From Pedobacter gandavensis (GTDB lineage: Bacteria; Bacteroidota; Bacteroidia; Sphingobacteriales; Sphingobacteriaceae): a stretch of 64,000 nt of DNA. How positions within the stretch are numbered: the stretch's first letter is position 1; each line of letters begins with the position of its first letter. The translations under genes were made by a program, and so were the position numbers. Under the pieces are notes generated by a model. The model was not told the DNA's origin and did not search any database. It saw only the letters and a list, made by a program, of their open reading frames with translations. Shown here one piece after another: positions 1 to 64,000 of the stretch. The stretch lies in assembly GCF_014172405.1 (NCBI RefSeq), contig NZ_WNXC01000006.1, positions 248,001 through 312,000 on the forward strand, in the 5' to 3' direction.

Positions 1-447
1 GTAATAACCACCTTCAGGTGCCAAAATAATATGATCCAAAATTGGTAGCTCCAACATTTTTCCAGCTTCAATAAACCTATTAGTAACTCTTACATCTTCT
101 ATACTTGCTTTAAGATTTCCATAAGGATGGTTATGAAACAAAATAATTGAACTTGCACATGCTTTTAGAGCAGCACCGAATATCAGTTTAGCGTCTACAA
201 TTACCCCAGACATTCCTCCTGTTGCAACATGGTAAAATCCCAAGACTCTCTTACTATAATTGAGTAACAAAATCTTAAACTCCTCCTGAAAGGCAATTGT
301 ATCCTTATTCCAGCAATTGTACATAATTTGATATGCATCTTCAGCGCAGGTAATTTGTGGTCGTTGAGATGCTTTAAATTTAGGAAGGTAACTGATTTTA
401 ATTTCTGAGATGTTTGATAGATCGTTTTGAATTTGCAGGATTTCCAT
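1..447 (-). CDS. RadC-like JAB/MPN domain protein, C-terminus cut by window edge
   Basis: The minus-strand frame is open from an ATG at 447 to the window edge (149 codons). The translation carries the JAB/MPN metal site: a conserved Glu near residue 70 (FQEEFKILLL), then HNHPYG followed at the usual distance by Asp (SIEDVRV). Classic RadC reads HNHPSG, so Tyr replaces Ser here. The helix-hairpin-helix half of chromosomal RadC is absent, as in the short JAB proteins of Bacteroidota conjugative elements. Its molecular function is not established; a role in DNA metabolism or anti-restriction of incoming elements is a family-level guess. Its neighbours (Hc1-like, DUF3945) support a mobile-element origin. 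Confidence 0.85.
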   Translation of the reverse strand, partial: MEILQIQNDLSNISEIKISYLPKFKASQRPQITCAEDAYQIMYNCWNKDTIAFQEEFKILLLNYSKRVLGFYHVATGGMSGVIVDAKLIFGAALKACASSIILFHNHPYGNLKASIEDVRVTNRFIEAGKMLELPILDHIILAPEGGYY

Positions 448-487
448 AATTTCTGATTTATTGAAAAATTAATTATGGTGCCTGCTG

Positions 488-618
488 CACCGGCCGGTGA
501 CATCAAGGGCAAAGTGGAGATGCTAAAAATGTGGAGGCTCCCGAAGGGATACCCATTTTTAGCATACTACTTTGGCGTAGCGACCCCTTGTGTTCAGCGG
601 AAGGTGACCTTCGCTGAA
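488..618. repeat. Cluster of three inverted repeats (mobile-element structured region)
   Basis: Three structures lie within 131 bases. CACCGGCCGGTG (488-499) is a perfect 12-bp palindrome. ATGCTAAAAATG (520-531) pairs perfectly with 554-565, and between these arms sits a smaller hairpin TCCC-GAA-GGGA. TTCAGCG (593-599) pairs with 612-618 and continues as AAGGT/ACCTT (601-605/607-611) with one bulged G. The cluster is GC-richer than its flanks and no convincing coding frame covers it. It may be an oriT-like or recombination site, or a structured RNA upstream of the RadC-like gene. The structure is read directly from the sequence; the role is not known. Confidence 0.6.
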
Positions 619-800
619 TAATTTATTCTTCAAAAAATATTATGAAACCAAATTTTAAACCTTAATATAAACAGTCTCCATTTAAAATAACACCTCAACT
701 TAAAAAGCCATATCCTTCGATATGAATCAGTTATACATTTGATAATCCTGGTAATGTGAGATTACACTAGATCGATGTATTTCCTTTCCCCTATTATTAA

Positions 801-977
801 TTACTTGGCATGCTTTCTCGCTGTGACATCTTTACGCACTTCAGTAGCGAGTAATTTCAAAGCTAGCATTCCTTTTCTTAATCTGGTACCGGCTGCGCTA
901 TTTCCTTTGTCATAAAACTTATGCGCATCAGCCTCAATTTGAGAGATAAGCGTTTTAATTTGATTAAACTTTTCCAT
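801..977 (-). CDS. Hc1-like (histone H1-like) small basic protein, 58 aa
   Basis: A 58-residue ORF starts at ATG 977 and ends with TAA at 801. The sequence is lysine/arginine-rich and matches the Bacteroidota Hc1-like pattern: an N-terminal EKFNQIKTLISQIEAD helix, then FYDKGNSAAGTRLRKGM, then a basic C-terminal helix ending TARKHAK. Family members are presumed nucleoid-associated DNA-binding proteins and are often carried by conjugative elements of this phylum. It lies between the RadC-like gene and a DUF3945 gene on the same strand, consistent with mobile-element cargo. DNA binding itself is inferred. Confidence 0.85.
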   Translation of the reverse strand: MEKFNQIKTLISQIEADAHKFYDKGNSAAGTRLRKGMLALKLLATEVRKDVTARKHAK

Positions 978-1029
978 GATGATTAAGTATTTATTTAAAT
1001 GAATGATGAATTTTTAAACCAAAAGCGAC

Positions 1030-1656
1030 CTATCTAGACAGCTCCTGACCAGTTGAAAGTTCTTTGTCTTTAGACTGCCCGGTTTTCATTTCGAAGATAT
1101 TTTCTTTGGCCTGAACTTTTTCAAACTGATCACGCCTTTCTATTTTTCCTTCCATTGTGAAAAAATTAAGGTTTCCATAACGTGGCAACGCCTCCAGTTG
1201 CAACTTGACCTCCTTCCCTTCTTTAACCGTTGTGATTAAAGCCCGGTTACCATTCTTCAGTTCAGCTTCCAATTTTTCCCTTTTTGCAGGGTCATCCAGT
1301 TCTTTGATCCGGTATTCATTTAATACATGTTTGAGGTCATATCCGTACTGTGGATCCATAAACTGCTGCATCTGAAAATCTCCTTTCTCATCTTTTCCTT
1401 TTTCCAAATCGAGTTTCACCCAAGCTTTATAGGGTTCGCCAGTAGTATACTTCACTAAATCATCCCTATACACCGATCTTCCCTGGATTAGATTGGCTGA
1501 CTGCTGAGCGGTAAAACCTCTGCCCCTATCTACCCATATATTCTGAGTAATAGGTTTTGCATAATAGGTGCTTTTATATTCATTATTTATAAAATTAACC
1601 TTGTCATTTTCAATATGCATTAACATGTCTCTTTTAAAGCTACCATCGCTGAACAT
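1030..1656 (-). CDS. DUF3945 domain protein, probably N-terminally truncated
   Basis: 208 residues. Two DUF3945-type units can be seen: residues ~45-95 (RGRGFTAQQSANLIQGRSVY...PYKAWVKLD) and a looser copy at ~105-165 (YDLKHVLNEYRIKELDDP...). The tail is hydrophilic. DUF3945 proteins are common in conjugative transposons of Bacteroidota and are usually clearly longer than this. An in-frame TAA lies 18 bases upstream of the first ATG, so this copy cannot extend further and may be the 3' remnant of a longer gene. A start at Met11 or Met13 is also possible. Function unknown. Confidence 0.65.
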   Translation of the reverse strand: MFSDGSFKRDMLMHIENDKVNFINNEYKSTYYAKPITQNIWVDRGRGFTAQQSANLIQGRSVYRDDLVKYTTGEPYKAWVKLDLEKGKDEKGDFQMQQFMDPQYGYDLKHVLNEYRIKELDDPAKREKLEAELKNGNRALITTVKEGKEVKLQLEALPRYGNLNFFTMEGKIERRDQFEKVQAKENIFEMKTGQSKDKELSTGQELSR

Positions 1657-1831
1657 GCCTAAAATTGTGGATTAGATCTCAAAGCATTTTTGGAGAGCCA
1701 GCCAGCCTAAGTAATGAGAACAATCAAATTAATTATATCACCGAAATCAGATAATTAATTCTTTTAACGAAAGTAGATTGATATCTTCGTTTCCACAGTT
1801 GGATTAACCAAATATTAAATCTAATACAATA

Positions 1832-4800
1832 ATGATCACGATATCTGTCGCAGTCCTCTATGTGGCTACAAAATGCTTGGACCAGTACATTAAGGACGAA
1901 GGCTATGGTAGCCTTAAACAGTTAATCTTTCCCAAAGGTAAATACATCAACATCCTCAGAGATTTGATTATGGAAGTTCTAGACGATTTTGAAAGAATTG
2001 ACCAGAACAAGCATTCTGGTAAAATACCCTTTTACCATTCCCCTGAGGTTTTCCAGGCATTAATGGACCATGTCATATTCAAAGATATAGCCTTACAGCG
2101 AGTTATTGATTTACTTGCTCAAAACCCCAATGTCCAGTCGCCCCAATATAATGAGGTCAAACTGTTTTTCGAGTGCTTCTACCAAAAAGTAAAGTCGAAT
2201 TCCAAGTTAAAAAAAATGTTCATTGAAGAGAACTACCAGGCTGAAATTTTTGAAATATCCAATTCGGTAAACTTGCTCAGCACACAATTAAGTGAAGTTC
2301 AACGAGATATTTCATCTATCGATTCAAAGATTAGTGATCTGAGCAATACCCATGCTGCATCAGAGCACCCTGTTATTACCGTAGACTATGTAGTCTCACC
2401 CGAAGAAAATGCGCTGAATAAAATCTTAAAGAATAAACATGTGCTGTTGCTGAGTGGAGTATCTTTCTGCGGAAAATCTCAACTTGCAAAAAAAATTGCA
2501 GAGGAATTGGTTCTGGAGGGATACCGATATGCCAGCGGTACTGAAGTATCAGAAGCAGACCGTTTTTTAAGAAAACAGAACGGCAAACATATCTACTTAC
2601 TGGAAGATCCTTTTGGCCATAACATTGAATCTGAAAACCAGCGCAACCTACGTAAAGTTGAGGAGCTGATTAGGAATCTCGTCCCGGGAAATAAACTTAT
2701 TGTGACGTCCAGATCAGAGGTCTTGTTGAGCGCAAATCAGGCAAGCAGTATACTGAACTGTTCAATGGATGGCCATTCATGGACTGAGTTGACAATCAGA
2801 GACAGAGATTTCCTTATTAATACCTGGACAATAATGGCAGTCTACCTTCCTCATGACTGCAAAATACAGATCGAAACTCATCTAAAAGAAGACACGGAAA
2901 GTAATCTACTCCAGGTCGGGCAAATGGCTCACCTTTCCAGGCTTCCTCCAGAAATGCTTAGTGGAAAATCACTGCTAGAGCTTATACACATGGCAAAAGC
3001 AGATGCACGTCAATTGTCACTGGAAATCAAAAACCGAAGTCTTTTATCTTCTCGTCTCTACACAGTCTTAGGACTTGTCGCAAGTACGACTCAAGGCGTA
3101 AAAATGGATGACCTCGCCTATATACTCTCTGACAGCGATTCTTTCCCTGGTTTTTTAGAAAACGATATCTATAAGTCATATTCCTCAAAACGCGCAACCG
3201 AGGTCAGTTTTCCGGTATATGACGAACTTTATGCATTGAATATGGGAGACCAAATGGAGATAATGTTTTTTGAAAAACGTGGCTATCTAGAGATCACCCA
3301 AGGTCAAATCTATTTCAAACATCCGACGTATCAGGATGCAGCAAAATACTTGTTGCTAGAAACAACGGTTTTTGAAGTCGAAATAGTCCTCGAAAAAATA
3401 AGACGCGCACTGAGTTGCCTGAACACCCGGAATTCCGCTTATCTTGCGCGAAATCTCTCATTCATTTATAAAGGCGTAAACCAAGCAGGTCTGAAAACGG
3501 GCATCCTGGAGATGATCTATGAACTGGCAAATCATTCCATATTCCCCTCAGTCCGTGATTGGCTACTTAAATTTCTATTGGAATTCCTATCCGACATGAA
3601 TGAGCAAATGCAGGATGGAGCTTTCCGGCTTATTGATACGGACATGTCAGCCTCGGATATTTTTTGGGAAGACGACCAGCCCTTCTATAGCAATTTTGAT
3701 CGTGACTTATTCGACGAAGACGAAATTGATGAAAAAACTGTTATGAAAGCCATTTCCGAATTCAGTCCCGCAAATGAAATTTCAGCGCTAAAACTATGGT
3801 CGATGGTCAATTTGCTCTCCACTCCCGACTTTGATTTATCCAACTTCCCTGATGAGCAAGGTATTAATCACATCCTGAATGCGGAGGAAACATTCATTAG
3901 GTCAAAAATGGCGTATATCATCCTCAATAGGATGCCATCTGTAGATCAAAAGATCTTAGATCGGATCTTCAACGATACCAATCCATGGGTCGTAGTCGAG
4001 GCAATAAGGGGCGCTATTATCGGTTATCCTAACTACAGTAAGTTGGAGCGAAAGGACATACTCCCAAAACTTCAAAAAGCACTTGCGAATGGTTTTGTCA
4101 TCGCTAGGATCAGAACACTTCTGAGTTGTTTTGGAATTGACTATGGACAGGATCATATTGAATGGGATCTGATTAAAGAATCTGACAAAATGCCAATGTG
4201 GAATCTATGGGGAATGTTGTTTCCAGTCTTTCTTGAAAACATGCCTATCTCAGTAAGCATTTATAATTCAGGAAAATTTGGCCAAACCATGGATGCGTCT
4301 ATCGAATACTTGAAAAATACTACTTCAGGTCTAAAGGTTGCTGAATCATTTTTTCGGTGGGTTGATGCTAGGATTTCCAATGGATTAATGCCTGACACTT
4401 ATGAACTAGGTGTCATTTCTTACCTTCTAGAAATATCAAGTGATCCTGAAGCACGTTTACCACTATTTCAAAAGATATTCCAGTATCCAAAAAGCAGTTT
4501 GTTACTCTATTCCATGTCTTGGGCAATCAATAGCTGGCCTGAGCTAGGGGAACAAGAACAACAGATTATCTTAGACTTATGTAGTACCGACAGGAAAGAT
4601 AAACGCTGGGTCATTGCAACAGCAATAACAAGGACGGACCCACCTACAGAAATACTACAGCTCATATATGGTAAGGCGGACCTGTTTACCCTAAGTTCGG
4701 AAGAGATAATCAAGATCATTGGGCCGGAAACACTCAAGGATGCGCTGGAAGTCTACACTGGTCAGTCTAACCTCATAAGCGAACTAGGTATTTCCTATTC

Positions 4801-5485
4801 CAGAAACCTGAAATGGCATGAAATTGTAAAGTATATCCTCGTCAATGGGCATAATCCCGGTTTCGAGTTATGCTTGAAAGAATTCATTCTGCACGTAATT
4901 AACGGCCCAGCCATAGAGTGGAAAGACGATTATCAGGATATATGGAAAGAGATGTGTAGCAAGGATAACCTGATAAGTAGACTGAGTGATCAGCTTATTT
5001 TAGAAACGGCAAACTCTAACCCTTCAATTCCTTCTTGCACTGCACTTTGGGAGATTCTAATCGCTTCACATCCTGGAGACCAACAATCTAAACTAGCAAC
5101 TAAAGTCGCCCTGGCGATCGAAGCCATTCAGAAATATGAACCTATGGATCTGTTTAAATTCTTCAATAAGGATTTCTTCGACCTGGTTTTTATACACTGC
5201 CCTTTAGATGGGAAAATACTCCCCGTTCTACTGGAATTTAAAGATAAACCATCATTACCTCCAGAGGTAATGGATAAATTGGCTGATGAAGTGGCAGAAT
5301 TATCTAAAACAGAATCGGTGCGACTGAAACTGACATTTGATTATATTAAAAGGTTCAAACATCGTGAAAGCGGACACCCCAGATTCAAAGAACTAGAGAA
5401 GATTCCAAATCGAATTGATGAAAAAGCCAAGGAATGGCTAGAACCACGTCGTGAAAAGTTTGAAATACAGGATTGGGTTGCCTAA
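1832..5485 (+). CDS. STAND NTPase (nSTAND3-like) with large helical C-terminal region
   Basis: 1217 residues. Residues 1-180 form an alpha-helical N-domain of no recognised family, ending in a short coiled coil (LSTQLSEVQRDISSIDSKI). Residues ~195-400 are a P-loop NTPase: Walker A GVSFCGKS (Gly209-Ser216, Lys215), Walker B YLLEDPFG (Glu258-Asp259 followed by Pro-Phe-Gly, a hallmark of nSTAND3 proteins) and a sensor strand LIVTSRSE (Thr292-Arg294). From ~480 to the end the protein is helical and repeat-like, as in the target-sensing arms of STAND receptors. No catalytic motif is visible outside the ATPase, so any effector must be the N-domain or a partner. STAND proteins of this design act as intracellular sensors, several in anti-phage defence; that role here is inferred from architecture and the mobile-element context. 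It is transcribed alone, divergent from the DUF3945 gene. Confidence 0.85.
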   Translation: MITISVAVLYVATKCLDQYIKDEGYGSLKQLIFPKGKYINILRDLIMEVLDDFERIDQNKHSGKIPFYHSPEVFQALMDHVIFKDIALQRVIDLLAQNPNVQSPQYNEVKLFFECFYQKVKSNSKLKKMFIEENYQAEIFEISNSVNLLSTQLSEVQRDISSIDSKISDLSNTHAASEHPVITVDYVVSPEENALNKILKNKHVLLLSGVSFCGKSQLAKKIAEELVLEGYRYASGTEVSEADRFLRKQNGKHIYLLEDPFGHNIESENQRNLRKVEELIRNLVPGNKLIVTSRSEVLLSANQASSILNCSMDGHSWTELTIRDRDFLINTWTIMAVYLPHDCKIQIETHLKEDTESNLLQVGQMAHLSRLPPEMLSGKSLLELIHMAKADARQLSLEIKNRSLLSSRLYTVLGLVASTTQGVKMDDLAYILSDSDSFPGFLENDIYKSYSSKRATEVSFPVYDELYALNMGDQMEIMFFEKRGYLEITQGQIYFKHPTYQDAAKYLLLETTVFEVEIVLEKIRRALSCLNTRNSAYLARNLSFIYKGVNQAGLKTGILEMIYELANHSIFPSVRDWLLKFLLEFLSDMNEQMQDGAFRLIDTDMSASDIFWEDDQPFYSNFDRDLFDEDEIDEKTVMKAISEFSPANEISALKLWSMVNLLSTPDFDLSNFPDEQGINHILNAEETFIRSKMAYIILNRMPSVDQKILDRIFNDTNPWVVVEAIRGAIIGYPNYSKLERKDILPKLQKALANGFVIARIRTLLSCFGIDYGQDHIEWDLIKESDKMPMWNLWGMLFPVFLENMPISVSIYNSGKFGQTMDASIEYLKNTTSGLKVAESFFRWVDARISNGLMPDTYELGVISYLLEISSDPEARLPLFQKIFQYPKSSLLLYSMSWAINSWPELGEQEQQIILDLCSTDRKDKRWVIATAITRTDPPTEILQLIYGKADLFTLSSEEIIKIIGPETLKDALEVYTGQSNLISELGISYSRNLKWHEIVKYILVNGHNPGFELCLKEFILHVINGPAIEWKDDYQDIWKEMCSKDNLISRLSDQLILETANSNPSIPSCTALWEILIASHPGDQQSKLATKVALAIEAIQKYEPMDLFKFFNKDFFDLVFIHCPLDGKILPVLLEFKDKPSLPPEVMDKLADEVAELSKTESVRLKLTFDYIKRFKHRESGHPRFKELEKIPNRIDEKAKEWLEPRREKFEIQDWVA

Positions 5486-5542
5486 ACAAGTAAGAAAACA
5501 AAATAAATGCTCCACTAGATTGATGAAGTGTTAGAAGGAAGA

Positions 5543-5585
5543 GGTGAAATTTTAATTAGAATTTAAGATTTCACCGAATTTTTAT
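5543..5585 (+). terminator. Probable rho-independent terminator of the STAND gene
   Basis: GGTGAAAT (5543-5550) pairs perfectly with ATTTCACC (5568-5575), with an AT-rich 17-base loop, followed by GAATTTTTAT. It lies 58 bases past the STAND stop codon. The stem is short, so the call is moderate. Confidence 0.5.
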
Positions 5586-6042
5586 ACTCCATTCTCCGAT
5601 ACAAAATCCAAAACCAACTATATACAAATGAGTTAATATAAAAAAGATACAAATTAATAACAAATAGAAAATTCTGGTTATGCAATTTTTCAGATTGTAC
5701 ATCATTTAATTAATGGTAAAATTCCTAAACAAATCATTTATACAACTATGAACTTGGGATACCTGCTGATTCTTAGATCCCTCTGTTGAATAATACAGGT
5801 TATAATTGTTCTTTTCCTCCGCTTCCTTTCAGGATAGGCGTAATATGTGATTTAATTCTTCAGGTCTTTCCTTAATCATCAATAAGTGGTTGATAGGTCC
5901 TTATTACGTCAAATTGACCTAACAAAGCCTATTTAAAATCCTTTGTACTATTAATTTAATAAATTTTCATTTCGAACTTATCTCAAAAGAATTCCGTACA
6001 TTACACTTACAAGTTATTGTAAATCAACCTAAAACCACAACC
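5586..6042. other. AT-rich intergenic region without visible gene
   Basis: About 460 bases between the STAND terminator and the DUF6266 gene. Stops are frequent in all frames and no tRNA-like cloverleaf was found. The only notable element is TTATTACGTCAAATTGACCT (5901-5920), which contains the dyad GTCA-N3-TGAC and recurs almost unchanged ahead of the Crp/Fnr gene at 20799-20818. The region probably marks the transition between accessory and core DNA; I found no direct repeat that would define an att site. Confidence 0.5.
5901..5920. promoter_or_regulatory. Candidate regulator site, copy 1 of a repeated 20-bp motif
   Basis: TTATTACGTCAAATTGACCT contains GTCA-AAT-TGAC. It is identical at 18 of 20 positions to 20799-20818. 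It ends 122 bases before the DUF6266 start. Its position and dyad suggest a transcription-factor operator; the factor is unknown. Confidence 0.4.
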
Positions 6043-6903
6043 ATGGGCAGCTTAAACAACGGATTATTTGGAGGATTTAACGGCCGGGTAGGCAATCTGG
6101 TCGGTTACACGCTAAACGGCAAGTCAGTGATCAGAACAATTGGCCATAGCACCAAGCCCTTAACCCCGGCAAGGAAAGCAAATTGCGAAGAAATGACGGT
6201 CATAAACACCTTTCTACGGCCAATAATGACCTTTATCAGGGTCGGTTTTAGGTTAATCACTGCCGGAACGGATAAAAATTTTTACAATGCAGCCGTTTCT
6301 TATAATAAAAAACATGCAGTACAAGGGGAATATCCAAACATCATCATGGATTATACTAAAGCCATGGTTAGCATGGGAAGTCTGTTAAAAGCAGGTACAA
6401 CCACAATTTCTAAGCATCCAGAGGGTATAGAATTTAAATGGGAAGTGCCAGCAGATCTACCTTGGAGAAACAGAAACGACCGTGCCATGTTATTGATCTA
6501 CTTTCCAGATGCAGGCGTATCTACTTATATATTGAGCGGATCTAGAAGACATGTAGGCCAGGAGGTCGTAGCAATCGACCCAAACCTTACAGGAAGCCGC
6601 ATGGAGGCCTATATTTCCTTTATAGATGAAGAAGCAACCGAGATTTCAGACAGTGTACATGCAGGTTCTTTAAACCATAATGATATAGAAAACCAACAAA
6701 AAGCCGCGCCAGAAAAACTGAAAAAACCAGCTGTTGTTCAAGAAAAACCAAAAACCGCGGTAGCAATAACTGCAACAGTAAAAACACAGGCCCCAACTCC
6801 CAAAAAACCAACCCAGCAGCATAAATCTTTCCAGTGGAGCAGCACTCAATTCAATTCTACAACACCTCTTTATAATTACACCTTTTACGCCCCTCCTTCC
6901 TGA
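6043..6903 (+). CDS. DUF6266 family protein
   Basis: 286 residues. The N-terminus MGSLNNGLFGGFNGRVGNLV is the hallmark of DUF6266, a Bacteroidota family of unknown function; members lack a signal peptide and often occur alone. Residues ~1-210 form the conserved body, with aromatic and beta-strand-rich stretches (YFPDAGVSTYILSGSRR). The C-terminal ~70 residues are low-complexity, rich in Lys, Pro, Gln and Ala, and probably disordered. It stands alone with no near neighbour in the same direction. No catalytic residues can be proposed. Confidence 0.8.
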   Translation: MGSLNNGLFGGFNGRVGNLVGYTLNGKSVIRTIGHSTKPLTPARKANCEEMTVINTFLRPIMTFIRVGFRLITAGTDKNFYNAAVSYNKKHAVQGEYPNIIMDYTKAMVSMGSLLKAGTTTISKHPEGIEFKWEVPADLPWRNRNDRAMLLIYFPDAGVSTYILSGSRRHVGQEVVAIDPNLTGSRMEAYISFIDEEATEISDSVHAGSLNHNDIENQQKAAPEKLKKPAVVQEKPKTAVAITATVKTQAPTPKKPTQQHKSFQWSSTQFNSTTPLYNYTFYAPPS

Positions 6904-7035
6904 TCAAAACACCAAGTTCTAAGCTAAATTCTCAGGAAAAACTATTCCGCTTGTCTTTTTAAATGTTGCAAAACATTAAAATCTAGCCAGCCCATAACCT
7001 TCTATTGCGTCTATTTTCCGTCATAAAACAAATTA

Positions 7036-7084
7036 AAACATCTGATGTTTAAATCCAGACTTACCTTTGAAACATCAGACGTTT
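7036..7084. promoter_or_regulatory. Two operator dyads flanking the promoter of the FadR-type regulator
   Basis: AAACATC-T-GATGTTT (7036-7050) is a perfect 15-bp dyad. AAACATC-A-GACGTTT (7070-7084) is the same dyad with one mismatch. The centres are 34 bp apart, about three helical turns. TACCTTTG (7062-7069), matching the Bacteroidota -7 consensus TAnnTTTG, lies between them, and the second dyad ends 4 bases before the start codon. This arrangement suggests autorepression by the downstream FadR-type protein. Confidence 0.75.
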
Positions 7085-7088
7085 AAAC

Positions 7089-7742
7089 ATGAAGAAAACG
7101 ATAAAACTGTCCGACAAGGTCATTATTGAGATCAAGAAAGACATCGCCTCTGGCAAATTAAAAAAAGGCGAAAAGATCCCTGCAGAGCCAGAATTGATGG
7201 GACATTACGCTGTTGGCCGTTCTACCATCCGCGAAGCAATCAAAACACTCGCCATTTCCGGCATCTTAAAAGTGCAACAAGGATCAGGAACTTTTGTAGT
7301 CTCCAAAATCAAAGATGAAACCCTTTCACAACGCTTAAAAAGAGCAGATTTTGAAGAGATCAACACCGTCCGTGCGCTACTGGAAAAAGAAATCGTCAAA
7401 CTCGCCAGCAAACACCGCAGCGAAACAGATCTGACCACCATGGAGAACCTCCTCCAGCAAAGGAAAAAAGCAATAGAAGAACAGCAGCAGAAAAAATGTG
7501 CAGAAGCAGACATCGCCTTCCACATCAGCATTGCGAAAGCTTCGGGCAATCAAGTCCTGTCCGACCTCTATGAAAATTTCAGTTCAGTCATGCGCAATTT
7601 CTTCGAACTCAGAGACGCGGCAGACATCAAACACTTTAGTAACAGTCAGCATTTACATGAAGCTTTATTCGAAGCCATCAAAAAACAAGACCCAAACGAA
7701 GCCGAACAACTCACCATCAACATCTTAGCAAACAACTATTAA
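7089..7742 (+). CDS. FadR/GntR-family transcriptional regulator
   Basis: 217 residues. Residues ~8-75 are a GntR winged helix (GEKIPAEPELMGHYAVGRST, then REAIKTLAISGILKVQQGSG). Residues ~90-215 are an all-helical FCD ligand-binding domain with polar residues suited to metal/carboxylate binding (DIAFHISIAKASGN). Regulators of this class usually sense small organic acids. It is the first gene of an operon: its stop is followed after 4 bases by the TauE/SafE gene, whose expression it most likely controls. Two matching dyads around its own promoter point to autoregulation. The ligand cannot be told from the sequence. Confidence 0.92.
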   Translation: MKKTIKLSDKVIIEIKKDIASGKLKKGEKIPAEPELMGHYAVGRSTIREAIKTLAISGILKVQQGSGTFVVSKIKDETLSQRLKRADFEEINTVRALLEKEIVKLASKHRSETDLTTMENLLQQRKKAIEEQQQKKCAEADIAFHISIAKASGNQVLSDLYENFSSVMRNFFELRDAADIKHFSNSQHLHEALFEAIKKQDPNEAEQLTINILANNY

Positions 7743-7746
7743 CAAT

Positions 7747-8580
7747 ATGAATATTTTACTCTTTACCCTCATTCTATTATTGGGGGCCTACCTGGCCGGT
7801 CTCGCAGGCTCCTTAACCGGACTAGGCGGCGGCGTGGTCATCATTCCACTCCTTACTTTAGGCTTTCACGTAGACATTCGATATGCCATTGGCGCCGCAT
7901 TAGTAGCCTCCATTGCCACTTCTTCCGGTTCTGCAAGTGCCTACGTAAAAGAAGGAATCACCAACGTACGATTGGGAATGTTCCTAGAAATTGCCACCAC
8001 AGCGGGTGCAGTAATGGGTGCCATCCTCGCCATCTATACCCCAGTAAACCTGGTAGCCATTCTCTTTGGCGTGATGCTAATCTTTTCCGCAGCAATGACC
8101 TTAAGAAAAAAACATGAAGATGCTTTACAGGAAGGCAGCAAACTTTCTTACGCTTTAAAATTAAACGGCAACTACCCAACCAAAGACGGTATCGTAGAAT
8201 ATAAATTAAAGAATGTTGGTGGAGGCTTTTCCCTCATGACCGTTGCAGGCGTACTCTCCGGATTATTGGGCATTGGTTCTGGCGCCTTAAAAGTCCTGGC
8301 CATGGATACCGCCATGCGTGTACCTTTTAGAGTGAGCACCACCACCAGTAATTTTATGGTGGGCGTTACTGCGGCAGCAAGTGCGGTGGTCTACTTACAA
8401 AGAGGCTACATTGATCCAGGAATTGCTTTTCCGGTGATCATCGGTGTGCTTGCCGGAGCCTTTACCGGTTCAAAACTCCTGATGCGCATCAATGTAAAAT
8501 CGTTGAAACTGATTTTCTCCATCGCCATCACCCTGATTGCAATAAACATGATTTACAACGGCATCAACCATAAATTCTAA
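7747..8580 (+). CDS. TauE/SafE family membrane transporter
   Basis: 277 residues, almost wholly hydrophobic with about eight predicted membrane spans. The two halves show the family's internal duplication: SLTGLGGGVVIIPLLTLGF near residues 21-40 and GLLGIGSGALKVLAMDTA near 175-195, each followed by a small-residue helix. Family members carry sulfite, sulfoacetate, taurine-derived or related organic anions across the inner membrane. It sits between a FadR-type regulator and a DUF1634 protein with 4-base gaps on both sides, so the three are one operon. The substrate is not deducible; a sulfur-containing or carboxylate anion is plausible. Confidence 0.92.
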   Translation: MNILLFTLILLLGAYLAGLAGSLTGLGGGVVIIPLLTLGFHVDIRYAIGAALVASIATSSGSASAYVKEGITNVRLGMFLEIATTAGAVMGAILAIYTPVNLVAILFGVMLIFSAAMTLRKKHEDALQEGSKLSYALKLNGNYPTKDGIVEYKLKNVGGGFSLMTVAGVLSGLLGIGSGALKVLAMDTAMRVPFRVSTTTSNFMVGVTAAASAVVYLQRGYIDPGIAFPVIIGVLAGAFTGSKLLMRINVKSLKLIFSIAITLIAINMIYNGINHKF

Positions 8581-8584
8581 TCAA

Positions 8585-8974
8585 ATGGGAAAGATTAAAA
8601 AAGTGACCGACTATGACATGGAACAATTGATTGGTCAGGTTTTAAGATACGGGGTGCTTACGGCTGGGATTGTCGCCATTATAGGTGGAGTCTGGTACTT
8701 ATTCCAAAACGGACAAGGAACACCTCATTATACAGAATTCCATGGAGAACCTGCCGGATACACCAGTCTGACGGGAATTATTGAAGGATTAAAAAATGGA
8801 AGTGCCAAGGAGATTATTCAACTGGGCGTTGTGATTTTGATTGCGACCCCAATCCTCCGAATTGTGTTTTCATTGATCTCTTTTATCCAGGAAAAAGACC
8901 GACTTTACATCGTCATCACTTTGATCGTACTGCTCATCATCCTCTTCAGTATGTTCGGCGGACTCAAAGTATAA
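8585..8974 (+). CDS. DUF1634 family membrane protein
   Basis: 129 residues with three predicted membrane spans (about 17-40, 74-98 and 103-125) and a small extracytoplasmic loop between the first two. It matches DUF1634 in length, topology and the N-terminal MEQLIGQVLRYGVLTAGIVA segment. DUF1634 genes commonly follow TauE/SafE genes, as here with a 4-base gap, and are assumed to be accessory subunits of the transporter. No enzymatic motif. Last gene of the operon, followed at once by a strong terminator. Confidence 0.88.
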   Translation: MGKIKKVTDYDMEQLIGQVLRYGVLTAGIVAIIGGVWYLFQNGQGTPHYTEFHGEPAGYTSLTGIIEGLKNGSAKEIIQLGVVILIATPILRIVFSLISFIQEKDRLYIVITLIVLLIILFSMFGGLKV

Positions 8975-8980
8975 AAAAGA

Positions 8981-9026
8981 AAACCGGTTGTCTGTCAGCT
9001 TATCGAACAGACAACCAGTTTTTTAT
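8981..9026. terminator. Bidirectional rho-independent terminator
   Basis: AAACCGGTTGTCTGT (8981-8995) pairs with ACAGACAACCAGTTT (9007-9021) with one G-T mismatch. It is followed by a T-run on the plus strand and preceded by A-runs that give a T-run on the minus strand. It lies between the convergent DUF1634 and TerD genes and serves both. Confidence 0.9.
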
Positions 9027-9027
9027 A

Positions 9028-9576
9028 CTATTGATATTTATTCAGGTAGTCCTGTAAGCCACCATTCATACCAGCGCCTACTGCTTCAAATTTCCACTCT
9101 CCATTTCTACGGTAAATTCTTCCGAACTCCACTGCAGTTTCAATAGAAAAGTCTTCTTCGAGCTCATACTTCATTAGTTCCACTCCGTTTTGATCCACGA
9201 TGCGCACAAAAGAGTTCCTCACCTGACCAAAGTTCTGACGACGGTTTGCCGCCTCATGAATGGTCACTACAATACAAAGCTCCGAAACCCTCGAATCTAC
9301 TTTCGAAAGGTCTACTTTGATGCTTTCATCATCCCCATCGCCTTCTCCGGTTAAGTTATCACCGGTATGCTCAATGGCGCCGTCCGGAGAATGCAGGTTA
9401 TTATAAAAAACAAAGTGATCATCTGTTACCAAACGCTTGTTCTCGCCAAGCATAAACACCGAAGCGTCTAAATCAAAATCACTTCCCGTGGAACTGTTCG
9501 TATCCCATCCCAATCCTACTGTAAATTTTGGAGCATTGATGTTCTCCCGCTGTCCTTTTCTTAGGTTAATAGCCAT
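9028..9576 (-). CDS. TerD family protein
   Basis: 182 residues, the normal length for TerD. The N-terminus MAINLRKGQRENI, the calcium-binding segment GSDFDLDASVFML (about residues 31-43), the acidic loop GEGDGDDESIKVDLSK and the C-terminal FGRIYRRNGEWKFEAVG block are all characteristic. TerD proteins bind calcium and belong to membrane-linked stress systems (tellurite, phage, colicin phenotypes). Here the gene stands alone, without terA/B/C/E/F or associated phosphatases, so it is a solitary paralogue whose role is open. A 12-bp palindrome CTAAACGTTTAG (9606-9617) lies about 30 bases upstream of the start and may be an operator. Confidence 0.93.
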   Translation of the reverse strand: MAINLRKGQRENINAPKFTVGLGWDTNSSTGSDFDLDASVFMLGENKRLVTDDHFVFYNNLHSPDGAIEHTGDNLTGEGDGDDESIKVDLSKVDSRVSELCIVVTIHEAANRRQNFGQVRNSFVRIVDQNGVELMKYELEEDFSIETAVEFGRIYRRNGEWKFEAVGAGMNGGLQDYLNKYQ

Positions 9577-10013
9577 AATCTTTCTGGTTATTTTTACAAA
9601 ATATGCTAAACGTTTAGTGCAATTTACAGTATTCAGGGGGGATTACCCGCTTATTCTATATAAAAAATACAAAGCAAAATCGCGCTTAAATCCTTCATCT
9701 GGTTAGGCTTCTAAACCAATCTTAAAATTCTTTCAAAAAAGACGTCACATTTCTAAAACATTGGTACAAAAAATCGAAATGTGGAACGGATATTGCTATT
9801 CTTAGGTTAAGATCCCCGTTAAAATGCAGGTCAGAATTGACATTTTCACTGTTTAAGTCAATTTTTCTCCAGGAATACTTTGCGCTATGATTAATAGCGT
9901 TAACCTCTAATTATTTGAGGTATTATGGAAAGATAATCAAAATATTAATTAAATATTAATTGGACAATTACGTCCTGATTGCGCTAAATCAGTTTAAAGC
10001 CAATTAATATGAC
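9577..10013. other. Intergenic region between divergent TerD and GIY-YIG genes
   Basis: About 440 bases, AT-rich, with no coding frame I trust. It contains the palindrome CTAAACGTTTAG (9606-9617), and the pair AATTGAC (9835-9841) / GTCAATT (9857-9863) followed by TTT. It must also carry the promoters of both flanking genes. No RNA gene recognised. Confidence 0.45.
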
Positions 10014-10021
10014 TAATTTTG
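10014..10021 (+). promoter_or_regulatory. -7 promoter element TAATTTTG of the GIY-YIG gene
   Basis: Exact TAnnTTTG match. It ends only 3 bases before the first ATG (10025) and 9 before the second (10031). If used, the transcript would start at or inside the first codons, favouring the second ATG or a leaderless message. Confidence 0.4.
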
Positions 10022-10024
10022 GAA

Positions 10025-10699
10025 ATGACAATGAAGCACCTAATAACAAAGGAACAGGAAACTTTTTTAAAAAAGCACAAAATCTCATCCGAATTAATAT
10101 TCGATGCCCAAGGAGAGGACATATCAGAAAATTTGCAGAAAAGTATGACTGAAGCTGACAAGGTGATTGCTTGCAACACCGCGCCATGCACGGAGAATGA
10201 CACCCATACGTTAAGAACGATTGGAGGTTTTTGTCCACAATGCGATACGACTAAAATTGCTGCTGCTTTAAGGGAACTTAAACCAGGTTACATTTACTTC
10301 TCAGGGTCCAAAAGAGGAGGATTAATTAAAATCGGTTCAACAAACGAAGGAAAAAGTAAGACACTTACCTTAAATTTATCTACTGCAAGAGATGGCGGTT
10401 ATGACGACTGGGAATTACTTTTCAGCGCAAAAACACCAACACTTGGAAGAGTTGAACGTTTGATCACGGATAAACTTGCAGAATACAAAGCAGCTTACCA
10501 AAGTGAAAAAAGTGGTAAACTACAAAACGGTGGCGAACTTTACAGATGTTCCTTCCTAAAAGCTAAAGAAGCTTACCTTGCGGTAACCGAAGAAAACCAA
10601 TTCGAATTTACTCAGGTTAGCGAAAAGAAACACATCACTTCTGAATACCAATTCAAGAACTTGAAAATGACAGCTAGAAAAGCAGTTATCGAAGCATAA
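10025..10699 (+). CDS. GIY-YIG-type (T5orf172/MUG113-like) domain protein
   Basis: 224 residues from ATG 10025; an in-frame ATG at 10031 gives 222, and a TTG at 10019 is possible but overlaps a promoter-like box. Residues ~85-180 form a GIY-YIG fold: the first strand reads PGYIYFSGS, followed by LIKIGSTN with the expected Gly. Further on comes a Lys/Arg-rich helix (LGRVERLITDKLAEY), and the block ends with GGELYRCSF. Residues ~30-75 contain cysteines (ACNTAPC, FCPQCD) that could bind a metal. Such proteins are nucleases or nucleic-acid binders of phage and bacterial origin. The canonical GIY...YIG is degenerate (YIY...IKIG). It is single-gene with no evident partner. Confidence 0.7.
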   Translation: MTMKHLITKEQETFLKKHKISSELIFDAQGEDISENLQKSMTEADKVIACNTAPCTENDTHTLRTIGGFCPQCDTTKIAAALRELKPGYIYFSGSKRGGLIKIGSTNEGKSKTLTLNLSTARDGGYDDWELLFSAKTPTLGRVERLITDKLAEYKAAYQSEKSGKLQNGGELYRCSFLKAKEAYLAVTEENQFEFTQVSEKKHITSEYQFKNLKMTARKAVIEA

Positions 10700-10718
10700 C
10701 TCTTTATCCAAGATATAT

Positions 10719-10781
10719 GACCTTCGGGTCTCGAAAGACCAGTACCAAAACTTCCTTTATGGATATTTGATACTGGTCTTT
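10719..10781 (+). terminator. Overlapping 3' hairpins after the GIY-YIG gene
   Basis: Three hairpins overlap: GACC-TTCG-GGTC (10719-10730, a UUCG tetraloop), GGTCT-CGAA-AGACC (10727-10740), and a long one pairing AAAGACCAGTA (10734-10744) with TACTGGTCTTT (10771-10781). Adjacent stems share bases and cannot all form together. The last one sits between convergent genes and may act as a terminator, but its T-run is short. Confidence 0.5.
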
Positions 10782-10786
10782 CTGGT

Positions 10787-11668
10787 TTAAGGCTTTTTTA
10801 CAATCAGATCTTCCAATACCGGGATGTTAGCTTTCAATCCATCCAGGTTGGCGCTGTATTTTGACAAGTCCTGCTCCTCTTGCTGACTCAGGCGTTCTTC
10901 ATTTTTCAATTCGTACTTTACCCCATTTAAAACCAACATACTGGTATAACAATCCATCGCCAGTTTATAAGCGCTAAAATCAGTGAGCGGATATTTGATT
11001 TCCTTCCATTTGATGACATTAGAGTTTTCTTTGACCGAAGCAAAAGAGAAACTACAACTCAGCACTTTCGTTTCTTTAGGGGCAAAAACAGCCGAATCTA
11101 CCGGGGCTTTGATGCAACTCCAACCATCATTGAGGTCTTCCGTAGAACCATAACCAATCACGGTTTCATAAGTATTCAGTACCTGATCACTTTCATTGGT
11201 AAAAGCACAGAAGATAACGAACTGTCCATTTATGGAGTCTACGCGCAATGGTTTTGCTTTTAACACGCTCAACTTCGCTTTTAAAGCATCCGATTTCCGT
11301 TTTTTAACTTCCAAAACTGACATCTCCTTTTCCAGCTTTTCTATTTTCCGCTGATGATCCGCTTTAATATATTGGTTGGCCAACTCGTAAGTCTCCGCTA
11401 AGGTTTTCCCATTCAGGCGCTTCCACACCAGCTCATCAAAGCTCTGCTTTTTTAATGCCGGTTGATGATCTTTATCATATATGGCAGCCAAAGCAAGGAC
11501 CCTTAAGGCAACCTCTAGTTTTTCCTTTTCAGCCGCATCCAGTCCAGCCGATATCTTTTGCTTTGATTCTTCAAACTTCTCTTTTGATCCTCCTTTGAAA
11601 CTATCCTGACTAAAACCCAGGACTGGGAAAGCGATCAAAATCAACAACAAGTATCTATTCCATTTCAT
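10787..11668 (-). CDS. Secreted protein of unknown function
   Basis: 293 residues with a clear Sec signal peptide (LLLILIAFPVLGFSQ, cleavage near residue 20), so exported to the periplasm. Residues ~25-60 and ~95-140 are charged helices (KIEKLEKEMSVLEVKKRK) likely to form coiled coil. Residues ~145-235 look like a beta-sandwich with FCAFTNESDQVL and PKETKVLSCSFSF. No catalytic motif or family recognised. It stands alone between a GIY-YIG gene and a cation exporter. Confidence 0.75.
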   Translation of the reverse strand: MKWNRYLLLILIAFPVLGFSQDSFKGGSKEKFEESKQKISAGLDAAEKEKLEVALRVLALAAIYDKDHQPALKKQSFDELVWKRLNGKTLAETYELANQYIKADHQRKIEKLEKEMSVLEVKKRKSDALKAKLSVLKAKPLRVDSINGQFVIFCAFTNESDQVLNTYETVIGYGSTEDLNDGWSCIKAPVDSAVFAPKETKVLSCSFSFASVKENSNVIKWKEIKYPLTDFSAYKLAMDCYTSMLVLNGVKYELKNEERLSQQEEQDLSKYSANLDGLKANIPVLEDLIVKKP

Positions 11669-11795
11669 AATCTTAATTCAATTTCAACGTATAGTCATCT
11701 TGAAACCCTGGCTATCCTCAAAGCTATGGCACAATTAAATCGCTTTAAAGGTAAACTATTAAAAAGTTTTTTTGTTACTCCCCTACAACGCCGCT

Positions 11796-12695
11796 ATGAT
11801 AAAAGACAATAAATCTATTTACAGTGCCCTGGTCGCTAATGTACTCATTGCCATCACCAAATTTATAGCCGGTGCGTTCACCAATAGCTCTTCCATGATT
11901 TCAGAAGGGATCCACTCTATGGTAGACAGTATCAACCAGATATTACTATTGTACGGACTGAATAAAAGCAGAAAAGAACCCGATCAAATGAGACCTTTTG
12001 GCTATGGTAAGGAACTGTATTTCTGGTCTTTTATCGTGGCTATTTTAATCTTCGGACTGGGCGGCGGGATCTCCATTTACCAGGGAATCCAACACATCAT
12101 CAAGCCAGAACCAGTAATAAACCCATTGGTCAATTATGCGGTATTGGTTTTATGTATGCTCTTCGAAGGCTGGTCACTCCGCATTGCCATTAAGGAATTT
12201 GACAAGCAGCGAAAAGGACATACCTGGTGGAAAGCCATTGTAAAAAGTAAAGACCCCTCCAGCTTCCTGGTCCTTTTTGAAGATGGCGCCGCAGTGCTCG
12301 GCCTATTTATCGTATTCATTTTTATGCTGATTGGCCATAACTTCGGCCTGGATTATATGGATGGTCTGGCCTCCGTATTGGTGGGTTTATTGCTGGTTTT
12401 TGTCTCAGCGATTTTAGCCAGAGAAAGCAGAAGCCTGCTCATGGGAGAAGGCCTTTCGCCTGAAACCAAAGAAAAGATCAAATTACTGGTAGAAAAAGAT
12501 CCTTCTGTAATTAGAATTTCCAACATCATTTCTACCTACCAGGCTCCGGAAGAAGTTTTACTGGTGATCATCGCGGTTTTTAAACCGGACATCGATACCG
12601 AAGACATTACAGATACCATTAGTCGGATTAAGGAAACCATCAGAAAGGAGTTTAAATTTATGAAATTCATCATCATTCAACCTTCGGAAGACTAG
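11796..12695 (+). CDS. Cation diffusion facilitator (CDF) transporter
   Basis: 299 residues from ATG 11796; a TTG 24 bases upstream would only add an unlikely leader. Residues ~8-210 hold six predicted membrane spans. Span II carries the first metal pair in SSSMISEGIHSMVDSINQ (HxxxD) and span V the second in DYMDGLASVLVG. The C-terminal domain (~215-299) is the cytoplasmic ferredoxin-like dimerisation fold. CDF proteins export Zn2+, Co2+, Fe2+ or Mn2+ in exchange for protons. Span II shows His rather than Asp at the first ligand position, so substrate preference may not be simple zinc. The stop is 8 bases from the end of the convergent bestrophin gene. Confidence 0.9.
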   Translation: MIKDNKSIYSALVANVLIAITKFIAGAFTNSSSMISEGIHSMVDSINQILLLYGLNKSRKEPDQMRPFGYGKELYFWSFIVAILIFGLGGGISIYQGIQHIIKPEPVINPLVNYAVLVLCMLFEGWSLRIAIKEFDKQRKGHTWWKAIVKSKDPSSFLVLFEDGAAVLGLFIVFIFMLIGHNFGLDYMDGLASVLVGLLLVFVSAILARESRSLLMGEGLSPETKEKIKLLVEKDPSVIRISNIISTYQAPEEVLLVIIAVFKPDIDTEDITDTISRIKETIRKEFKFMKFIIIQPSED

Positions 12696-12703
12696 ATTGC
12701 TGC

Positions 12704-13621
12704 TTAGTTCAAAATACCTTCTGGATTTTGAGTCGCCACAGGAAGCGGCTTCCCTCCCATTTCCAATAAGGTGGTTTCAATCATGGTGGTCATTGCATTT
12801 AAAGCCAGGTCGTTTGGTTCTGTTCCAAAAGGCTCTTCTATTTCATCGGCAATCGCTTCCAAAGCCACAAAAGTGTAAGCGATAAAGATCACGATAAATG
12901 GCGTTAACCAGCTGAGGCTATCCACAAAGCCAAAAGGCAGTAAAAAGCAATAGATATAAACGGTACGGTGTAATAAGATGCGGTAAGTGTAAGGAATGGG
13001 TGTAGAAGCAATTCTTTCACAGCCTCCTACAATGTCTGACAACTTATCCAGGTTCTGATCAAATGAGGCTTGAATGATGGAATCTATTTTCCCATCTGCT
13101 TTTGCTTTCTGTACCCAGAATCCCATTTCCTTTAAGAGCAGAATGGGCTTATAAATGGCTGGTTTTAGTCGTTCACTGAGTTCAGGGCTCAATCTTTTAT
13201 CCAGATCCTTACTGGCATCAGTACCCCTTAACTGGTGTTTTAGCGCATAAGTAAAGGCAATCAGGTAATGGATAAAGGTATCTACTTCCTTGCCTTCCGG
13301 AGGGTAACCACTCATGGTAAGGGCCTGTCTGGCTAGCGATCGGGTATCATTCAATAAAGCACCCCATATCTTTCTGGCCTCCCAGAAACGATCATAACTG
13401 GCATTGTTCCGAAAACCTAAAAACAAAGCCAAGGCAATCCCAAATAAAGTAAATGGTGCGGGATTTAAAGGAATCTTAAAATCGAAGAGTTTCCCCTTAA
13501 GATAGACAATGCAAACAGAAATTAGAAACAGGAGCAATAACCTGGGAAGTAACTGTGGTAAAACAGATCCTTTCCATATAAACAGCATTTTAAACCAATG
13601 TTCATTCTTTCTTATGATCAT
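12704..13621 (-). CDS. Bestrophin-family (YneE/RFP-TM) chloride channel protein
   Basis: 305 residues, close to the bacterial bestrophin norm. The N-terminus MIIRKNEHWFKMLFIWKGSV and the block ALFLGFRNNASYDRFWEARK, followed by WGALLNDTRSLARQ, are signatures of this family, with four membrane spans around a pentameric pore. The C-terminal EIEEPFGTEPNDLALNAM is the conserved cytosolic belt. Bacterial members conduct anions or cations; physiological role unclear. Monocistronic, convergent with the CDF gene. Confidence 0.9.
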   Translation of the reverse strand: MIIRKNEHWFKMLFIWKGSVLPQLLPRLLLLFLISVCIVYLKGKLFDFKIPLNPAPFTLFGIALALFLGFRNNASYDRFWEARKIWGALLNDTRSLARQALTMSGYPPEGKEVDTFIHYLIAFTYALKHQLRGTDASKDLDKRLSPELSERLKPAIYKPILLLKEMGFWVQKAKADGKIDSIIQASFDQNLDKLSDIVGGCERIASTPIPYTYRILLHRTVYIYCFLLPFGFVDSLSWLTPFIVIFIAYTFVALEAIADEIEEPFGTEPNDLALNAMTTMIETTLLEMGGKPLPVATQNPEGILN

Positions 13622-13724
13622 GTTGTCAAAAATCCGATTTTATTTATAATTCACAGCATGACTTGCCTAAGAAAATAGGATCCTGGTTAAAAAACCAAGG
13701 AGGGCTGCTTTTGTTATACTAGAT

Positions 13725-14486
13725 ATGGAAAAAGCCTTTTATTCCGGAACCAGTGGTTTGATACTTCCGGTTCCTAATAAGCAGTATTACCCGAGCGAAT
13801 TCCGTGATAAAAGCAGGCTCAATTATTATGGTTCTTTATTCAACAGCATAGAGATCAACAGTTCCTTTTATAAAATTCCCATGCAGGCAACCGTAAAAAA
13901 ATGGGCAGAAAGTGTTCCGGAAGATTTCAAATTTACATTTAAGCTTTGGCGAGAAATCACCCATATCAAAGGCTTTTCATTTGATCCGGAACAAGTACAG
14001 CATTTTATAGAAACCATCAATCAGGTGGGTACTAAAAAAGGTTGTTTACTGGTTCAGTTTCCCCCGAGCATGGGAACGCGTTATTTCCCTCAATTGACCT
14101 TGTTATTAAATACAATTCGGGAAGCTGATCCAACGCATGACTGGAATTTAGCATTGGAATTCCGCGATGCTGCCTGGTATCAGGAAAGCACTTACCACTT
14201 GATGAACGAATTTAAAGCTGGTCTTGTAATCCATGATAAACCTAGGGCTATAACTCCAATGATTACACAGGAAGCAAATTTTATCTACCTACGCTTTCAT
14301 GGTCCAAATGGAGACTACAAAGGAAGTTATGAAGCAGATTTCTTAACGGAGTATGCGAGCTATATCCAGGAATGGATAAATGAAGGAAAAACGGTATTTG
14401 TTTATTTTAACAACACGGCTGGAGATGCCATTCGGAACCTACAAACCTTAAGTAATGAGGTTCACCAACGAGCATCCATACTTTAA
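13725..14486 (+). CDS. DUF72 domain protein
   Basis: 253 residues, standard for DUF72. Family marks include YSGTSGLILPVPNKQYYPSE near the N-terminus, LNYYGSLFNSIEINSSFYK, DFKFTFKLWREITH, FPPSM and the later LRFHGPNGDYKG. These proteins have a TIM-barrel fold; their reaction has not been established, though a nucleic-acid-related function has been proposed from gene contexts. It is a single gene between bestrophin (divergent) and the ABC ATPase (convergent). Confidence 0.9.
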   Translation: MEKAFYSGTSGLILPVPNKQYYPSEFRDKSRLNYYGSLFNSIEINSSFYKIPMQATVKKWAESVPEDFKFTFKLWREITHIKGFSFDPEQVQHFIETINQVGTKKGCLLVQFPPSMGTRYFPQLTLLLNTIREADPTHDWNLALEFRDAAWYQESTYHLMNEFKAGLVIHDKPRAITPMITQEANFIYLRFHGPNGDYKGSYEADFLTEYASYIQEWINEGKTVFVYFNNTAGDAIRNLQTLSNEVHQRASIL

Positions 14487-14509
14487 ACTGATGGGATTTT
14501 ATCAATTGA

Positions 14510-15184
14510 TCAAGACTTATCTATTTGATTTAACCTCGCATAACCTAAGCGTTCTAAATCTTCGATTCCATTGACTAAATACACCTGTTCCTCTGCTAAA
14601 ACATAGAGGTCATTTGCAAGATCTACCACCTCCCGGTACATGTGATCCGTGATTAAAAAACCTTTATTAGGTTGCTCTTCCTTGATCAATTCCTTTACCG
14701 AAGCAATCATCAATGGACTCAAATGAGAAAATGGCTCATCCAACATCACAAACTCCGACTTAGATTTGATCAACACATAGGTCTCTACCAAGCGCCTTTG
14801 TCCGCCGGACAGCTGTATGATTTTGCTGACATGTTTTTGGCTGAACTCCGGAAAGTACTTTTCAAATGGGCCAAATTCCAGGTTAAAGTCTGAGAACACC
14901 CGGCTTAAAGTTAAATGGGCAGGAATGAAATTATATTGAGGAAGATAAGACAGTAATTCGTGGTGTTTATAAGCTTTAGGTACCGATTGTCCGTCAAAAC
15001 GAACTGATTTATTCTCGGGTACCAGGCTTCCGAAAATGATGTTCATCAAACTCGACTTTCCCGTACCATTCCGACCTAATAAACCTGTAATCCTGCCTGT
15101 TTCACATTTCAGGTAGACATCTGATAAGATTTCTCTCTTCCCAAACTGTAATTGTACACTATCTACTTCTAATTGATGTACCAT
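14510..15184 (-). CDS. ABC transporter ATP-binding protein
   Basis: 224 residues forming one complete nucleotide-binding domain: Walker A GLLGRNGTGKSS, Q-loop YLPQYN, signature IQLSGGQRRL, Walker B FVMLDEPFSHLSP and H-loop LITDHMY. The arrangement fits exporters or bacitracin/antibiotic-type ABC units in which the permease is a separate small protein. The gene 4 bases upstream encodes a small membrane protein, the only candidate partner here; no full-length permease is present, so the pair may not be a complete transporter. Substrate unknown. Confidence 0.9.
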   Translation of the reverse strand: MVHQLEVDSVQLQFGKREILSDVYLKCETGRITGLLGRNGTGKSSLMNIIFGSLVPENKSVRFDGQSVPKAYKHHELLSYLPQYNFIPAHLTLSRVFSDFNLEFGPFEKYFPEFSQKHVSKIIQLSGGQRRLVETYVLIKSKSEFVMLDEPFSHLSPLMIASVKELIKEEQPNKGFLITDHMYREVVDLANDLYVLAEEQVYLVNGIEDLERLGYARLNQIDKS

Positions 15185-15188
15185 ATTC

Positions 15189-15527
15189 TTAGTTGAAAAG
15201 ATTAAAAAAGTCTATACTTATACCGCTATATTTTCCTGATAAAATGAAGAGTAGCATAAACATAACAAACTCCAGAAACATGGTTCCCGACCATAAAAAG
15301 CGCTTTGAAATGCCCAAATTCTGATAGTATAAAAATTCTTTCTGTTTGTATTTGCTGATGTAATAGGCGACGATACCGAGGGTAGCGATCTTAAACCAGA
15401 TGATAATCGTCAGCGCGGGTAAGCCAAGATAACCAAACATGGCAGCACAAGCGATGGAAGTCACGAATGTGGCCGCGAAAAAGCTGGAGTAAAAAGTCAA
15501 CAAGAGACGTAAAGACCTATAATTCAT
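15189..15527 (-). CDS. Small membrane protein, partner of the ABC ATPase
   Basis: 112 residues with three or four predicted membrane spans (about 8-30, 36-56 and 82-104) joined by a basic loop (SKYKQKEFLYYQNLGISKR). It resembles no family I can name with certainty. It is co-transcribed with the ABC ATPase (4-base gap) and is transcribed first. A role as membrane anchor or mini-permease is inferred only from this linkage. Confidence 0.7.
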   Translation of the reverse strand: MNYRSLRLLLTFYSSFFAATFVTSIACAAMFGYLGLPALTIIIWFKIATLGIVAYYISKYKQKEFLYYQNLGISKRFLWSGTMFLEFVMFMLLFILSGKYSGISIDFFNLFN

Positions 15528-15566
15528 TCTGGTTTATGAAAAAGATATACCACAAATTACAATTAT

Positions 15567-16625
15567 TTAACGAGAAGCCTTAACCCTTTTCAGAAAATCG
15601 CTTAGATCCTGAACAAATCGCCTTGGTTGTTCATAATGAATATTATGACCTGTATTTTCATAGATTTTATGAACGATAAATTCTGGATGTGCTGCTTGTA
15701 GTGCAGCGTTTTCTTTTTCGAAAGGCATAAAATCATCCTTACTTACCGGGTCCAGGATCAACATGGGAACATCCAAATTTCTAAAGATGATTTGAGGTGC
15801 CAATAGGGAAAAAGATGCACCAAAAAGCCCAACTTTTGAGGGTCTCAAAATAAGATCAGACCATTGTTGAGCAATATTCATTTGGAACAATTCCATTACC
15901 CCCGGACAAATTGCCCATTCTCGTTCGCCAACTTTTTTAATCCAGGCCAATGATGAAAACTGTGTCCCAGCTTCTTCAGGATCATAAATATCATAGTAAG
16001 CATCAAAAACACTGGTATAGACCGTATCTTTTGGTGGATGCGCTACAATAGCATTGATCGTGTTCGCCAATTGGGAAGCCTCCATTTTATGGTAATGCGT
16101 ATTTGTAGCCACAGATCCACCATCTTCCAAAATCAAACCCAGGACCCGTTCTGGATATGCATCATAAAATGCGGTACTGACCGCCCCTCCCCTGGACCAA
16201 CCACCAATTACTGCCTTTTTAATTTTAAGCTGATCCATCAGCGTCTTAATGTCATCAGCAACATGGTATAAAGAAACAGGATGACTAGGAATATCGGTTT
16301 GGCCATGTCCATAATAGTCGATCGCAATCAGGTAATAACCCGCTGTTACCAGATCATCTGCTACTTTTATCAGTTCATAACCATTCGTAAAACTCCCGTG
16401 AGACCAGATTAAGGGTATACCCGAAGGTTTCCCCCAGGTTAGGTAATGCAGTTTCACATTTTTAGTGTGTATAAAACCACCATGCTGTTTTTCAAAGGAG
16501 ACAAATTCTTGCTGCGCTTGTTGGTAAAGCTTTTTAGCTGTTACCAGCTCGGGTTTCGTATTCCCCCGTTGAGCTTTTAAACAAAAAGGAATTAGCAAAA
16601 GAAGAAGATAAAAGGTTCGGATCAT
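15567..16625 (-). CDS. Exported alpha/beta hydrolase
   Basis: 352 residues from ATG 16625, which begins a good signal peptide (MIRTFYLLLLLIPFCLKAQ). The ATG at 16649 would add eight residues and overlap the upstream gene by 14 bases. The hydrolase fold has the oxyanion segment WSHGSFTNGYE, the nucleophile elbow GGWSRGGA (Ser), a late Asp region (LILDPVSKDD) and His in NTGHNIHYEQP. This is the epoxide hydrolase / haloperoxidase-like superfamily; substrate unknown. It follows the TPR/HExxH gene by about 10 bases and is probably co-transcribed. Confidence 0.88.
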   Translation of the reverse strand: MIRTFYLLLLLIPFCLKAQRGNTKPELVTAKKLYQQAQQEFVSFEKQHGGFIHTKNVKLHYLTWGKPSGIPLIWSHGSFTNGYELIKVADDLVTAGYYLIAIDYYGHGQTDIPSHPVSLYHVADDIKTLMDQLKIKKAVIGGWSRGGAVSTAFYDAYPERVLGLILEDGGSVATNTHYHKMEASQLANTINAIVAHPPKDTVYTSVFDAYYDIYDPEEAGTQFSSLAWIKKVGEREWAICPGVMELFQMNIAQQWSDLILRPSKVGLFGASFSLLAPQIIFRNLDVPMLILDPVSKDDFMPFEKENAALQAAHPEFIVHKIYENTGHNIHYEQPRRFVQDLSDFLKRVKASR

Positions 16626-16635
16626 CCCAGATTTA

Positions 16636-19617
16636 TTAAGGAGCAACATTGCTCAGTACCTGCTTAAAATCCGGACCAGGTACGATTTTTAATTTAGCCA
16701 ATGATCCTTTGAGTGTTTTCAGTTTTTCCTTTTGTCCGGCTGCCTGATAACTATTGATCAACTCCGCATAGGCTGGAAACAGGTATGGGTTTGCCGCAAT
16801 GGCTTTTTCATACAAACTGATCACTGCTGTCTTATCCTTACCTGTGGCTGACAAAAGCTTGCCATGGGTAAAATGATAATCGGCCATATAAAAGGGATTC
16901 CCATTGCTGTATGCAGTTTTAAACACCGCTGCAGCCTGTGCTCCATGTCCCATCTTGATCAATAACAAACTATACCTCAGCAGATCTGTATTTCTTACCA
17001 CTTGTGTACCTTTTAGGAATGGCTCAAGATATTCCTCTGCCTTCTCTCTATCCCCTTTTTCTGCATAAAAATCCGCTATCCTAAGGTTATAATCTGTTCT
17101 TGCATTGCCGGATGCAACCAAAATAGCTTGAGCTTCTTTCAAAGTGAAAATCGCGGTTTCGTATTGCTGGTTCATCGCCAATGCGTCGGCATACTTGTTT
17201 CTATATTCAAAATTCTGTGGTTTCTGTTCCACCAATCCTTTAAGGATAGCCACAGGCTCAGCTGCATAACCCAATCCGGATCTCAGAACAGCGGCATAAG
17301 CAACTGCATCATCCCTCCGATCTCTCAGGTAGGTAGATACCGTTGCACCTGTTTTCCCGTATTCAGCAGCAGTGGAAATAGCCTCTGCAATCATACCGTT
17401 TTTCTTATACATCTCTGCCAATGATAAGTTGATCGCCGCAAGCTCCTGATAATCATCTTCCAGACGGAAGGCTTTATTCAGGTAAAACGCTTGCTGCTGA
17501 ACTGCGGTTTGCTGGTCAATTTCAGCCGCAGCAAACCTGGCAGCATATAAATTGGCATAAGCCGTATAAATTGGCGCATACTTAGCATTTACTGCTTCCG
17601 CCTTTTTAATCCAGGCTTCTGCCCCCTTAAAATCTTTCTTTTCGGTTTTCAATTGCGCAGCATAAAGATAAGCAGGCAGATATAAAGGGTCATAAACCAA
17701 GGCCGTATCCAAATAGCTTGTGGTCAGTCTCAGGTTATTCCTTCTGCTATCCTTACTCATATTCAGGTAAACTTCAGCCCAGTTGCTAGCCATTACCTGC
17801 TGGTCACCAGCAAGGTAAGCCTTTTCCTTTTTCACCAACTGATCCAGGAACTCATACATGTCTGGATCTTTTGTTTTCAAATCTGAAGTCGTATTCATGG
17901 ATTTAAAATCCAAAGGATGCACTTTTACCGGTTCAAAATAAGCTGGATAAGTCTGCGCAAAATACTCGCTTTCATTGTTCTGAGAATAATAATCCAATGT
18001 TCTTTTCTCTTTCATGGCCTGATAATACAAAGCCCTGATTTTACGGTTTTCCGCATCGGTTAACACCCGCCCGTGGAAAAGGTGAACGTATTCATGAAGG
18101 ATGACGTTTCTTTCTAAGAAGGCACCACGTTCTACATATTCTATCGCTGCAGCACCACTCCCTACCCCACGGATATCCATCCATTGCCTATTGTCGAAAG
18201 TAGTCATGTAGCGGAAATATGGCGCGTTCATCGTTACTGCCAGGTCTTTATGCAAAGGTGGAATTCGAAATGACTCTCCTTGTTTAGAAAGGAAGGGAAA
18301 ATAGACCACTGCGGTAAACAATTGATTCCAGGCCATCGCTTTCACCGTTTCGCCCGGGTAATAGTTGACGTCAGGGAATACCTTTTGAAAATTAGCCATA
18401 TCGCTAATCTTGGTGGTATTCAAGGTATTAGAAATCGAGTCGTACACGGCTAAATAAGGAATTCTTTTAGATTTAATTACCGCAGATAAACCATTGTGTG
18501 CCGGACCGTAGTGCTTTTTCCTAAGCAAGATATTTCTAAAGATATTTTCTGCAGAATCCAGCCTTGTTTTACGATCCATATCGAAAGCAATGTAATAAAT
18601 GGAGGCACGGTGCATTCCAGGAAGAACAGAAGCCGGATATTGTTTTTCGATAGTCCTCGTCGTTTCAATGGCAGCAGAAATTTGTTGCTGACTAACCTCA
18701 TCATCTGCTTTTTTCAAAGCAGTTCTAATGACCTCATCATCTTTTTCTACATAATCGGCATAAGTCAGGTTGGTATGCCCATTTCCCCAATGCCAATTGG
18801 TTTGAAAATGAAGGGGATTGATCGCTAGTGCCAACTCCCATTGTGCTGCCATGGCATTGAGTTGTGTCGCATCTACTCTTCGCCAGATGGCATAACCATA
18901 GCTAAATCGAGCATCAGCATTATAGGGATCTAAGCGAAGTGATTTTTTAAGTGGTGCCTCAGCCAGGTCTGGTTGTTGGTTCCAGAAATAAACATCTGCC
19001 TCCAACAAGTACGCTGCTGCGCTGTTTGGGTTATGCGCAATCACTTTTTTAGCGATGTCTAACGCTTCGCCGTAGTTTTTCTGAAGCAAGCGGGTTCTCC
19101 CGAGCATTAACCAGAGTTTCTCAATGGACTGGTCCTTTTCAACCGATTGTTTTTTAACCGAACCTACATCATTTCCCAAACTTTGACCTTTCAAAGCCTG
19201 CTCGCAAAGTGCCGCAGCTGCTGGTAACCTCCAGGCTTGGATTTCCAAATAGGCTTTTAACAGTATGGCTTTTTCATTTTTTGGTTCTACCTTTCTCAAC
19301 TGATCTACCAGAACTTCTGCCTGTTTAAAATCATTATTCAAGATCAGGTAATCTGCAGAAAGCAATTTATAAGCGGTAGAAGGTTGCTTATTAGCTGATA
19401 TTGCCAATGCGGCTTCTTTCCACAATCCCAAACTCAGCATTTTCTCTATGCTTTCCGTCTTGTTACCTGCATTGGAGAAATGCTGCATAATGGCCTGCTT
19501 TTCTTTTGAAAGCTGTTTTAGGGCTAATCCAGCACTATCCGGATAAATGGTTTGTGCAGAAAGGTCAGCTACCTGAAGACAGAGCAGACCGGAAAGAAAG
19601 AGATTCAGCGTTTTCAT
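16636..19617 (-). CDS. Secreted TPR protein with embedded HExxH metallopeptidase-like site
   Basis: About 993 residues from ATG 19617, which starts a signal peptide (FLSGLLCLQVADLSAQ); an upstream ATG at 19653 adds an implausible leader. Residues ~25-330 and ~620-985 are tetratricopeptide repeats (AAAYLLEADVYFWNQQPDLA, NPYLFPAYAELINSYQAAGQ). Between them, HEYVH at 18082-18096 (His508-Glu509-His512) is followed about 40 residues later by NESEYFAQ with a possible third ligand Glu551, the spacing and context of gluzincin-like peptidases that have HExxH and then E-[YF]-F-A. The peptidase may thus be active in the periplasm or outside. Upstream of the hydrolase gene, likely one operon. Proteolysis itself is inferred. 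Confidence 0.8.
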   Translation of the reverse strand: MKTLNLFLSGLLCLQVADLSAQTIYPDSAGLALKQLSKEKQAIMQHFSNAGNKTESIEKMLSLGLWKEAALAISANKQPSTAYKLLSADYLILNNDFKQAEVLVDQLRKVEPKNEKAILLKAYLEIQAWRLPAAAALCEQALKGQSLGNDVGSVKKQSVEKDQSIEKLWLMLGRTRLLQKNYGEALDIAKKVIAHNPNSAAAYLLEADVYFWNQQPDLAEAPLKKSLRLDPYNADARFSYGYAIWRRVDATQLNAMAAQWELALAINPLHFQTNWHWGNGHTNLTYADYVEKDDEVIRTALKKADDEVSQQQISAAIETTRTIEKQYPASVLPGMHRASIYYIAFDMDRKTRLDSAENIFRNILLRKKHYGPAHNGLSAVIKSKRIPYLAVYDSISNTLNTTKISDMANFQKVFPDVNYYPGETVKAMAWNQLFTAVVYFPFLSKQGESFRIPPLHKDLAVTMNAPYFRYMTTFDNRQWMDIRGVGSGAAAIEYVERGAFLERNVILHEYVHLFHGRVLTDAENRKIRALYYQAMKEKRTLDYYSQNNESEYFAQTYPAYFEPVKVHPLDFKSMNTTSDLKTKDPDMYEFLDQLVKKEKAYLAGDQQVMASNWAEVYLNMSKDSRRNNLRLTTSYLDTALVYDPLYLPAYLYAAQLKTEKKDFKGAEAWIKKAEAVNAKYAPIYTAYANLYAARFAAAEIDQQTAVQQQAFYLNKAFRLEDDYQELAAINLSLAEMYKKNGMIAEAISTAAEYGKTGATVSTYLRDRRDDAVAYAAVLRSGLGYAAEPVAILKGLVEQKPQNFEYRNKYADALAMNQQYETAIFTLKEAQAILVASGNARTDYNLRIADFYAEKGDREKAEEYLEPFLKGTQVVRNTDLLRYSLLLIKMGHGAQAAAVFKTAYSNGNPFYMADYHFTHGKLLSATGKDKTAVISLYEKAIAANPYLFPAYAELINSYQAAGQKEKLKTLKGSLAKLKIVPGPDFKQVLSNVAP

Positions 19618-19661
19618 AGTCTCAATAATACTATAAAAAATATTAGAAAGCACATCCGGCT

Positions 19662-20177
19662 CTAATTTTTCAGACCAAACTTCTTTTGATCTATATGGTA
19701 TTGTTCAGATCTGGTCGCAGCACCTATTTTAATGATTTCGGCCTGAATAATGATCAGTTGATCTTGAATTATCTTGATTGCATCGAGTATAATCTGAACT
19801 GAATTGTCCAGTTCATTTATACTGATGTCCATCTTAACCAACTTCCCTTCAACATTAACCTGCCATCTTTCTGTTTTATCCATCCTTATCTCTACCCTAT
19901 CTAACCTGAGCTCAACGTTATCCAATCTCTTCTCGATTTTATCTAACCTCAATTCTACATGATCCAACCTCGCTTCAATGCTATCTAACCTCAATTCCAC
20001 TTGATCCAACCTCGCTTCGATTTTATCCAACCTCGCCTCAATCTTAATAAATCCCTCTTCAAGCCTCCTTCCTAATGCTTCCAGCATTGCGTAAGTACCT
20101 TCTACATGATTTAACACAAGCAGTAGGCTTCCTTCTACTCTAGTAAGTCTTTCGTTAATGAGTTCCATATTTTCCAT
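19662..20177 (-). CDS. Heptad-repeat coiled-coil protein
   Basis: 171 residues. Residues 46-101 are eight consecutive heptads of the form [IV]E-x-R-[LM]-D-x with only minor variation, which must form a long parallel coiled coil; the flanks are also helical. No signal peptide or membrane span. Proteins of this kind are annotated as DUF16-like or generic coiled-coil proteins; function unknown. The gene lies 44 bases before the TPR gene on the same strand and may be co-transcribed. Confidence 0.7.
   Translation of the reverse strand: MENMELINERLTRVEGSLLLVLNHVEGTYAMLEALGRRLEEGFIKIEARLDKIEARLDQVELRLDSIEARLDHVELRLDKIEKRLDNVELRLDRVEIRMDKTERWQVNVEGKLVKMDISINELDNSVQIILDAIKIIQDQLIIIQAEIIKIGAATRSEQYHIDQKKFGLKN
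19875..20042. repeat. 21-bp tandem repeats encoding heptads
   Basis: Eight imperfect 21-base units, each one heptad, within the coiled-coil gene. Units alternate between two variants (plus-strand text ATCTAACCTCAATTC... and ATCCAACCTCGCTTC...), suggesting duplication of a 42-base pair of heptads. Copy-number change would keep the reading frame. Confidence 0.8.
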
Positions 20178-20249
20178 TTAGTTACACGAACTTCTATATT
20201 AAAATCTGACTAACCTGAGGATATGGCGAATATTTATTTCATGTTCAAA

Positions 20250-20288
20250 AAAAAAGCAACCCTCCTGCTCTCCGCCGAAGTGTTGCTT
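20250..20288 (-). terminator. Terminator of the YegP-like gene
   Basis: On the minus strand AAGCAAC (20288-20282) pairs with GTTGCTT (20260-20254), and a run of nine T follows. Located about 30 bases past the YegP-like stop codon. Confidence 0.7.
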
Positions 20289-20316
20289 AATAGGGAATTT
20301 AATGCTTTAGACCTGA

Positions 20317-20697
20317 CTATTCAGCTACTAAATCTAAGGCCGTTGATTTGTTTGCACTTTGCGCAGTTGCGCTTAAGTCTTCCACTTCTGCGTCATGAGT
20401 ATGGCTGCGTACTGCTGCAATACTACGCTCCATGTCCAACCAGTACTCATAATAGCCACTACGGGCAAGCACTTGGTTGTCTGCGTCCTTTAATATAAAA
20501 AAAGAACCCTGCTCTTCCGTTTGTCTACTGAAACGCTGTGCAAATTTTGAATTGGCTCTTACCAATTCTACTTGCTTTTCGCAGGAAATCTTTGCAGCAG
20601 TTTTATCTGCACTGCGCAATACGATATCGCCTGATTTTAGCTTTAGGTTAAAATGGAACTTGTTATCAAGGTCTCTTATAATCTGAAATTTCGCCAT
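20317..20697 (-). CDS. YegP-like (DUF1508) protein
   Basis: 126 residues from ATG 20697 (MAKFQIIRD); the longer frame from 20751 adds an 18-residue leader unlike the family. Two DUF1508 units of ~45 residues can be seen: FHFNLKLKSGDIVLRS near residue 13 and GSFFILKDADNQVLARS near residue 63. In such proteins each unit is a small beta-beta-beta-alpha fold of unknown function. The C-terminal ~25 residues are Ala/Ser/Thr-rich. Divergent from the Crp/Fnr gene. Confidence 0.75.
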   Translation of the reverse strand: MAKFQIIRDLDNKFHFNLKLKSGDIVLRSADKTAAKISCEKQVELVRANSKFAQRFSRQTEEQGSFFILKDADNQVLARSGYYEYWLDMERSIAAVRSHTHDAEVEDLSATAQSANKSTALDLVAE

Positions 20698-20798
20698 CAC
20701 TCTTGTTAAGTTTACGGCTACAAATTTAAGCTCATGAATTAGAAAAAACACGAAAACTTGTCAATCGAAAAACTGATAAATATCAATTTCCTGAAAAG

Positions 20799-20818
20799 TT
20801 ATTACGTCAACATGACCT
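20799..20818. promoter_or_regulatory. Candidate regulator site, copy 2 of the 20-bp motif
   Basis: TTATTACGTCAACATGACCT with dyad GTCA-ACA-TGAC; 18 of 20 bases match 5901-5920. It lies 32 bases upstream of the -7 box of the Crp/Fnr gene, where an activator or autoregulator would bind. Confidence 0.45.
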
Positions 20819-20850
20819 TTAATATAACCCGATTGCAGAAAAATTAGAAG

Positions 20851-20858
20851 TAACTTTG
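20851..20858 (+). promoter_or_regulatory. -7 promoter element TAACTTTG of the Crp/Fnr gene
   Basis: Exact TAnnTTTG match, 45 bases before the start codon. A TTG at 20833-20835 could be the -33 element although the 15-base spacing is shorter than usual. Confidence 0.55.
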
Positions 20859-20903
20859 TGGTGTCAAAAAGGATCCAACTACAAAGAATAGAGAACGAGC
20901 ATT

Positions 20904-21626
20904 ATGAGTTTAGCCGGTATTTTCCCAATTGATCAATGGAATTTCAAGTCCCAATCTATCCTGAAGAGCATTCCTGAAGAAGACCACGACCGTCTTTATG
21001 CGAACATGACGGTAGAAAGTTACCACAAAGGGGATGTGATTTTCAAAGAAGGAGCAGTTCCTTCGGGGATATTTTTCATCCAGAAAGGGATTGTAAAGAA
21101 GTATAAAGTAGATCGGGATGGCCGGGAACAGATCATGTATGTAGCAGGAAGCGGCGAGCTGATTGGCTATCATGCCATCCTTTCTGAGGAGCGTTATCCA
21201 GACTCAGCTTCTGCAATTGAAGACTGTGTCATTGCCTTTATTCCCAAAGAAGATTTCCTGGAAGTCCTGCACAGTTCGGCGATTCTATCTCAGCGTTTGC
21301 TAAAAAACATGAGTCATGAATATGCAGTGCTCACCAATAACATCTCTGTTTTCACGCAGCGTACCGCAAGAGAAAGAGTGGCGATTACCCTCATTGTACT
21401 GAGAGAAAAGTACAAGAACGAAGAATCCAATGAGGATACGATCAACATTTCCCGCAGTGATTTATCCAATATGGCAGGTATTGCCAAAGAAAACCTGGTC
21501 AGAATCCTGAAAGAGTTCAAAAACCTCGGCCTCCTGTTCACTGAAGGCCGTAAAATCACCATTACCAATATCAAAATGTTGGCAGAAATCTCTAGCTACA
21601 GCAATAAAACCCTTAAAATTCGCTAA
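20904..21626 (+). CDS. Crp/Fnr-family transcriptional regulator
   Basis: 240 residues. Residues ~25-140 are a cyclic-nucleotide-binding-type beta barrel (YHKGDVIFKEGAVPSGIFFI). Where cAMP-binding CRP has an Arg-Ser-Ala phosphate site, this protein has YPDSAS, so cAMP binding is unlikely. No FNR-type N-terminal cysteine cluster is present. Residues ~150-225 are a winged helix with recognition segment ISRSDLSNMAGIAKENLVRI. The ligand or signal is unknown. Its last 14 bases overlap the end of the convergent SMUG2-like gene. A 20-bp dyad upstream may be its own site. Confidence 0.92.
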   Translation: MSLAGIFPIDQWNFKSQSILKSIPEEDHDRLYANMTVESYHKGDVIFKEGAVPSGIFFIQKGIVKKYKVDRDGREQIMYVAGSGELIGYHAILSEERYPDSASAIEDCVIAFIPKEDFLEVLHSSAILSQRLLKNMSHEYAVLTNNISVFTQRTARERVAITLIVLREKYKNEESNEDTINISRSDLSNMAGIAKENLVRILKEFKNLGLLFTEGRKITITNIKMLAEISSYSNKTLKIR

Positions 21627-22305
21627 ACGCAGACAGGTATTTATCAATATAAAAGGACTTCTCTTTTGACTTATACTGCATGATGTATCTGGGGTGTTCC
21701 AGCGCCACAATCTGCTTAAAGAATTGATGTGCATCATTTAGTTTTCTAAAGAAAGTCTCGTTTTTCCCGGTTCCAAAGCAAAAGCAGCAGTCAATTTCAA
21801 AGCCTATATCTATTTGTTTCCGGATATTCGCTACAATAAAAGAATAAACTGATTTCAACAAAGCCGGATTATCGTAGTAATTGTAATTGGTTTCCTTGCC
21901 GTTCTCCCCCGTTTTGGTAAAACCCAAAGGGCAGATTGAATGGATATAAAACTGCTGATAGAATTTTTCTTCTCCACCAAAAGCGGCAATCATTTCATAA
22001 ATATACGCCGAAGAAGGCTCATGCGTCATCGGCCCGGCATAGTCAATATGACAATTGGCCTGTAATCTTTTGGGGTCGGTAAAAGAAATTCCGGTTTGTC
22101 CGGAGCCGAATCGTCCGGGATTGATGCCAAGAATCAGGTGTCTCGGTTGGTTATCGCTATAATATTTCCGGTAAAACTCAGAAGAAGCTGCCAGTGCAAG
22201 TGGACTTTCTTGAAATGGATTCATGATCCGGATGCCTTCGGGCAGGGAACCGGTATACTCCAGGTTTTGATTAAAGCTGATGATTCTTTCTGCAAAAGTG
22301 CTCAT
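21613..22305 (-). CDS. SMUG2-like uracil-DNA glycosylase family protein
   Basis: 230 residues. The SMUG/UDG catalytic loop is visible as LILGINPGRFGSGQTGISF (near residue 57), followed by the GFTKTG segment and the strand CCFCFGTGKN. Length and motifs fit the Bacteroidota SMUG2 (formerly DUF4918) group. These enzymes remove uracil or oxidised pyrimidines from DNA to start base-excision repair, in the cytoplasm. The 3' end overlaps the convergent Crp/Fnr gene by 14 bases. A terminator after dnaA separates it from that gene. Confidence 0.88.
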   Translation of the reverse strand: MSTFAERIISFNQNLEYTGSLPEGIRIMNPFQESPLALAASSEFYRKYYSDNQPRHLILGINPGRFGSGQTGISFTDPKRLQANCHIDYAGPMTHEPSSAYIYEMIAAFGGEEKFYQQFYIHSICPLGFTKTGENGKETNYNYYDNPALLKSVYSFIVANIRKQIDIGFEIDCCFCFGTGKNETFFRKLNDAHQFFKQIVALEHPRYIMQYKSKEKSFYIDKYLSAFSEF

Positions 22306-22330
22306 CCCTAAAGATAAAGATTATACACAC

Positions 22331-22380
22331 AAAAAGGCCGGGAATGAAAATCTGTAACGATCCTTATTCCCGGCCTTTTA
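22331..22380 (-). terminator. dnaA rho-independent terminator
   Basis: AAAAGGCCGGGAAT (22332-22345) pairs perfectly with ATTCCCGGCCTTTT (22366-22379) and gives a T-run on the minus strand. It lies 24 bases beyond the dnaA stop and just upstream of the SMUG2-like gene. Confidence 0.92.
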
Positions 22381-22403
22381 ATATATTTTGAGATGCTTTG
22401 CGA

Positions 22404-23837
22404 CTAGCTCATTTTCAGTTTTTTCTCAATGTCATTCACATAAGCTCTGAAAGTCTTATCTGTTTGAATCAAATCTTCTACCGTCTGACAAGCATAAATT
22501 ACAGTAGAGTGATCCCTGCCACCAAAGAAGGCGCCGATAGTTTTCAAAGAAGACTTCGTCATTCCTTTTGATAAATACATAGAGATCTGACGAGCCTGAA
22601 CGATTTCCCTTTTACGGGTAGGCGCTTTTAATAAATGTACCGGAACCTCAAAGTAGTCACAAACCAATTTCTGGATGTAATCCATAGAAACCTCTTTTGT
22701 GGTGTTTTTGATAAAGTTCTTCAACATTGATTTAGCCAGTTGCAAATCAATTTCTTTCTTGTTCATGGTGGATTGTGCCAATAGCGATACCATTGCGCCT
22801 TCCAGCTCACGAACGTTGTTGTCGATGTTGTGTGCTACGTATTCTACTACTTCATCAGGAAGATCAATTCCATCCGCATACATTTTCTTTCTTAAGATCG
22901 CAATTCTGGTTTCCAGTTCAGGGATCTGAAGATCTGCTGAAAGGCCCCATTTGAAACGACTCAATAAGCGTTCCTCTAAACCGGTAAGGTCTTTTGGAGA
23001 CTTATCTGAAGTGATAATGATCTGCTTGCCTGATTGGTGTAAATGGTTGAAGATGTGGAAGAAGATATCCTGAGTTTTTTCTTTTCCGGCAAAGTTGTGA
23101 ATATCATCCATGATGATCACGTCCATTGCCTGATAGAAGTTTACGAAATCATTGATCGTATTGTTTTTCAATGATTCTACGAACTGCTGACAGAATTTTT
23201 CACATGATAAGTAGATCACTAACTTATCAGGAAGGTTTTGTCTGATTTCATTTCCAATCGCCTGTGCCAAGTGGGTTTTTCCCAAACCCGAAGCACCATA
23301 GATCATTAATGGGTTGAATGAAGTTGCACCAGGTTTTGCAGCTACCGCATGTCCAGCCGAACGGGCAAGACGGTTACAATCCCCTTCCACAAAAGTATCA
23401 AACGTATAGTTTGAGTTCAGTTGCGGATCTACATTCATCTTTTTCAATCCAGGAATCACAAATGGATTCTTAATGTCTCTGTTCACATTTACAGGAACCG
23501 GCATAGATTGTTTCCTGTTGGTAGAAGACATGCTTCCGTTTGAAGGCATATTAGTTGTATAAGGTAGTGCTCCATTTGTAGACTTGTCTACCACTATATT
23601 ATACTCTAAACGTCCTTCCGCGCCAAGTTGTTGTTTAACCGTTTTACGTAATAATGCCACGTAATGCTCTTCCAGCCACTCGTAGAAGAACAAACTAGGT
23701 ACTTGTACAGTTAAAACGCTGCCTTCTAGCTTAAGGGCTGATATCGGTTCGAACCAGGTCTTGAAGCTCTGGGCCGGGATATTATCCTTTATGATTTGGA
23801 GACAGTTATTCCATACTTGGGTACAAGTGTTTTGCAT
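22404..23837 (-). CDS. dnaA: Chromosomal replication initiator protein DnaA
   Basis: 477 residues, full length. Domain I residues ~1-85 (CTQVWNNCLQIIKDNIPAQS, FKTWFEPI). A variable linker follows to ~130. Domain III has Walker A YGASGLGKTHLAQA, Walker B VIIMDDIHNF and arginine-finger region LLSRFKWGL. Domain IV carries the DNA-binding signature GGRDHSTVIYACQTV at the C-terminus. It forms ATP-dependent filaments at oriC to open the duplex. Several DnaA-box-like sequences lie in the region upstream of the start (23980-24042), suggesting autoregulation or an adjacent origin. No dnaN neighbour, as is common in Bacteroidota. Confidence 0.98.
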   Translation of the reverse strand: MQNTCTQVWNNCLQIIKDNIPAQSFKTWFEPISALKLEGSVLTVQVPSLFFYEWLEEHYVALLRKTVKQQLGAEGRLEYNIVVDKSTNGALPYTTNMPSNGSMSSTNRKQSMPVPVNVNRDIKNPFVIPGLKKMNVDPQLNSNYTFDTFVEGDCNRLARSAGHAVAAKPGATSFNPLMIYGASGLGKTHLAQAIGNEIRQNLPDKLVIYLSCEKFCQQFVESLKNNTINDFVNFYQAMDVIIMDDIHNFAGKEKTQDIFFHIFNHLHQSGKQIIITSDKSPKDLTGLEERLLSRFKWGLSADLQIPELETRIAILRKKMYADGIDLPDEVVEYVAHNIDNNVRELEGAMVSLLAQSTMNKKEIDLQLAKSMLKNFIKNTTKEVSMDYIQKLVCDYFEVPVHLLKAPTRKREIVQARQISMYLSKGMTKSSLKTIGAFFGGRDHSTVIYACQTVEDLIQTDKTFRAYVNDIEKKLKMS

Positions 23838-23981
23838 AGGTTCTCTTTAATTTTACGGTTTTAAACTTTAAAACAGCGAATGGATCCGTTGTTTTGGGAG
23901 TGCGAAGATCATAAATTTTACTAACATTGAAGTGGAAAATTTCACCTTTTTTGTAACTCGCTCATTAGTAATTTTATACGG

Positions 23982-24042
23982 AGGGGATAACTTAATCTGG
24001 TTGTGGATAACTACGAGATATCCACAAATAAAGATTTCCACA
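23982..24042. promoter_or_regulatory. DnaA-box cluster; candidate oriC or dnaA autoregulatory region
   Basis: TGTGGATAA (24002-24010) is a perfect DnaA box in inverted orientation. ATATCCACA (24018-24026) differs by one base. ATTTCCACA (24034-24042) and AGGGGATAA (23982-23990) differ by two. An AT-rich stretch (23840-23975) lies between them and dnaA and could be the unwinding element. Four boxes in 61 bases is more than chance, but position alone cannot separate origin from promoter control. Confidence 0.55.
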
Positions 24043-24099
24043 TTTGAGCGTCAGGAGGAATTTTTCTCTAAATTACATTATTAAAATGAGATCCGCTCC

Positions 24100-24852
24100 A
24101 TGAAAATCATAAAGAATAAAATGAACTATGGATCATTTAGAATCTGTCTCCTCCTCTTCACTTTCCTCCTACTTTCTGGCTGTGGATTATTTTTGCGGAA
24201 TCGAAAAACCAACCATGCAGGCATCGAGAAGTATGATTATGACTTACCTGTGATACTTTACCCGAGCAATGTCCCAGAGTCCAGGAAAATGATCTTCGTC
24301 TTTTCGGGAGATGGAGGCTGGCTGGACTTTGAAGATGACCTTGCCCAGCAGTTTTCAAAAAAGGGCTTTCAGGTGGTGGGTTTCAACACCCGAAACTATT
24401 TCTGGGAACAGCGGAACCCGGAAGAGTTTTCTAAACACTTGTTACTCCTGTTAAGAACCTACCGGATCAAGTATAATGCGAATGAAATCTACCTCTGTGG
24501 ATACTCCTTCGGAGCAGACATCATCCCCTTTGCTTATAACCGATTTCCATTGCGTGCAAAAAGAAGGATTATGGCAATTCAACTCTGCTCCCCTTTTGCC
24601 ACCAGCGACTTTAAAGTACGTACCATAGACCTGCTCAATATTGGTGGAGACGACAAACCCTATAAGGTGATTTCGGAAGTGGAGAAAGTCCAGATTCCCA
24701 TTCTTTGTTATTATGGTGAAGCGGAAAACCCGAAAGCACTCAAAGACCTTAGCCTTAAAAACTTTAAACTGATCCTAGTGCCAGGAACACATAGTTATGA
24801 TTCAACCGCCACCCAAACGATTGTTTCGGGGATACCGATCAAGACACCTTGA
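24100..24852 (+). CDS. VirJ/AcvB-like lipoprotein hydrolase
   Basis: 250 residues. The lipoprotein signal has lipobox LLLSGC, so the protein is probably anchored in a membrane facing the periplasm; a start at Met8 (24121) is equally possible. The alpha/beta-hydrolase core shows FVFSGDGGWLDFEDDLA, the marker of VirJ-type proteins, the nucleophile elbow CGYSFGAD (Ser) and a late PGTHSYD with His. Agrobacterium AcvB/VirJ cleave lysyl-phosphatidylglycerol; the same substrate here is a family-based guess. It is transcribed away from the DnaA-box region. Confidence 0.8.
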   Translation: MKIIKNKMNYGSFRICLLLFTFLLLSGCGLFLRNRKTNHAGIEKYDYDLPVILYPSNVPESRKMIFVFSGDGGWLDFEDDLAQQFSKKGFQVVGFNTRNYFWEQRNPEEFSKHLLLLLRTYRIKYNANEIYLCGYSFGADIIPFAYNRFPLRAKRRIMAIQLCSPFATSDFKVRTIDLLNIGGDDKPYKVISEVEKVQIPILCYYGEAENPKALKDLSLKNFKLILVPGTHSYDSTATQTIVSGIPIKTP

Positions 24853-24984
24853 TTTCAAGATATAATGATATCTAGATAAAGCCTTAGAAGAAATACTCAT
24901 TTGATTGTCAGCACCTCAGCCAATTCTGGTCACTGCTATTCAAATGATCTCCCCTTTAATCGGGAAGATTTACGAAAATTAGGC

Positions 24985-24992
24985 TAAATTTG
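24985..24992 (+). promoter_or_regulatory. -7 promoter element TAAATTTG of the helicase gene
   Basis: Exact TAnnTTTG match ending 5 bases before the ATG at 24998. Transcription would begin at or next to the start codon, so the message would be leaderless or nearly so. Confidence 0.5.
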
Positions 24993-24997
24993 CAGGC

Positions 24998-26914
24998 ATG
25001 AGTACTGTGGATTCCGCCAATGAAATTTTTGACAATGTCATCTCCTTTATCGAATATACCAATCAGAGTATTTTCCTCACCGGGAAAGCCGGAACCGGAA
25101 AAACGACTTTACTTCGGAAAATAAAAGAGACCACTGCGAAAAAAACGGTGATCGTTGCACCAACAGGTGTTGCCGCGATGAATGCCAAAGGCGTAACCAT
25201 CAATTCTCTGTTTCAACTGCCTCCGGGATCTTTCTTTCCTGGGGATGTGAACTTAGCCAGTTTAAGAGCTGGTGTTGTTTCTATCAAAAGCCTGCTTACA
25301 GAAATCAACTATTCGAAAGAAAGAAAAACATTATTGATGGAGCTGGAGCTCATGATCATTGATGAGGTGTCTATGGTGCGCTGTGATGTGATCGATGCGG
25401 TGGATGCGATACTTAGGATGGTCAGAAAAAATGACGCCCCCTTCGGCGGCGTACAGCTCTTATTGATCGGTGATCTTTTTCAATTGCCTCCGGTAACCAA
25501 AAGAGAAGATTGGGAGTTGTTGAGTAAGATCTATCCTTCCCCCTATTTCTTTGAGGCCACAGTGGTGAAGCAAAACCCTTTATTACAAGTGGAGCTTAAA
25601 CAGGTATTCCGCCAAACGGAACCTGAATTTGTAGACATCCTGAATGACATCAGGAACAATCAGATTGGTGAGGAACGCCTGGCGATCTTAAACCAACGTT
25701 TTGATCCTTTATTTAAACAGGCAGAAGGCTCTAACCACATCATCATTACTTCTCACAATGCGGAAGCCAATACCATCAACAATGAAAAAGCAGATGAGCT
25801 GGAAGGGGAAGACTTTGTTTTTGAAGGACAGGTGGAAGGGACCTTTAGTCCGCAGGTATTGCCAGTAGAACAATCCTTGCGCCTGAAAATTGGCGCTCAG
25901 GTGATGTTTATTAAAAATGATACCGGTGACGACAGGAAATTCTACAATGGTAAAATTGGAAAAGTGAAATCCATCCTTGGAGAAGAAATCTACATCTCTT
26001 TTCCGGATGAGGAAGAAGATCTATTGCTGGAAAGATCATCCTGGCAATCATTTGAATACAAAGCGAATGAAAACAATGCCATTGTACAGCAACAGGTAGG
26101 TGAGTTTTTTCAATTCCCGATCAAATTAGCCTGGGCAGTAACCATTCATAAAAGTCAGGGTTTAACATTTGATAGTGCCATCATCGATGCCGGAAATTCT
26201 TTTGTCTCTGGTCAGGTTTATGTGGCTTTAAGTAGGGTAAGAACCTTAAACGGTTTGATTCTCCGTTCCAAAATCAATAAAGAGAGTCTGCGCTCCAATA
26301 TCGAAGTACTCAATTACATGAAACTGGGCAATGTAGATTCCTTAACAGATTTTCTTGCCGCTGCTCAGGAAAGATATATTATTCATTTATTCAGCAGCAC
26401 TTTCTCTTTTAATGAACTCACAGATTCATTTGAAAAGCTAAGTGCAGACCATGAGGTCATGAAATCAACTGATCCGGAGTTCCGCTCCATGATTGGTAAC
26501 CTAAGCAGATCAATTGAAGCGCTTCAGGGCGTTTCCATAAAATTCCAATCTCAACTTAGACAGTTGCAAAAAGAACACGGTCTAAAAGACCCGATGTCCA
26601 TTCACACAAGAATGGATGCGGCATACAATTACTTTGCGAAAGAACTCACCTTGCAAGTGATCAATCTTTTGAATAAACACATTCGTACCAAACCGAAAAA
26701 CAAATCAGATCAGAAACTAGTGGCCTTGTTTACCCAACACCGTTTAGTTGCCGACCATAAGATTTTCAAAATACGGGCAGCTACAGAGATCGCCGGCAAA
26801 GCCGCGAACTGGGAAAATCAACATGAGCTGATGAAGAAGATTCAGGAATTATTGAAAAAGAAAATGAACAGCCCTGGGGCGGCACAAAATGCCACCACCA
26901 TGCAGTTGTTCTAA
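24998..26914 (+). CDS. Pif1/RecD-like superfamily 1B DNA helicase
   Basis: 638 residues. Motif I TGKAGTGKTTLLRK (residues ~28-41), Ia VAPTGVAAMNAKG, II LMIIDEVSMV, III LIGDLFQLPPV, and V/VI HKSQGLTFDSA with YVALSRVRTL form a complete Pif1-type core in ~430 residues. The C-terminal ~200 residues are helical and lysine-rich (LTLQVINLLNKHIRTKPKNK) and may bind nucleic acid. Pif1-type enzymes unwind DNA 5'-3', resolve G-quadruplexes or R-loops and assist replication forks. Single gene with its own promoter. Confidence 0.93.
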   Translation: MSTVDSANEIFDNVISFIEYTNQSIFLTGKAGTGKTTLLRKIKETTAKKTVIVAPTGVAAMNAKGVTINSLFQLPPGSFFPGDVNLASLRAGVVSIKSLLTEINYSKERKTLLMELELMIIDEVSMVRCDVIDAVDAILRMVRKNDAPFGGVQLLLIGDLFQLPPVTKREDWELLSKIYPSPYFFEATVVKQNPLLQVELKQVFRQTEPEFVDILNDIRNNQIGEERLAILNQRFDPLFKQAEGSNHIIITSHNAEANTINNEKADELEGEDFVFEGQVEGTFSPQVLPVEQSLRLKIGAQVMFIKNDTGDDRKFYNGKIGKVKSILGEEIYISFPDEEEDLLLERSSWQSFEYKANENNAIVQQQVGEFFQFPIKLAWAVTIHKSQGLTFDSAIIDAGNSFVSGQVYVALSRVRTLNGLILRSKINKESLRSNIEVLNYMKLGNVDSLTDFLAAAQERYIIHLFSSTFSFNELTDSFEKLSADHEVMKSTDPEFRSMIGNLSRSIEALQGVSIKFQSQLRQLQKEHGLKDPMSIHTRMDAAYNYFAKELTLQVINLLNKHIRTKPKNKSDQKLVALFTQHRLVADHKIFKIRAATEIAGKAANWENQHELMKKIQELLKKKMNSPGAAQNATTMQLF

Positions 26915-26945
26915 TACTTATTCCATTTGCGAATTGATCTGCTGA

Positions 26946-28190
26946 TTAAGCTTGTCCTTTCTTTTTCACCATGACATTGACACGGTACACGAAGAAACCA
27001 CAAAATATAACCAGCACAGAAACCACGATACCTAAGGTATTGTAATGTTGAAGTGGGCTACTCTTAGTCTCCTGAGTCACGATTAAGCCGGCGCAAAGTG
27101 CCGCGATACCTCCTGCTACTTGTTGTAGGGAGGAATTGACGCTCATAAATGCACCCCTATCTTTCTGATCAGGGATACTCATGGTTAAGGTGGTTGCAGG
27201 GATCATCCGACTCATCATCCCCATAAAGAGAACCATGTTCAAGACCACCACCTGCCATAAAGGAATTGGAGTCAGGTTGGTATAAATCAGAATCATAACC
27301 ACAGCAAGCAAAGAGCCTGCAGAAAAGATCAAAAACTTATCCATTTTATCACTCAGCTTACCGATCAGGGGCATCATGACAATAGAACCCATTCCGGTAA
27401 ACATGAACACCATCGGCAGTTCTGCCTGACTGATATTGATGTTATTAATCAGGAAGGCACTTCCAAAAGGCATCAACATGAAACCTCCGACGCTTAAAAA
27501 AGCAGTGGCTAGAAATCCGGTTTGATAGGAAGGGTTAGAAACGGCATGCCAAAGGTGTAGAAAAGCATTTTTATCCGATTGTACTGCCAGATGCTGATCG
27601 ATTGGTTTTACTTTGAAAATGATGGTGATCGCAATACCGATAGCCACAATTACAATCATGTAAAAAGCCGCATGCCAACCCCAGATGTTAGCCAGATAAA
27701 GGCCAATAGGGATCCCTAAAATCTGACTGGCGGCCAGGGCCATCTGCACAAATCCCATCACTCTTCCACGTTGATGAACCGCAAAAAGATCGGTGATGAT
27801 CGTCATCGAGATGGCGCCAATTACCCCTCCAAAAAGCCCGGTCACGATTCTGGCTCCCAGCAACATTTCATAAGTGGTAGACATCGCGCAGCATAATGTA
27901 CCTACAATAAAGCCGGTATAAAAAAACAGCAACAGCTTTTTACGGTCGAATTTATCCGCAAAACCTGCCGCCAGAATACCAGATGCCCCGGCACTAAAAG
28001 CATAGGAAGAAACCACAAGGCCGAAACCTTTTGGCGTAATTGATAAGGATTTCATCAGGAAATCGCCCAGTGGGGCCAATACCATGAAATCCAATACGAT
28101 CGTAAATTGTAGTAAAGCCAATAAGGCAATGACTAGTTTTTGATAACCAGTAAAAGGCGGAGCAATCTGGCTGGGTATAGTTTCGTCCAT
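26946..28190 (-). CDS. MFS drug-efflux-type transporter
   Basis: 414 residues with 12 predicted membrane spans. The loop 2-3 signature FADKFDRKKLLLFFYTGFIV, the span-4/5 motif IVTGLFGGVIGAISMTII and the mid-protein break after ~195 residues are typical of DHA1 proton-driven exporters (AraJ-like). It is the last gene of a TetR-controlled unit, transcribed after a small HMA-like protein. Export of a toxic organic compound is likely; substrate unknown. Confidence 0.92.
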   Translation of the reverse strand: MDETIPSQIAPPFTGYQKLVIALLALLQFTIVLDFMVLAPLGDFLMKSLSITPKGFGLVVSSYAFSAGASGILAAGFADKFDRKKLLLFFYTGFIVGTLCCAMSTTYEMLLGARIVTGLFGGVIGAISMTIITDLFAVHQRGRVMGFVQMALAASQILGIPIGLYLANIWGWHAAFYMIVIVAIGIAITIIFKVKPIDQHLAVQSDKNAFLHLWHAVSNPSYQTGFLATAFLSVGGFMLMPFGSAFLINNINISQAELPMVFMFTGMGSIVMMPLIGKLSDKMDKFLIFSAGSLLAVVMILIYTNLTPIPLWQVVVLNMVLFMGMMSRMIPATTLTMSIPDQKDRGAFMSVNSSLQQVAGGIAALCAGLIVTQETKSSPLQHYNTLGIVVSVLVIFCGFFVYRVNVMVKKKGQA

Positions 28191-28220
28191 TAAAATTTGG
28201 AGGTTATATGAATTTGTTAT

Positions 28221-28445
28221 TTAAGTTAGTTCTTCACAATTGTAGCCATGCAGGCTCAACAGCGCAATGACATCGGCTTGTTGTACCTCATTTGAAACGA
28301 TCCTCAGCACACAATCCACATCTTCCTGGTCTACGGTCCATTGGTTAATTTCATGCTGTTGCATCAGCTCAGTCATAAATTGTTTGTCAGTTGCAGTGCG
28401 GATATTCGTTTTAAATAGCAACACGCTTAATCCATTAATTTCCAT
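28221..28445 (-). CDS. Small HMA-fold-like protein without metal motif
   Basis: 74 residues. The pattern of strands and helices (LSVLLFKTNIRTA, KQFMTELMQQ, VDCVLRIVSN, ADVIALLSLHGYNCEEL) resembles the ferredoxin-like heavy-metal-associated fold, but the CxxC metal site is missing. It is placed between tetR (gap 9 bases) and the MFS gene (30 bases), so the three are co-transcribed. It may bind the regulator or a ligand; no function assigned. Confidence 0.65.
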   Translation of the reverse strand: MEINGLSVLLFKTNIRTATDKQFMTELMQQHEINQWTVDQEDVDCVLRIVSNEVQQADVIALLSLHGYNCEELT

Positions 28446-28454
28446 GTTGGTGGT

Positions 28455-29045
28455 TTATTTTTTAAAAGCTTTCAATACTAAATTAAAAGAGGCCCAAAGG
28501 ATTTCATCGGTCAGGATGAATGGTCTGCCACCAATGCTGCGTCCTTCGTTATGAAAACGAACCAGGGCATATAAGGGACCAAAAGCGACCGACCAATACG
28601 TTTCCATCGGCATCAAATCAATTTCTCCTTTGGCTACCGCCCTATCCATAAAGACACCGAGGGTCTGCTTAAAAGTCTCTGTCATCGATTCAAAGATCTT
28701 TTCCTGATAAGTAGAGGTCCGTAATTGTTCAATCACCTGACAAGACAATGGGTTTTCCAACATACTCTTTGCCCGGTGTTTCCACTGATGTCTTAATCCA
28801 TCTTCAAAAGTGAAGTTCGGATCAAAACCTTCCAGCATCATGGCGCTTAGTTTCTGGGTTTCTTCAAGGCCTATTTGCAGGATTAAATCATCCTTATCCT
28901 TATAATAGATGTATAAAGTGGCTACGGAAATGTTGCATAATTTCGCCAGCTTAGACATGGTAAAGCCTTCAAAACCGACTTTTACCAGTAATTCTACAGC
29001 CTTCTCTTTAACCAACTCAATTTTATTTACATCTCTGATTCTCAT
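28455..29045 (-). CDS. TetR-family transcriptional repressor
   Basis: 196 residues from ATG 29045 (MRIRDVNKIELV); the longer frame from 29084 would read through the promoter and operator. The N-terminal helix-turn-helix at ~20-52 reads GFTMSKLAKLCNISVATLYI, then YYKDKDDLI. The C-terminal helical domain is the effector-binding part. First gene of the tetR-HMA-like-MFS operon. An 18-bp palindrome covers the end of its -7 box, so ligand-relieved autorepression of the efflux operon is expected. Confidence 0.92.
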   Translation of the reverse strand: MRIRDVNKIELVKEKAVELLVKVGFEGFTMSKLAKLCNISVATLYIYYKDKDDLILQIGLEETQKLSAMMLEGFDPNFTFEDGLRHQWKHRAKSMLENPLSCQVIEQLRTSTYQEKIFESMTETFKQTLGVFMDRAVAKGEIDLMPMETYWSVAFGPLYALVRFHNEGRSIGGRPFILTDEILWASFNLVLKAFKK

Positions 29046-29063
29046 GTCATTCTGATTGAGTCG

Positions 29064-29087
29064 CAAATATAAATGAATATTCATTTA
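29064..29087 (-). promoter_or_regulatory. TetR operator overlapping the -7 box of the efflux operon
   Basis: TAAATGAATATTCATTTA (29070-29087) is a perfect 18-bp palindrome. On the minus strand the exact -7 box TATATTTG (29071-29064) shares two bases with it. Start codon at 29045. Binding here would block RNA polymerase. Confidence 0.8.
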
Positions 29088-29125
29088 GTTATGAAAAGAA
29101 TTGAATAATATATTTTTAAGGCCAT

Positions 29126-29153
29126 AAAAAACCCGGCCTATAGGGGCCGGGTT
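29126..29153 (-). terminator. Terminator of the 63-aa gene
   Basis: AACCCGGCC (29130-29138) pairs with GGCCGGGTT (29145-29153). A T-run follows on the minus strand. It sits between two minus-strand units and ends the 29197-29388 gene. Confidence 0.85.
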
Positions 29154-29196
29154 GATGTTTTTTAGATACAGAAAATGTATCTTTTTTTACTATTTC

Positions 29197-29388
29197 TTAT
29201 CCCTCAATGGCATCAGCAAGGCTGGAACCATCCTTGGTCAATACTTGAAAGTGATTATCTTTTGATAACTTTAATAACTGATGGATAAAGGCCGTAGCGT
29301 TAGGATAGACCGATTTATCGAACTTTAGAATAGTTTCAATCTTGTTTACTGCATTAACATACTCGTCGTTTATTTCTTTTTGATTCAT
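29197..29388 (-). CDS. Small conserved-looking protein, 63 aa, function unknown
   Basis: 63 residues, soluble, helical (INDEYVNAVNKIETILKF), no signal peptide. It has its own start, a good terminator 40 bases downstream and no overlap with another gene, so I consider it real. No family recognised. Confidence 0.6.
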   Translation of the reverse strand: MNQKEINDEYVNAVNKIETILKFDKSVYPNATAFIHQLLKLSKDNHFQVLTKDGSSLADAIEG

Positions 29389-29497
29389 AACAGTTTTATT
29401 TTTAAGGTGAGATTTGATTTAGGAAACACAAAATTCAGGCCATCCCTAAAATTTTCTCTATCAAATTGTTGTTACTCAAAAAACTAAAATTCCCGGC

Positions 29498-29959
29498 TTA
29501 TGCTTTTAGATCTGCATTGGCTTTTAAGAAGTCAAAATACTTATCTTCTTCACCATAGAAAATACCATCTGGTTCCAATAAATAAGCTTTCAAAAGATAT
29601 TCTTTAGCTTTTTCTTTATCGCCTTGCTCCAGGTAGCACTCTCCTAAACGCAACATGATGAAAGGATTGTCATGCACATCCTCTGCGGTATTGCTTTTCG
29701 CAATTTCGAAAAAGCGCAATGCCGTTTTGAAATCATCTTGAAGGAAGTAAGCATCTCCAATAGAAGCATTCAACCAAACACTTTGTATATAATCATTTTG
29801 AGGTGCTGGAATTAAAGCTAAAGCTTCTTCCCATGCTCCGATAGCACTATCAAAATCATCCTCATCAATATATTCATTTCCACTTTCTGAAAGCTTTAGA
29901 ATCTCGTCCGCTACCTCGGTAGAAAGCTCTGGGGCTGCACCCTTTACTTCTTCACTCAT
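29498..29959 (-). CDS. Cytoplasmic TPR protein
   Basis: 153 residues, acidic. About three tetratricopeptide repeats are visible: DEDDFDSAIGAWEEALALIP (near residue 37), DAYFLQDDFKTALRFFEIA and RLGECYLEQGDKEKAKEYLL followed by KAYLLEP. No signal peptide. Such small TPR proteins bind partner proteins; the partner is unknown. Monocistronic. Confidence 0.85.
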   Translation of the reverse strand: MSEEVKGAAPELSTEVADEILKLSESGNEYIDEDDFDSAIGAWEEALALIPAPQNDYIQSVWLNASIGDAYFLQDDFKTALRFFEIAKSNTAEDVHDNPFIMLRLGECYLEQGDKEKAKEYLLKAYLLEPDGIFYGEEDKYFDFLKANADLKA

Positions 29960-30122
29960 AATCTTATCTTTAAATTTTCAGGCATCACAGAATGCCGTTA
30001 CAAATACAATATTCGGCTTTTTTTTGGGGAATCCCATTCTCCAGCTAATATTCTCTATGTAATTTCAGCCGGATCTCTTAAATACAAACAATTTACCGAT
30101 ATGTTTTTAAGCTATAAAGAAT

Positions 30123-30130
30123 TACCTTTG
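30123..30130 (+). promoter_or_regulatory. -7 promoter element TACCTTTG of the AsmA-like gene
   Basis: Exact TAnnTTTG match, 30 bases upstream of the TTG start codon at 30161. No clear -33 element seen. Confidence 0.5.
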
Positions 30131-30160
30131 ACCGCTTAATACCTTAACATACACACAAGT

Positions 30161-33100
30161 TTGAAAAAAGTTCTTAAAATTACGGGGATCGCACTCTCCG
30201 CTATCGTATTGCTCTTATTGATTACCCCATACCTGATGCCAAAAACCATTTCCCGAGCGGTGGAAAAATGGGTAAACGGTAACATCAAAGGCGAAGTTAA
30301 ATTTGAAGACAGCAGTTTGTCTTTTTTCAGACACTTTCCTTCCTTAACTTTTAGCCTTCATAATTTTACCTTAAAAGGCTCTGCCCCATTTCAGCAGGAC
30401 ACTTTACTGCATACCAAAGAACTTGCATTCCGGGTAGATTTAAGCACTATTTTCTCAGATCAGATCAAAATTGATCAGGTATATATCAATGAGGCCGACA
30501 TCAATGTGAAAGTGGATGAAAAAGGAAATGCCAATTACAATGTGTATGAAAGCAAGCCGGATACCACACAAAAAACGACAGAAAGCGGCAATACAGCCAT
30601 CAAAATCGAGGGGATCTACATTAAAAAGAGTAATCTGACTTATAATGATCAATCTGTACCGATGTTGATCAGTGCAAAAGGATTGAATTACACCGGACAG
30701 GGAGATTTCAGCAAGGCAATCTTTGATTTGAAAAGTCAGGCGAATATAGACAGCCTGGATGTGGTGTATGCCGGATCTCCTTACCTACTTGGTAAAAAGA
30801 TCAATGCCAAACTGCTCACTAAAATCAACACGAATTCCCTGGATTTGATGTTTGATGAAAATGATTTACAAATCAATTCCTTACCTATTCATTTTGTAGG
30901 TCGTTTCTCTTTCATTAAAGATGGTTATGACATCAACTTTAAAACCAAAGCAAAAGAGACTGATCTTCACAATATATTTTCAGCATTACCTGCTGCGATA
31001 GCCGATCGCGTAGAGAAAACCAATATCAAAGGGTATGCAGAGATTGAAGCTTCCTTAATTGGAAAATACCTGGCAAAGAGCAACACCATGCCCACTGCGA
31101 CTTTCAACATGAAAATTCGCGACGGACAAATTTCCAATCCCAAGGCACCAGAATCCATCAGTAAATTGTACCTGAACTTACAAACCAAATTACCGAGCTT
31201 AAATATGGATAGCTTGAAAATCAATATGGACAGTCTGTATTTCAATATGGGCAAAGACTATGTGAGTTCTGTGGTCAAATTAAACGGCTTGGTGACTCCA
31301 GAAATCTACATTAAAACGCATGCCTCGATAGATTTAGAGAAATGGGGGAAAATTTTCAGTGTAGACCTGATCAGAGGTCATTATGATTTCGACTTACATG
31401 CCGATGGAAAATACACCAAAAAAGTGGTTAGAACTGGCATTAGAAAAGTGGATACCGTTATCGCGACCATTCCTAAGTTCAAATTGACCTCAACCGTAAG
31501 CAAGGGTTATTTCAAATTTGCTTCTTTGCCGGCGGCGATCGATAAGATCAATTTCAGCATCAATGGAAATAACCCGGATGGTAATTATAAAAACACCAAG
31601 CTGGACATCAGCAACATCGATATCCAGGCATTGAGCAGTTACATCAGAGGCTCAGCTAAACTGCAAACTGCGGAAACCATGCCGGTTGATGTGCAACTCA
31701 AATCTATGGTCAACTTTGCAGAAATCAAGAGTTTCTACCCTTTGAAAGACTTAGAATTGAATGGAGAACTTCATGTAGACCTACAAAGTAAGGGTGGCTA
31801 CAATAAGCTTAAAAAGCTATTCCCTGTAACTACCGCAGCTATTCAACTGGCAAACGGAAGAATTAAAACGGCACATTTCGACCAGCCTTTAGAGAAAATC
31901 GTCATTGACGCTACCCTGGTCAATAACGATGGTAAGCTAAAAGGTACCCAATTGAACATCAAACCGATCTCTTTCCAGATGGCTGGACAACCTTTTATGT
32001 TGAAAGCAGATGTTAAGAATTTTGAGAATGTGGCTTACAATGTCAGCTCTAAAGGAACGATTGACATTGGCAAGATGTACCAGTTTTTTGCCGTAAAAGG
32101 ATACCAGGTTAAAGGTTCTATTTTCACGAATGTTTCTTTTAAAGGATTGCAGAGCGATGCGATGAATGGTCGATACCATAAATTGAATAACCGTGGTCGT
32201 GTGGTGATCAAATCACTAAACCTGGAGTCGGATATGTTCCCAAAAACATTCCTGATCAGGAACGGTGTATTCTCTTTTGCGCAGGATAAGATGAAGTTTG
32301 AGAACTTCCAGGCCAGTTATGGTAAATCTAACATCAACATGAAAGGTTACCTGGGCAATATCATCAATTATGCACTTTCTGATAAAGCCAAACTAACCGG
32401 TAACTTTACCATGGATACCAAAGCGCTGTATGCCGATGAGTTTATGGCTTACAATGGCGTTCCGGTTGAAGCATCAGGCAAGCCGATCGCCAGCAATGGG
32501 GTCATCATCATTCCAAACAACCTCAATGTAGAAGTTAACGCGAATGCGGGTACCGTATATTACAACGACCTGAAAATTAAAGATGCAAAAGGTACGCTGG
32601 CACTCAACAACGGAACCATGTCTTTAAAGCAGGCTAGTTTTAACATGATCGATGCGCCGGTATTGATGGATGCTACCTATAAAAGTTTAACCCCCAAATC
32701 GGCTACTTTCGATTATCATTTGACAGCCAAAGAATTCGACATTGCGAAGGCCTATAAAGAGATCAAATTGTTCCGTGAAATGGCAACTTCTGCTGGAAAA
32801 ATGAAAGGCATGATCGGTTTAGATTACCAGCTTTCTGGAAAACTGAATCAGGATATGTTCCCCGTTTTCCCTTCCTTGAAAGGTGGAGGTGTGCTTTCCC
32901 TAAAGAAAATCAGCATGAGCGGATTTAAGCTGATGAATGCGGTAGGTAAAGCGACCAAACGAGATAGTTTAAGTAATCCTGACCTATCTGAAGTCAACAT
33001 TAAAACGACCATCAACAACAACATCATTACTATTGAAAGGTTCAAAATGCGTGTTGCAGGATTCAGACCTCGATTTGAAGGTCAGGTGAGCTTTGATGGA

Positions 33101-33250
33101 AGGTTAAATTTAAGCGGCAGATTGGGGCTCCCTCCTTTCGGATTGATTGGCATTCCATTGAGTGTTACCGGAACCCAGGATAAACCTAAAGTTGCACTCA
33201 AAAGAAACAAAGACGCAAAGCTAGAAGAAACCGAAGACGATTCTGAATAA
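30161..33250 (+). CDS. AsmA-like envelope protein
   Basis: 1029 residues from a TTG start (MKKVLKITGIALSAIVLLLL). One N-terminal membrane anchor (residues ~7-27) is followed by ~980 periplasmic residues of repetitive beta structure, as in the AsmA/TamB/YhdP bridge-like proteins. Near the C-terminus, LSGRLGLPPFGLIGIPLSVT followed by GTQDKPKVAL is the conserved AsmA_2-type end, and the tail is acidic. These proteins are thought to conduct phospholipids between inner and outer membrane or assist outer-membrane biogenesis. It is a single gene with its own promoter and a strong terminator. Confidence 0.9.
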   Translation: MKKVLKITGIALSAIVLLLLITPYLMPKTISRAVEKWVNGNIKGEVKFEDSSLSFFRHFPSLTFSLHNFTLKGSAPFQQDTLLHTKELAFRVDLSTIFSDQIKIDQVYINEADINVKVDEKGNANYNVYESKPDTTQKTTESGNTAIKIEGIYIKKSNLTYNDQSVPMLISAKGLNYTGQGDFSKAIFDLKSQANIDSLDVVYAGSPYLLGKKINAKLLTKINTNSLDLMFDENDLQINSLPIHFVGRFSFIKDGYDINFKTKAKETDLHNIFSALPAAIADRVEKTNIKGYAEIEASLIGKYLAKSNTMPTATFNMKIRDGQISNPKAPESISKLYLNLQTKLPSLNMDSLKINMDSLYFNMGKDYVSSVVKLNGLVTPEIYIKTHASIDLEKWGKIFSVDLIRGHYDFDLHADGKYTKKVVRTGIRKVDTVIATIPKFKLTSTVSKGYFKFASLPAAIDKINFSINGNNPDGNYKNTKLDISNIDIQALSSYIRGSAKLQTAETMPVDVQLKSMVNFAEIKSFYPLKDLELNGELHVDLQSKGGYNKLKKLFPVTTAAIQLANGRIKTAHFDQPLEKIVIDATLVNNDGKLKGTQLNIKPISFQMAGQPFMLKADVKNFENVAYNVSSKGTIDIGKMYQFFAVKGYQVKGSIFTNVSFKGLQSDAMNGRYHKLNNRGRVVIKSLNLESDMFPKTFLIRNGVFSFAQDKMKFENFQASYGKSNINMKGYLGNIINYALSDKAKLTGNFTMDTKALYADEFMAYNGVPVEASGKPIASNGVIIIPNNLNVEVNANAGTVYYNDLKIKDAKGTLALNNGTMSLKQASFNMIDAPVLMDATYKSLTPKSATFDYHLTAKEFDIAKAYKEIKLFREMATSAGKMKGMIGLDYQLSGKLNQDMFPVFPSLKGGGVLSLKKISMSGFKLMNAVGKATKRDSLSNPDLSEVNIKTTINNNIITIERFKMRVAGFRPRFEGQVSFDGRLNLSGRLGLPPFGLIGIPLSVTGTQDKPKVALKRNKDAKLEETEDDSE

Positions 33251-33270
33251 ATCACCTCGTTTTTACGTAT

Positions 33271-33312
33271 AAAAAAACACCCTGTAACTTATTATAGTTA
33301 CAGGGTGTTTTT
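33271..33312. terminator. Bidirectional terminator between asmA-like gene and GH92
   Basis: AAAAACACCCTGTAACT (33273-33289) pairs perfectly with AGTTACAGGGTGTTTTT (33296-33312) with a 6-base loop; T-runs on both strands. Confidence 0.95.
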
Positions 33313-33356
33313 GCTTTCAAGCCTTTAGGCAAAAAATGCTGCTTCAGCGAGCGCTT

Positions 33357-35579
33357 TTATTTTAAGGTGATCGATTTAGGACGGTCTGCCGGGTTTACAC
33401 CCCAGGTAGCAGAAGGCTTGCTTCCCATGAATAGGGTTAACGTACTGCCTGAAACCAGGTCCTTGTGTGATAAATAAGACTTTTTATAAGGTTTGCCATT
33501 CAGCATGGCTTTTTGAATGTACTTGTTCGTTTTGCTGTTGTTTACTGTTTTCAATTGAAACTTTTTGTTTCCTGGCAAAGCAATTACGGCTTCGTTTACC
33601 AGTGGAGAACCGAATACATAAGTGCCATTGGCCGGGTTAACCGGATAAAAGCCCATTGCAGAAAACACGTACCAGGCAGACATCTGACCTAGATCTTCAT
33701 TACCACAAAGACCATCTGGCTTATTGGTATATAAAGAATCTGTAATCTGGCGGACAAGATCTGCCGTTTTCCATGGCTGGCCTGCAAAAGCATATAGATA
33801 AGGGATGTGGTGATTGGGCTCATTTCCTTGTGCATATTGACCGATCAATCCGGTGATATCAGGTGAACTGCCTTCTCCCATTTCAGAGCTCATGCTAAAC
33901 AAAGTATCTAGTTTATTGGTAAAAGGGCGATCTCCACCAAATAAGGCGATCAATCCTTCTGGATCCTGTGGAACCAACCAGGTATATTGCCAAGCATTAC
34001 CTTCGGTATAATCGTCTTCACGGTGTTTCGAAGAAACCGGATTGAATGGCGTACGCCATGCTCCATTTTCCAGTTTACCACGCATAAAATTAGTTTTGGT
34101 ATCGAAATACTTGTTGTACAATTTGGCGCGCTCAGAGAAGTATTTATAGTCATCACTTTTCCCCATTGCTTTTGCCATCTGGGCGATGCACCAATCGTCA
34201 ATGGCATATTCCAATCCTTTGGCCACAGATTCAATGACACGCTCCGAAGGAATGTATTCCAGTTTTGCTGCGTAATCAATTCCTTCTACTTTTTGCATGG
34301 CTGAATGCTTAATGGCTTCGTAAGCCAGGTTCACATCAAAACCTTTGAAACCTTTTAAATAAGCATCTACAATAATCGGAACCGCATGGTAACCAATCAT
34401 CGTATTTGTTTCATTTCCCATCAGGTGCCATACCGGAAGTTTACCTTGTTGCTTATAAATGGCCAGGAAAGAATTGATCACATCGGATACTTTATCCTGG
34501 TGTAAAATGGTAAATAAGGGATGGTAAGCACGGTAAGTATCCCAAAGAGAGAAAGTAGTATAATTGGTGAATCCAGGTTTATGGTATACCTTTTTATCGG
34601 TTCCTCTGTAATCTCCATTCATATCATCAAATATGGATGGTGCGATCATCGTATGATATAACGCAGTGTAGAAAGTCTTTTTAGTCTCTTCATCTGCGGT
34701 GATTTTCAATTTTGAGAACTCCTTTTCCCATTTGTTATCCGCTTGCTGATGTACTTGATCAAAATCCCATCCTGGAATTTCGGCAGCGATATTGGCTAAA
34801 GCATTTTCGTAACTCACTGGAGAAAGTCCAACTTTAAGCTTCAGCACAGCTTGGTTAATGGCATCGAAATGTAAGACCGCTTTTACGCCTTTACCTTTCA
34901 ATTCCTGACCACTTTTCATCATGCTACTGCTGTCAGAAAGTGCTAAGCTTTTCAATGGTTGAGAAATTTTAACGGCAAAGTACAGGCGTTGGTCATTGGC
35001 CCATCCTTTAGAAAAACGATAACCGACCAATGTGGTGGCATCTAATTGTTTCACAAAAGTTTCTACTGGAGTATCCCATCCTAAACCTGCTTTCAAGTCG
35101 ATCATCACATGGGGCTGATCCTGACCTTGTCCAAAGGTGTATTTGTGGAAACCTACTCTTTCAGAACTGGTCAATTCTGCTTTGATTTTATATTTATCCA
35201 GCATCACGCTGTAATATCCTGCTTTCGCAACCTCATGATCATGAGAGAAAGTAGATACATAGTTTTGTTGTGAGGGCCCTGTAGCCGGCATCACCAGAAT
35301 ATCATTCAGGTCGCCGATTCCGGTACCACTCAAATGGGTATGAGAGAATCCAATAATGGTGTTACTGGCATAATTGTAACCACTGCACCAGTCCCAGCCT
35401 CCAAAAACATTAGTCGGTCCCAGCTGAACAGCCCCGAAAGGGACGTTAGCGCCAACAAATACGTGGCCATGGGCCGCAGAGCCAATATGTGGATCTACGT
35501 ATTTAGTGAGTCCGTTTTGAGCAAAAACCTGCCCCACAGAAAGCAGGATGCCCAGAAATAAAAGGTATTTACGCTTCAT
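33357..35579 (-). CDS. GH92 alpha-mannosidase
   Basis: About 740 residues with a signal peptide (LLFLGILLSVGQVFAQ). GH92 marks are strong: YVDPHIGSAAHGHVFVGANV then PFGAVQLGPTN at the N-terminus, FSLWDTYRAYHPLFTILH, LPVWHLMGNETNTMIGYHAV and GNEDLGQMSAWYVFSAMGFY. GH92 enzymes are calcium-dependent, inverting exo-alpha-mannosidases, acting on alpha-1,2/1,3 or similar linkages of mannans and N-glycans. The signal peptide sends it to the periplasm or surface. It lies downstream of SusC/SusD genes on the same strand, so this locus probably imports and trims mannose-containing glycans. Confidence 0.95.
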   Translation of the reverse strand: MKRKYLLFLGILLSVGQVFAQNGLTKYVDPHIGSAAHGHVFVGANVPFGAVQLGPTNVFGGWDWCSGYNYASNTIIGFSHTHLSGTGIGDLNDILVMPATGPSQQNYVSTFSHDHEVAKAGYYSVMLDKYKIKAELTSSERVGFHKYTFGQGQDQPHVMIDLKAGLGWDTPVETFVKQLDATTLVGYRFSKGWANDQRLYFAVKISQPLKSLALSDSSSMMKSGQELKGKGVKAVLHFDAINQAVLKLKVGLSPVSYENALANIAAEIPGWDFDQVHQQADNKWEKEFSKLKITADEETKKTFYTALYHTMIAPSIFDDMNGDYRGTDKKVYHKPGFTNYTTFSLWDTYRAYHPLFTILHQDKVSDVINSFLAIYKQQGKLPVWHLMGNETNTMIGYHAVPIIVDAYLKGFKGFDVNLAYEAIKHSAMQKVEGIDYAAKLEYIPSERVIESVAKGLEYAIDDWCIAQMAKAMGKSDDYKYFSERAKLYNKYFDTKTNFMRGKLENGAWRTPFNPVSSKHREDDYTEGNAWQYTWLVPQDPEGLIALFGGDRPFTNKLDTLFSMSSEMGEGSSPDITGLIGQYAQGNEPNHHIPYLYAFAGQPWKTADLVRQITDSLYTNKPDGLCGNEDLGQMSAWYVFSAMGFYPVNPANGTYVFGSPLVNEAVIALPGNKKFQLKTVNNSKTNKYIQKAMLNGKPYKKSYLSHKDLVSGSTLTLFMGSKPSATWGVNPADRPKSITLK

Positions 35580-35689
35580 CAATTCGTTAGTATATAGTGA
35601 ATATTGGCGCCGAAGTTACAAATATTTGTCCTGCAGCAGTATCCGGAACAGAAATCCATTCCAGATATTGCTGCTGCAAGACAAACAAT

Positions 35690-37297
35690 TTAATTTTTCT
35701 TATCCCACCATAACTTAGTACCTCCGTTATCGGGACCACCACCAAGCAATGAAATGGCTTTAGTTACCTCTTCCCTGTTGTTTTTATACTCATCATCTGA
35801 GAAAGGTAACCTGCGGATTTGCAGGTCTGTATTGATCGTTCCACCACTTTGATTGGTCACTACCGGGAAGATTTTCGGATATCCAGTACGTCTGAATTCT
35901 GACCATGCCTCCATCCCATCAGGGAAAATAGCGATCCATTTCTGCGTGATGATGCGTTCTAATTTCTGCTCTGCACTTGCTGCCTCATCCCATTTCACAG
36001 TAGTTTTACTTAATAAAGGAGAGTTGGCAGGCACATTATTAGCTGCATTGATTGGGTCAGTATAAGGCGCTTGCGTACCTGTATTATTGGCCAGATAAAC
36101 ATCAAGTCCACTTGCATTCACCTGTTCAAAAGATAGCTTCACCCCTGCTTCATAGAAAGATTTAGCAGTACCACCCATGTTCCATCCTTTTAACGCGCCT
36201 TCCGCACGAAGGAAAGATACCTCTGCAGCACACATATATTGAACCGGAGTACTTTCTTTTAAGCTGGAAGAAGAAGAATTGAAGTAGCCATCAGGTTTAC
36301 CACTAAAAGCAATCCCATTACGTACCCCTTTATAATCACCTGGAACAACTTTAGAAAGCAGAAAATACTTACTCAATCGAGGATCGTCAAAGCCCTTTAA
36401 AATAGACTCTGCTGAAGCATTCATACGCGTATCATTGTAAGAGATATCATCTACCCAAAGTCCATTTCTGGTAGGTACACCTTTACCGGCAACCACCAAA
36501 GCATTATCGCTATTGGTCAATAAAAGACCATTACCATCATTTACGGCTTCTTCTGCTTTAGTTTTTGCTAAAGCTGGATCTGCGTAAGAGATGCGCAATG
36601 CCAATCTCAATTTCAGGGAGTTGGCAAACTTGATCCATTGTTTGATATTTCCATCATATACCAGGTCAAATCGACTTAGGGAATTATCTGTTGGATTTTT
36701 AACCATAAACTCTGAAAGCGTTTTAATGGCGCCATCCAGTTCCGCAAAGAAAGCAGTGTACACGGTTTTCTGATCATCATACGGAGTACTCAACACTCCG
36801 GTTCCGAATTTGGTATAAGGAATTGGGCCATAAACATCTGTTACGCGGTGCATCCCTTCTACTCTTAGAATATCAGCAATAGCAATATATTGAGGATTCG
36901 CTGTGGCACGTTTATGAACTTCTCTCCAGCTGTTCATAATTCCGCTGAAGCCTACTTTAAATGGCCATAAGTTCCATCCGGTTTTTAAAGCGTAGGTGGA
37001 GTTGTTAGGCCCACCAAAATCACCCGGAGGCGCAAAGTAACCCGAGAAAATATCGGCGTTTAAGTTTTGCTGAAGCTGATAAGTGTAATCGTCATTTGTT
37101 TTACAATAGAAGACGTTCACTTGCATTTCAGGAAGGAATATCCCTGCTGAAATATTGTCTTTCTGCAAATCTTCTTCTGTTAATCCGTTTGGATTGGTGT
37201 TATATACATCATAGTTTTTTGTACAAGAACTTTGAGTCATGACAAGCGATAACGCAACTAAGGCGCCAAGCCCGGTTTTTTTAATTAAAGTTTTCAT
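35690..37297 (-). CDS. SusD/RagB-like surface glycan-binding lipoprotein
   Basis: 535 residues from ATG 37297; a longer frame from 37345 would overlap susC. The signal ends in a lipobox (VMTQSSC). The mature N-terminus KNYDVYNTNPNGLTEEDL and the C-terminal segment ITQKWIAIFPDGMEAWSEFR are typical of the SusD-like_2 group, with TPR-like helices between. It captures an oligosaccharide at the cell surface and forms the lid of the SusC channel. It follows SusC by 19 bases and precedes GH92. Confidence 0.93.
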   Translation of the reverse strand: MKTLIKKTGLGALVALSLVMTQSSCTKNYDVYNTNPNGLTEEDLQKDNISAGIFLPEMQVNVFYCKTNDDYTYQLQQNLNADIFSGYFAPPGDFGGPNNSTYALKTGWNLWPFKVGFSGIMNSWREVHKRATANPQYIAIADILRVEGMHRVTDVYGPIPYTKFGTGVLSTPYDDQKTVYTAFFAELDGAIKTLSEFMVKNPTDNSLSRFDLVYDGNIKQWIKFANSLKLRLALRISYADPALAKTKAEEAVNDGNGLLLTNSDNALVVAGKGVPTRNGLWVDDISYNDTRMNASAESILKGFDDPRLSKYFLLSKVVPGDYKGVRNGIAFSGKPDGYFNSSSSSLKESTPVQYMCAAEVSFLRAEGALKGWNMGGTAKSFYEAGVKLSFEQVNASGLDVYLANNTGTQAPYTDPINAANNVPANSPLLSKTTVKWDEAASAEQKLERIITQKWIAIFPDGMEAWSEFRRTGYPKIFPVVTNQSGGTINTDLQIRRLPFSDDEYKNNREEVTKAISLLGGGPDNGGTKLWWDKKN

Positions 37298-37316
37298 ATT
37301 AAATGAATCTTGGTGC

Positions 37317-40300
37317 TTAAAATGTGAAATTAACGTTGAAACCAATGCTTCTTAAACTTGGCATTGCGAAATCATCAAAGCCTTGGTAGGCGTTTCCGGT
37401 TAAGGTGATTACATCCGGATCAAACGGTGCTTTCTTATAAATCATCCATAAGTTTCTTCCGATCACAGACACCTGAATCTTTTGTATTTTGTTGTTAAAT
37501 ACTTGTGCAGGGAAAGTGTAGCCTAAAGAAAGCTCACGCAAACGAACGTTTGTAGCGCTATAGACATATGGAGTCAGTTCTGAAGAGATTCTACCATAAT
37601 ATTGTTGAGTTGCATCTACCCCATTGGCGATGATACCCCCCGCATTACGGCTGTCGGCAGTTCTTTGAGACATTCCAAATTTATCCAGTGTTCGTTCTGT
37701 ATTAGAGATCACTTCTCCACCAATTCTACTGTCGACTAAGAAATTCAGGTTAAAGTTTTTATACTTAAAACCATTGTTCATACTCAACATATATCTAGGG
37801 TTCACATTCCCTGCAGTGATTAAATTATTGGAATATTGAGGTAAACCTTTATCATCTAAAACAAGTCCACCATTGGCATCTCTCTGGAAGTCTTTCACTT
37901 GAATTTCCCCATAAGCACCACCTTTTCTGATCACAGAAGAACCACCCAATTGAATCTGTTTTACATCAATAAACTGACCAGTTGCCGGGTCATTATAGCT
38001 GTATAGGTCAATAATTTTGTTGCGGTTGAAAGAGAAGTTAATATTTGGCGTCCAGCTCAGTTCTCCAAATTGCGCACGATAACCTAAACTCATTTCTAAA
38101 CCTTGATTCTGTACATCACCTGCGTTTAGATCGTAAGTTTTGTAACCTACCGTTTCAGAAACGTTTACACGGAAAAACTGGTTCACGGTATGCGTTTTAT
38201 AATAGGTTGCATTTAAGCTCAACTTGTTATCCATAAAACGTAAATCTGTTCCAATTTCAAAAGATTTACTACGTTCTGGCTTCAGGGTGCTGAAAGGTTT
38301 TCCTGTAAAAGGAACAATTGCACCACCATTGATTGGGTAAGTAGGGTTTGTGGCATAAGCATAGGCTTGTGGAATTGCATTTCCTACTTCTGCATAAGAC
38401 AACCTTAGTTTCGCAAAAGAGATAAATTCAGGCAGTTTGGCCATCTCTGATACTACTGCACTTAAACCTACTGAAGGATAAAAGAAAGGCTTTGGCAAAG
38501 TAGAGTTCCAGTCGTTACGGCCGGTTACATCCAAAAACAAGTAATTTTTATAGCCAAAAGTAGCGGTCATAAATGCCGCTTGATTTTGCTCACGATAAGC
38601 ATTAGGAACCGGTTTCAGGTTTGCCTGAGTCACATTTAGCAAACTAAAAAAGTTTGGCACTTTATAAGGATCTAATGGGCCACCAATGGTTAAACCTTTG
38701 ATGGTTAGATTTTGTAAACTGGCACCAGCGGTCGCATTCAGACTGAAATCACCGAAAGTCTTGTTGAAGTTCAATAGTAAATCTGCGTAAGTCTGACTGT
38801 TTAAATTGTCAAGGCTCGTATAGTTACCGTTTGGACTATTTCCTGATAAATTACCTAGGGTAGTTGCATAGATTTTAGTTTCTCCCTGATCTGTACTTCT
38901 ATCCATTCTCACACGTCCTTGCAGATTCAGGTAATCTGTAAAGTTATATTTGGCGGTAAAGGAACCTACCACTCTGGCTCTTTGCACCTGGAATAGGTTG
39001 CGGTTGGTAATCCAATAAGGGTTTTGCATATTTATACCACCATCACCATAGGCCCAATTTTGGGTATTAATCTTACGGATAGGATCGAATACTTCATAGT
39101 TCTTCACGTTATTGAAGTTTTCTGAAGCACCAGGAAACAGGTATACTGAGGTCAAAGGGTTATAATACTGACCTTGACCTGGCATGTTCTGCGTTTTCTG
39201 GTAGATATATTCTGCTCTGGCATCCAGGTTCAGCTTATTGTCAAAATAAGAAGAGGTATTTCTGAAAGAGAAGTTGTAACGATCTAGTTTATTGTTTGGG
39301 ATAATTCCTTCTGCATTTGTGGCAGCTGCCGAGAATAAACTCTGGTTTTTCTCTGTACCTCCGGAGATGGAAAGCGCATTGGTATAGGTTTTTCCAGTTT
39401 GGAAGAAATCTTCCGGGCTATAGCTTCCTGGTGTTGCAGCTTTAGGACCCCATCCATTATAGGCAGGTGTTCCTCCCGCTGTTGCAGGTGCTGGCGTGCC
39501 GTAGGTATTTTGCGTTTTAGGCAGAATAAATGGGTTGTCAAAAGTAGTGCTGGAATTGAAATTCACTGCCGTTTTACCTGCTTTACCTTTTTTTGTGGTG
39601 ATTAAGATCACCCCGTTTGAAGCTTGTCCGCCGTAAAGTGCCGAAGCTGAGGCACCGCTCAAGACACTTACTTCTTCGATGTCTTCCGGGTTTAAATTAG
39701 AGATCCCGTCGCCGCCATCGCTGATTTGAAAACCATCGGTAGTCCCTGCTCCGCTTAGGCTTGGCAAAGGTACCCCGTCTACTACATATAGTGCATTGTT
39801 GTTTCCGCTAATGGATTTATTTCCACGAAGTACTGCTTTGGTAGATCCTCCAGGAGCAGAAGAGTGGGTTAGCGTTAAACCAGATACTTTACCGGTTAAA
39901 CTGTTCACAAAACTTGGGTCTTTAACTTCGTTTACCTCTTTGGAGCTTAAAGTCTGTACATTATAGGTTAAAGATTTCGTAGATTTCTTGATACCTAAAG
40001 CGGTAACGACTACCCCTTCCAGATTTTGAGCATCTTCGGCTAAGACTACGTCAATTGTACCTTGCGAGGAAACAGTAACTTCCTTACTTTGGTAGCCTAC
40101 ATAAGAAAACACAAGCACATCGCCAGCTTTGGCATTGATGCTGTATTGTCCACTGGCATTGGTTTGTGTGGTCTGTCCGGAACTTTTCACTTTAACAGAC
40201 ACGCCAGGTAGCGTTCCACCTTTGTTGTCTTTTACAGTTCCTTTGATGGTTTCCAGAAAATAAGGCTTGTTGAGCCCTGAAGAAACTGGTCTGAGGGCGG

Positions 40301-40391
40301 GAATTGCCCCGAATTTTTCAGTCTTTACTGTTGCAAATAGATTTGCAGAAGCGTAAAGCAATAAACACGTCAGTTGTAATGGTTTTCTCAT
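37317..40391 (-). CDS. SusC/RagA TonB-dependent outer-membrane transporter
   Basis: 1024 residues from ATG 40391 (a start two codons upstream is possible). Signal peptide, then a carboxypeptidase-D-like regulatory domain at ~48-130 (IKGTVKDNKGGTLPGVSVKV). The plug begins at LEGVVVTALGIKK and carries VDGVPLPSLSG and ILITTKKGKAG. A 22-strand barrel follows, ending in aromatic NFTF. No STN domain, so it is not itself a FecA-type signal transducer. It imports oligosaccharides using TonB energy. A 13-bp element shared with the FecR arm lies 96 bases upstream. Confidence 0.95.
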   Translation of the reverse strand: MRKPLQLTCLLLYASANLFATVKTEKFGAIPALRPVSSGLNKPYFLETIKGTVKDNKGGTLPGVSVKVKSSGQTTQTNASGQYSINAKAGDVLVFSYVGYQSKEVTVSSQGTIDVVLAEDAQNLEGVVVTALGIKKSTKSLTYNVQTLSSKEVNEVKDPSFVNSLTGKVSGLTLTHSSAPGGSTKAVLRGNKSISGNNNALYVVDGVPLPSLSGAGTTDGFQISDGGDGISNLNPEDIEEVSVLSGASASALYGGQASNGVILITTKKGKAGKTAVNFNSSTTFDNPFILPKTQNTYGTPAPATAGGTPAYNGWGPKAATPGSYSPEDFFQTGKTYTNALSISGGTEKNQSLFSAAATNAEGIIPNNKLDRYNFSFRNTSSYFDNKLNLDARAEYIYQKTQNMPGQGQYYNPLTSVYLFPGASENFNNVKNYEVFDPIRKINTQNWAYGDGGINMQNPYWITNRNLFQVQRARVVGSFTAKYNFTDYLNLQGRVRMDRSTDQGETKIYATTLGNLSGNSPNGNYTSLDNLNSQTYADLLLNFNKTFGDFSLNATAGASLQNLTIKGLTIGGPLDPYKVPNFFSLLNVTQANLKPVPNAYREQNQAAFMTATFGYKNYLFLDVTGRNDWNSTLPKPFFYPSVGLSAVVSEMAKLPEFISFAKLRLSYAEVGNAIPQAYAYATNPTYPINGGAIVPFTGKPFSTLKPERSKSFEIGTDLRFMDNKLSLNATYYKTHTVNQFFRVNVSETVGYKTYDLNAGDVQNQGLEMSLGYRAQFGELSWTPNINFSFNRNKIIDLYSYNDPATGQFIDVKQIQLGGSSVIRKGGAYGEIQVKDFQRDANGGLVLDDKGLPQYSNNLITAGNVNPRYMLSMNNGFKYKNFNLNFLVDSRIGGEVISNTERTLDKFGMSQRTADSRNAGGIIANGVDATQQYYGRISSELTPYVYSATNVRLRELSLGYTFPAQVFNNKIQKIQVSVIGRNLWMIYKKAPFDPDVITLTGNAYQGFDDFAMPSLRSIGFNVNFTF

Positions 40392-40478
40392 TTCCATTGA
40401 TACGGTTAAGTTTTTTATTTGGTTAGCTATACCGTTTTACCATTAGCATGATAAAGGCGATATCTGTAAAGACCCATT

Positions 40479-40499
40479 CCCCTTAGAAATTGCCTACAA
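40479..40499 (-). promoter_or_regulatory. Candidate ECF-sigma promoter element for the susC/susD/GH92 arm
   Basis: The minus strand reads TTGTAGGCAATTT (40499-40487), identical to 41209-41221 on the plus strand. Both copies point towards a SusC-containing operon and are followed at similar distance by ATGGG and a CTTA-like stretch. This fits a common sigma-factor promoter; experimental support is lacking. Confidence 0.5.
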
Positions 40500-40570
40500 G
40501 GAATTCATTTATTTTGAAGATTATTTTTAATCCCTATCTTGCGCCTCTAAATACTGCTAACCACAAGCCC

Positions 40571-41224
40571 TTGAAAATCGTTAAGCCTGACTTATCCAGT
40601 CTGTGGACAAAGATTTGTACCGAAGATGACATCTCATCTTTCGAGGCTTTATACCATTTACTTGGCAGCAGATTACTTCGCTTCTCCATCTATTATGTTT
40701 CCAGCAAAGAGGTTGCTGAAGAAATTGTTTCTGAGGTATTTGTGAAATGTTGGGAAAACCGGAAAGCAAGCATGCATGTGCTCAATCCGGAAACCTATTT
40801 ATTTGCCGCCATCAGAAATCAGTCTTTAAAATACCTGAGGAAGCATCAGCAAATTCATTTGGTAGAGATAGACGATCAACATGAACAATTATTTGTAGCA
40901 GAGAGCAACCCTCAAAAAGAACTGGAGCGGAAAGAATTACAACGCAAACTCGATGAGGCCATTGATACACTACCTCCTCAGGCCAGATTGGTTTTTAAAC
41001 TGATTAAGGAGAATGGGATGAAATATAAAGAAGTGGCCGAAATCCTGGAAATATCTCCAAGAACAGTACAAACACAACTTTTTAGGGCCATTGCCAAGCT
41101 TAGAGTTGTGCTTAGTGCTTATCGCGAGATAGATCAGAAAAGTAATCTTCCTGACCATGCGATCGGTTTAATCTTAATTTTAGCACTAATGAACTATATT
41201 TTCATCTTTTGTAGGCAATTTTAG
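40571..41224 (+). CDS. ECF-type RNA polymerase sigma factor (FecI-like)
   Basis: About 217 residues from TTG 40571; no ATG is available at the right place. A TTG at 40490 would give 244 residues but its first codons coincide with the promoter-like element of the opposite arm, so I prefer the shorter form. Region 2 is FEALYHLLGSRLLRFSIYYV with EIVSEVFVKCWENR; region 4 is LPPQARLVFKLIKENGMKYK, then EVAEILEISPRTVQTQLF. A hydrophobic C-terminal tail (IGLILILALMNYIFIF) is common in this group. It is followed after 38 bases by FecR and would direct transcription of glycan-uptake genes when the SusC-FecR signal arrives. Confidence 0.88.
   Translation: MKIVKPDLSSLWTKICTEDDISSFEALYHLLGSRLLRFSIYYVSSKEVAEEIVSEVFVKCWENRKASMHVLNPETYLFAAIRNQSLKYLRKHQQIHLVEIDDQHEQLFVAESNPQKELERKELQRKLDEAIDTLPPQARLVFKLIKENGMKYKEVAEILEISPRTVQTQLFRAIAKLRVVLSAYREIDQKSNLPDHAIGLILILALMNYIFIFCRQF
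41209..41221 (+). promoter_or_regulatory. Candidate ECF-sigma promoter element for the fecR-susC-susD arm
   Basis: TTGTAGGCAATTT, identical in inverted orientation to 40487-40499. It lies at the very end of the sigma-factor gene, 41 bases before fecR, in the position of a promoter for fecR and the following susC/susD. Confidence 0.5.
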
Positions 41225-41262
41225 AAAATATGGGAACCTTATTAATAACACGGTAAAAGAAA

Positions 41263-42342
41263 ATGAACGATCAAAGATTTACAACATTGCTGAGTAAAAT
41301 GCTCGCGGATGAAATTTCCCTCGATGAACATAAAGAATTTATGTCCATGCTGGAGGGTAATGCCGCTTATCAGCAAGAATATAGATCTTTAACCCATTAT
41401 TTTGAACCAGAAGAGGAGGTTGCAGCTGTAAAACCGGATATGGCGCTTCTTTTTGAAAAGATCAAAGGAAAAATTGAAATACCGGAGTCCAATCCAAGGG
41501 AAAAACCAGAAGACCATCAGGAGGCTGTTTTACTTAAAAAATCTAGTTTTGGAACCTGGTATCGCATTGCTGGGATTTTAGCCCTGGGAATTTGTTCCTT
41601 TGCCGCTTACCAATTCTTGATCAAAAGCAAATCCGATGCTTCGCTATTGGCCTTGAATTGGAAAACGCTAAACACCCCGAGCCGCCTTACAGAAAAATTG
41701 GTCCTGGCAGATGGGACCACGGTCACTTTAAACTCCGAAACCCAACTTAAGTACCCTGCTGAATTTAGCGGAGCTAGTCGGGAAGTATACCTGACTGGGG
41801 AAGCTTTTTTTGACGTGAAGAAAGATGCAGAACATCCATTTGTGATTCATACCGATAAAATGAGCATCAAAGTATTGGGTACTTCTTTTGATGTTAAAGC
41901 GTATAAAAACGACCGTGATTACAGCACCAGCTTGCTCAGCGGTGCCATTCAGATCCAACTGAAAGCTACTAAAAAGCAAATCCTCTTGAAGCCTTCTGAA
42001 AAGTTCAGTCTTCAAAACAAGGCTAATCCAGGGGCAGATACACTGGCTTATTCCATCAGTACTTTAAGTTTGCTGGAAGCTGGGGAAAATCCCGCTACTG
42101 CCTTTATGGAAACCTCCTGGTTGAATCATCAGTTGAGATTTAAGGAAGAACCCTTCGAAGTGCTGGCCAATAACCTATCCAGGTGGTATGGTGTTCAGAT
42201 TATCTTTAAAAACGAGAAGTTAAAAGATGTCAAATTTACCGGGCTTTTCGAAAAAGAGAATTTGAATGAGGCCTTAAAAGTATTGCAATTGATTGAATCC
42301 TTTCAATATAAAATAGCAAACAAAACTGTTTATATTTATTAA
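41263..42342 (+). CDS. FecR-type anti-sigma factor
   Basis: 359 residues. Cytoplasmic anti-sigma part at 1-90, one membrane span at ~103-125 (WYRIAGILALGICSFAAYQF), then the periplasmic FecR domain (LVLADGTTVTLNSETQLKYP, REVYLTGEAFFDVKKDAEHP) and a C-terminal DUF4974/STN-like domain (LRFKEEPFEVLANNLSRWYG). It holds the ECF sigma inactive until the STN-containing SusC signals substrate. It sits between sigma gene and susC, the standard order in Bacteroidota. Confidence 0.95.
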   Translation: MNDQRFTTLLSKMLADEISLDEHKEFMSMLEGNAAYQQEYRSLTHYFEPEEEVAAVKPDMALLFEKIKGKIEIPESNPREKPEDHQEAVLLKKSSFGTWYRIAGILALGICSFAAYQFLIKSKSDASLLALNWKTLNTPSRLTEKLVLADGTTVTLNSETQLKYPAEFSGASREVYLTGEAFFDVKKDAEHPFVIHTDKMSIKVLGTSFDVKAYKNDRDYSTSLLSGAIQIQLKATKKQILLKPSEKFSLQNKANPGADTLAYSISTLSLLEAGENPATAFMETSWLNHQLRFKEEPFEVLANNLSRWYGVQIIFKNEKLKDVKFTGLFEKENLNEALKVLQLIESFQYKIANKTVYIY

Positions 42343-42439
42343 TTTGGCCGCCGGAGTATCATCTGGCAATCCGTCAGGTTAATTTTCCTACTGATTTACG
42401 AATAGGGGCGAAATCAGAAATACCAAATATAAATAGCGC

Positions 42440-45400
42440 ATGAAATTACCAGGGTGGTTTGTCTTTTTTTTGACCATAGTTGTTGTTATGGACAGCTATG
42501 CGCAAGACGCCCCAGGCAACGTCAGCTTAGCGCTAAAATCAGTAAGTTTCAAGAAAGTGATCACTGCCATTGAGCAGCAAACTAAATATCATTTTGTGTT
42601 TAGCGAGCGCAAAATCCCAGTTAAAAAGATCAGCATTAACGTCCGGGATACACCGGTGTTAAAGGTATTGGATCAGATTTTTGCGGAATCCGACTATACC
42701 TATCAATTGCTGCCAAATCAACTGATCGTTATCCGTAGAAACGAGGAAGAAAACCAGCTCCGGATGATTACTGGGAAAGTGCGCAATGAAGCCGGACAGC
42801 CTTTGGCTGGCGCTGCAGTGAAGGTAAAAGGAACCAACTATGCAACCATGACTGATGGTAAAGGAGAATTCTCGATTCCAGTATTTAGGAAATCTATCCT
42901 ACAGGCCACTCAGGTCGGCTATCAAAAAGCAGAGCTTCCGGTAAAAGAAAGCGATCAAGTCCTCCTTAATATGGTTCCGAAAACCAATGAGTTGGAGGAA
43001 GTGGTGGTTACGGCCTTAGACATTAAAAAAGAAGAAAGGAAGATCGGTTATTCTATATCTACTATTTCCGGTGAATCCATCAGTAAAGCCAGAACCTCTA
43101 ACGTTATCCTCGCTTTAGAAGGTCAGGTATCAGGACTCAATATCAATGGTGTATTTGGGGGCGCCTCCTCTTCTGCCAAAATCCTGCTTCGGGGCGCAGC
43201 CAGTATGAATGCCGGAAGCCCATTATTTGTGGTTAACGGAGTTCCGATAGACAATACCCAGCGAGGCAGTGCCACCGAATATGGAGGTGCAGATTATGGT
43301 GACGGCATCAGCAACATCAACCCGGATGATATAGAAAGTATTACCGTATTGAAAGGTTCTGCTGCATCCGCATTGTATGGAGCCCGGGCAGCCAATGGTG
43401 TCATCATCATTACCATCAAAAGAGGTACAAAAAATGATACTGCTATTGAATACAATACCAACCTTTCTTTTGATAGCCCCATCAACAATACAGATTTTCA
43501 ATATGTCTACGGACAAGGCACGCAAAACCGTCGGCCAACAAACCTCTCCGCTGCTATTGCCTCTGGTGCTTCCAGTTGGGGAGACCCCATGGATGGCCTC
43601 CCATTCCTGCAGTTTGATGGAAAAATTTATCCTTACAGTCCGGTAAAAGATAATATCCAGGCCTTTTACAGAAAAGCCACTGCCTTTACCAATACCATTT
43701 CTTTCAGTGGAGGAGATGAAAAGCGCATGTTTAGACTCTCTGCAGCCAATCTGGACCATCAGTCGCTCCTGAAAAATGGGAAACTCAATAGAAAAACCAT
43801 CAACTTGTATACGGCTTACGAGCTCAACAAGCAGCTCAGCATTACTTTTAATGGAAACTATATTTATGAGCAAAATAAAAACAGGTCTTACCTGAGTGAT
43901 GGTACCTTAAACCCGAACTATGGAATTGCGAGTCTCGCCAGCTCGGTCAACCAAATCGCACTTTCTCCGGGTTTTGACCCGATAACCGGAAGGGAAAGCA
44001 GCTGGAATAATGATGAGTACAAAACGAATCCTTATTTTATGCTCAACAAACAGGCAGACCTCAGCACCCGTCACCGCTTCATCAGTTCCAGTGCGATCAA
44101 ATATAAATTTACGGATTGGCTGTATCTTCAGGGGAGATTTGGTTACGATATCAGCACCGACAAAATCATCAGCATCATCCCTTATGGCGCCGGCTTTTCC
44201 ATCAACGGAGAAGGTGGACTGAACTCCTATAAACGAACGCAGATTTCAGAGCTGAACAGTGACCTTTTGCTGGCTGCTAACAAAAATATATTAAAAGACC
44301 TCAATCTGGATGTTTCCATAGGCGCCAATTACCGCAACAGACAAGGAGAACTTTCTGATGCCCGGGGAAACCAATTTATCATCCCCTATCTCTATACGCC
44401 CGGCAATCTGGTGACCAAGGAAGACATCCATTCGCAGGCAAAAATAGTGACGCAATCTGCTTATTATACCCTCGACTTAAACTACAAGAAACTACTGAAC
44501 TTCTCGGCTACCGGCAGGTATGATGTCTATTCTACCCTTCCCAGTAACAACAGAGGGATTTTTGTACCTGGCATCTCGGGGAGTTTCATCTTCTCCGACC
44601 TCCTGCATTCCAAATCCTTGAACTACGGAAAGATCAGGGCCAGCTTTGCCAAAACAAGTGGGGAGCCTGCGCAACCCTATATTACCCAAACCTATTACAA
44701 TACGGACAACCTGATCAATGGAATACCTGTAGGTAATTATTTAAGGGCCTTACCAAATTATAGCTTAAAGCCTTTTACTTTAGATGAATTTGAAACTGGA
44801 ATAAACCTGAGGTTCTTCAATAGCAGACTGGATTTAGACCTGACCTGGTTTCATCGGACCACCCACAATGAGATTGTCAGCGCTGCACAATCGGTCACCA
44901 CCGGCTTCACTTCTGCTTATGTGAACCTGGGAAAAACACAAAATATAGGCACGGAGATCAATATCCAGGGTATCCCTATTCAATCTGAGCGGTTCAGCTG
45001 GAAAACCGGATTCAATTTTAGCCATATTTACAACATATTGCGCTCCATAGATGGCAGCAGTCAGTATTCCTTAACTGGCACTTACCGCCCACTCAATGCG
45101 AATACGGCAATGGTAGTGGGAAAATCGATTACGCAGATTATGGCTTACGACTATCAAAGAACAGCCGATGGAAAAGTGATTATTGGTACGGATGGCGTTC
45201 CCAAACGTGGCGAATTAAAGCCAATGGGCAGCACCCTACCTAACTTTTACGGTGGATTTATCAATAGCTTTTCCTATAAAAACTTCAGTCTTTCTTTCCT
45301 GATAGATTTTAAGTTTGGGCAAAAGATCTTATCTGCTACGGAGAACTATTCCTATGTGAATGGCTTTAATCAAGCTACGCTGATTGGAAGAGCAAACGGT

Positions 45401-45760
45401 GTCATTGCCGATGGCGTTCAGGCGGATGGCAGCACCAACACGATTAACGTTCCAGCGTACAATTACTATCCTCAACTTGCCACCAATATCTCTGCGCTTT
45501 CCGTGTTAAACGGAAGTTTCATCAAGTTCAGGCAGCTGATCTTTGGGTATACCATCCCTCAGCGGAGCATCAGAAACACCCCTTTCCGCAACATTAGCAT
45601 CGACTTTGTGGGCAGAAACTTGTGGACTTTACTCAAATACACGAAAAACATAGATCCGGAATCGGAATTCTCCTCCAGCCTTAACTATGCCGGAATTGAA
45701 GGTGCTTCCTTACCGGCAACCAGAACTTTTGGCATCAACCTGAACTTTAAACTGAAATAA
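42440..45760 (+). CDS. STN-containing SusC/RagA transporter (signal-transducing)
   Basis: 1106 residues. After the signal peptide, residues ~27-100 form an STN domain (NVSLALKSVSFKKVITAIEQ...YTYQLLPNQLIVIRR), which contacts FecR. A carboxypeptidase-D-like domain follows (~108-185), then the plug (LEEVVVTALDIKKEERKIGY) and barrel. The STN marks it as the sensor of this locus: substrate binding is passed through FecR to the sigma factor. It is followed by its SusD after 3 bases. Confidence 0.95.
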   Translation: MKLPGWFVFFLTIVVVMDSYAQDAPGNVSLALKSVSFKKVITAIEQQTKYHFVFSERKIPVKKISINVRDTPVLKVLDQIFAESDYTYQLLPNQLIVIRRNEEENQLRMITGKVRNEAGQPLAGAAVKVKGTNYATMTDGKGEFSIPVFRKSILQATQVGYQKAELPVKESDQVLLNMVPKTNELEEVVVTALDIKKEERKIGYSISTISGESISKARTSNVILALEGQVSGLNINGVFGGASSSAKILLRGAASMNAGSPLFVVNGVPIDNTQRGSATEYGGADYGDGISNINPDDIESITVLKGSAASALYGARAANGVIIITIKRGTKNDTAIEYNTNLSFDSPINNTDFQYVYGQGTQNRRPTNLSAAIASGASSWGDPMDGLPFLQFDGKIYPYSPVKDNIQAFYRKATAFTNTISFSGGDEKRMFRLSAANLDHQSLLKNGKLNRKTINLYTAYELNKQLSITFNGNYIYEQNKNRSYLSDGTLNPNYGIASLASSVNQIALSPGFDPITGRESSWNNDEYKTNPYFMLNKQADLSTRHRFISSSAIKYKFTDWLYLQGRFGYDISTDKIISIIPYGAGFSINGEGGLNSYKRTQISELNSDLLLAANKNILKDLNLDVSIGANYRNRQGELSDARGNQFIIPYLYTPGNLVTKEDIHSQAKIVTQSAYYTLDLNYKKLLNFSATGRYDVYSTLPSNNRGIFVPGISGSFIFSDLLHSKSLNYGKIRASFAKTSGEPAQPYITQTYYNTDNLINGIPVGNYLRALPNYSLKPFTLDEFETGINLRFFNSRLDLDLTWFHRTTHNEIVSAAQSVTTGFTSAYVNLGKTQNIGTEINIQGIPIQSERFSWKTGFNFSHIYNILRSIDGSSQYSLTGTYRPLNANTAMVVGKSITQIMAYDYQRTADGKVIIGTDGVPKRGELKPMGSTLPNFYGGFINSFSYKNFSLSFLIDFKFGQKILSATENYSYVNGFNQATLIGRANGVIADGVQADGSTNTINVPAYNYYPQLATNISALSVLNGSFIKFRQLIFGYTIPQRSIRNTPFRNISIDFVGRNLWTLLKYTKNIDPESEFSSSLNYAGIEGASLPATRTFGINLNFKLK

Positions 45761-45763
45761 GAT

Positions 45764-47365
45764 ATGAAAAAGCAGCTACTCCTTTCCCTCGCTTTTTTAC
45801 TCAGCATTCATTTTAGCTGTAGCAAGGCAGAATTAGATAAAATCGATACCGATCCTACCAAATCTACGGAGGAGAATTTTGACCCCAATTACCTGCTTTC
45901 TGCTGCCCAGCTCAGGTTTGCAAATAAAGGTTATTATCAGTTGCTCTATCCCAGCACCATGATGCAGCTCTTGGCTTCGACTTACTATTACTACAATAAC
46001 GGCGATAAATACATCAATGTGGCCAATTTCACCGATTACCAGGGAAGGGTATTTGATGAAGGCTATGCGGAAGCTTCCGGCATTCGTGAAATGCAAAGAC
46101 TCGCTAAAGACAAGGATCCCGTTCAATACACTAATCTGGTGGCCATCGGCGACCTTATGTTTGTCCTCTTCTTACAAAGAATTACAGATATGTATGGTGA
46201 TGTCCCTTATCAGGACGCCGGGAAGGGACGCTTGGGGATCAAATATCCGGTTTATGACCGCCAGGAAGAGATTTACAGTGCCATGTTAAGCGACATTGAG
46301 CTCGCCATTAAACAACTCAACCCCGAACTTCCCAGCCCTACTGCCGATCTTTTTTACAAAGGCGACTTAAAGAAATGGCGCAAATTTGGCTATAGCCTGA
46401 TGCTTCGTGTAGCGATGAGGCTTAGTAAAGTGGATCCGGAGAAAGCCAGATTATGGACGGAAAAAGCAGCTGCTGGAGGCACCTTTGCAGATATTTCCGA
46501 CAATGCCTTCATCAGCATGGATGCTTCCAATTACAGCAGTCAGAATGGGATCTCCCTCGCCCTGCGTACCCTCTCCGATTACCGGGAGGTTCGTTGGAGC
46601 AAAACCCTGATTGACCAGCTTAAAAGAACAAATGACCCGCGTTTAAGTGTGATAGCGGAGATTCCTGCTGCTGGCTTTGCCAATAACAACAATCAGAATC
46701 TTGCTGGAAACAGCAATCCTGAGCTACAGCGTGGATTGCCAAACGGATATGACCTCAGCGGTGGAAAAACAGATATTCAGTTTGCTCCGGAATATCCGGG
46801 GGGCACTGGAAATGAAAATGATTTTGCGCCTTTAGGGAAGTATTCCAGGCCAAGAACCGCTGTTTACCTGAAGCTTGGCGGTCCCATTTTTATCCTGACT
46901 TATGCAGAAACCGAATTGCTACTTTCGGAGGCTGCTTTGAGGGGTTGGGCGGTCAATGGAACTGCCGCTACTCATTATCAGAATGGTTTAAAAGGCGCTT
47001 TACAAGCCACTGCACAGCTTGATCCTCTGGCAAACATACCTACCGTTGATATAGATAGCTACTTAAAGGCCCAACCATTAGATGAAAGCACCAAGGAGAA
47101 AGCATTAGAAATGATCAATACCCAATATTGGATCAGTACAGGCACGATGTTTAACTTTATTGAGGCCTGGTTCAATTGGAAAAGATCTGGTTACCCGGTT
47201 CTTAAACCGATCAATTACCCTGGAAATGTAACCAATGGCAGCATCCCGAGAAGAATGATTTACCTATCTACGGAAATATTGAACAACACAGAAAACTATA
47301 AGGCGGCCGTTGCCCGCCTACCTGGAGGTGATGTGCTCAGCTCAAGAGTGTGGTGGGACCAGTAA
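45764..47365 (+). CDS. SusD/RagB-like surface glycan-binding lipoprotein
   Basis: 533 residues with a lipoprotein signal (LSIHFSC). The N-terminal TDPTKSTEENFDPNYLLSAA and the C-terminal block MFNFIEAWFNWKRSGYPVLK match the SusD-like_2 group. Partner of the STN-type SusC upstream (3-base gap). The last 24 bases overlap the convergent EEP-family gene. Confidence 0.93.
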   Translation: MKKQLLLSLAFLLSIHFSCSKAELDKIDTDPTKSTEENFDPNYLLSAAQLRFANKGYYQLLYPSTMMQLLASTYYYYNNGDKYINVANFTDYQGRVFDEGYAEASGIREMQRLAKDKDPVQYTNLVAIGDLMFVLFLQRITDMYGDVPYQDAGKGRLGIKYPVYDRQEEIYSAMLSDIELAIKQLNPELPSPTADLFYKGDLKKWRKFGYSLMLRVAMRLSKVDPEKARLWTEKAAAGGTFADISDNAFISMDASNYSSQNGISLALRTLSDYREVRWSKTLIDQLKRTNDPRLSVIAEIPAAGFANNNNQNLAGNSNPELQRGLPNGYDLSGGKTDIQFAPEYPGGTGNENDFAPLGKYSRPRTAVYLKLGGPIFILTYAETELLLSEAALRGWAVNGTAATHYQNGLKGALQATAQLDPLANIPTVDIDSYLKAQPLDESTKEKALEMINTQYWISTGTMFNFIEAWFNWKRSGYPVLKPINYPGNVTNGSIPRRMIYLSTEILNNTENYKAAVARLPGGDVLSSRVWWDQ

Positions 47366-48202
47366 AATACTGATCGGATAATGATCCGAGAGCTGGTCGG
47401 TCATGGCATCTTTTACGATAATGGGTTTCGTTGCATTTTTCAGTAAATCAGGGGATACAAAAATATAATCGATTCTTTCTTTAGCGGAATCAGGAACCGG
47501 GCCAAAAACCATGGTCGGGTAACTAAAATTGAAACCTTTTACTTTCATTGTCCAGGTGTCTAAAAAGCCCTTCTGGATAAAATAAGCAGGAATTCCGTAA
47601 TCCAGTAATCCATGATTTGCATTGCTGATCTTGCTGCTGCTATCGCTGCGCAACATCGGCGTTAATCGGTCATGACGGTTATAGGCCATGCTATCCGTTG
47701 CCGCAAGGCTATTTAGATCTCCCATAATCAGGATTTTTTTGGAAATAGACCAACGTTCCAGGCTATCGGTAATTGTAGTCACTTCTTCCCTCCTTTTCTC
47801 ATGAGAAAAAGGCGATAAATGTACCACCACGAAGTTCAAACCTTCAATTTTCGCAGTCATAAAACCATGGTGCATCCCTGCGATTACTTTTTTCACCTCT
47901 GTAATCGGATGCTTAGAAGAAATTCCCACGGAATATCCCGTTTCTTTAGCCAATGCAGTATAAGGGTGGCCAATCGCTTCTCCTAAAGATTTCAGTTCAG
48001 ATGCAGTAATATTGACTAGCTCTTGATAAGCGATCACATCAGCCTCCTGGCTTTTTGCCCAGGTCACAAAACGTGCTTTACGGTCTGCCTCAGCTTCAAA
48101 GTAATTGTATACGTTATAAGAAATGATTTTGAGTGCAGTTTGTGCTTTTAAGAGCTGAGTTGTTGTCAACAGTAAGAAAAGAAAAAGGATGATACGCTTC
48201 AT
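47342..48202 (-). CDS. Exported endonuclease/exonuclease/phosphatase-family hydrolase
   Basis: 286 residues with a signal peptide (ILFLFLLLTTTQLLKAQ). Fold marks: KIISYNVYNYFE, DVIAYQE with a metal-binding Glu, FVVVHLSPFSH, LIMGDLNSLAATD and the final SDHYPISI. These are metal-dependent phosphoesterases acting on nucleic acids, phospholipids or sugar phosphates. The export signal makes an extracellular nuclease or phosphatase most likely. Its end overlaps susD by 24 bases. Confidence 0.9.
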   Translation of the reverse strand: MKRIILFLFLLLTTTQLLKAQTALKIISYNVYNYFEAEADRKARFVTWAKSQEADVIAYQELVNITASELKSLGEAIGHPYTALAKETGYSVGISSKHPITEVKKVIAGMHHGFMTAKIEGLNFVVVHLSPFSHEKRREEVTTITDSLERWSISKKILIMGDLNSLAATDSMAYNRHDRLTPMLRSDSSSKISNANHGLLDYGIPAYFIQKGFLDTWTMKVKGFNFSYPTMVFGPVPDSAKERIDYIFVSPDLLKNATKPIIVKDAMTDQLSDHYPISILLVPPHS

Positions 48203-48270
48203 ACCGCCTAAAATAGAAGAATAATTATAGAATCTGCTGAATTATTCACAACTCAATGTATATAAATAAC

Positions 48271-48615
48271 TTAGGAACCAAACATTAACAACCACTGGCA
48301 ATCCTGCCAATCGGTGAACATATGGAAGATCAGTCCCACGCCAATGATTCTGGTTTTGGGAAAGAACAGCAGTATGAAATAAACAGCAATGGCATAGTAA
48401 GAATGTAAAGGATGATAACCCACACTACACCTTGAAGGGTCAAAAATTGGTGTGGCCAGCAAATGATCTGCATCAACCAGCATGGTGGCGATCATGATCA
48501 ACCATGCTTTCTGCCATTCCTTTCTAAAAAACGTATACGCAATTAACCCTGGCATTAGAAAATGCAAGCTATAGTGTACTATAGGCTTTAGTGTATTCAA
48601 TAAATCAGGGCTCAT
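48271..48615 (-). CDS. DUF6122 family membrane protein
   Basis: 114 residues, three or four predicted membrane spans. Motifs HYSLHFLMPGLIAY, LVDADHLLATPIFDPSRCSV and HMFTDWQDCQ are those of DUF6122, and the conserved His and Asp residues resemble the DUF457/LexA-binding membrane metal-hydrolase group. No biochemical function is known. It follows cysM by 35 bases on the same strand and may be co-transcribed. Confidence 0.85.
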   Translation of the reverse strand: MSPDLLNTLKPIVHYSLHFLMPGLIAYTFFRKEWQKAWLIMIATMLVDADHLLATPIFDPSRCSVGYHPLHSYYAIAVYFILLFFPKTRIIGVGLIFHMFTDWQDCQWLLMFGS

Positions 48616-48650
48616 GTGTTGCGTTTAATGGTTTTTCAGCATTTCGTTGA

Positions 48651-49523
48651 TTAGCCAAAAAGCTCAGAACTTAAATAGCGGTCACCACGATCGCAGGCAA
48701 TAAACACGATCACACCTGATTCCAGTTCTTCTGCCAGTCTCAATGCGCAAGCCAAAGCACCACCACTACTCATACCTGCAAAAATCCCTTCTACTTTAGC
48801 CAGTTTTCTGGTCATTTCTGTGGCTTCTACCTGGGAAACGTCCATCACTCTGTCTACTCTGGAAGCGTCAAATATCGCTGGTAAATACGCTGCCGGCCAC
48901 CTGCGAATCCCTGGAATAGAAGATTCTTCTGTTGGCTGACAACCCACAATTTGTATCGCTGGATTTTGTTCTTTTAAGAACATAGAATTCCCCATAATAC
49001 TGCCTGTAGTTCCCATAGAACTCACAAAATGCGTGATCTGTTGCTTGGTATCTCTCCAGATTTCCGGGCCCGTTGTTTTATAATGTGCCAAATAATTGTC
49101 TGGGTTTGCAAACTGATTCAATAGGTAATAACCATCCTGAGCACCTTTTTCTTCTGCATAATCCCGGCAAATTTCGATCGATTCCAACAAGGTCACCTTT
49201 GCACCATAAGCTTCCATGGTCAAGGTGCGCTCTCTGGTAGAATTCAAGGGCATCACCAATTCAATTTCGATCTCATAAATGCTCGCAATCATGGCCAAAG
49301 CGATTCCGGTATTGCCACTCGTTGCTTCAATCAGTTTTGTTCCTTTCTTGATGTCTCCGCGTTCTATAGCTGAGCGAATCATGTTCAAAGCAGCCCTGTC
49401 TTTTACACTTCCACCAGGGTTATTTCCCTCTAGTTTCGCGAAAATCTTCACATTTGGATTGTTGTGCAATTTCTGGATTTCAACTAAAGGCGTATTTCCT
49501 ACAAATTCTATGATGTTTCCCAT
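48651..49523 (-). CDS. cysM: Cysteine synthase B (O-acetylserine sulfhydrylase)
   Basis: 290 residues. PLP-dependent fold type II: Lys in NPGGSVKDRAALNMI, the substrate loop EATSGNTGIALAM, the phosphate-binding GTTGSIMG and a C-terminal CDRGDRYLSSELFG typical of the CysM branch. It combines O-acetylserine with sulfide to give cysteine. It is transcribed after the serine acetyltransferase gene with a 5-base gap, so the two-step pathway is one operon. Confidence 0.93.
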   Translation of the reverse strand: MGNIIEFVGNTPLVEIQKLHNNPNVKIFAKLEGNNPGGSVKDRAALNMIRSAIERGDIKKGTKLIEATSGNTGIALAMIASIYEIEIELVMPLNSTRERTLTMEAYGAKVTLLESIEICRDYAEEKGAQDGYYLLNQFANPDNYLAHYKTTGPEIWRDTKQQITHFVSSMGTTGSIMGNSMFLKEQNPAIQIVGCQPTEESSIPGIRRWPAAYLPAIFDASRVDRVMDVSQVEATEMTRKLAKVEGIFAGMSSGGALACALRLAEELESGVIVFIACDRGDRYLSSELFG

Positions 49524-49528
49524 GATGT

Positions 49529-50341
49529 TTAGTCTTTTTGTTTGGTATCAATAACTTTAATGGACGATTGGTGGTAAACTGTGGAATGTGAAGGCACCGT
49601 TTTGGTTAACCAAACATTACCACCGATGATTGAATATTCACCGATAAGGGTTTCTCCACCTAAGATCGTTGCGCCAGAATAAATGATCACATGATCTTCA
49701 ATTGTTGGGTGACGTTTAATGTTCGCCATGTACTTCTCTACACTCAATGCACCCAAAGTTACCCCTTGGTATAATTTCACATGGTTACCAATCACGGTGG
49801 TTTCTCCGATTACAATACCTGTTCCGTGGTCAATATATAAGTATTCTCCGATTTTAGCACCAGGGTGAATGTCAATACCTGTTTGAGAATGTGCGAATTC
49901 GGTCAGGATTCTTGGGATCAATGGTACATCTGCCATCAATAAAGCATGTGCAATGCGATACATCGAAATCGCCATAAATCCTGGGTAACTCCGAATGATC
50001 TCAAACTCGCTTTTTGCTGCCGGGTCGCCTGTTAAAATAGCCGAAATATCGGTATTCATCTTGCGATACAACTCCGGCAATTCTTTAAAAAAGCTTTTAG
50101 AGATCAGTTCATTATTACAGTTTTTACAGGCTTTGGTTGCATTTAATAATGCAGTCAGTTCTAATTCTAAGGAAGCAAACTGATGCTGAATTTCTTGCAG
50201 TGTATATTTCGGAAATGTAGAGCGCTCCGGATACACCATATTCATCAGGTTGGTGGCCCAGGAGGCAATAACTTCATTTGAAGGCACTGCTTCTACATGG
50301 TTTTGTTTATTAAAAATATGAAGATAAAATTCTTCGCTCAT
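49529..50341 (-). CDS. Serine O-acetyltransferase (EpsC/CysE type)
   Basis: 270 residues. N-terminal helical domain to ~130, then a left-handed beta-helix of hexapeptide repeats: HPGAKIGEYLYIDHGTGIVI, GETTVIGNHVKLYQGVTLGA, IEDHVIIYSGATILGGETLI. The acetyl-CoA and serine site residues (His-Gly, DHGTG) are present. It makes O-acetylserine for the CysM encoded next. Feedback control by cysteine is known for the family and not visible here. Confidence 0.93.
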   Translation of the reverse strand: MSEEFYLHIFNKQNHVEAVPSNEVIASWATNLMNMVYPERSTFPKYTLQEIQHQFASLELELTALLNATKACKNCNNELISKSFFKELPELYRKMNTDISAILTGDPAAKSEFEIIRSYPGFMAISMYRIAHALLMADVPLIPRILTEFAHSQTGIDIHPGAKIGEYLYIDHGTGIVIGETTVIGNHVKLYQGVTLGALSVEKYMANIKRHPTIEDHVIIYSGATILGGETLIGEYSIIGGNVWLTKTVPSHSTVYHQSSIKVIDTKQKD

Positions 50342-50514
50342 CTTAGATTTTATTACTGTTTTGTTTGAAATTGTAAAGGAATGAAAATTATTACAAATAA
50401 AAAGAGGAGATAACTGATTTTAAGCCATAACCTGTCCTTATGACTTTAGGGTTAACAATATTTAAAGCTATATTCGCGTACAAACTATTTACATTAAAGC
50501 TATTTCCCTGAAAT

Positions 50515-50898
50515 ATGTCCGAAGCATTTGAAATTTTATATTTCTTCAATACCCCTTTCAATTCTCTGGTCGAGATTAAACGACGCAATTTTGATTCAGA
50601 AAGTGATCCTTCCAAAGTGTTTTTCTGGATTCTCTACGAAAAAAAGACCCATAGAATCTACCCATTGCAATTTATTTCCATGAAGGATGAACCTTTAGGT
50701 CAAGAACGTGTTTTTAAACAAGGAACTTTTTCTTTTAATGAAGTAGAAGGGACTTTACTAAACAGCAGTGATAAAGCAAAAATGGTCCTGACGAGGATGC
50801 CAAATACGACGATGACCCGATTGTTGAAGATCAGGATAGAAGAGTTTTTGCTGACACTCGATAAACAAACAGAAAAACAATTAGAAAAACTACTGTAG
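50515..50898 (+). CDS. Cytoplasmic protein of unknown function, 127 aa
   Basis: 127 residues, no signal peptide, mixed alpha/beta with an aromatic N-terminus (FEILYFFNTPFNSLVEIKRR) and a charged helical end (LLKIRIEEFLLTLDKQTEKQ). No family recognised. One base separates its stop from the L,D-transpeptidase start, so the two are co-transcribed and possibly functionally linked. Confidence 0.7.
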   Translation: MSEAFEILYFFNTPFNSLVEIKRRNFDSESDPSKVFFWILYEKKTHRIYPLQFISMKDEPLGQERVFKQGTFSFNEVEGTLLNSSDKAKMVLTRMPNTTMTRLLKIRIEEFLLTLDKQTEKQLEKLL

Positions 50899-50899
50899 T

Positions 50900-52498
50900 A
50901 TGAGAAAATGGCTCTTGATATGCTTCCTTCTTCCTGTTGTATTTATAGCTTGTAACCGGAATAAAATAGTTAAAATAGAGAGAGACATTAGTATTACACC
51001 TGTTAACTCTGTCACCAGGTTGGCTGTAGACAGCCTGCAAATGGAGCAGTATATTCAAACGCAAAAACTGACAGATAGTGCTGCGCAATATTTAAGAAAC
51101 TTTTACAACAGCAGGAACTTTCAGTATGCCTGGGTTGGTGAAAAAGGCTTAACGGAGCAGGCGCGTGTATTTTATCAGTTGAATAAAGATTATGTAGATA
51201 ATTTCCGTGATAGCTCCTTGTTAGATGTTGCGCTGGACAAGAAAATGGAGCTTCTGATGAAAGAAGATACGACTTTCAAAAAATCAGATAGCACGCTCAG
51301 TAATCTGGAACTGAAGTTAACAAGTCATTTCTTCAACTATGTGAGCACTGCTTATGAGGGGAAAGTTAACCCTGAGGTGATTCAATGGCATATTCCTAGG
51401 AAAAAAATCAGCGCGGTGGTCTTATTGGACTCATTAATGGCCCATAAGAACCCAAATCCAGAGAATTGGGAGCCTGTAAATCAGCAATACCGGCTGTTAA
51501 AAAAAGAACTTGAACGCTATTATAGCTTACAGAAATCGGGAAAATGGGCTCCTATTCCAATTACTGCGAAGAAAAAACACCAATTGGGTGATACCGGAGT
51601 CACGGTGAGCCTTGTGAAAAAACGTTTACAGGCATTGGGAGACAGTCTGATCCTTGACACCCTACCTGAATTTGACCAAGCCTTGAAAACGGCAGTCAAG
51701 AGTACACAACAGCAATATGGCTTTAATCCTACCGGAACAATTGATGCTTCCTTGCTGAAGGCCTTAAACGTTCCGATCCAAAAACGCATTGAGCAGTTAC
51801 TGATTAATCTGGAGCGGATGCGCTGGATGCCGATCATGCCTGTTAAATCCATTCTAGCCAATATTCCAGAATACCAACTTCACGTCTTTGAAGACCATAA
51901 GCAGGTATTCAGCATGGGTATTGTGGTCGGTAAAGCAGCCAACAAAACCGTAATCTTCAGTAATAAGCTTAGAAATATTGTCTTTAGTCCTTATTGGAAC
52001 GTCCCGGCAAGTATCGTGCGCAAAGAAATCCTGCCCGCGATGAGTCGAAACCGCAATTATCTGGCGAGTACGAATATGGAGCAAATCGGAACCAGTAATG
52101 GCCTTCCGGTGATCCGTCAAAAGCCTGGCGACAACAATTCATTGGGTCGGGTGAAGTTCCTTTTCCCTAATAGTTACGACATCTATTTCCATGACACTCC
52201 TGCAAAATCACTGTTTTCAGAGGAGAAAAGAGCTTTTAGTCATGGTTGCATCCGGTTGGAACAGCCCGTTAAATTAGCAGATTATTTATTGGCTGATCAA
52301 CCAAGCTGGACGCCTGAAAGGATTGCGAAAGCCATGAAAAGCAACAAGGAAATTTGGGTGACTTTAAAAACTCCGGTTCCTGTGTTCATTACTTATTTCA
52401 CTGCCTGGGTAGATCAAGATGGCCGATTGAACTTTAGAGATGACATCTATGGTCATGATCAGACCATGGCGGAACAGTTATTCCTCGCTGCCAAATAA
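50900..52498 (+). CDS. YcbB/LdtD-type L,D-transpeptidase lipoprotein
   Basis: 532 residues, lipobox VVFIAC. Residues ~60-225 form the helical scaffold domain (YLRNFYNSRNFQYAWVGEKG). Residues ~232-298 are a peptidoglycan-binding domain (LGDTGVTVSLVKKRLQALGD). Residues ~310-500 are the YkuD catalytic domain with SHGCIRLEQP, nucleophile Cys450 and upstream His in YFHDTPAKS. It forms 3-3 cross-links in peptidoglycan or attaches proteins to it, in the periplasm. Confidence 0.95.
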   Translation: MRKWLLICFLLPVVFIACNRNKIVKIERDISITPVNSVTRLAVDSLQMEQYIQTQKLTDSAAQYLRNFYNSRNFQYAWVGEKGLTEQARVFYQLNKDYVDNFRDSSLLDVALDKKMELLMKEDTTFKKSDSTLSNLELKLTSHFFNYVSTAYEGKVNPEVIQWHIPRKKISAVVLLDSLMAHKNPNPENWEPVNQQYRLLKKELERYYSLQKSGKWAPIPITAKKKHQLGDTGVTVSLVKKRLQALGDSLILDTLPEFDQALKTAVKSTQQQYGFNPTGTIDASLLKALNVPIQKRIEQLLINLERMRWMPIMPVKSILANIPEYQLHVFEDHKQVFSMGIVVGKAANKTVIFSNKLRNIVFSPYWNVPASIVRKEILPAMSRNRNYLASTNMEQIGTSNGLPVIRQKPGDNNSLGRVKFLFPNSYDIYFHDTPAKSLFSEEKRAFSHGCIRLEQPVKLADYLLADQPSWTPERIAKAMKSNKEIWVTLKTPVPVFITYFTAWVDQDGRLNFRDDIYGHDQTMAEQLFLAAK

Positions 52499-52558
52499 TT
52501 CCTTAGGTTAACACTATTGTTTTTTACAACCTTATGAATCAAAAAAACAGGGGCAAAA

Positions 52559-52585
52559 AAAAAACTGCCCTTGAGGGGCAGTTTT
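52559..52585. terminator. Bidirectional terminator between L,D-transpeptidase and csp
   Basis: AAAACTGCCC (52561-52570) pairs with GGGCAGTTTT (52576-52585), loop TTGAG, with an A-run on one side giving a T-run on the minus strand. Confidence 0.9.
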
Positions 52586-52606
52586 CACAATTTATATTGA
52601 GGAAAT

Positions 52607-52798
52607 TTAAATCACCTTAACATTTACTGCATTAAGACCTTTACGACCTTCTTCAACATCATAAGAAACTTTATCGTTCTCACGGATGTCGGCTAATAAG
52701 CCAGTTGAATGAACAAAGATTTCACTTTCGCCCGAGTTTGGAACGATGAATCCGAAACCTTTAGTTTCATTAAAAAATTTTACTACTCCTTCTTGCAT
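52607..52798 (-). CDS. Cold-shock domain protein (CspA family)
   Basis: 63 residues from ATG 52798; the longer frame from 52849 runs through the promoter. The OB-fold RNA-binding motifs RNP1 (KGFGFI) and RNP2 (EIFVHSTGL) are present, and the start MQEGVVKFFNETKGFGFIVP is typical. CSPs act as RNA chaperones in cold and stationary phase. The minus strand carries a TACATTTG box at 52832-52825, giving a short leader. Confidence 0.95.
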   Translation of the reverse strand: MQEGVVKFFNETKGFGFIVPNSGESEIFVHSTGLLADIRENDKVSYDVEEGRKGLNAVNVKVI

Positions 52799-52824
52799 TG
52801 TATTTTTTATTATAATTAATAGGA

Positions 52825-52832
52825 CAAATGTA
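52825..52832 (-). promoter_or_regulatory. -7 promoter element TACATTTG of the csp gene
   Basis: Exact TAnnTTTG match on the minus strand, 26 bases from the start codon. It implies a leader of about 20 bases, too short for a CspA-type thermosensor. Confidence 0.5.
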
Positions 52833-52877
52833 GGTATAAATAATTGCAATTCAGTTATTTCATGGAATATAATTTTA

Positions 52878-55409
52878 TTAATACCTGAATTTCATCGTGA
52901 TATAGGGGTAATAACCCTCTTTGGAATGTGCCAATTGTGCCTGGATCACGGTTAAAACTGCCGGAGCATAATATAGTCCCCCTCCATAGCTATAATGCCA
53001 TGTTTCTGACTGATCATCCTTGGTCCACACCCTCCCAGTATCAAAGAAGGCCGTTATTCCAAATTGTCCGGGTAAAATGTATCCGCCAACATTGGCTAGT
53101 TTTGTGCGAAGTTCCAGGTTATTATACAAACTATGTTGCCCGCCAAAGCGGAAAGAGCGGAAGCCCAATAAATTTCCTTGTCCGCCGATATAATTTGACT
53201 GATAAAATGCCTGATTTCCAAAAGTAAGCCCTCCGCCGGTCCGATTCGCCAGCACAAATCGCTTAGAATTCCCTATCCTTTGGTAAAAAGTATAGCTGGC
53301 CAGCACCTGTACCGACGATTCCGCAGCCCGATTTAGCCCCGCATAAAACCGCAGCTTGGCGTCTAAGTAACTTCCAGAAGAAGGCAACACTTCATTGTTT
53401 CTGGTATTTCGATTAAAACCAACCTTCAATCCGGTATACCATTTATCCTGATCAATCGTAGCACTATCTGGAGAATGCAACATTGATGTCTGGCTGATGA
53501 ACCGATCGTTATTATCATCCTTACTAAAATGATAGTATTGAAAGGTTGGTCCAACAGTCCAGGTATTTTGATGACTACGCCACCTTAGCGCAGGGTCAAA
53601 ATCATACAAACCAAACCTGGCCCTATAGTATAGTATATAGTCGCCAACCTTAGCATAAGGTGTTTCATTACCTAGACCAAAGAAATTCTGTGAATTCTCT
53701 GGTGCAAATGCACTTGCCTGCAAAACGATATCTGCCTTTCCCAAGGCCTGAAACCATTCGCTGGAATAGTTGAAGCTAAAAGCATTGGTTTTAAAAGAAT
53801 GTAGAAAAGAAAAAGAATGAATGTTTCCGAATGGCAGTTTCCGGAAGCCTGGGCTCATTATTTTGTAGGATAAACCCATAGAAAGGCCATCATCGGCATT
53901 AAAACCTGCATTGAGCAAGGTCATATTCCTCGAATATAAATCTGTAGGCACGTAATGCGTATTACTGGTGTCATTATCCAGGTGTTTAATCAAGCGGGAA
54001 GCTGCTCCAGAATAAGTAATGTCTTTTTCCATTCCATAAAACGGCACCTTACGTTTTGCCTCCAACACCTCATAATGTTTATCCCCTTCCCCATTGACCA
54101 TGCGCAGGCGTATATTGGAGTTTTTATTTTGGAGTATCACCCGGTCATTCCCATCTCTCACATACAAGCGAATCTCTTTGGTTACTGAAGGATCGTAATT
54201 GCGGTTAAAAATCTGCTCCCCTACCTGACCATACTTATCTAGTTTTTTTAGACTGACGTTTAAACCGGAATTGCCATGATCCCTGATCTCAAGCAATTCA
54301 TTCTTATTACTTCCCTGGACGTCAACAATCCGATTCATAAACCGATAATAGGTTTTCATCGTTTCCGGCAGGGCTTTCCTTCGTTCTTTCAGTTGTGCCA
54401 GCAATTGATCATGACGAAGGGAATAGCTTGGTTCTGGCAAACGCTTTAAGGCATGTTCAAAAACCTCATCCGTCATGGCGTCAGAAAATTCCTGAACAAT
54501 ACGATCCCATTCTTCTTCCCCTATCGTACCAAGGATCCGGCCATATAGACTCCTACCTTCCCAAAAAAACCAATTGATATTTTTCACGTTACGCTCATAA
54601 CCTTGGATCATGGGCAGCAACCAGGAAACCTGGGCAAAGCGGGGGATCAAACCTTCAGAAAGATAATACACCATGTCACGATCTCGGGGAACCACAACAT
54701 AACGAATGCCAAGAGCCGTTTTTTCAGGAATCCAGCGCCATTGATCCTCATGTCGATCCCAATCTCCCAACAGATAATCTAAGGCTTTAGCTTTTAGCAA
54801 CAGTGGCGCATCCACGGAATTTTCATTGTTGTCATTTAGCTTTCTCAACATTTTTTCCGTGTTGTCTGTGTCTCCTTCAGGCTCTCTTTCTTCCAGTAAA
54901 CAAAGACTATTTTCGAAAACCGGGGCAAACTCCCCAAGTGCAGTGTCTGGAACCACCCAACCAATCATCGGATTGCTGTGTGGAATTCCTGCGGCATAGG
55001 CAAAGACAGGAACCACCAAGGCAGAAAAAGGGTGTTGAGCAGACATATTATCTTTTACGATATCTTTAGCAAATGTTGCTTGTAACTCCAGGGGCAATAG
55101 GACTTCGGGGTATTTTTCTACAGATCGCAACACCCATTCTTTTCCTTGTTTATCTACCATGCGTAAGGAATGGGTTTGATTGCCTCCGCCTCTTTTAATT
55201 GGCGTCAGTCCACCTTTAATCTGTGATAAGCGAATCAGGGGTACCCTGGTTGAATCGGCATATTCTTTCCGGTAATTCTCTCCAAACAGAAAGCGGTGAA
55301 ATTTCCCTACCTGATCATATTTCGGATAAATGCTCACTTTTATGGAATCCTGAGCATGGCTACAAAACCCCGTAAATAGCAACATAGAAAAAAGTAAACG
55401 TTTCCCCAT
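52878..55409 (-). CDS. BamA/TamA-type outer-membrane barrel fused to a kinase-like N-domain
   Basis: 843 residues, signal peptide (LLFSMLLFTGFCSHAQ). Residues ~60-340 read like an atypical kinase fold: a glycine-rich stretch GLTPIKRGGGNQT, a strand with basic residues (EWVLRSVEK, Arg95/Lys99), a catalytic-loop-like GDWDRHEDQW (Asp218, His220) and an RDRD pair (Asp243, Asp245) where metal-binding Asp would sit. The order resembles HipA/Fam20/PI4-kinase-like proteins. From ~480 the protein is a surface-antigen barrel (FNADDGLSMGLSYK, SNYIGGQGNLLGFR, FGITAFFDTGRVWT, final MKFRY). The barrel call is firm; the kinase reading is my inference. Function unknown. Confidence 0.85.
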   Translation of the reverse strand: MGKRLLFSMLLFTGFCSHAQDSIKVSIYPKYDQVGKFHRFLFGENYRKEYADSTRVPLIRLSQIKGGLTPIKRGGGNQTHSLRMVDKQGKEWVLRSVEKYPEVLLPLELQATFAKDIVKDNMSAQHPFSALVVPVFAYAAGIPHSNPMIGWVVPDTALGEFAPVFENSLCLLEEREPEGDTDNTEKMLRKLNDNNENSVDAPLLLKAKALDYLLGDWDRHEDQWRWIPEKTALGIRYVVVPRDRDMVYYLSEGLIPRFAQVSWLLPMIQGYERNVKNINWFFWEGRSLYGRILGTIGEEEWDRIVQEFSDAMTDEVFEHALKRLPEPSYSLRHDQLLAQLKERRKALPETMKTYYRFMNRIVDVQGSNKNELLEIRDHGNSGLNVSLKKLDKYGQVGEQIFNRNYDPSVTKEIRLYVRDGNDRVILQNKNSNIRLRMVNGEGDKHYEVLEAKRKVPFYGMEKDITYSGAASRLIKHLDNDTSNTHYVPTDLYSRNMTLLNAGFNADDGLSMGLSYKIMSPGFRKLPFGNIHSFSFLHSFKTNAFSFNYSSEWFQALGKADIVLQASAFAPENSQNFFGLGNETPYAKVGDYILYYRARFGLYDFDPALRWRSHQNTWTVGPTFQYYHFSKDDNNDRFISQTSMLHSPDSATIDQDKWYTGLKVGFNRNTRNNEVLPSSGSYLDAKLRFYAGLNRAAESSVQVLASYTFYQRIGNSKRFVLANRTGGGLTFGNQAFYQSNYIGGQGNLLGFRSFRFGGQHSLYNNLELRTKLANVGGYILPGQFGITAFFDTGRVWTKDDQSETWHYSYGGGLYYAPAVLTVIQAQLAHSKEGYYPYITMKFRY

Positions 55410-55641
55410 TTCCCCTTTAAATAATACTACATTTTTTTAAAATGTCTTGAAATCCAAATTGCAATCATCCATTTCATCATCTATATTTCCTCCCTTTTTA
55501 TAATCGTTATTAACGATAAATAAAGGTATCCTTTAAAATACCTACCGACTCTTGATCTGTGTTAAGAAATAAAACAATAATGAACAAAAAAAATAAAGCG
55601 GCGTTCATTGAATCTACCGATATTTAATATAATAGAAAACC

Positions 55642-55659
55642 ACAATTTGTACAAATTGT
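55642..55659. promoter_or_regulatory. Perfect 18-bp palindrome upstream of the YdcF gene
   Basis: ACAATTTGTACAAATTGT is self-complementary over its whole length and ends 27 bases before the ATG at 55687. Its size and place fit a dimeric repressor site; the protein is unknown. Confidence 0.55.
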
Positions 55660-55686
55660 TTTGCGCTACACCTTAAGTATTTGGAC

Positions 55687-56370
55687 ATGGAACAACGACA
55701 ATCACAAACAGACATTATGCTTTATCCTCCCTGTCCGGTTATGGACGAGAAGCTGGTTAATGTTTTAACTGATTTATGTTTTAAGCAGGAAGAAATGACC
55801 GCATCAGATTTATTATTTATTTTTGGATCCAATGTGAAACACGCTGAAATTGCGGGGTTGATTACTCAGATGATCGACAAAAAAATGGTGGATCAGGTCA
55901 TCATTACTGGTGGGATTGCAAATTTCGGAAACTCCTTTCATCAGAACATACCGGAATCCGAGGCCATCCATGCTTACCTTCCAGAAAAGTATAGAAACCA
56001 TCGAAGTATCTTATTAGAGACCTGTTCCAGGAATATGGTCGAGAACATTATAGAAGCGCAAAAACTTCATAACTTCAGCCATGTAAAAACCATTATCTTC
56101 ATTTCCCATGCCTATGCCAGTAAAAGAGCGGCCTTGTCCTTAGCCGGTTTCTTCCCAGATAAGAAAATCTATTGTCTTCCTTTTTCACTGCCATCCGATC
56201 GCGTAGAATATCCGATAAACCGGGAACATTGGTTTAAAACCAAATACGGGCAAAGCCTGATCCTTGGAGAGTACCTCAGACTTCTCACCTATGGCAATAG
56301 AGGAGATTTTCCACTTGCAGAACTGCAGCCGCAGTTAGATCTTGTAGAAAGCTTACTCTTAAACAAATAG
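55687..56370 (+). CDS. YdcF family (DUF218) protein
   Basis: 227 residues from ATG 55687 (MEQRQSQTD); a TTG two codons upstream is the only alternative. The DUF218 fold is recognisable: LLFIFGSNVKHAEIAG, VIITGGIANFGN, the conserved ESEAIHAYL (catalytic-site Glu), LLETCSRNMVENIIEAQKL and IIFISHAYASKRA. Some relatives handle envelope precursors (SanA/ElyC). No membrane span here, so a cytoplasmic role, possibly nucleotide or coenzyme-related, is more likely. Single gene. Confidence 0.88.
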   Translation: MEQRQSQTDIMLYPPCPVMDEKLVNVLTDLCFKQEEMTASDLLFIFGSNVKHAEIAGLITQMIDKKMVDQVIITGGIANFGNSFHQNIPESEAIHAYLPEKYRNHRSILLETCSRNMVENIIEAQKLHNFSHVKTIIFISHAYASKRAALSLAGFFPDKKIYCLPFSLPSDRVEYPINREHWFKTKYGQSLILGEYLRLLTYGNRGDFPLAELQPQLDLVESLLLNK

Positions 56371-56519
56371 CGGAAGGCCCATCCCGAAACGCCAGTCCTG
56401 GCCATTCTCATCTATTACAATTTCTTCAACTGATTTTCAAAATCAGGAGAAGAATTGAATTCTTATTTGAGCAATTGAGGAAATCTTTGCACCTTCGTGG
56501 ACACAAAAACCTGAGAATT

Positions 56520-57020
56520 ATGTACCGTAGTATTGAAGATTTCCTGACTGAGCGCAAAGAAGAAGAGTCAAATACCGTCAAACTATTTTCCAACCTCACC
56601 GAGGAAACTAAATCGGTGAAAATTCATGAAAACGTACGTTCCCTGGAGCGCCTGGCATGGCACATCACCCAGACCCTCACAGAGATGGGTAAAAATGCCG
56701 GCTTGTTTGAAACTGATCTTTTACATGAGCTTCCAATCCCTGCTACACTTCCAGAATTGATTGAAACGTACCTTAATTACAACACCTTATTGATGCGTAC
56801 GGTGCGGTTAAAATGGACAGATTCCAACCTGGATGACCAGGTAAATATGTACGGTGAACAATGGAAAAAGGGCAAAGTCCTTTCTATTTTAATCGCGCAT
56901 GAAAGCCATCATAGAAGTCAGATGACTGTGATCATGAGAATGCTTGGCTTGACAGTACCCGGCATATATGGCCCTTCGAAAGAAGAATGGGAAAGCATGG
57001 GAATGCCAGCTTTAGATTAA
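56520..57020 (+). CDS. DinB family metal-dependent protein
   Basis: 166 residues from ATG 56520 (MYRSIEDFLTERKEEES). A TTG start at 56475 would add 15 residues but lies in a promoter-like stretch (AATCTTTG at 56486-56493). The four-helix bundle has metal-ligand His residues in RLAWHITQTLTEMG and AHESHHRSQMTVIMRML. DinB/YfiT-like proteins are often thiol-transferases or hydrolases; the substrate is unknown. Confidence 0.9.
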   Translation: MYRSIEDFLTERKEEESNTVKLFSNLTEETKSVKIHENVRSLERLAWHITQTLTEMGKNAGLFETDLLHELPIPATLPELIETYLNYNTLLMRTVRLKWTDSNLDDQVNMYGEQWKKGKVLSILIAHESHHRSQMTVIMRMLGLTVPGIYGPSKEEWESMGMPALD

Positions 57021-57061
57021 TCCTATATCATCAAAAATAAAAGAAGACCTATGTGCTTCAA

Positions 57062-57101
57062 ATTTTGCAGCTTTTATCCCAAACGGTAAAAGCTGCAAAA
57101 T
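57062..57101. terminator. Bidirectional terminator between DinB and susD
   Basis: ATTTTGCAGCTTTTA (57062-57076) pairs perfectly with TAAAAGCTGCAAAAT (57087-57101), 10-base loop. Between convergent genes. Confidence 0.85.
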
Positions 57102-57119
57102 GAACCAATCCTTTCTGAG

Positions 57120-58823
57120 TTAAAACCAGCCTGGATTTTGAGGATAAGCCGGACCAGTGGTTGTCGCATCTATTTGCGATTGAGGGATTGGACGTAAAGT
57201 ATGGAAAGGTTTAATATTTCCTTTAGCCTCATCATTGTACAATTTCAACCTCGACTCCAGTTTATTGGTTCTCACTAAATCCAACCAACGCGTCAGTTCC
57301 CCACACAGTTCCCTGGAACGTTCATCCAGAATGAAATCTAGCGAAGGAATGTTGCTTACTTCCATCACCTGTGGGTTTACCTTTGGAGAAGCGGCTCTTC
57401 TACGAACCATATTTAGATTATTCAAGGCTTCAGTTATACTTGCTCCGCCCATAAAGGCAGCTTCCGCTGCAATCAGATAGGTTTCAGCCAAACGGTAGAC
57501 GATCACCGGACGAATAGAAGGGTAATTCAAATCTGCACGTTTGGAATCATTGTATTTCTGCATATATGGGGATAAACTGATTGTATAGTTACGGGGTGGT
57601 ATCAGCAGGTATCTGGAAGCCGCAATTTTGGCATTGCTCACATCCACACCTGGCATATAAATCGCCGTATCCCCTAACTTATATTTAGGTTGACCGGAAA
57701 CTGCATTTGCCGGAGCTCCCGGAGGAAGCGGAGCTGGCCAAACTGGAATAGAGGCTGCATTGTTACAATACCAAACGGTTTGGAATGTCTTCTGGTAACG
57801 GGTATCATTTACCCTTTCTGCAAAAGCAGTTCCGGTTAACCAAGGCGTGGGTACACAGCGGATATAGGGTCTGCCATAAAACACATCCCTTTGCATTCCT
57901 GGTTGCAACTCATACTGAGGAACCCACATGTGGTTCAACACATTATCTGCCCCACCACTGTTATTTGGACCATTGTAGGCAATATTTGGCGTATGCTGAA
58001 CCGTCCACAACACCTCATTACTACCTTCATTACCTTCGGCATAGACCTGAGCAAAATCAGGCAATAAAGAAAGTCCGCTGTTATTAATGACCTCCATTGC
58101 GCTGGTATAAGCATCGGTATAATCCGTTGATTTTTTAGCAGCAGAACCTGCCCTTGCCAGATACACTTTGGCCAATACATGCTGAGAAGCTGCTTTGTTG
58201 GCTTGCCCTGGACGTACACCAGCGGTTTTAGGGCTGGCATAAAAACTTGTTGTGGCAATGGCGTCCTTCAGGTCTGCGATGATAAAATCGTACACTTCGG
58301 CCAATGGCGTTCTCGTTGCTGAGGTGATGGCTTCGGTCTGAAATCCCTTATTTAAGGTCACATCTCCCCAGAATTGTACCAGCAGAAAATATAAATTAGC
58401 GCGAAGGAATTTTGCCTCTGCGACCATCCTGCTTTTGGTCTGCTCATCAATGCCAGTCACCACAGGTGCATTTTCAATGATGCCATTACAGGTATTGATA
58501 TTGGTATAGCATTCTTTCCATATCGCGGCTACCGTCCCATTGGAGGTGATGTAATTGCTATTGTATTTATTGATGTCATTGTTTCCGTCTTTCCCGGTAA
58601 AGAACTCATCGGTACCAACAACGGTCATGGTAAACAGGTTTTGTGTACCCCACAACATCCTTGTACCCGCATAAGCGGCATCCAATCCTTTTTTAAATCC
58701 TTGAGTGGTTCTAAAAAAATCGGGAGTCAGAATAGAATGAGGTTCTTCAGTCAGGGCTTTTTTACATCCTGGAACGACTGCAACCAACAGGCATGCCAGG
58801 AGGAATATAGAAATCTTTTTCAT
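57120..58823 (-). CDS. SusD/RagB lipoprotein of the GH36 locus
   Basis: 567 residues, lipobox VVPGC. The N-terminal EEPHSILTPDFFRTTQGFKK and NTCNGIIENAPVV and the C-terminal FILDERSRELCGELTRWLDL, HTLRPIPQSQIDA and YPQNPGW are those of the classical SusD_RagB family, unlike the SusD-like_2 pair at 35-47 kb. It binds the oligosaccharide for the SusC next to it (11-base gap), which is disrupted in this sequence. Confidence 0.95.
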   Translation of the reverse strand: MKKISIFLLACLLVAVVPGCKKALTEEPHSILTPDFFRTTQGFKKGLDAAYAGTRMLWGTQNLFTMTVVGTDEFFTGKDGNNDINKYNSNYITSNGTVAAIWKECYTNINTCNGIIENAPVVTGIDEQTKSRMVAEAKFLRANLYFLLVQFWGDVTLNKGFQTEAITSATRTPLAEVYDFIIADLKDAIATTSFYASPKTAGVRPGQANKAASQHVLAKVYLARAGSAAKKSTDYTDAYTSAMEVINNSGLSLLPDFAQVYAEGNEGSNEVLWTVQHTPNIAYNGPNNSGGADNVLNHMWVPQYELQPGMQRDVFYGRPYIRCVPTPWLTGTAFAERVNDTRYQKTFQTVWYCNNAASIPVWPAPLPPGAPANAVSGQPKYKLGDTAIYMPGVDVSNAKIAASRYLLIPPRNYTISLSPYMQKYNDSKRADLNYPSIRPVIVYRLAETYLIAAEAAFMGGASITEALNNLNMVRRRAASPKVNPQVMEVSNIPSLDFILDERSRELCGELTRWLDLVRTNKLESRLKLYNDEAKGNIKPFHTLRPIPQSQIDATTTGPAYPQNPGWF

Positions 58824-58834
58824 GGTCTTTAATT

Positions 58835-61800
58835 TTAAAGGGTCAGATTTAGTCCAAAAATGATCGAGTAAGTGGCCGGGGTATCTACATTTACCTCCCC
58901 ACGATTATTGTCGCCGCCAATTGCTTCCGGATCTATCCCACTGTATTTATTTCTGTATTTGGAGAACAGGATAAAGGCATCATTGGCTGTGGCAAATACG
59001 CGTAGTGATTTTACACCGATCTTACTTAGTATCGGCGCAGGCAATAGGTAGCCTAGCGATAAGCTTCGGATCTTCACAAAGGTTCCGTCAAAGTAGCCCA
59101 AAGTAGAATTGTTTGGGGTATTTCCGGCAGCAGCATTCGGTTTAGGCCAATAGTTTTCTCCATTTTCTGGCGTCCAGTAATGCACATTCAGGTTGTTGTA
59201 ATTCCCCTGAAAAGTATTAGCAAAACCACTATTGTGCACCCTACTTATAATCGTGCTTCCAAAGCGACCAAAAGCGACTACGGTAAAGTCCAGATTTTTA
59301 TAGGCAAAGCGATTGGTGATCCCACCAGACCATTTCGGCTGGCTAGAACCGATAAACACACGGTCGTCTGCATTGATCCTTTGATCACCCGCAGCGGTTG
59401 GTGTTTGATTCGCATTGTCTACTTTGATATTTCCAATAACTGAACCTGTTCCAGACAAGGATAAACCCAGGCTTTTGGCAAGTGCAGAATCTGCTGGCGT
59501 ATTCTGCCAGATTCCCAACCTGCGGTAATCATAAATGGTCCCGATTGGCTGGCCTACAAATCTACTGTTCGTAATGTCATTGATGACCCCATCCTGTAGT
59601 GCCGTGATCTTTCCTCTATTGAGGAAAACGTTTAAATCGGTACTCCAGGAAAACTCCTTTTTGCCATCACCCTTAAAATTAACGGTGCTGATTTGAAATT
59701 CCAAGCCTTTATTCTCTGTTTTTCCAACATTTCGAAGAATGGAATTTGGGATTCCCGAAGTCGCTGGTAAATTTTGAGGCAGCAACAAGTCTTTGGTCCA
59801 GGATTTATAAGCTTCAATTGTTCCAGATAACCTGTTGTCAAATAAGGCAAAGTCTAATCCTATATTTGCGGTGGTGGTAGATTCCCATTTAAGCTTCTTA
59901 TTGACCACATTTGCCAGGAACACACCTGTGGTAGTTTGATCTCCGTAATTATACACGGAAGCACCTAAACTCCCTAAAGTCTGGTATGCATCAATTGAGG
60001 TGTTTCCGACCAGCCCATAACTTCCCCGCAATTTCAAATTGTTAATGGCTTTCAGATTTTGCATGAAAGATTCTTCCATCACATTCCAGGCCAGTGCTGC
60101 TGAAGGGAAAACCTGGTATTTACTCCCTGGTGCCAGACGTGAGGATCCATCAGAACGCATCGTTAACGTCATCAGGTATTTGTTCTTAAAGGCATAGTTT
60201 AGACGGCCCATATAAGATACGATGGCCCATTTCTCATATTCCCCGGAACCCGTTAAATTGGATCCAAAAGCAGGGTTGAAATATTGTAACTCAGCGGCGA
60301 TATCATTGTTATTGAATCGGTTTGACTGTGCATAGGACTCCTGAAAACTAAATAATCCAGTAAAATTAATCCGATGTTTTTCCGCAATTACTTTATCATA
60401 AGTCAGGATGTTTTCCAAGGTATAATTGCTCCTAAAGCTACTTCTATTGCTGGAAGTAGAAAGTCCACCCAGGTTATTCGAAGTTCTGCTGGCGTAAAAA
60501 TTCCCATAATTGTCCGACTTGATCTCGGCACCTGCATTGAATTTATATTTCAAGGCTTCAGAAATTTTCAGTTCCGTATATAAGGTTGTAAAGGTTCCAA
60601 ATCGCTTCCTGTCTTCAACTTTCGCACCTTCCACAAAATCACCCAAAGGATTCCAAACCTGGTTTGCACTTCCGGGAACGAAACCAACCAGCTCACCATC
60701 GGCAGTATAAGGACTGGATAAAGGACTGGCTCTTAACACTTGTCCCATTGGATTTGCTCCCTCACCTTGTGTATTGGAATAGTTGTTTAATGTGCTTAAG
60801 CCTACTTTTACTGCCTTTCCAAGTTGCTGATCAAAACTGGCTTTCATGGTAAAACGTTCGAAAGACTGTCCGGGATAAATACCGCTTTCATTGTGATATC
60901 CTGTGGATATGGCATACTGTGTTTTCTCCGAACCTCCGGAAACACCAACCTAGTGATCGGTATTGAGCCCGGTTCTATAGATTAGATCCTGCCAGTTGGT
61001 GCTCCTCCCAATCTTTATCCCTTCGAGCTCTTCCGCAGAGAAAATCCCATCCGTTAATAAAGTAGGGTCATTAATTCCTGAATATTTGGGTTTACCGCCA
61101 ACAAAGTTCCCATTCACTACCGCCCATTTTTTCAATGCTGCAAACTGTGGCCCATCCATCACATTGATCTGTCCCAGAGGTTTCGTAAAGCCAGCATAAC
61201 CACTATAGGTAACCACTGGCTCGCCAGACTTCCCTCTTTTGGTACTGACCAGAATCACACCATTGGCACCTCTGGAGCCATAAATCGCGGTAGAAGACGC
61301 ATCTTTAAGCACCTCTACAGAAATTACATCATCAGGATTCAAATCGTTAATATTGCCATTATAGGGAATCCCATCGACAACGAACAAAGGCCCGTTATCG
61401 GCACTGATAGACCTTACGCCCCTGATTCTAATGACTGGAGCGCTTCCTGGCTTACTATTTCCGCCAGCTTTTTGAACGTCGATACCTGCACCTTTTCCCT
61501 GTAAGGCCTGGGAAAGGTTGGCTACTGGCACATCTTTTAACGCTTTTTCATTGATTGATACAATAGAGCCAGTGATGTCTGATTTCCTTTGCTTGCCATA
61601 GCCTACCACAACCACCTCAGTTAAGGTTTTATCTTCCGCGATCAAGGTCACGTTGATTAGGTTTCGTTGATTTACCGGGACCTCCTGAGTGGTGTAGCCG
61701 ATGGAGCTAAATACCAATGTCCCGCTGCCATCGGGGATGGTGATTGCATAATTCCCATTGTCATCGGTAATGGAGGCCGTATTTGTCCCTTTGAGCTTTA

Positions 61801-61981
61801 CCATGATTCCTGGCAACTTGCCAACCGCATCACGAACCTTTCCTTTTACTATAAAATTGGCTTGATTTAGCGAGCGGCTGAGGGGATCGGCAGCATTCGG
61901 CAAAGCCAGCACCCCCAGGCTACTACTACACCACAGGAATGCCATCAGGCAGCCATGAAGTGCTATTGTTCGATTCATCAT
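58835..61981 (-). pseudogene. SusC/RagA transporter interrupted by an in-frame amber codon
   Basis: A complete SusC frame of 1048 codons plus the terminal stop is broken once, by TAG at 60952-60950. The first part (343 residues) holds signal peptide, carboxypeptidase-D domain (~45-125), plug (EVVVVGYGKQRKSDITGSIV, VDGIPYNGNINDLNPDDV) and ends NTDH. Reading on in the same frame gives VGVSGGSEKTQYAISTGYHN, the normal SusC continuation, so no bases are lost. A CAG-to-TAG change (Gln) is the simplest explanation. Without suppression the cell would make only the plug. A sequencing error would also explain it. The second part could restart only at an internal ATG without a signal peptide. Confidence 0.85.
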
Positions 61982-62090
61982 AATTAAAAGATATTTGTCT
62001 GGTTTATATTTGATTACCTCTAATTGATAAAGAAATACTCAAATTTTTATATCTCAATTTGGCCAGATTATCATTCTAATTATCATTAAA

Positions 62091-64000
62091 CTACTGAGCG
62101 TTAAGCTCAAAAACTGAGCTACTTAGGGGCGTAATTTTTCCTGGAGAAAGATTCAAACCTACTTTCATCAGGTAATCCCCAGTGTAAACCTTTCCATCGT
62201 CTGGATGTCCGGCAGGAGTATCTGCTAAGCGGTTAATTTCTTTCAGTTGGTATCTTTTTTCAGGATCCAGGCCAGACAATAAGACCCTACCCATAAATTC
62301 CTTTCTTCTAAAGTTCAGCAGGTAATTGAACAAAACGGCTTTATTTTTTGCCTCGTCTACATACATCAACACTGCCCTGTTTTCTTCATAAGGAGAAACC
62401 AATCTGTATAAATCACCAAACCAAATCACCTTGCTGATGCGGTTGTAATTTTCTACAGCTGCCTTACTGAATTGAATTTCAGCCGGTGTCAAAGCATTCA
62501 CCCGAATATCATAGCCCATTTTCCCCATCATGGCCACATCTGTACGGAATTTTAAAGACTGTTTACCCATAGAGGTCACGTGACTGGAAACGGTAAGAGA
62601 TGGAAAGAAATTAAGGTATCCCCATTGGATAAATACGCGTTCTAAACCATCGGTATTGTCGCTAGGCCAGAACTCTGTAAAGTACTTTAATCCGCCATAA
62701 TCGACACGGCCGCCACCACCTGCACAAAGCATGATGGGCAAATGGGGGTGCTTTTTCCTTAACCGTTCCATCACCTCATACAGGCTTTTGGTATAATCAA
62801 TAAACAGATTCCCTTGATTTTCCTTTAAGAACGGAGAAAAAGTATTGGTCAACATTCTATTGCAGTCCCATTTCACAAAGGCAATCCCTGGATTTTGACT
62901 AATGAGGTCATCTACGGTATGGAATACAAAATCCTGCACTTTCGGATTAACCAGGTCCAATACCAATTGATTTCTGGAAAGTGCTTCTTCCCGATTTGGC
63001 AGTTTCAGAATCCAATCCGGATGTTGTTCATACAACTCACTCTTTGGACTCACCATTTCCGGTTCCAGCCAGATGCCAAATTTCAGGCCGCGGCTACCCG
63101 CCTCTTTTACCAGGTGACCAATACCTCCAGGCAGTTTCTTTTTATCTACTTGCCAATCGCCCAATGCCGTTTTATCCGCATCACGAGGGTATTTATTGCC
63201 AAACCAGCCATCATCTAACAGGAATAAATCTACGCCCAACTTCTTTGCACCATCGAATAAATCCACCAGCACCTCCTGATTGAAATCCATATGGGTAGCT
63301 TCCCAATTGTTCAATAACGTTAAGCGAGGCTGATCTCCATCGGGTATGTTATATTTCCTCGCCCATCGGTGCAGATTTCTGCTGGCTTGTCCTTTCCCTT
63401 TATTTGTATAGGTAAATATAAATGCTGGGGTTTCAAAGGTTTTATTTGGCATCAGCTTATACGCTGAGGCATAAGGATTCATCCCATTGATCATTCTTAA
63501 TGAATTTTGCTGATCGATTTCGAAGGAACATTGAAAATTCCCAGACCAGGCCAAGGTACCGGCAATCAGTTCACCGGTATTTTCTTCTGCTATTTTGTTT
63601 AAGGATAAAAAGAATGCGGGGGCACGGTACATATGCGCACGGGTTCCCAGTTTACTATCCAGAATTTTAATCCCGGAAGTCAGCTGTGTTTCTTTCATCC
63701 TCATTTCCGTCATATAATCGCCGTCAAACTGACTCAACCAATATTTTGACGCATCAAAATGAAGCATTGATGAGGCATAATTACTGAGTAATACCGGTTT
63801 CTTTTCCTGATGTCTAATCTCTGTCCAGGTTTTGAGTACATCCTCGTTATAATAAGCTTCAAAATGCAAAATTACGGTTACCGGATACTTCGGGTCTTTA
63901 AGGGTAATGGCGGTATGGGTAACTGATTCATTAGCTTTATCTGTTTTAGCGCCTGCATAAACCAGGTCTAAAGAAGGATTACCATCCGCATGCAGGATCC
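62091..64000 (-). CDS. GH36 alpha-galactosidase, N-terminus cut by window edge
   Basis: At least 636 residues, open at the right edge of the window; the 5' end lies beyond 64000. GH36 marks: LLNNWEATHMDFN, LFLLDDGWFG, GIWLEPEMVS, the nucleophile Asp in FVKWDCNR (codon 62865-62867) and the acid/base Asp in FWPSDNTDGLER. The N-terminal beta-supersandwich and C-terminal Greek-key domains are both visible. It releases alpha-linked galactose from oligosaccharides such as raffinose or galactomannan fragments. It is transcribed ahead of the SusC/SusD genes on the same strand, with a 109-base gap. Confidence 0.95.
   Translation of the reverse strand, partial: ILHADGNPSLDLVYAGAKTDKANESVTHTAITLKDPKYPVTVILHFEAYYNEDVLKTWTEIRHQEKKPVLLSNYASSMLHFDASKYWLSQFDGDYMTEMRMKETQLTSGIKILDSKLGTRAHMYRAPAFFLSLNKIAEENTGELIAGTLAWSGNFQCSFEIDQQNSLRMINGMNPYASAYKLMPNKTFETPAFIFTYTNKGKGQASRNLHRWARKYNIPDGDQPRLTLLNNWEATHMDFNQEVLVDLFDGAKKLGVDLFLLDDGWFGNKYPRDADKTALGDWQVDKKKLPGGIGHLVKEAGSRGLKFGIWLEPEMVSPKSELYEQHPDWILKLPNREEALSRNQLVLDLVNPKVQDFVFHTVDDLISQNPGIAFVKWDCNRMLTNTFSPFLKENQGNLFIDYTKSLYEVMERLRKKHPHLPIMLCAGGGGRVDYGGLKYFTEFWPSDNTDGLERVFIQWGYLNFFPSLTVSSHVTSMGKQSLKFRTDVAMMGKMGYDIRVNALTPAEIQFSKAAVENYNRISKVIWFGDLYRLVSPYEENRAVLMYVDEAKNKAVLFNYLLNFRRKEFMGRVLLSGLDPEKRYQLKEINRLADTPAGHPDDGKVYTGDYLMKVGLNLSPGKITPLSSSVFELNAQ

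Follow-up and report, generated by a model that had tools for sequence, protein, structure and literature searches.

Kinases are normally cytoplasmic, ATP being there, and the N-terminal parts of the Omp85 proteins BamA and TamA are periplasmic. Among the matches listed in the open-licence literature, no report was found of an Omp85 barrel that carries a kinase-like domain, although such reports may exist elsewhere. Among the closest systems described are the Omp85 subfamilies 'Metallo', with PF00149 in front, and 'noNterm' (Heinz and Lithgow, 2014; PMC4104836), both of which have a barrel without POTRA domains, as does the protein described here. The same authors termed PF00149 a metalloprotease, and the word 'kinase' does not occur in their main text. 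They also mention PlpD, an Omp85 protein whose N-terminal enzyme ends up at the surface (PMC4104836). The paper on Omp76 of Riemerella has no bearing on our protein (PMC10281475).

For the kinase-like domain, the best structural match is PI4K II alpha/beta, at only 10-12% identity; our protein differs from these enzymes in its export and in its fusion to an outer-membrane barrel. CotH (PF08757) is a separate family in the same phylum, present in 46 of 118 genomes. In contrast to HipA, CtkA and HipT, our protein is exported, and no toxin-antitoxin partner was noticed beside its gene. This gene lies in a stretch of 64,000 nucleotides of Pedobacter gandavensis DNA, hereafter called the window.

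Architecture of the protein

An earlier note on this DNA had proposed an open reading frame coding for a signal peptide, a kinase-like domain and an outer-membrane barrel. The frame is real and encodes 843 aa, arranged as follows:

52878..55409, minus strand: whole gene (843 aa), with signal peptide, kinase-like domain, beta connector and Omp85 barrel
55353..55409, minus strand: Sec signal peptide, residues 1-19, assigned by eye, with cleavage after A19 and no canonical lipobox
54333..55352, minus strand: predicted kinase-like (PKL fold) domain, residues 20-359, from an AlphaFold2 model of residues 20-372, Foldseek and VIA-align
53979..54329, minus strand: beta-rich connector, residues 361-477, from the secondary structure in the full-length model
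52890..53930, minus strand: 16-strand Omp85 barrel, residues 494-840, from Pfam PF01103, a Z of 27 with TamA/BamA and the strand count

The full-length model (residues 20-843, from an alignment of 62 sequences) has a pLDDT of 90.2 and a pTM of 0.84. The BamA/TamA-type barrel announced in the earlier note was borne out, with a match to Pfam Omp85 (PF01103) at E 1.5e-15 and 58 bits against a cut-off of 24, and with 16 modelled strands that align with TamA at Z 27.3 and with BamA at Z 27.2 (best Foldseek E 1.4e-11). The window protein shares the 16-strand barrel with BamA and TamA, whereas their POTRA domains are absent from it: no POTRA model matched it at E <= 1, and the beta-alpha-alpha-beta-beta pattern of this domain does not occur between residues 359 and 494 of the full-length model. 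The place that the POTRA domains occupy in BamA/TamA is taken by the connector. With the BamA equivalog model, the window protein scored 30.7 bits against a cut-off of 297.

Predicted fold and active site of the kinase-like domain

The AlphaFold2 model of residues 20-372, built from an alignment of 80 sequences (the window protein and named loci), has a pLDDT of 92.5 and a pTM of 0.91. Its elements follow the order typical of kinases, namely strands, a Gly-rich loop, the strand of R95, the helix of D120 and a strand ending in E173-E174, inferred from the model to be the hinge, and then helices, the catalytic loop (216-224), two strands and D243. The criterion of the PKL superfamily, a two-lobed kinase fold, is met in this predicted model. 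Foldseek returned eight PDB matches at E <= 0.001, comprising CtkA (three chains), PI4K II alpha (two), HipT-type kinases (two) and Rio2; the best was CtkA (E 9.6e-5), with PI4K II at 2.2e-4, and the eight had query TM-scores of 0.33-0.45 and rmsd of 7.9-10.3 Å. The titles of the remaining 42 rows listed are mostly those of kinases or pseudokinases, and the YihE, MSMEG_1954, Rv3197 and pre-40S chains among the Foldseek rows we take to be kinase-like too. For one of the two HipT-type matches, the title says only that it is a bacterial kinase complex. A Legionella survey (PMC9758233), which also describes another bacterial kinase-like family, gives 7vkb as a HipA-like structure of Legionella. 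VIA-align placed PI4K II beta at the top (Z 15.1, 261 residues at 4.5 Å), followed by CotH (Z 14.0, 245 residues at 4.1 Å), CtkA (13.5), mTOR (12.6), VPS34 (11.7), actin-fragmin kinase (11.0) and HipA (10.8). With PI4K II, CtkA, CotH and HipA among the matches of this well-predicted model, the kinase-like N-terminal fold claimed earlier stands, the likeness of the model to solved kinases being at the level of the superfamily only. Fam20, which the earlier note had also named, is absent from the best 50 rows listed by Foldseek and VIA-align, which neither supports nor excludes kinship with it.

Sequence comparison gave far less. Neither in the window protein nor in the relatives scanned did any Pfam or NCBIfam model match the kinase-like part above its cut-off, and because no Pfam model matches, genome annotation misses the domain; in the window protein, the barrel alone reaches or nears a cut-off in Pfam and NCBIfam. 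Sub-threshold matches were few, for example DUF1598 in one relative (L063) at E 0.0019. In particular, neither the window protein nor any of nine relatives matched PF00454 (PI3_PI4_kinase), CotH (PF08757) or HipA (PF07804, HipA_C) at E <= 1. PF00454 was also considered as a bridge family and rejected, since it is matched in none of the 247 genomes sampled from the phylum. Searches of the PDB sequences by phmmer and by profile yielded no significant kinase match; the profile search gave CtkA at a non-significant E of 0.31, over profile positions 202-231, a stretch expected to include the catalytic loop. Profile-profile comparison by hhalign aligned CotH at E 0.0022 with a probability of only 13%, placing GDWDRH onto the G-x-W-D-x-Y catalytic loop and PRDRD onto the PYDYD metal motif, and HipA at E 0.042 with a probability of 1.2%, again with the catalytic loop aligned. 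As controls, two unrelated families gave E 0.28 and 0.52, with shallow alignments of 4 and 3 rows.

The Gly-rich loop, the basic strand, GDWDRHEDQW and RDRD are all found at the positions claimed for them, and are listed here with their conservation in 78 rows:

55182..55190, minus strand: Gly-rich loop G74-G76, between predicted strands (G74 72/78, G75 73/78, G76 66/78)
55113..55127, minus strand: basic strand R95 to K99, at the place of the beta-3 lysine (R95 72/78, K99 73/78; strand 91-96)
55050..55052, minus strand: D120, in the predicted alpha-C-like helix 113-124 (76/78); candidate ion-pair acid, role inferred
54738..54767, minus strand: catalytic-loop motif GDWDRHEDQW, residues 215-224, with Asp218, from conservation and profile alignment onto the CotH/HipA loops
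54675..54689, minus strand: putative metal-binding motif PRDRD, residues 241-245, with Asp243, from conservation and alignment with CotH PYDYD; role inferred

The 78 rows include the window protein and exclude four duplicates and two further copies of it; about 30 come from its own genus. Also kept are E173 (74 rows), D216 (76), R219 (75), H220 (70), Q223 (69), W226 (all 78) and D245 (72). Asp218 and Asp243, for which non-conservation among homologues would have told against the earlier proposal, are kept in 71/78 and 75/78, and conservation across these homologous rows argues that the motifs do not occur by chance. Here the mode of sampling matters. Both the motif DWDR[HQ]x[DGK][QN]W and the score served to pick the 80 named loci, and the alignments that use them (A2 and A5) therefore show the motif as conserved by construction; the counts in the 78 rows, and in 73 further-analysed rows, come from whole-sequence matches and not from motif selection. 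In the latter 73 (the window protein being counted twice), D218 is kept in 66 and D243 in 70, and all 12 tested residues are kept by each of the 34 proteins with phosphatase, kinase-like domain and barrel; each tested residue is kept by 11 to 13 of the 13 stand-alone kinase-like proteins and by 19 to 26 of the 26 kinase-barrel proteins. The beta-3 position is occupied by Arg95 and not by Lys, with Lys99 four residues on, and which of the two reaches the nucleotide is undetermined.

Relatives and possible activity of the domain

Of 296 genomes sampled from the phylum Bacteroidota, 112 encode a relative of the N-terminal 503 aa (E <= 0.001), and a scan of named genomes gave at least 594 places with relatives. 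The finding is larger than the earlier note suggested, relatives being common in Bacteroidota and often fused to a phosphatase, and a family so widespread in the phylum raises the question of periplasmic phosphorylation in bacteria, of its donor and of its target. Among the matches listed, the nearest named relatives are from Pedobacter, one of them (L081) 90% identical. Five plasmid records match, all from Bacteroidota. An origin in phages was considered and is unsupported, since the phage collection yielded no match. The majority of the members examined possess an outer-membrane barrel and keep their active-site residues.

By BLAST hits and lengths, a set of 157 rows (156 different ones, the window protein being present twice, also within its part of 73 rows) divides into 73 with kinase-like domain and barrel, 69 with phosphatase, kinase-like domain and barrel, and 15 with the kinase-like domain alone. 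The tree, made with FastTree only and containing several long branches, has 16 changes between architectures. It places the window protein, which according to Pfam has no PF00149 in front of its barrel, in a well-supported set of 37 rows; 26 of these carry the phosphatase, so that its loss from the window copy is probable, though inferred from sequence and dependent on the root of the tree. The front domain is Pfam Metallophos (PF00149) in two fused relatives (L007 and L044), and that of L007 has six PDB sequence matches, all purple acid phosphatases (best E 2.6e-4). A fusion of phosphatase and barrel is already in print (2014, PMC4104836), and relatives with phosphatase, kinase-like domain and barrel fit the 'Metallo' description, their identity in sequence with this subfamily being unestablished. 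At locus L069, genes for a kinase (518 aa), a metallophosphoesterase (403 aa) and an Omp85 protein (394 aa) stand back to back on one strand, an arrangement whose clusters recur in identical order at L068 of the same genus (Pfam was run on L069 only). Three adjacent genes of this kind indicate that kinase, phosphatase and barrel act as a unit in this genus, a strong argument for joint function, though one drawn from a single lineage.

We consider it probable, without being certain, that the domain is an active phosphotransferase anchored on the inner side of the outer membrane; domain order, folds, conservation and recurring partners were established computationally, and catalysis is inferred. 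The signal peptide would export the protein and the C-terminal 16-strand Omp85-type barrel would insert in the outer membrane, so that the atypical kinase-fold domain (PI4K II / CotH / HipA-like) would hang in the periplasm below the barrel, via the beta-rich connector, and transfer phosphate (or another group) onto an envelope component, be it an outer-membrane lipid, a glycan or a protein. A transfer activity is most likely because the Gly-rich loop, R95/K99, D120, D218 and D243 are all present. The periplasmic placement is itself inferred by analogy with the topology of BamA/TamA and from the lipobox seen in a minority of relatives: a crude pattern scan, some of whose matches look false, found one in 10 of the 69 rows with phosphatase, kinase-like domain and barrel, 5 of the 73 with kinase-like domain and barrel and 4 of the 15 stand-alone rows, and none in the 843-aa window protein. 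Against the phosphotransferase reading we counted the Arg in beta-3, the low TM-scores and profile probabilities, the residue losses in some relatives, the position of the window copy outside the PPK1/HD cluster described below, the lack of a PPK1 within 20 kb in 69 of 105 genomes, and the scarcity of ATP in the periplasm.

The same lack of periplasmic ATP, and the same replacement of Lys by Arg in the beta-3 strand, would suit a pseudokinase, in which the fold would bind a nucleotide, a lipid or polyphosphate and act as a switch on the barrel or on some partner, with no phosphate being transferred. At least one of the four core active-site residues has been lost in 6 of the 73 kinase-barrel rows (L071 and L073 to L077, divergent proteins that look like pseudokinases from their sequences) and in 2 of the 15 stand-alone rows, so that non-catalytic use seems to exist in the family; the loss of key residues in a minority of relatives (D218 in 7/78) means that the fold can serve without catalysis. 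However, all four residues are kept in 149/157 rows (84 of the rows coming from motif-selected loci), the 34 phosphatase-fused rows mentioned above are intact without any motif selection, and Arg stands for the catalytic Lys in another bacterial kinase-like family as well, with a site that is otherwise conserved and no identified ion-pair Glu (PMC9758233). We regard a pseudokinase as unlikely for the window protein, while keeping it in view. The fold alone leaves the chemistry undetermined, and a different transfer, such as AMPylation, glutamylation or similar, is conceivable on it: SelO and SidJ are kinase-fold enzymes with other transferase chemistry, and Gln223 lies in the catalytic loop where classical kinases have Asn. 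Yet no positive sign points to such a reaction, the solved structures nearest in fold are those of lipid and protein kinases, and we find this improbable.

We give as little credence to secretion of the PlpD type (type Vd), in which the kinase-like and phosphatase domains would be passengers carried to the cell surface by the barrel. The precedent is the surface-exposed N-terminal enzyme of PlpD itself (PMC4104836), but PlpD has a POTRA domain, which is absent here, and at L068/L069 the kinase-like part and the phosphatase are each encoded by a gene of their own, with a lipobox in the kinase one, so that there the barrel is not carrying a passenger of its own. A more elaborate form of the phosphotransferase reading is an outer-membrane phosphorylation switch, in which one barrel would carry an active kinase together with a purple acid phosphatase that opposes it (here, the kinase alone); they would work in the periplasm on a component of the envelope, from a donor other than cytoplasmic ATP, such as polyphosphate. 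Taken as a whole this remains doubtful, somewhat more so than the pseudokinase; a donor of the polyphosphate type would explain the company that relatives keep with PPK1.

Gene neighbourhood and PPK1

The window copy stands alone, outside the PPK1/HD cluster. Its genome contains a paralogue, 39% identical to the window protein, which ends a row of genes for HD-PycTM, PPK1, an SdiA-regulated protein, the protein c2 and the paralogue itself; these neighbours were assigned to clusters by BLAST, with Pfam names taken from a relative (L086), and PPK1 beside the paralogue was confirmed at G000:C18:142863. Across 101 neighbourhoods (100 loci and the window), HD-PycTM occurs in 48, c2 in 44, the SdiA-regulated protein in 42 and PPK1 in 37. 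These are mostly the best matches of the at least 594 places, and close relatives are over-represented.

PPK1 is a nearly universal core gene, present in 267/296 genomes. Even so, 36 of 105 genomes, in 11 of 23 families, have one no more than 20 kb away from a family member, where chance would give about 1.9 (assuming a 4.3-Mb genome and ignoring contig ends); in 19 it lies within 10 kb, and 69 of the 105 have none within 20 kb. The test used 139 family places, the weak rows G127:C5 and G247:C11 being excluded, and covered 105 of the 112 genomes, six (G080, G117, G146, G173, G279 and G280) having no listed PPK1 match and G247 being set aside for its weak match. PPK1-proximal genomes are unevenly spread, family f38 supplying 18 of the 36, at 7.7 to 16.7 kb, f20 giving 1 of its 25 and f32 none of its 11; the closeness in f38 is perhaps simple synteny. 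The presence of PPK1 nearby suggests, merely by association, polyphosphate as a possible phosphate donor.

At 20 further loci, from families chosen by hand and not drawn at random, an HD and/or PycTM gene is found within 6-kb flanks in 14. In three f38 loci and one f49 locus, the family gene adjoins a gene belonging to one particular cluster, of which the two scanned members (L209 and L223) are class III cyclases with TPR repeats. Together with the phosphatase-fused relatives, these recurring neighbours (PPK1, HD-PycTM, the class III cyclase and the SdiA-regulated protein) are handles for identifying donor and target. Attempts to identify c2 (about 790 aa) gave no identity. In PADLOC, PycTM is matched by the HD-PycTM neighbour (E 1.5e-14) and PycC by the cyclase neighbour (E 1.2e-7), whereas neither the window protein nor L007 (a fused relative), c2 or c3 has any match at E <= 0.01, and PPK1 is a core gene; a reading as a defence island has been put aside and is not excluded. 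The window copy itself is flanked by an L,D-transpeptidase-like gene and a YdcF-like gene, both named by eye.

Clusters with polyphosphate kinase or a class III cyclase

One gene cluster recurs across several loci of relatives of the kinase-like domain, and is represented here by locus L086:

L086:2526-13067 and similar loci, HD-PycTM gene, polyphosphate kinase gene (PPK1), SdiA-regulated protein, kinase-barrel gene with or without the phosphatase part, and c2

PycTM is a Pycsar effector domain; in these clusters it is fused to an HD domain and neighbours the polyphosphate kinase gene. The SdiA-regulated protein carries a lipobox, as read by eye, and c2 is a protein of about 790 aa whose identity was not found. 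L113, whose record title gives the actinobacterium Williamsia sp., has a cluster typical of the Bacteroidota, and this metagenome-assembled genome is probably misnamed or contaminated.

At three further loci, the family gene adjoins one for a class III cyclase that has TPR repeats (Pfam was run on L209 and L223):

L209:2279-8646, cyclase and family gene
L211:4768-11977, cyclase and family gene; the HD and PycTM-like parts lie on separate genes
L223:4768-9372, cyclase and family gene

CotH genes near family members

Two genomes of one taxonomic family (f31) have a gene of the separate CotH family close to the region in which a family member matched, and at both loci two atypical kinase genes are side by side:

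G059, contig C15:16534-20158, distance about 1.4 kb
G109, contig C10:18034-24674, distance about 2.2 kb; PPK1 is on the opposite side from CotH

Stand-alone copies of the kinase-like domain

The Hymenobacter monticola plasmid NZ_CP094537.1 has a stand-alone copy (L203:5824-7242) immediately after a TolC-adaptor-RND efflux set; downstream of the copy come a two-component system and a PAP2 phosphatase. Three adjacent stand-alone copies occur at L066:4129-9148, two on one strand and the third on the other; one of the three has lost active-site residues, as has one copy in L067. The stand-alone copies of L061 to L065 are 423 to 425 aa long, and those of L061 and L063 have an N-terminal membrane segment (judged by eye) and, at the C-terminus, Cys-Phe-Glu-Cys followed by a single residue.
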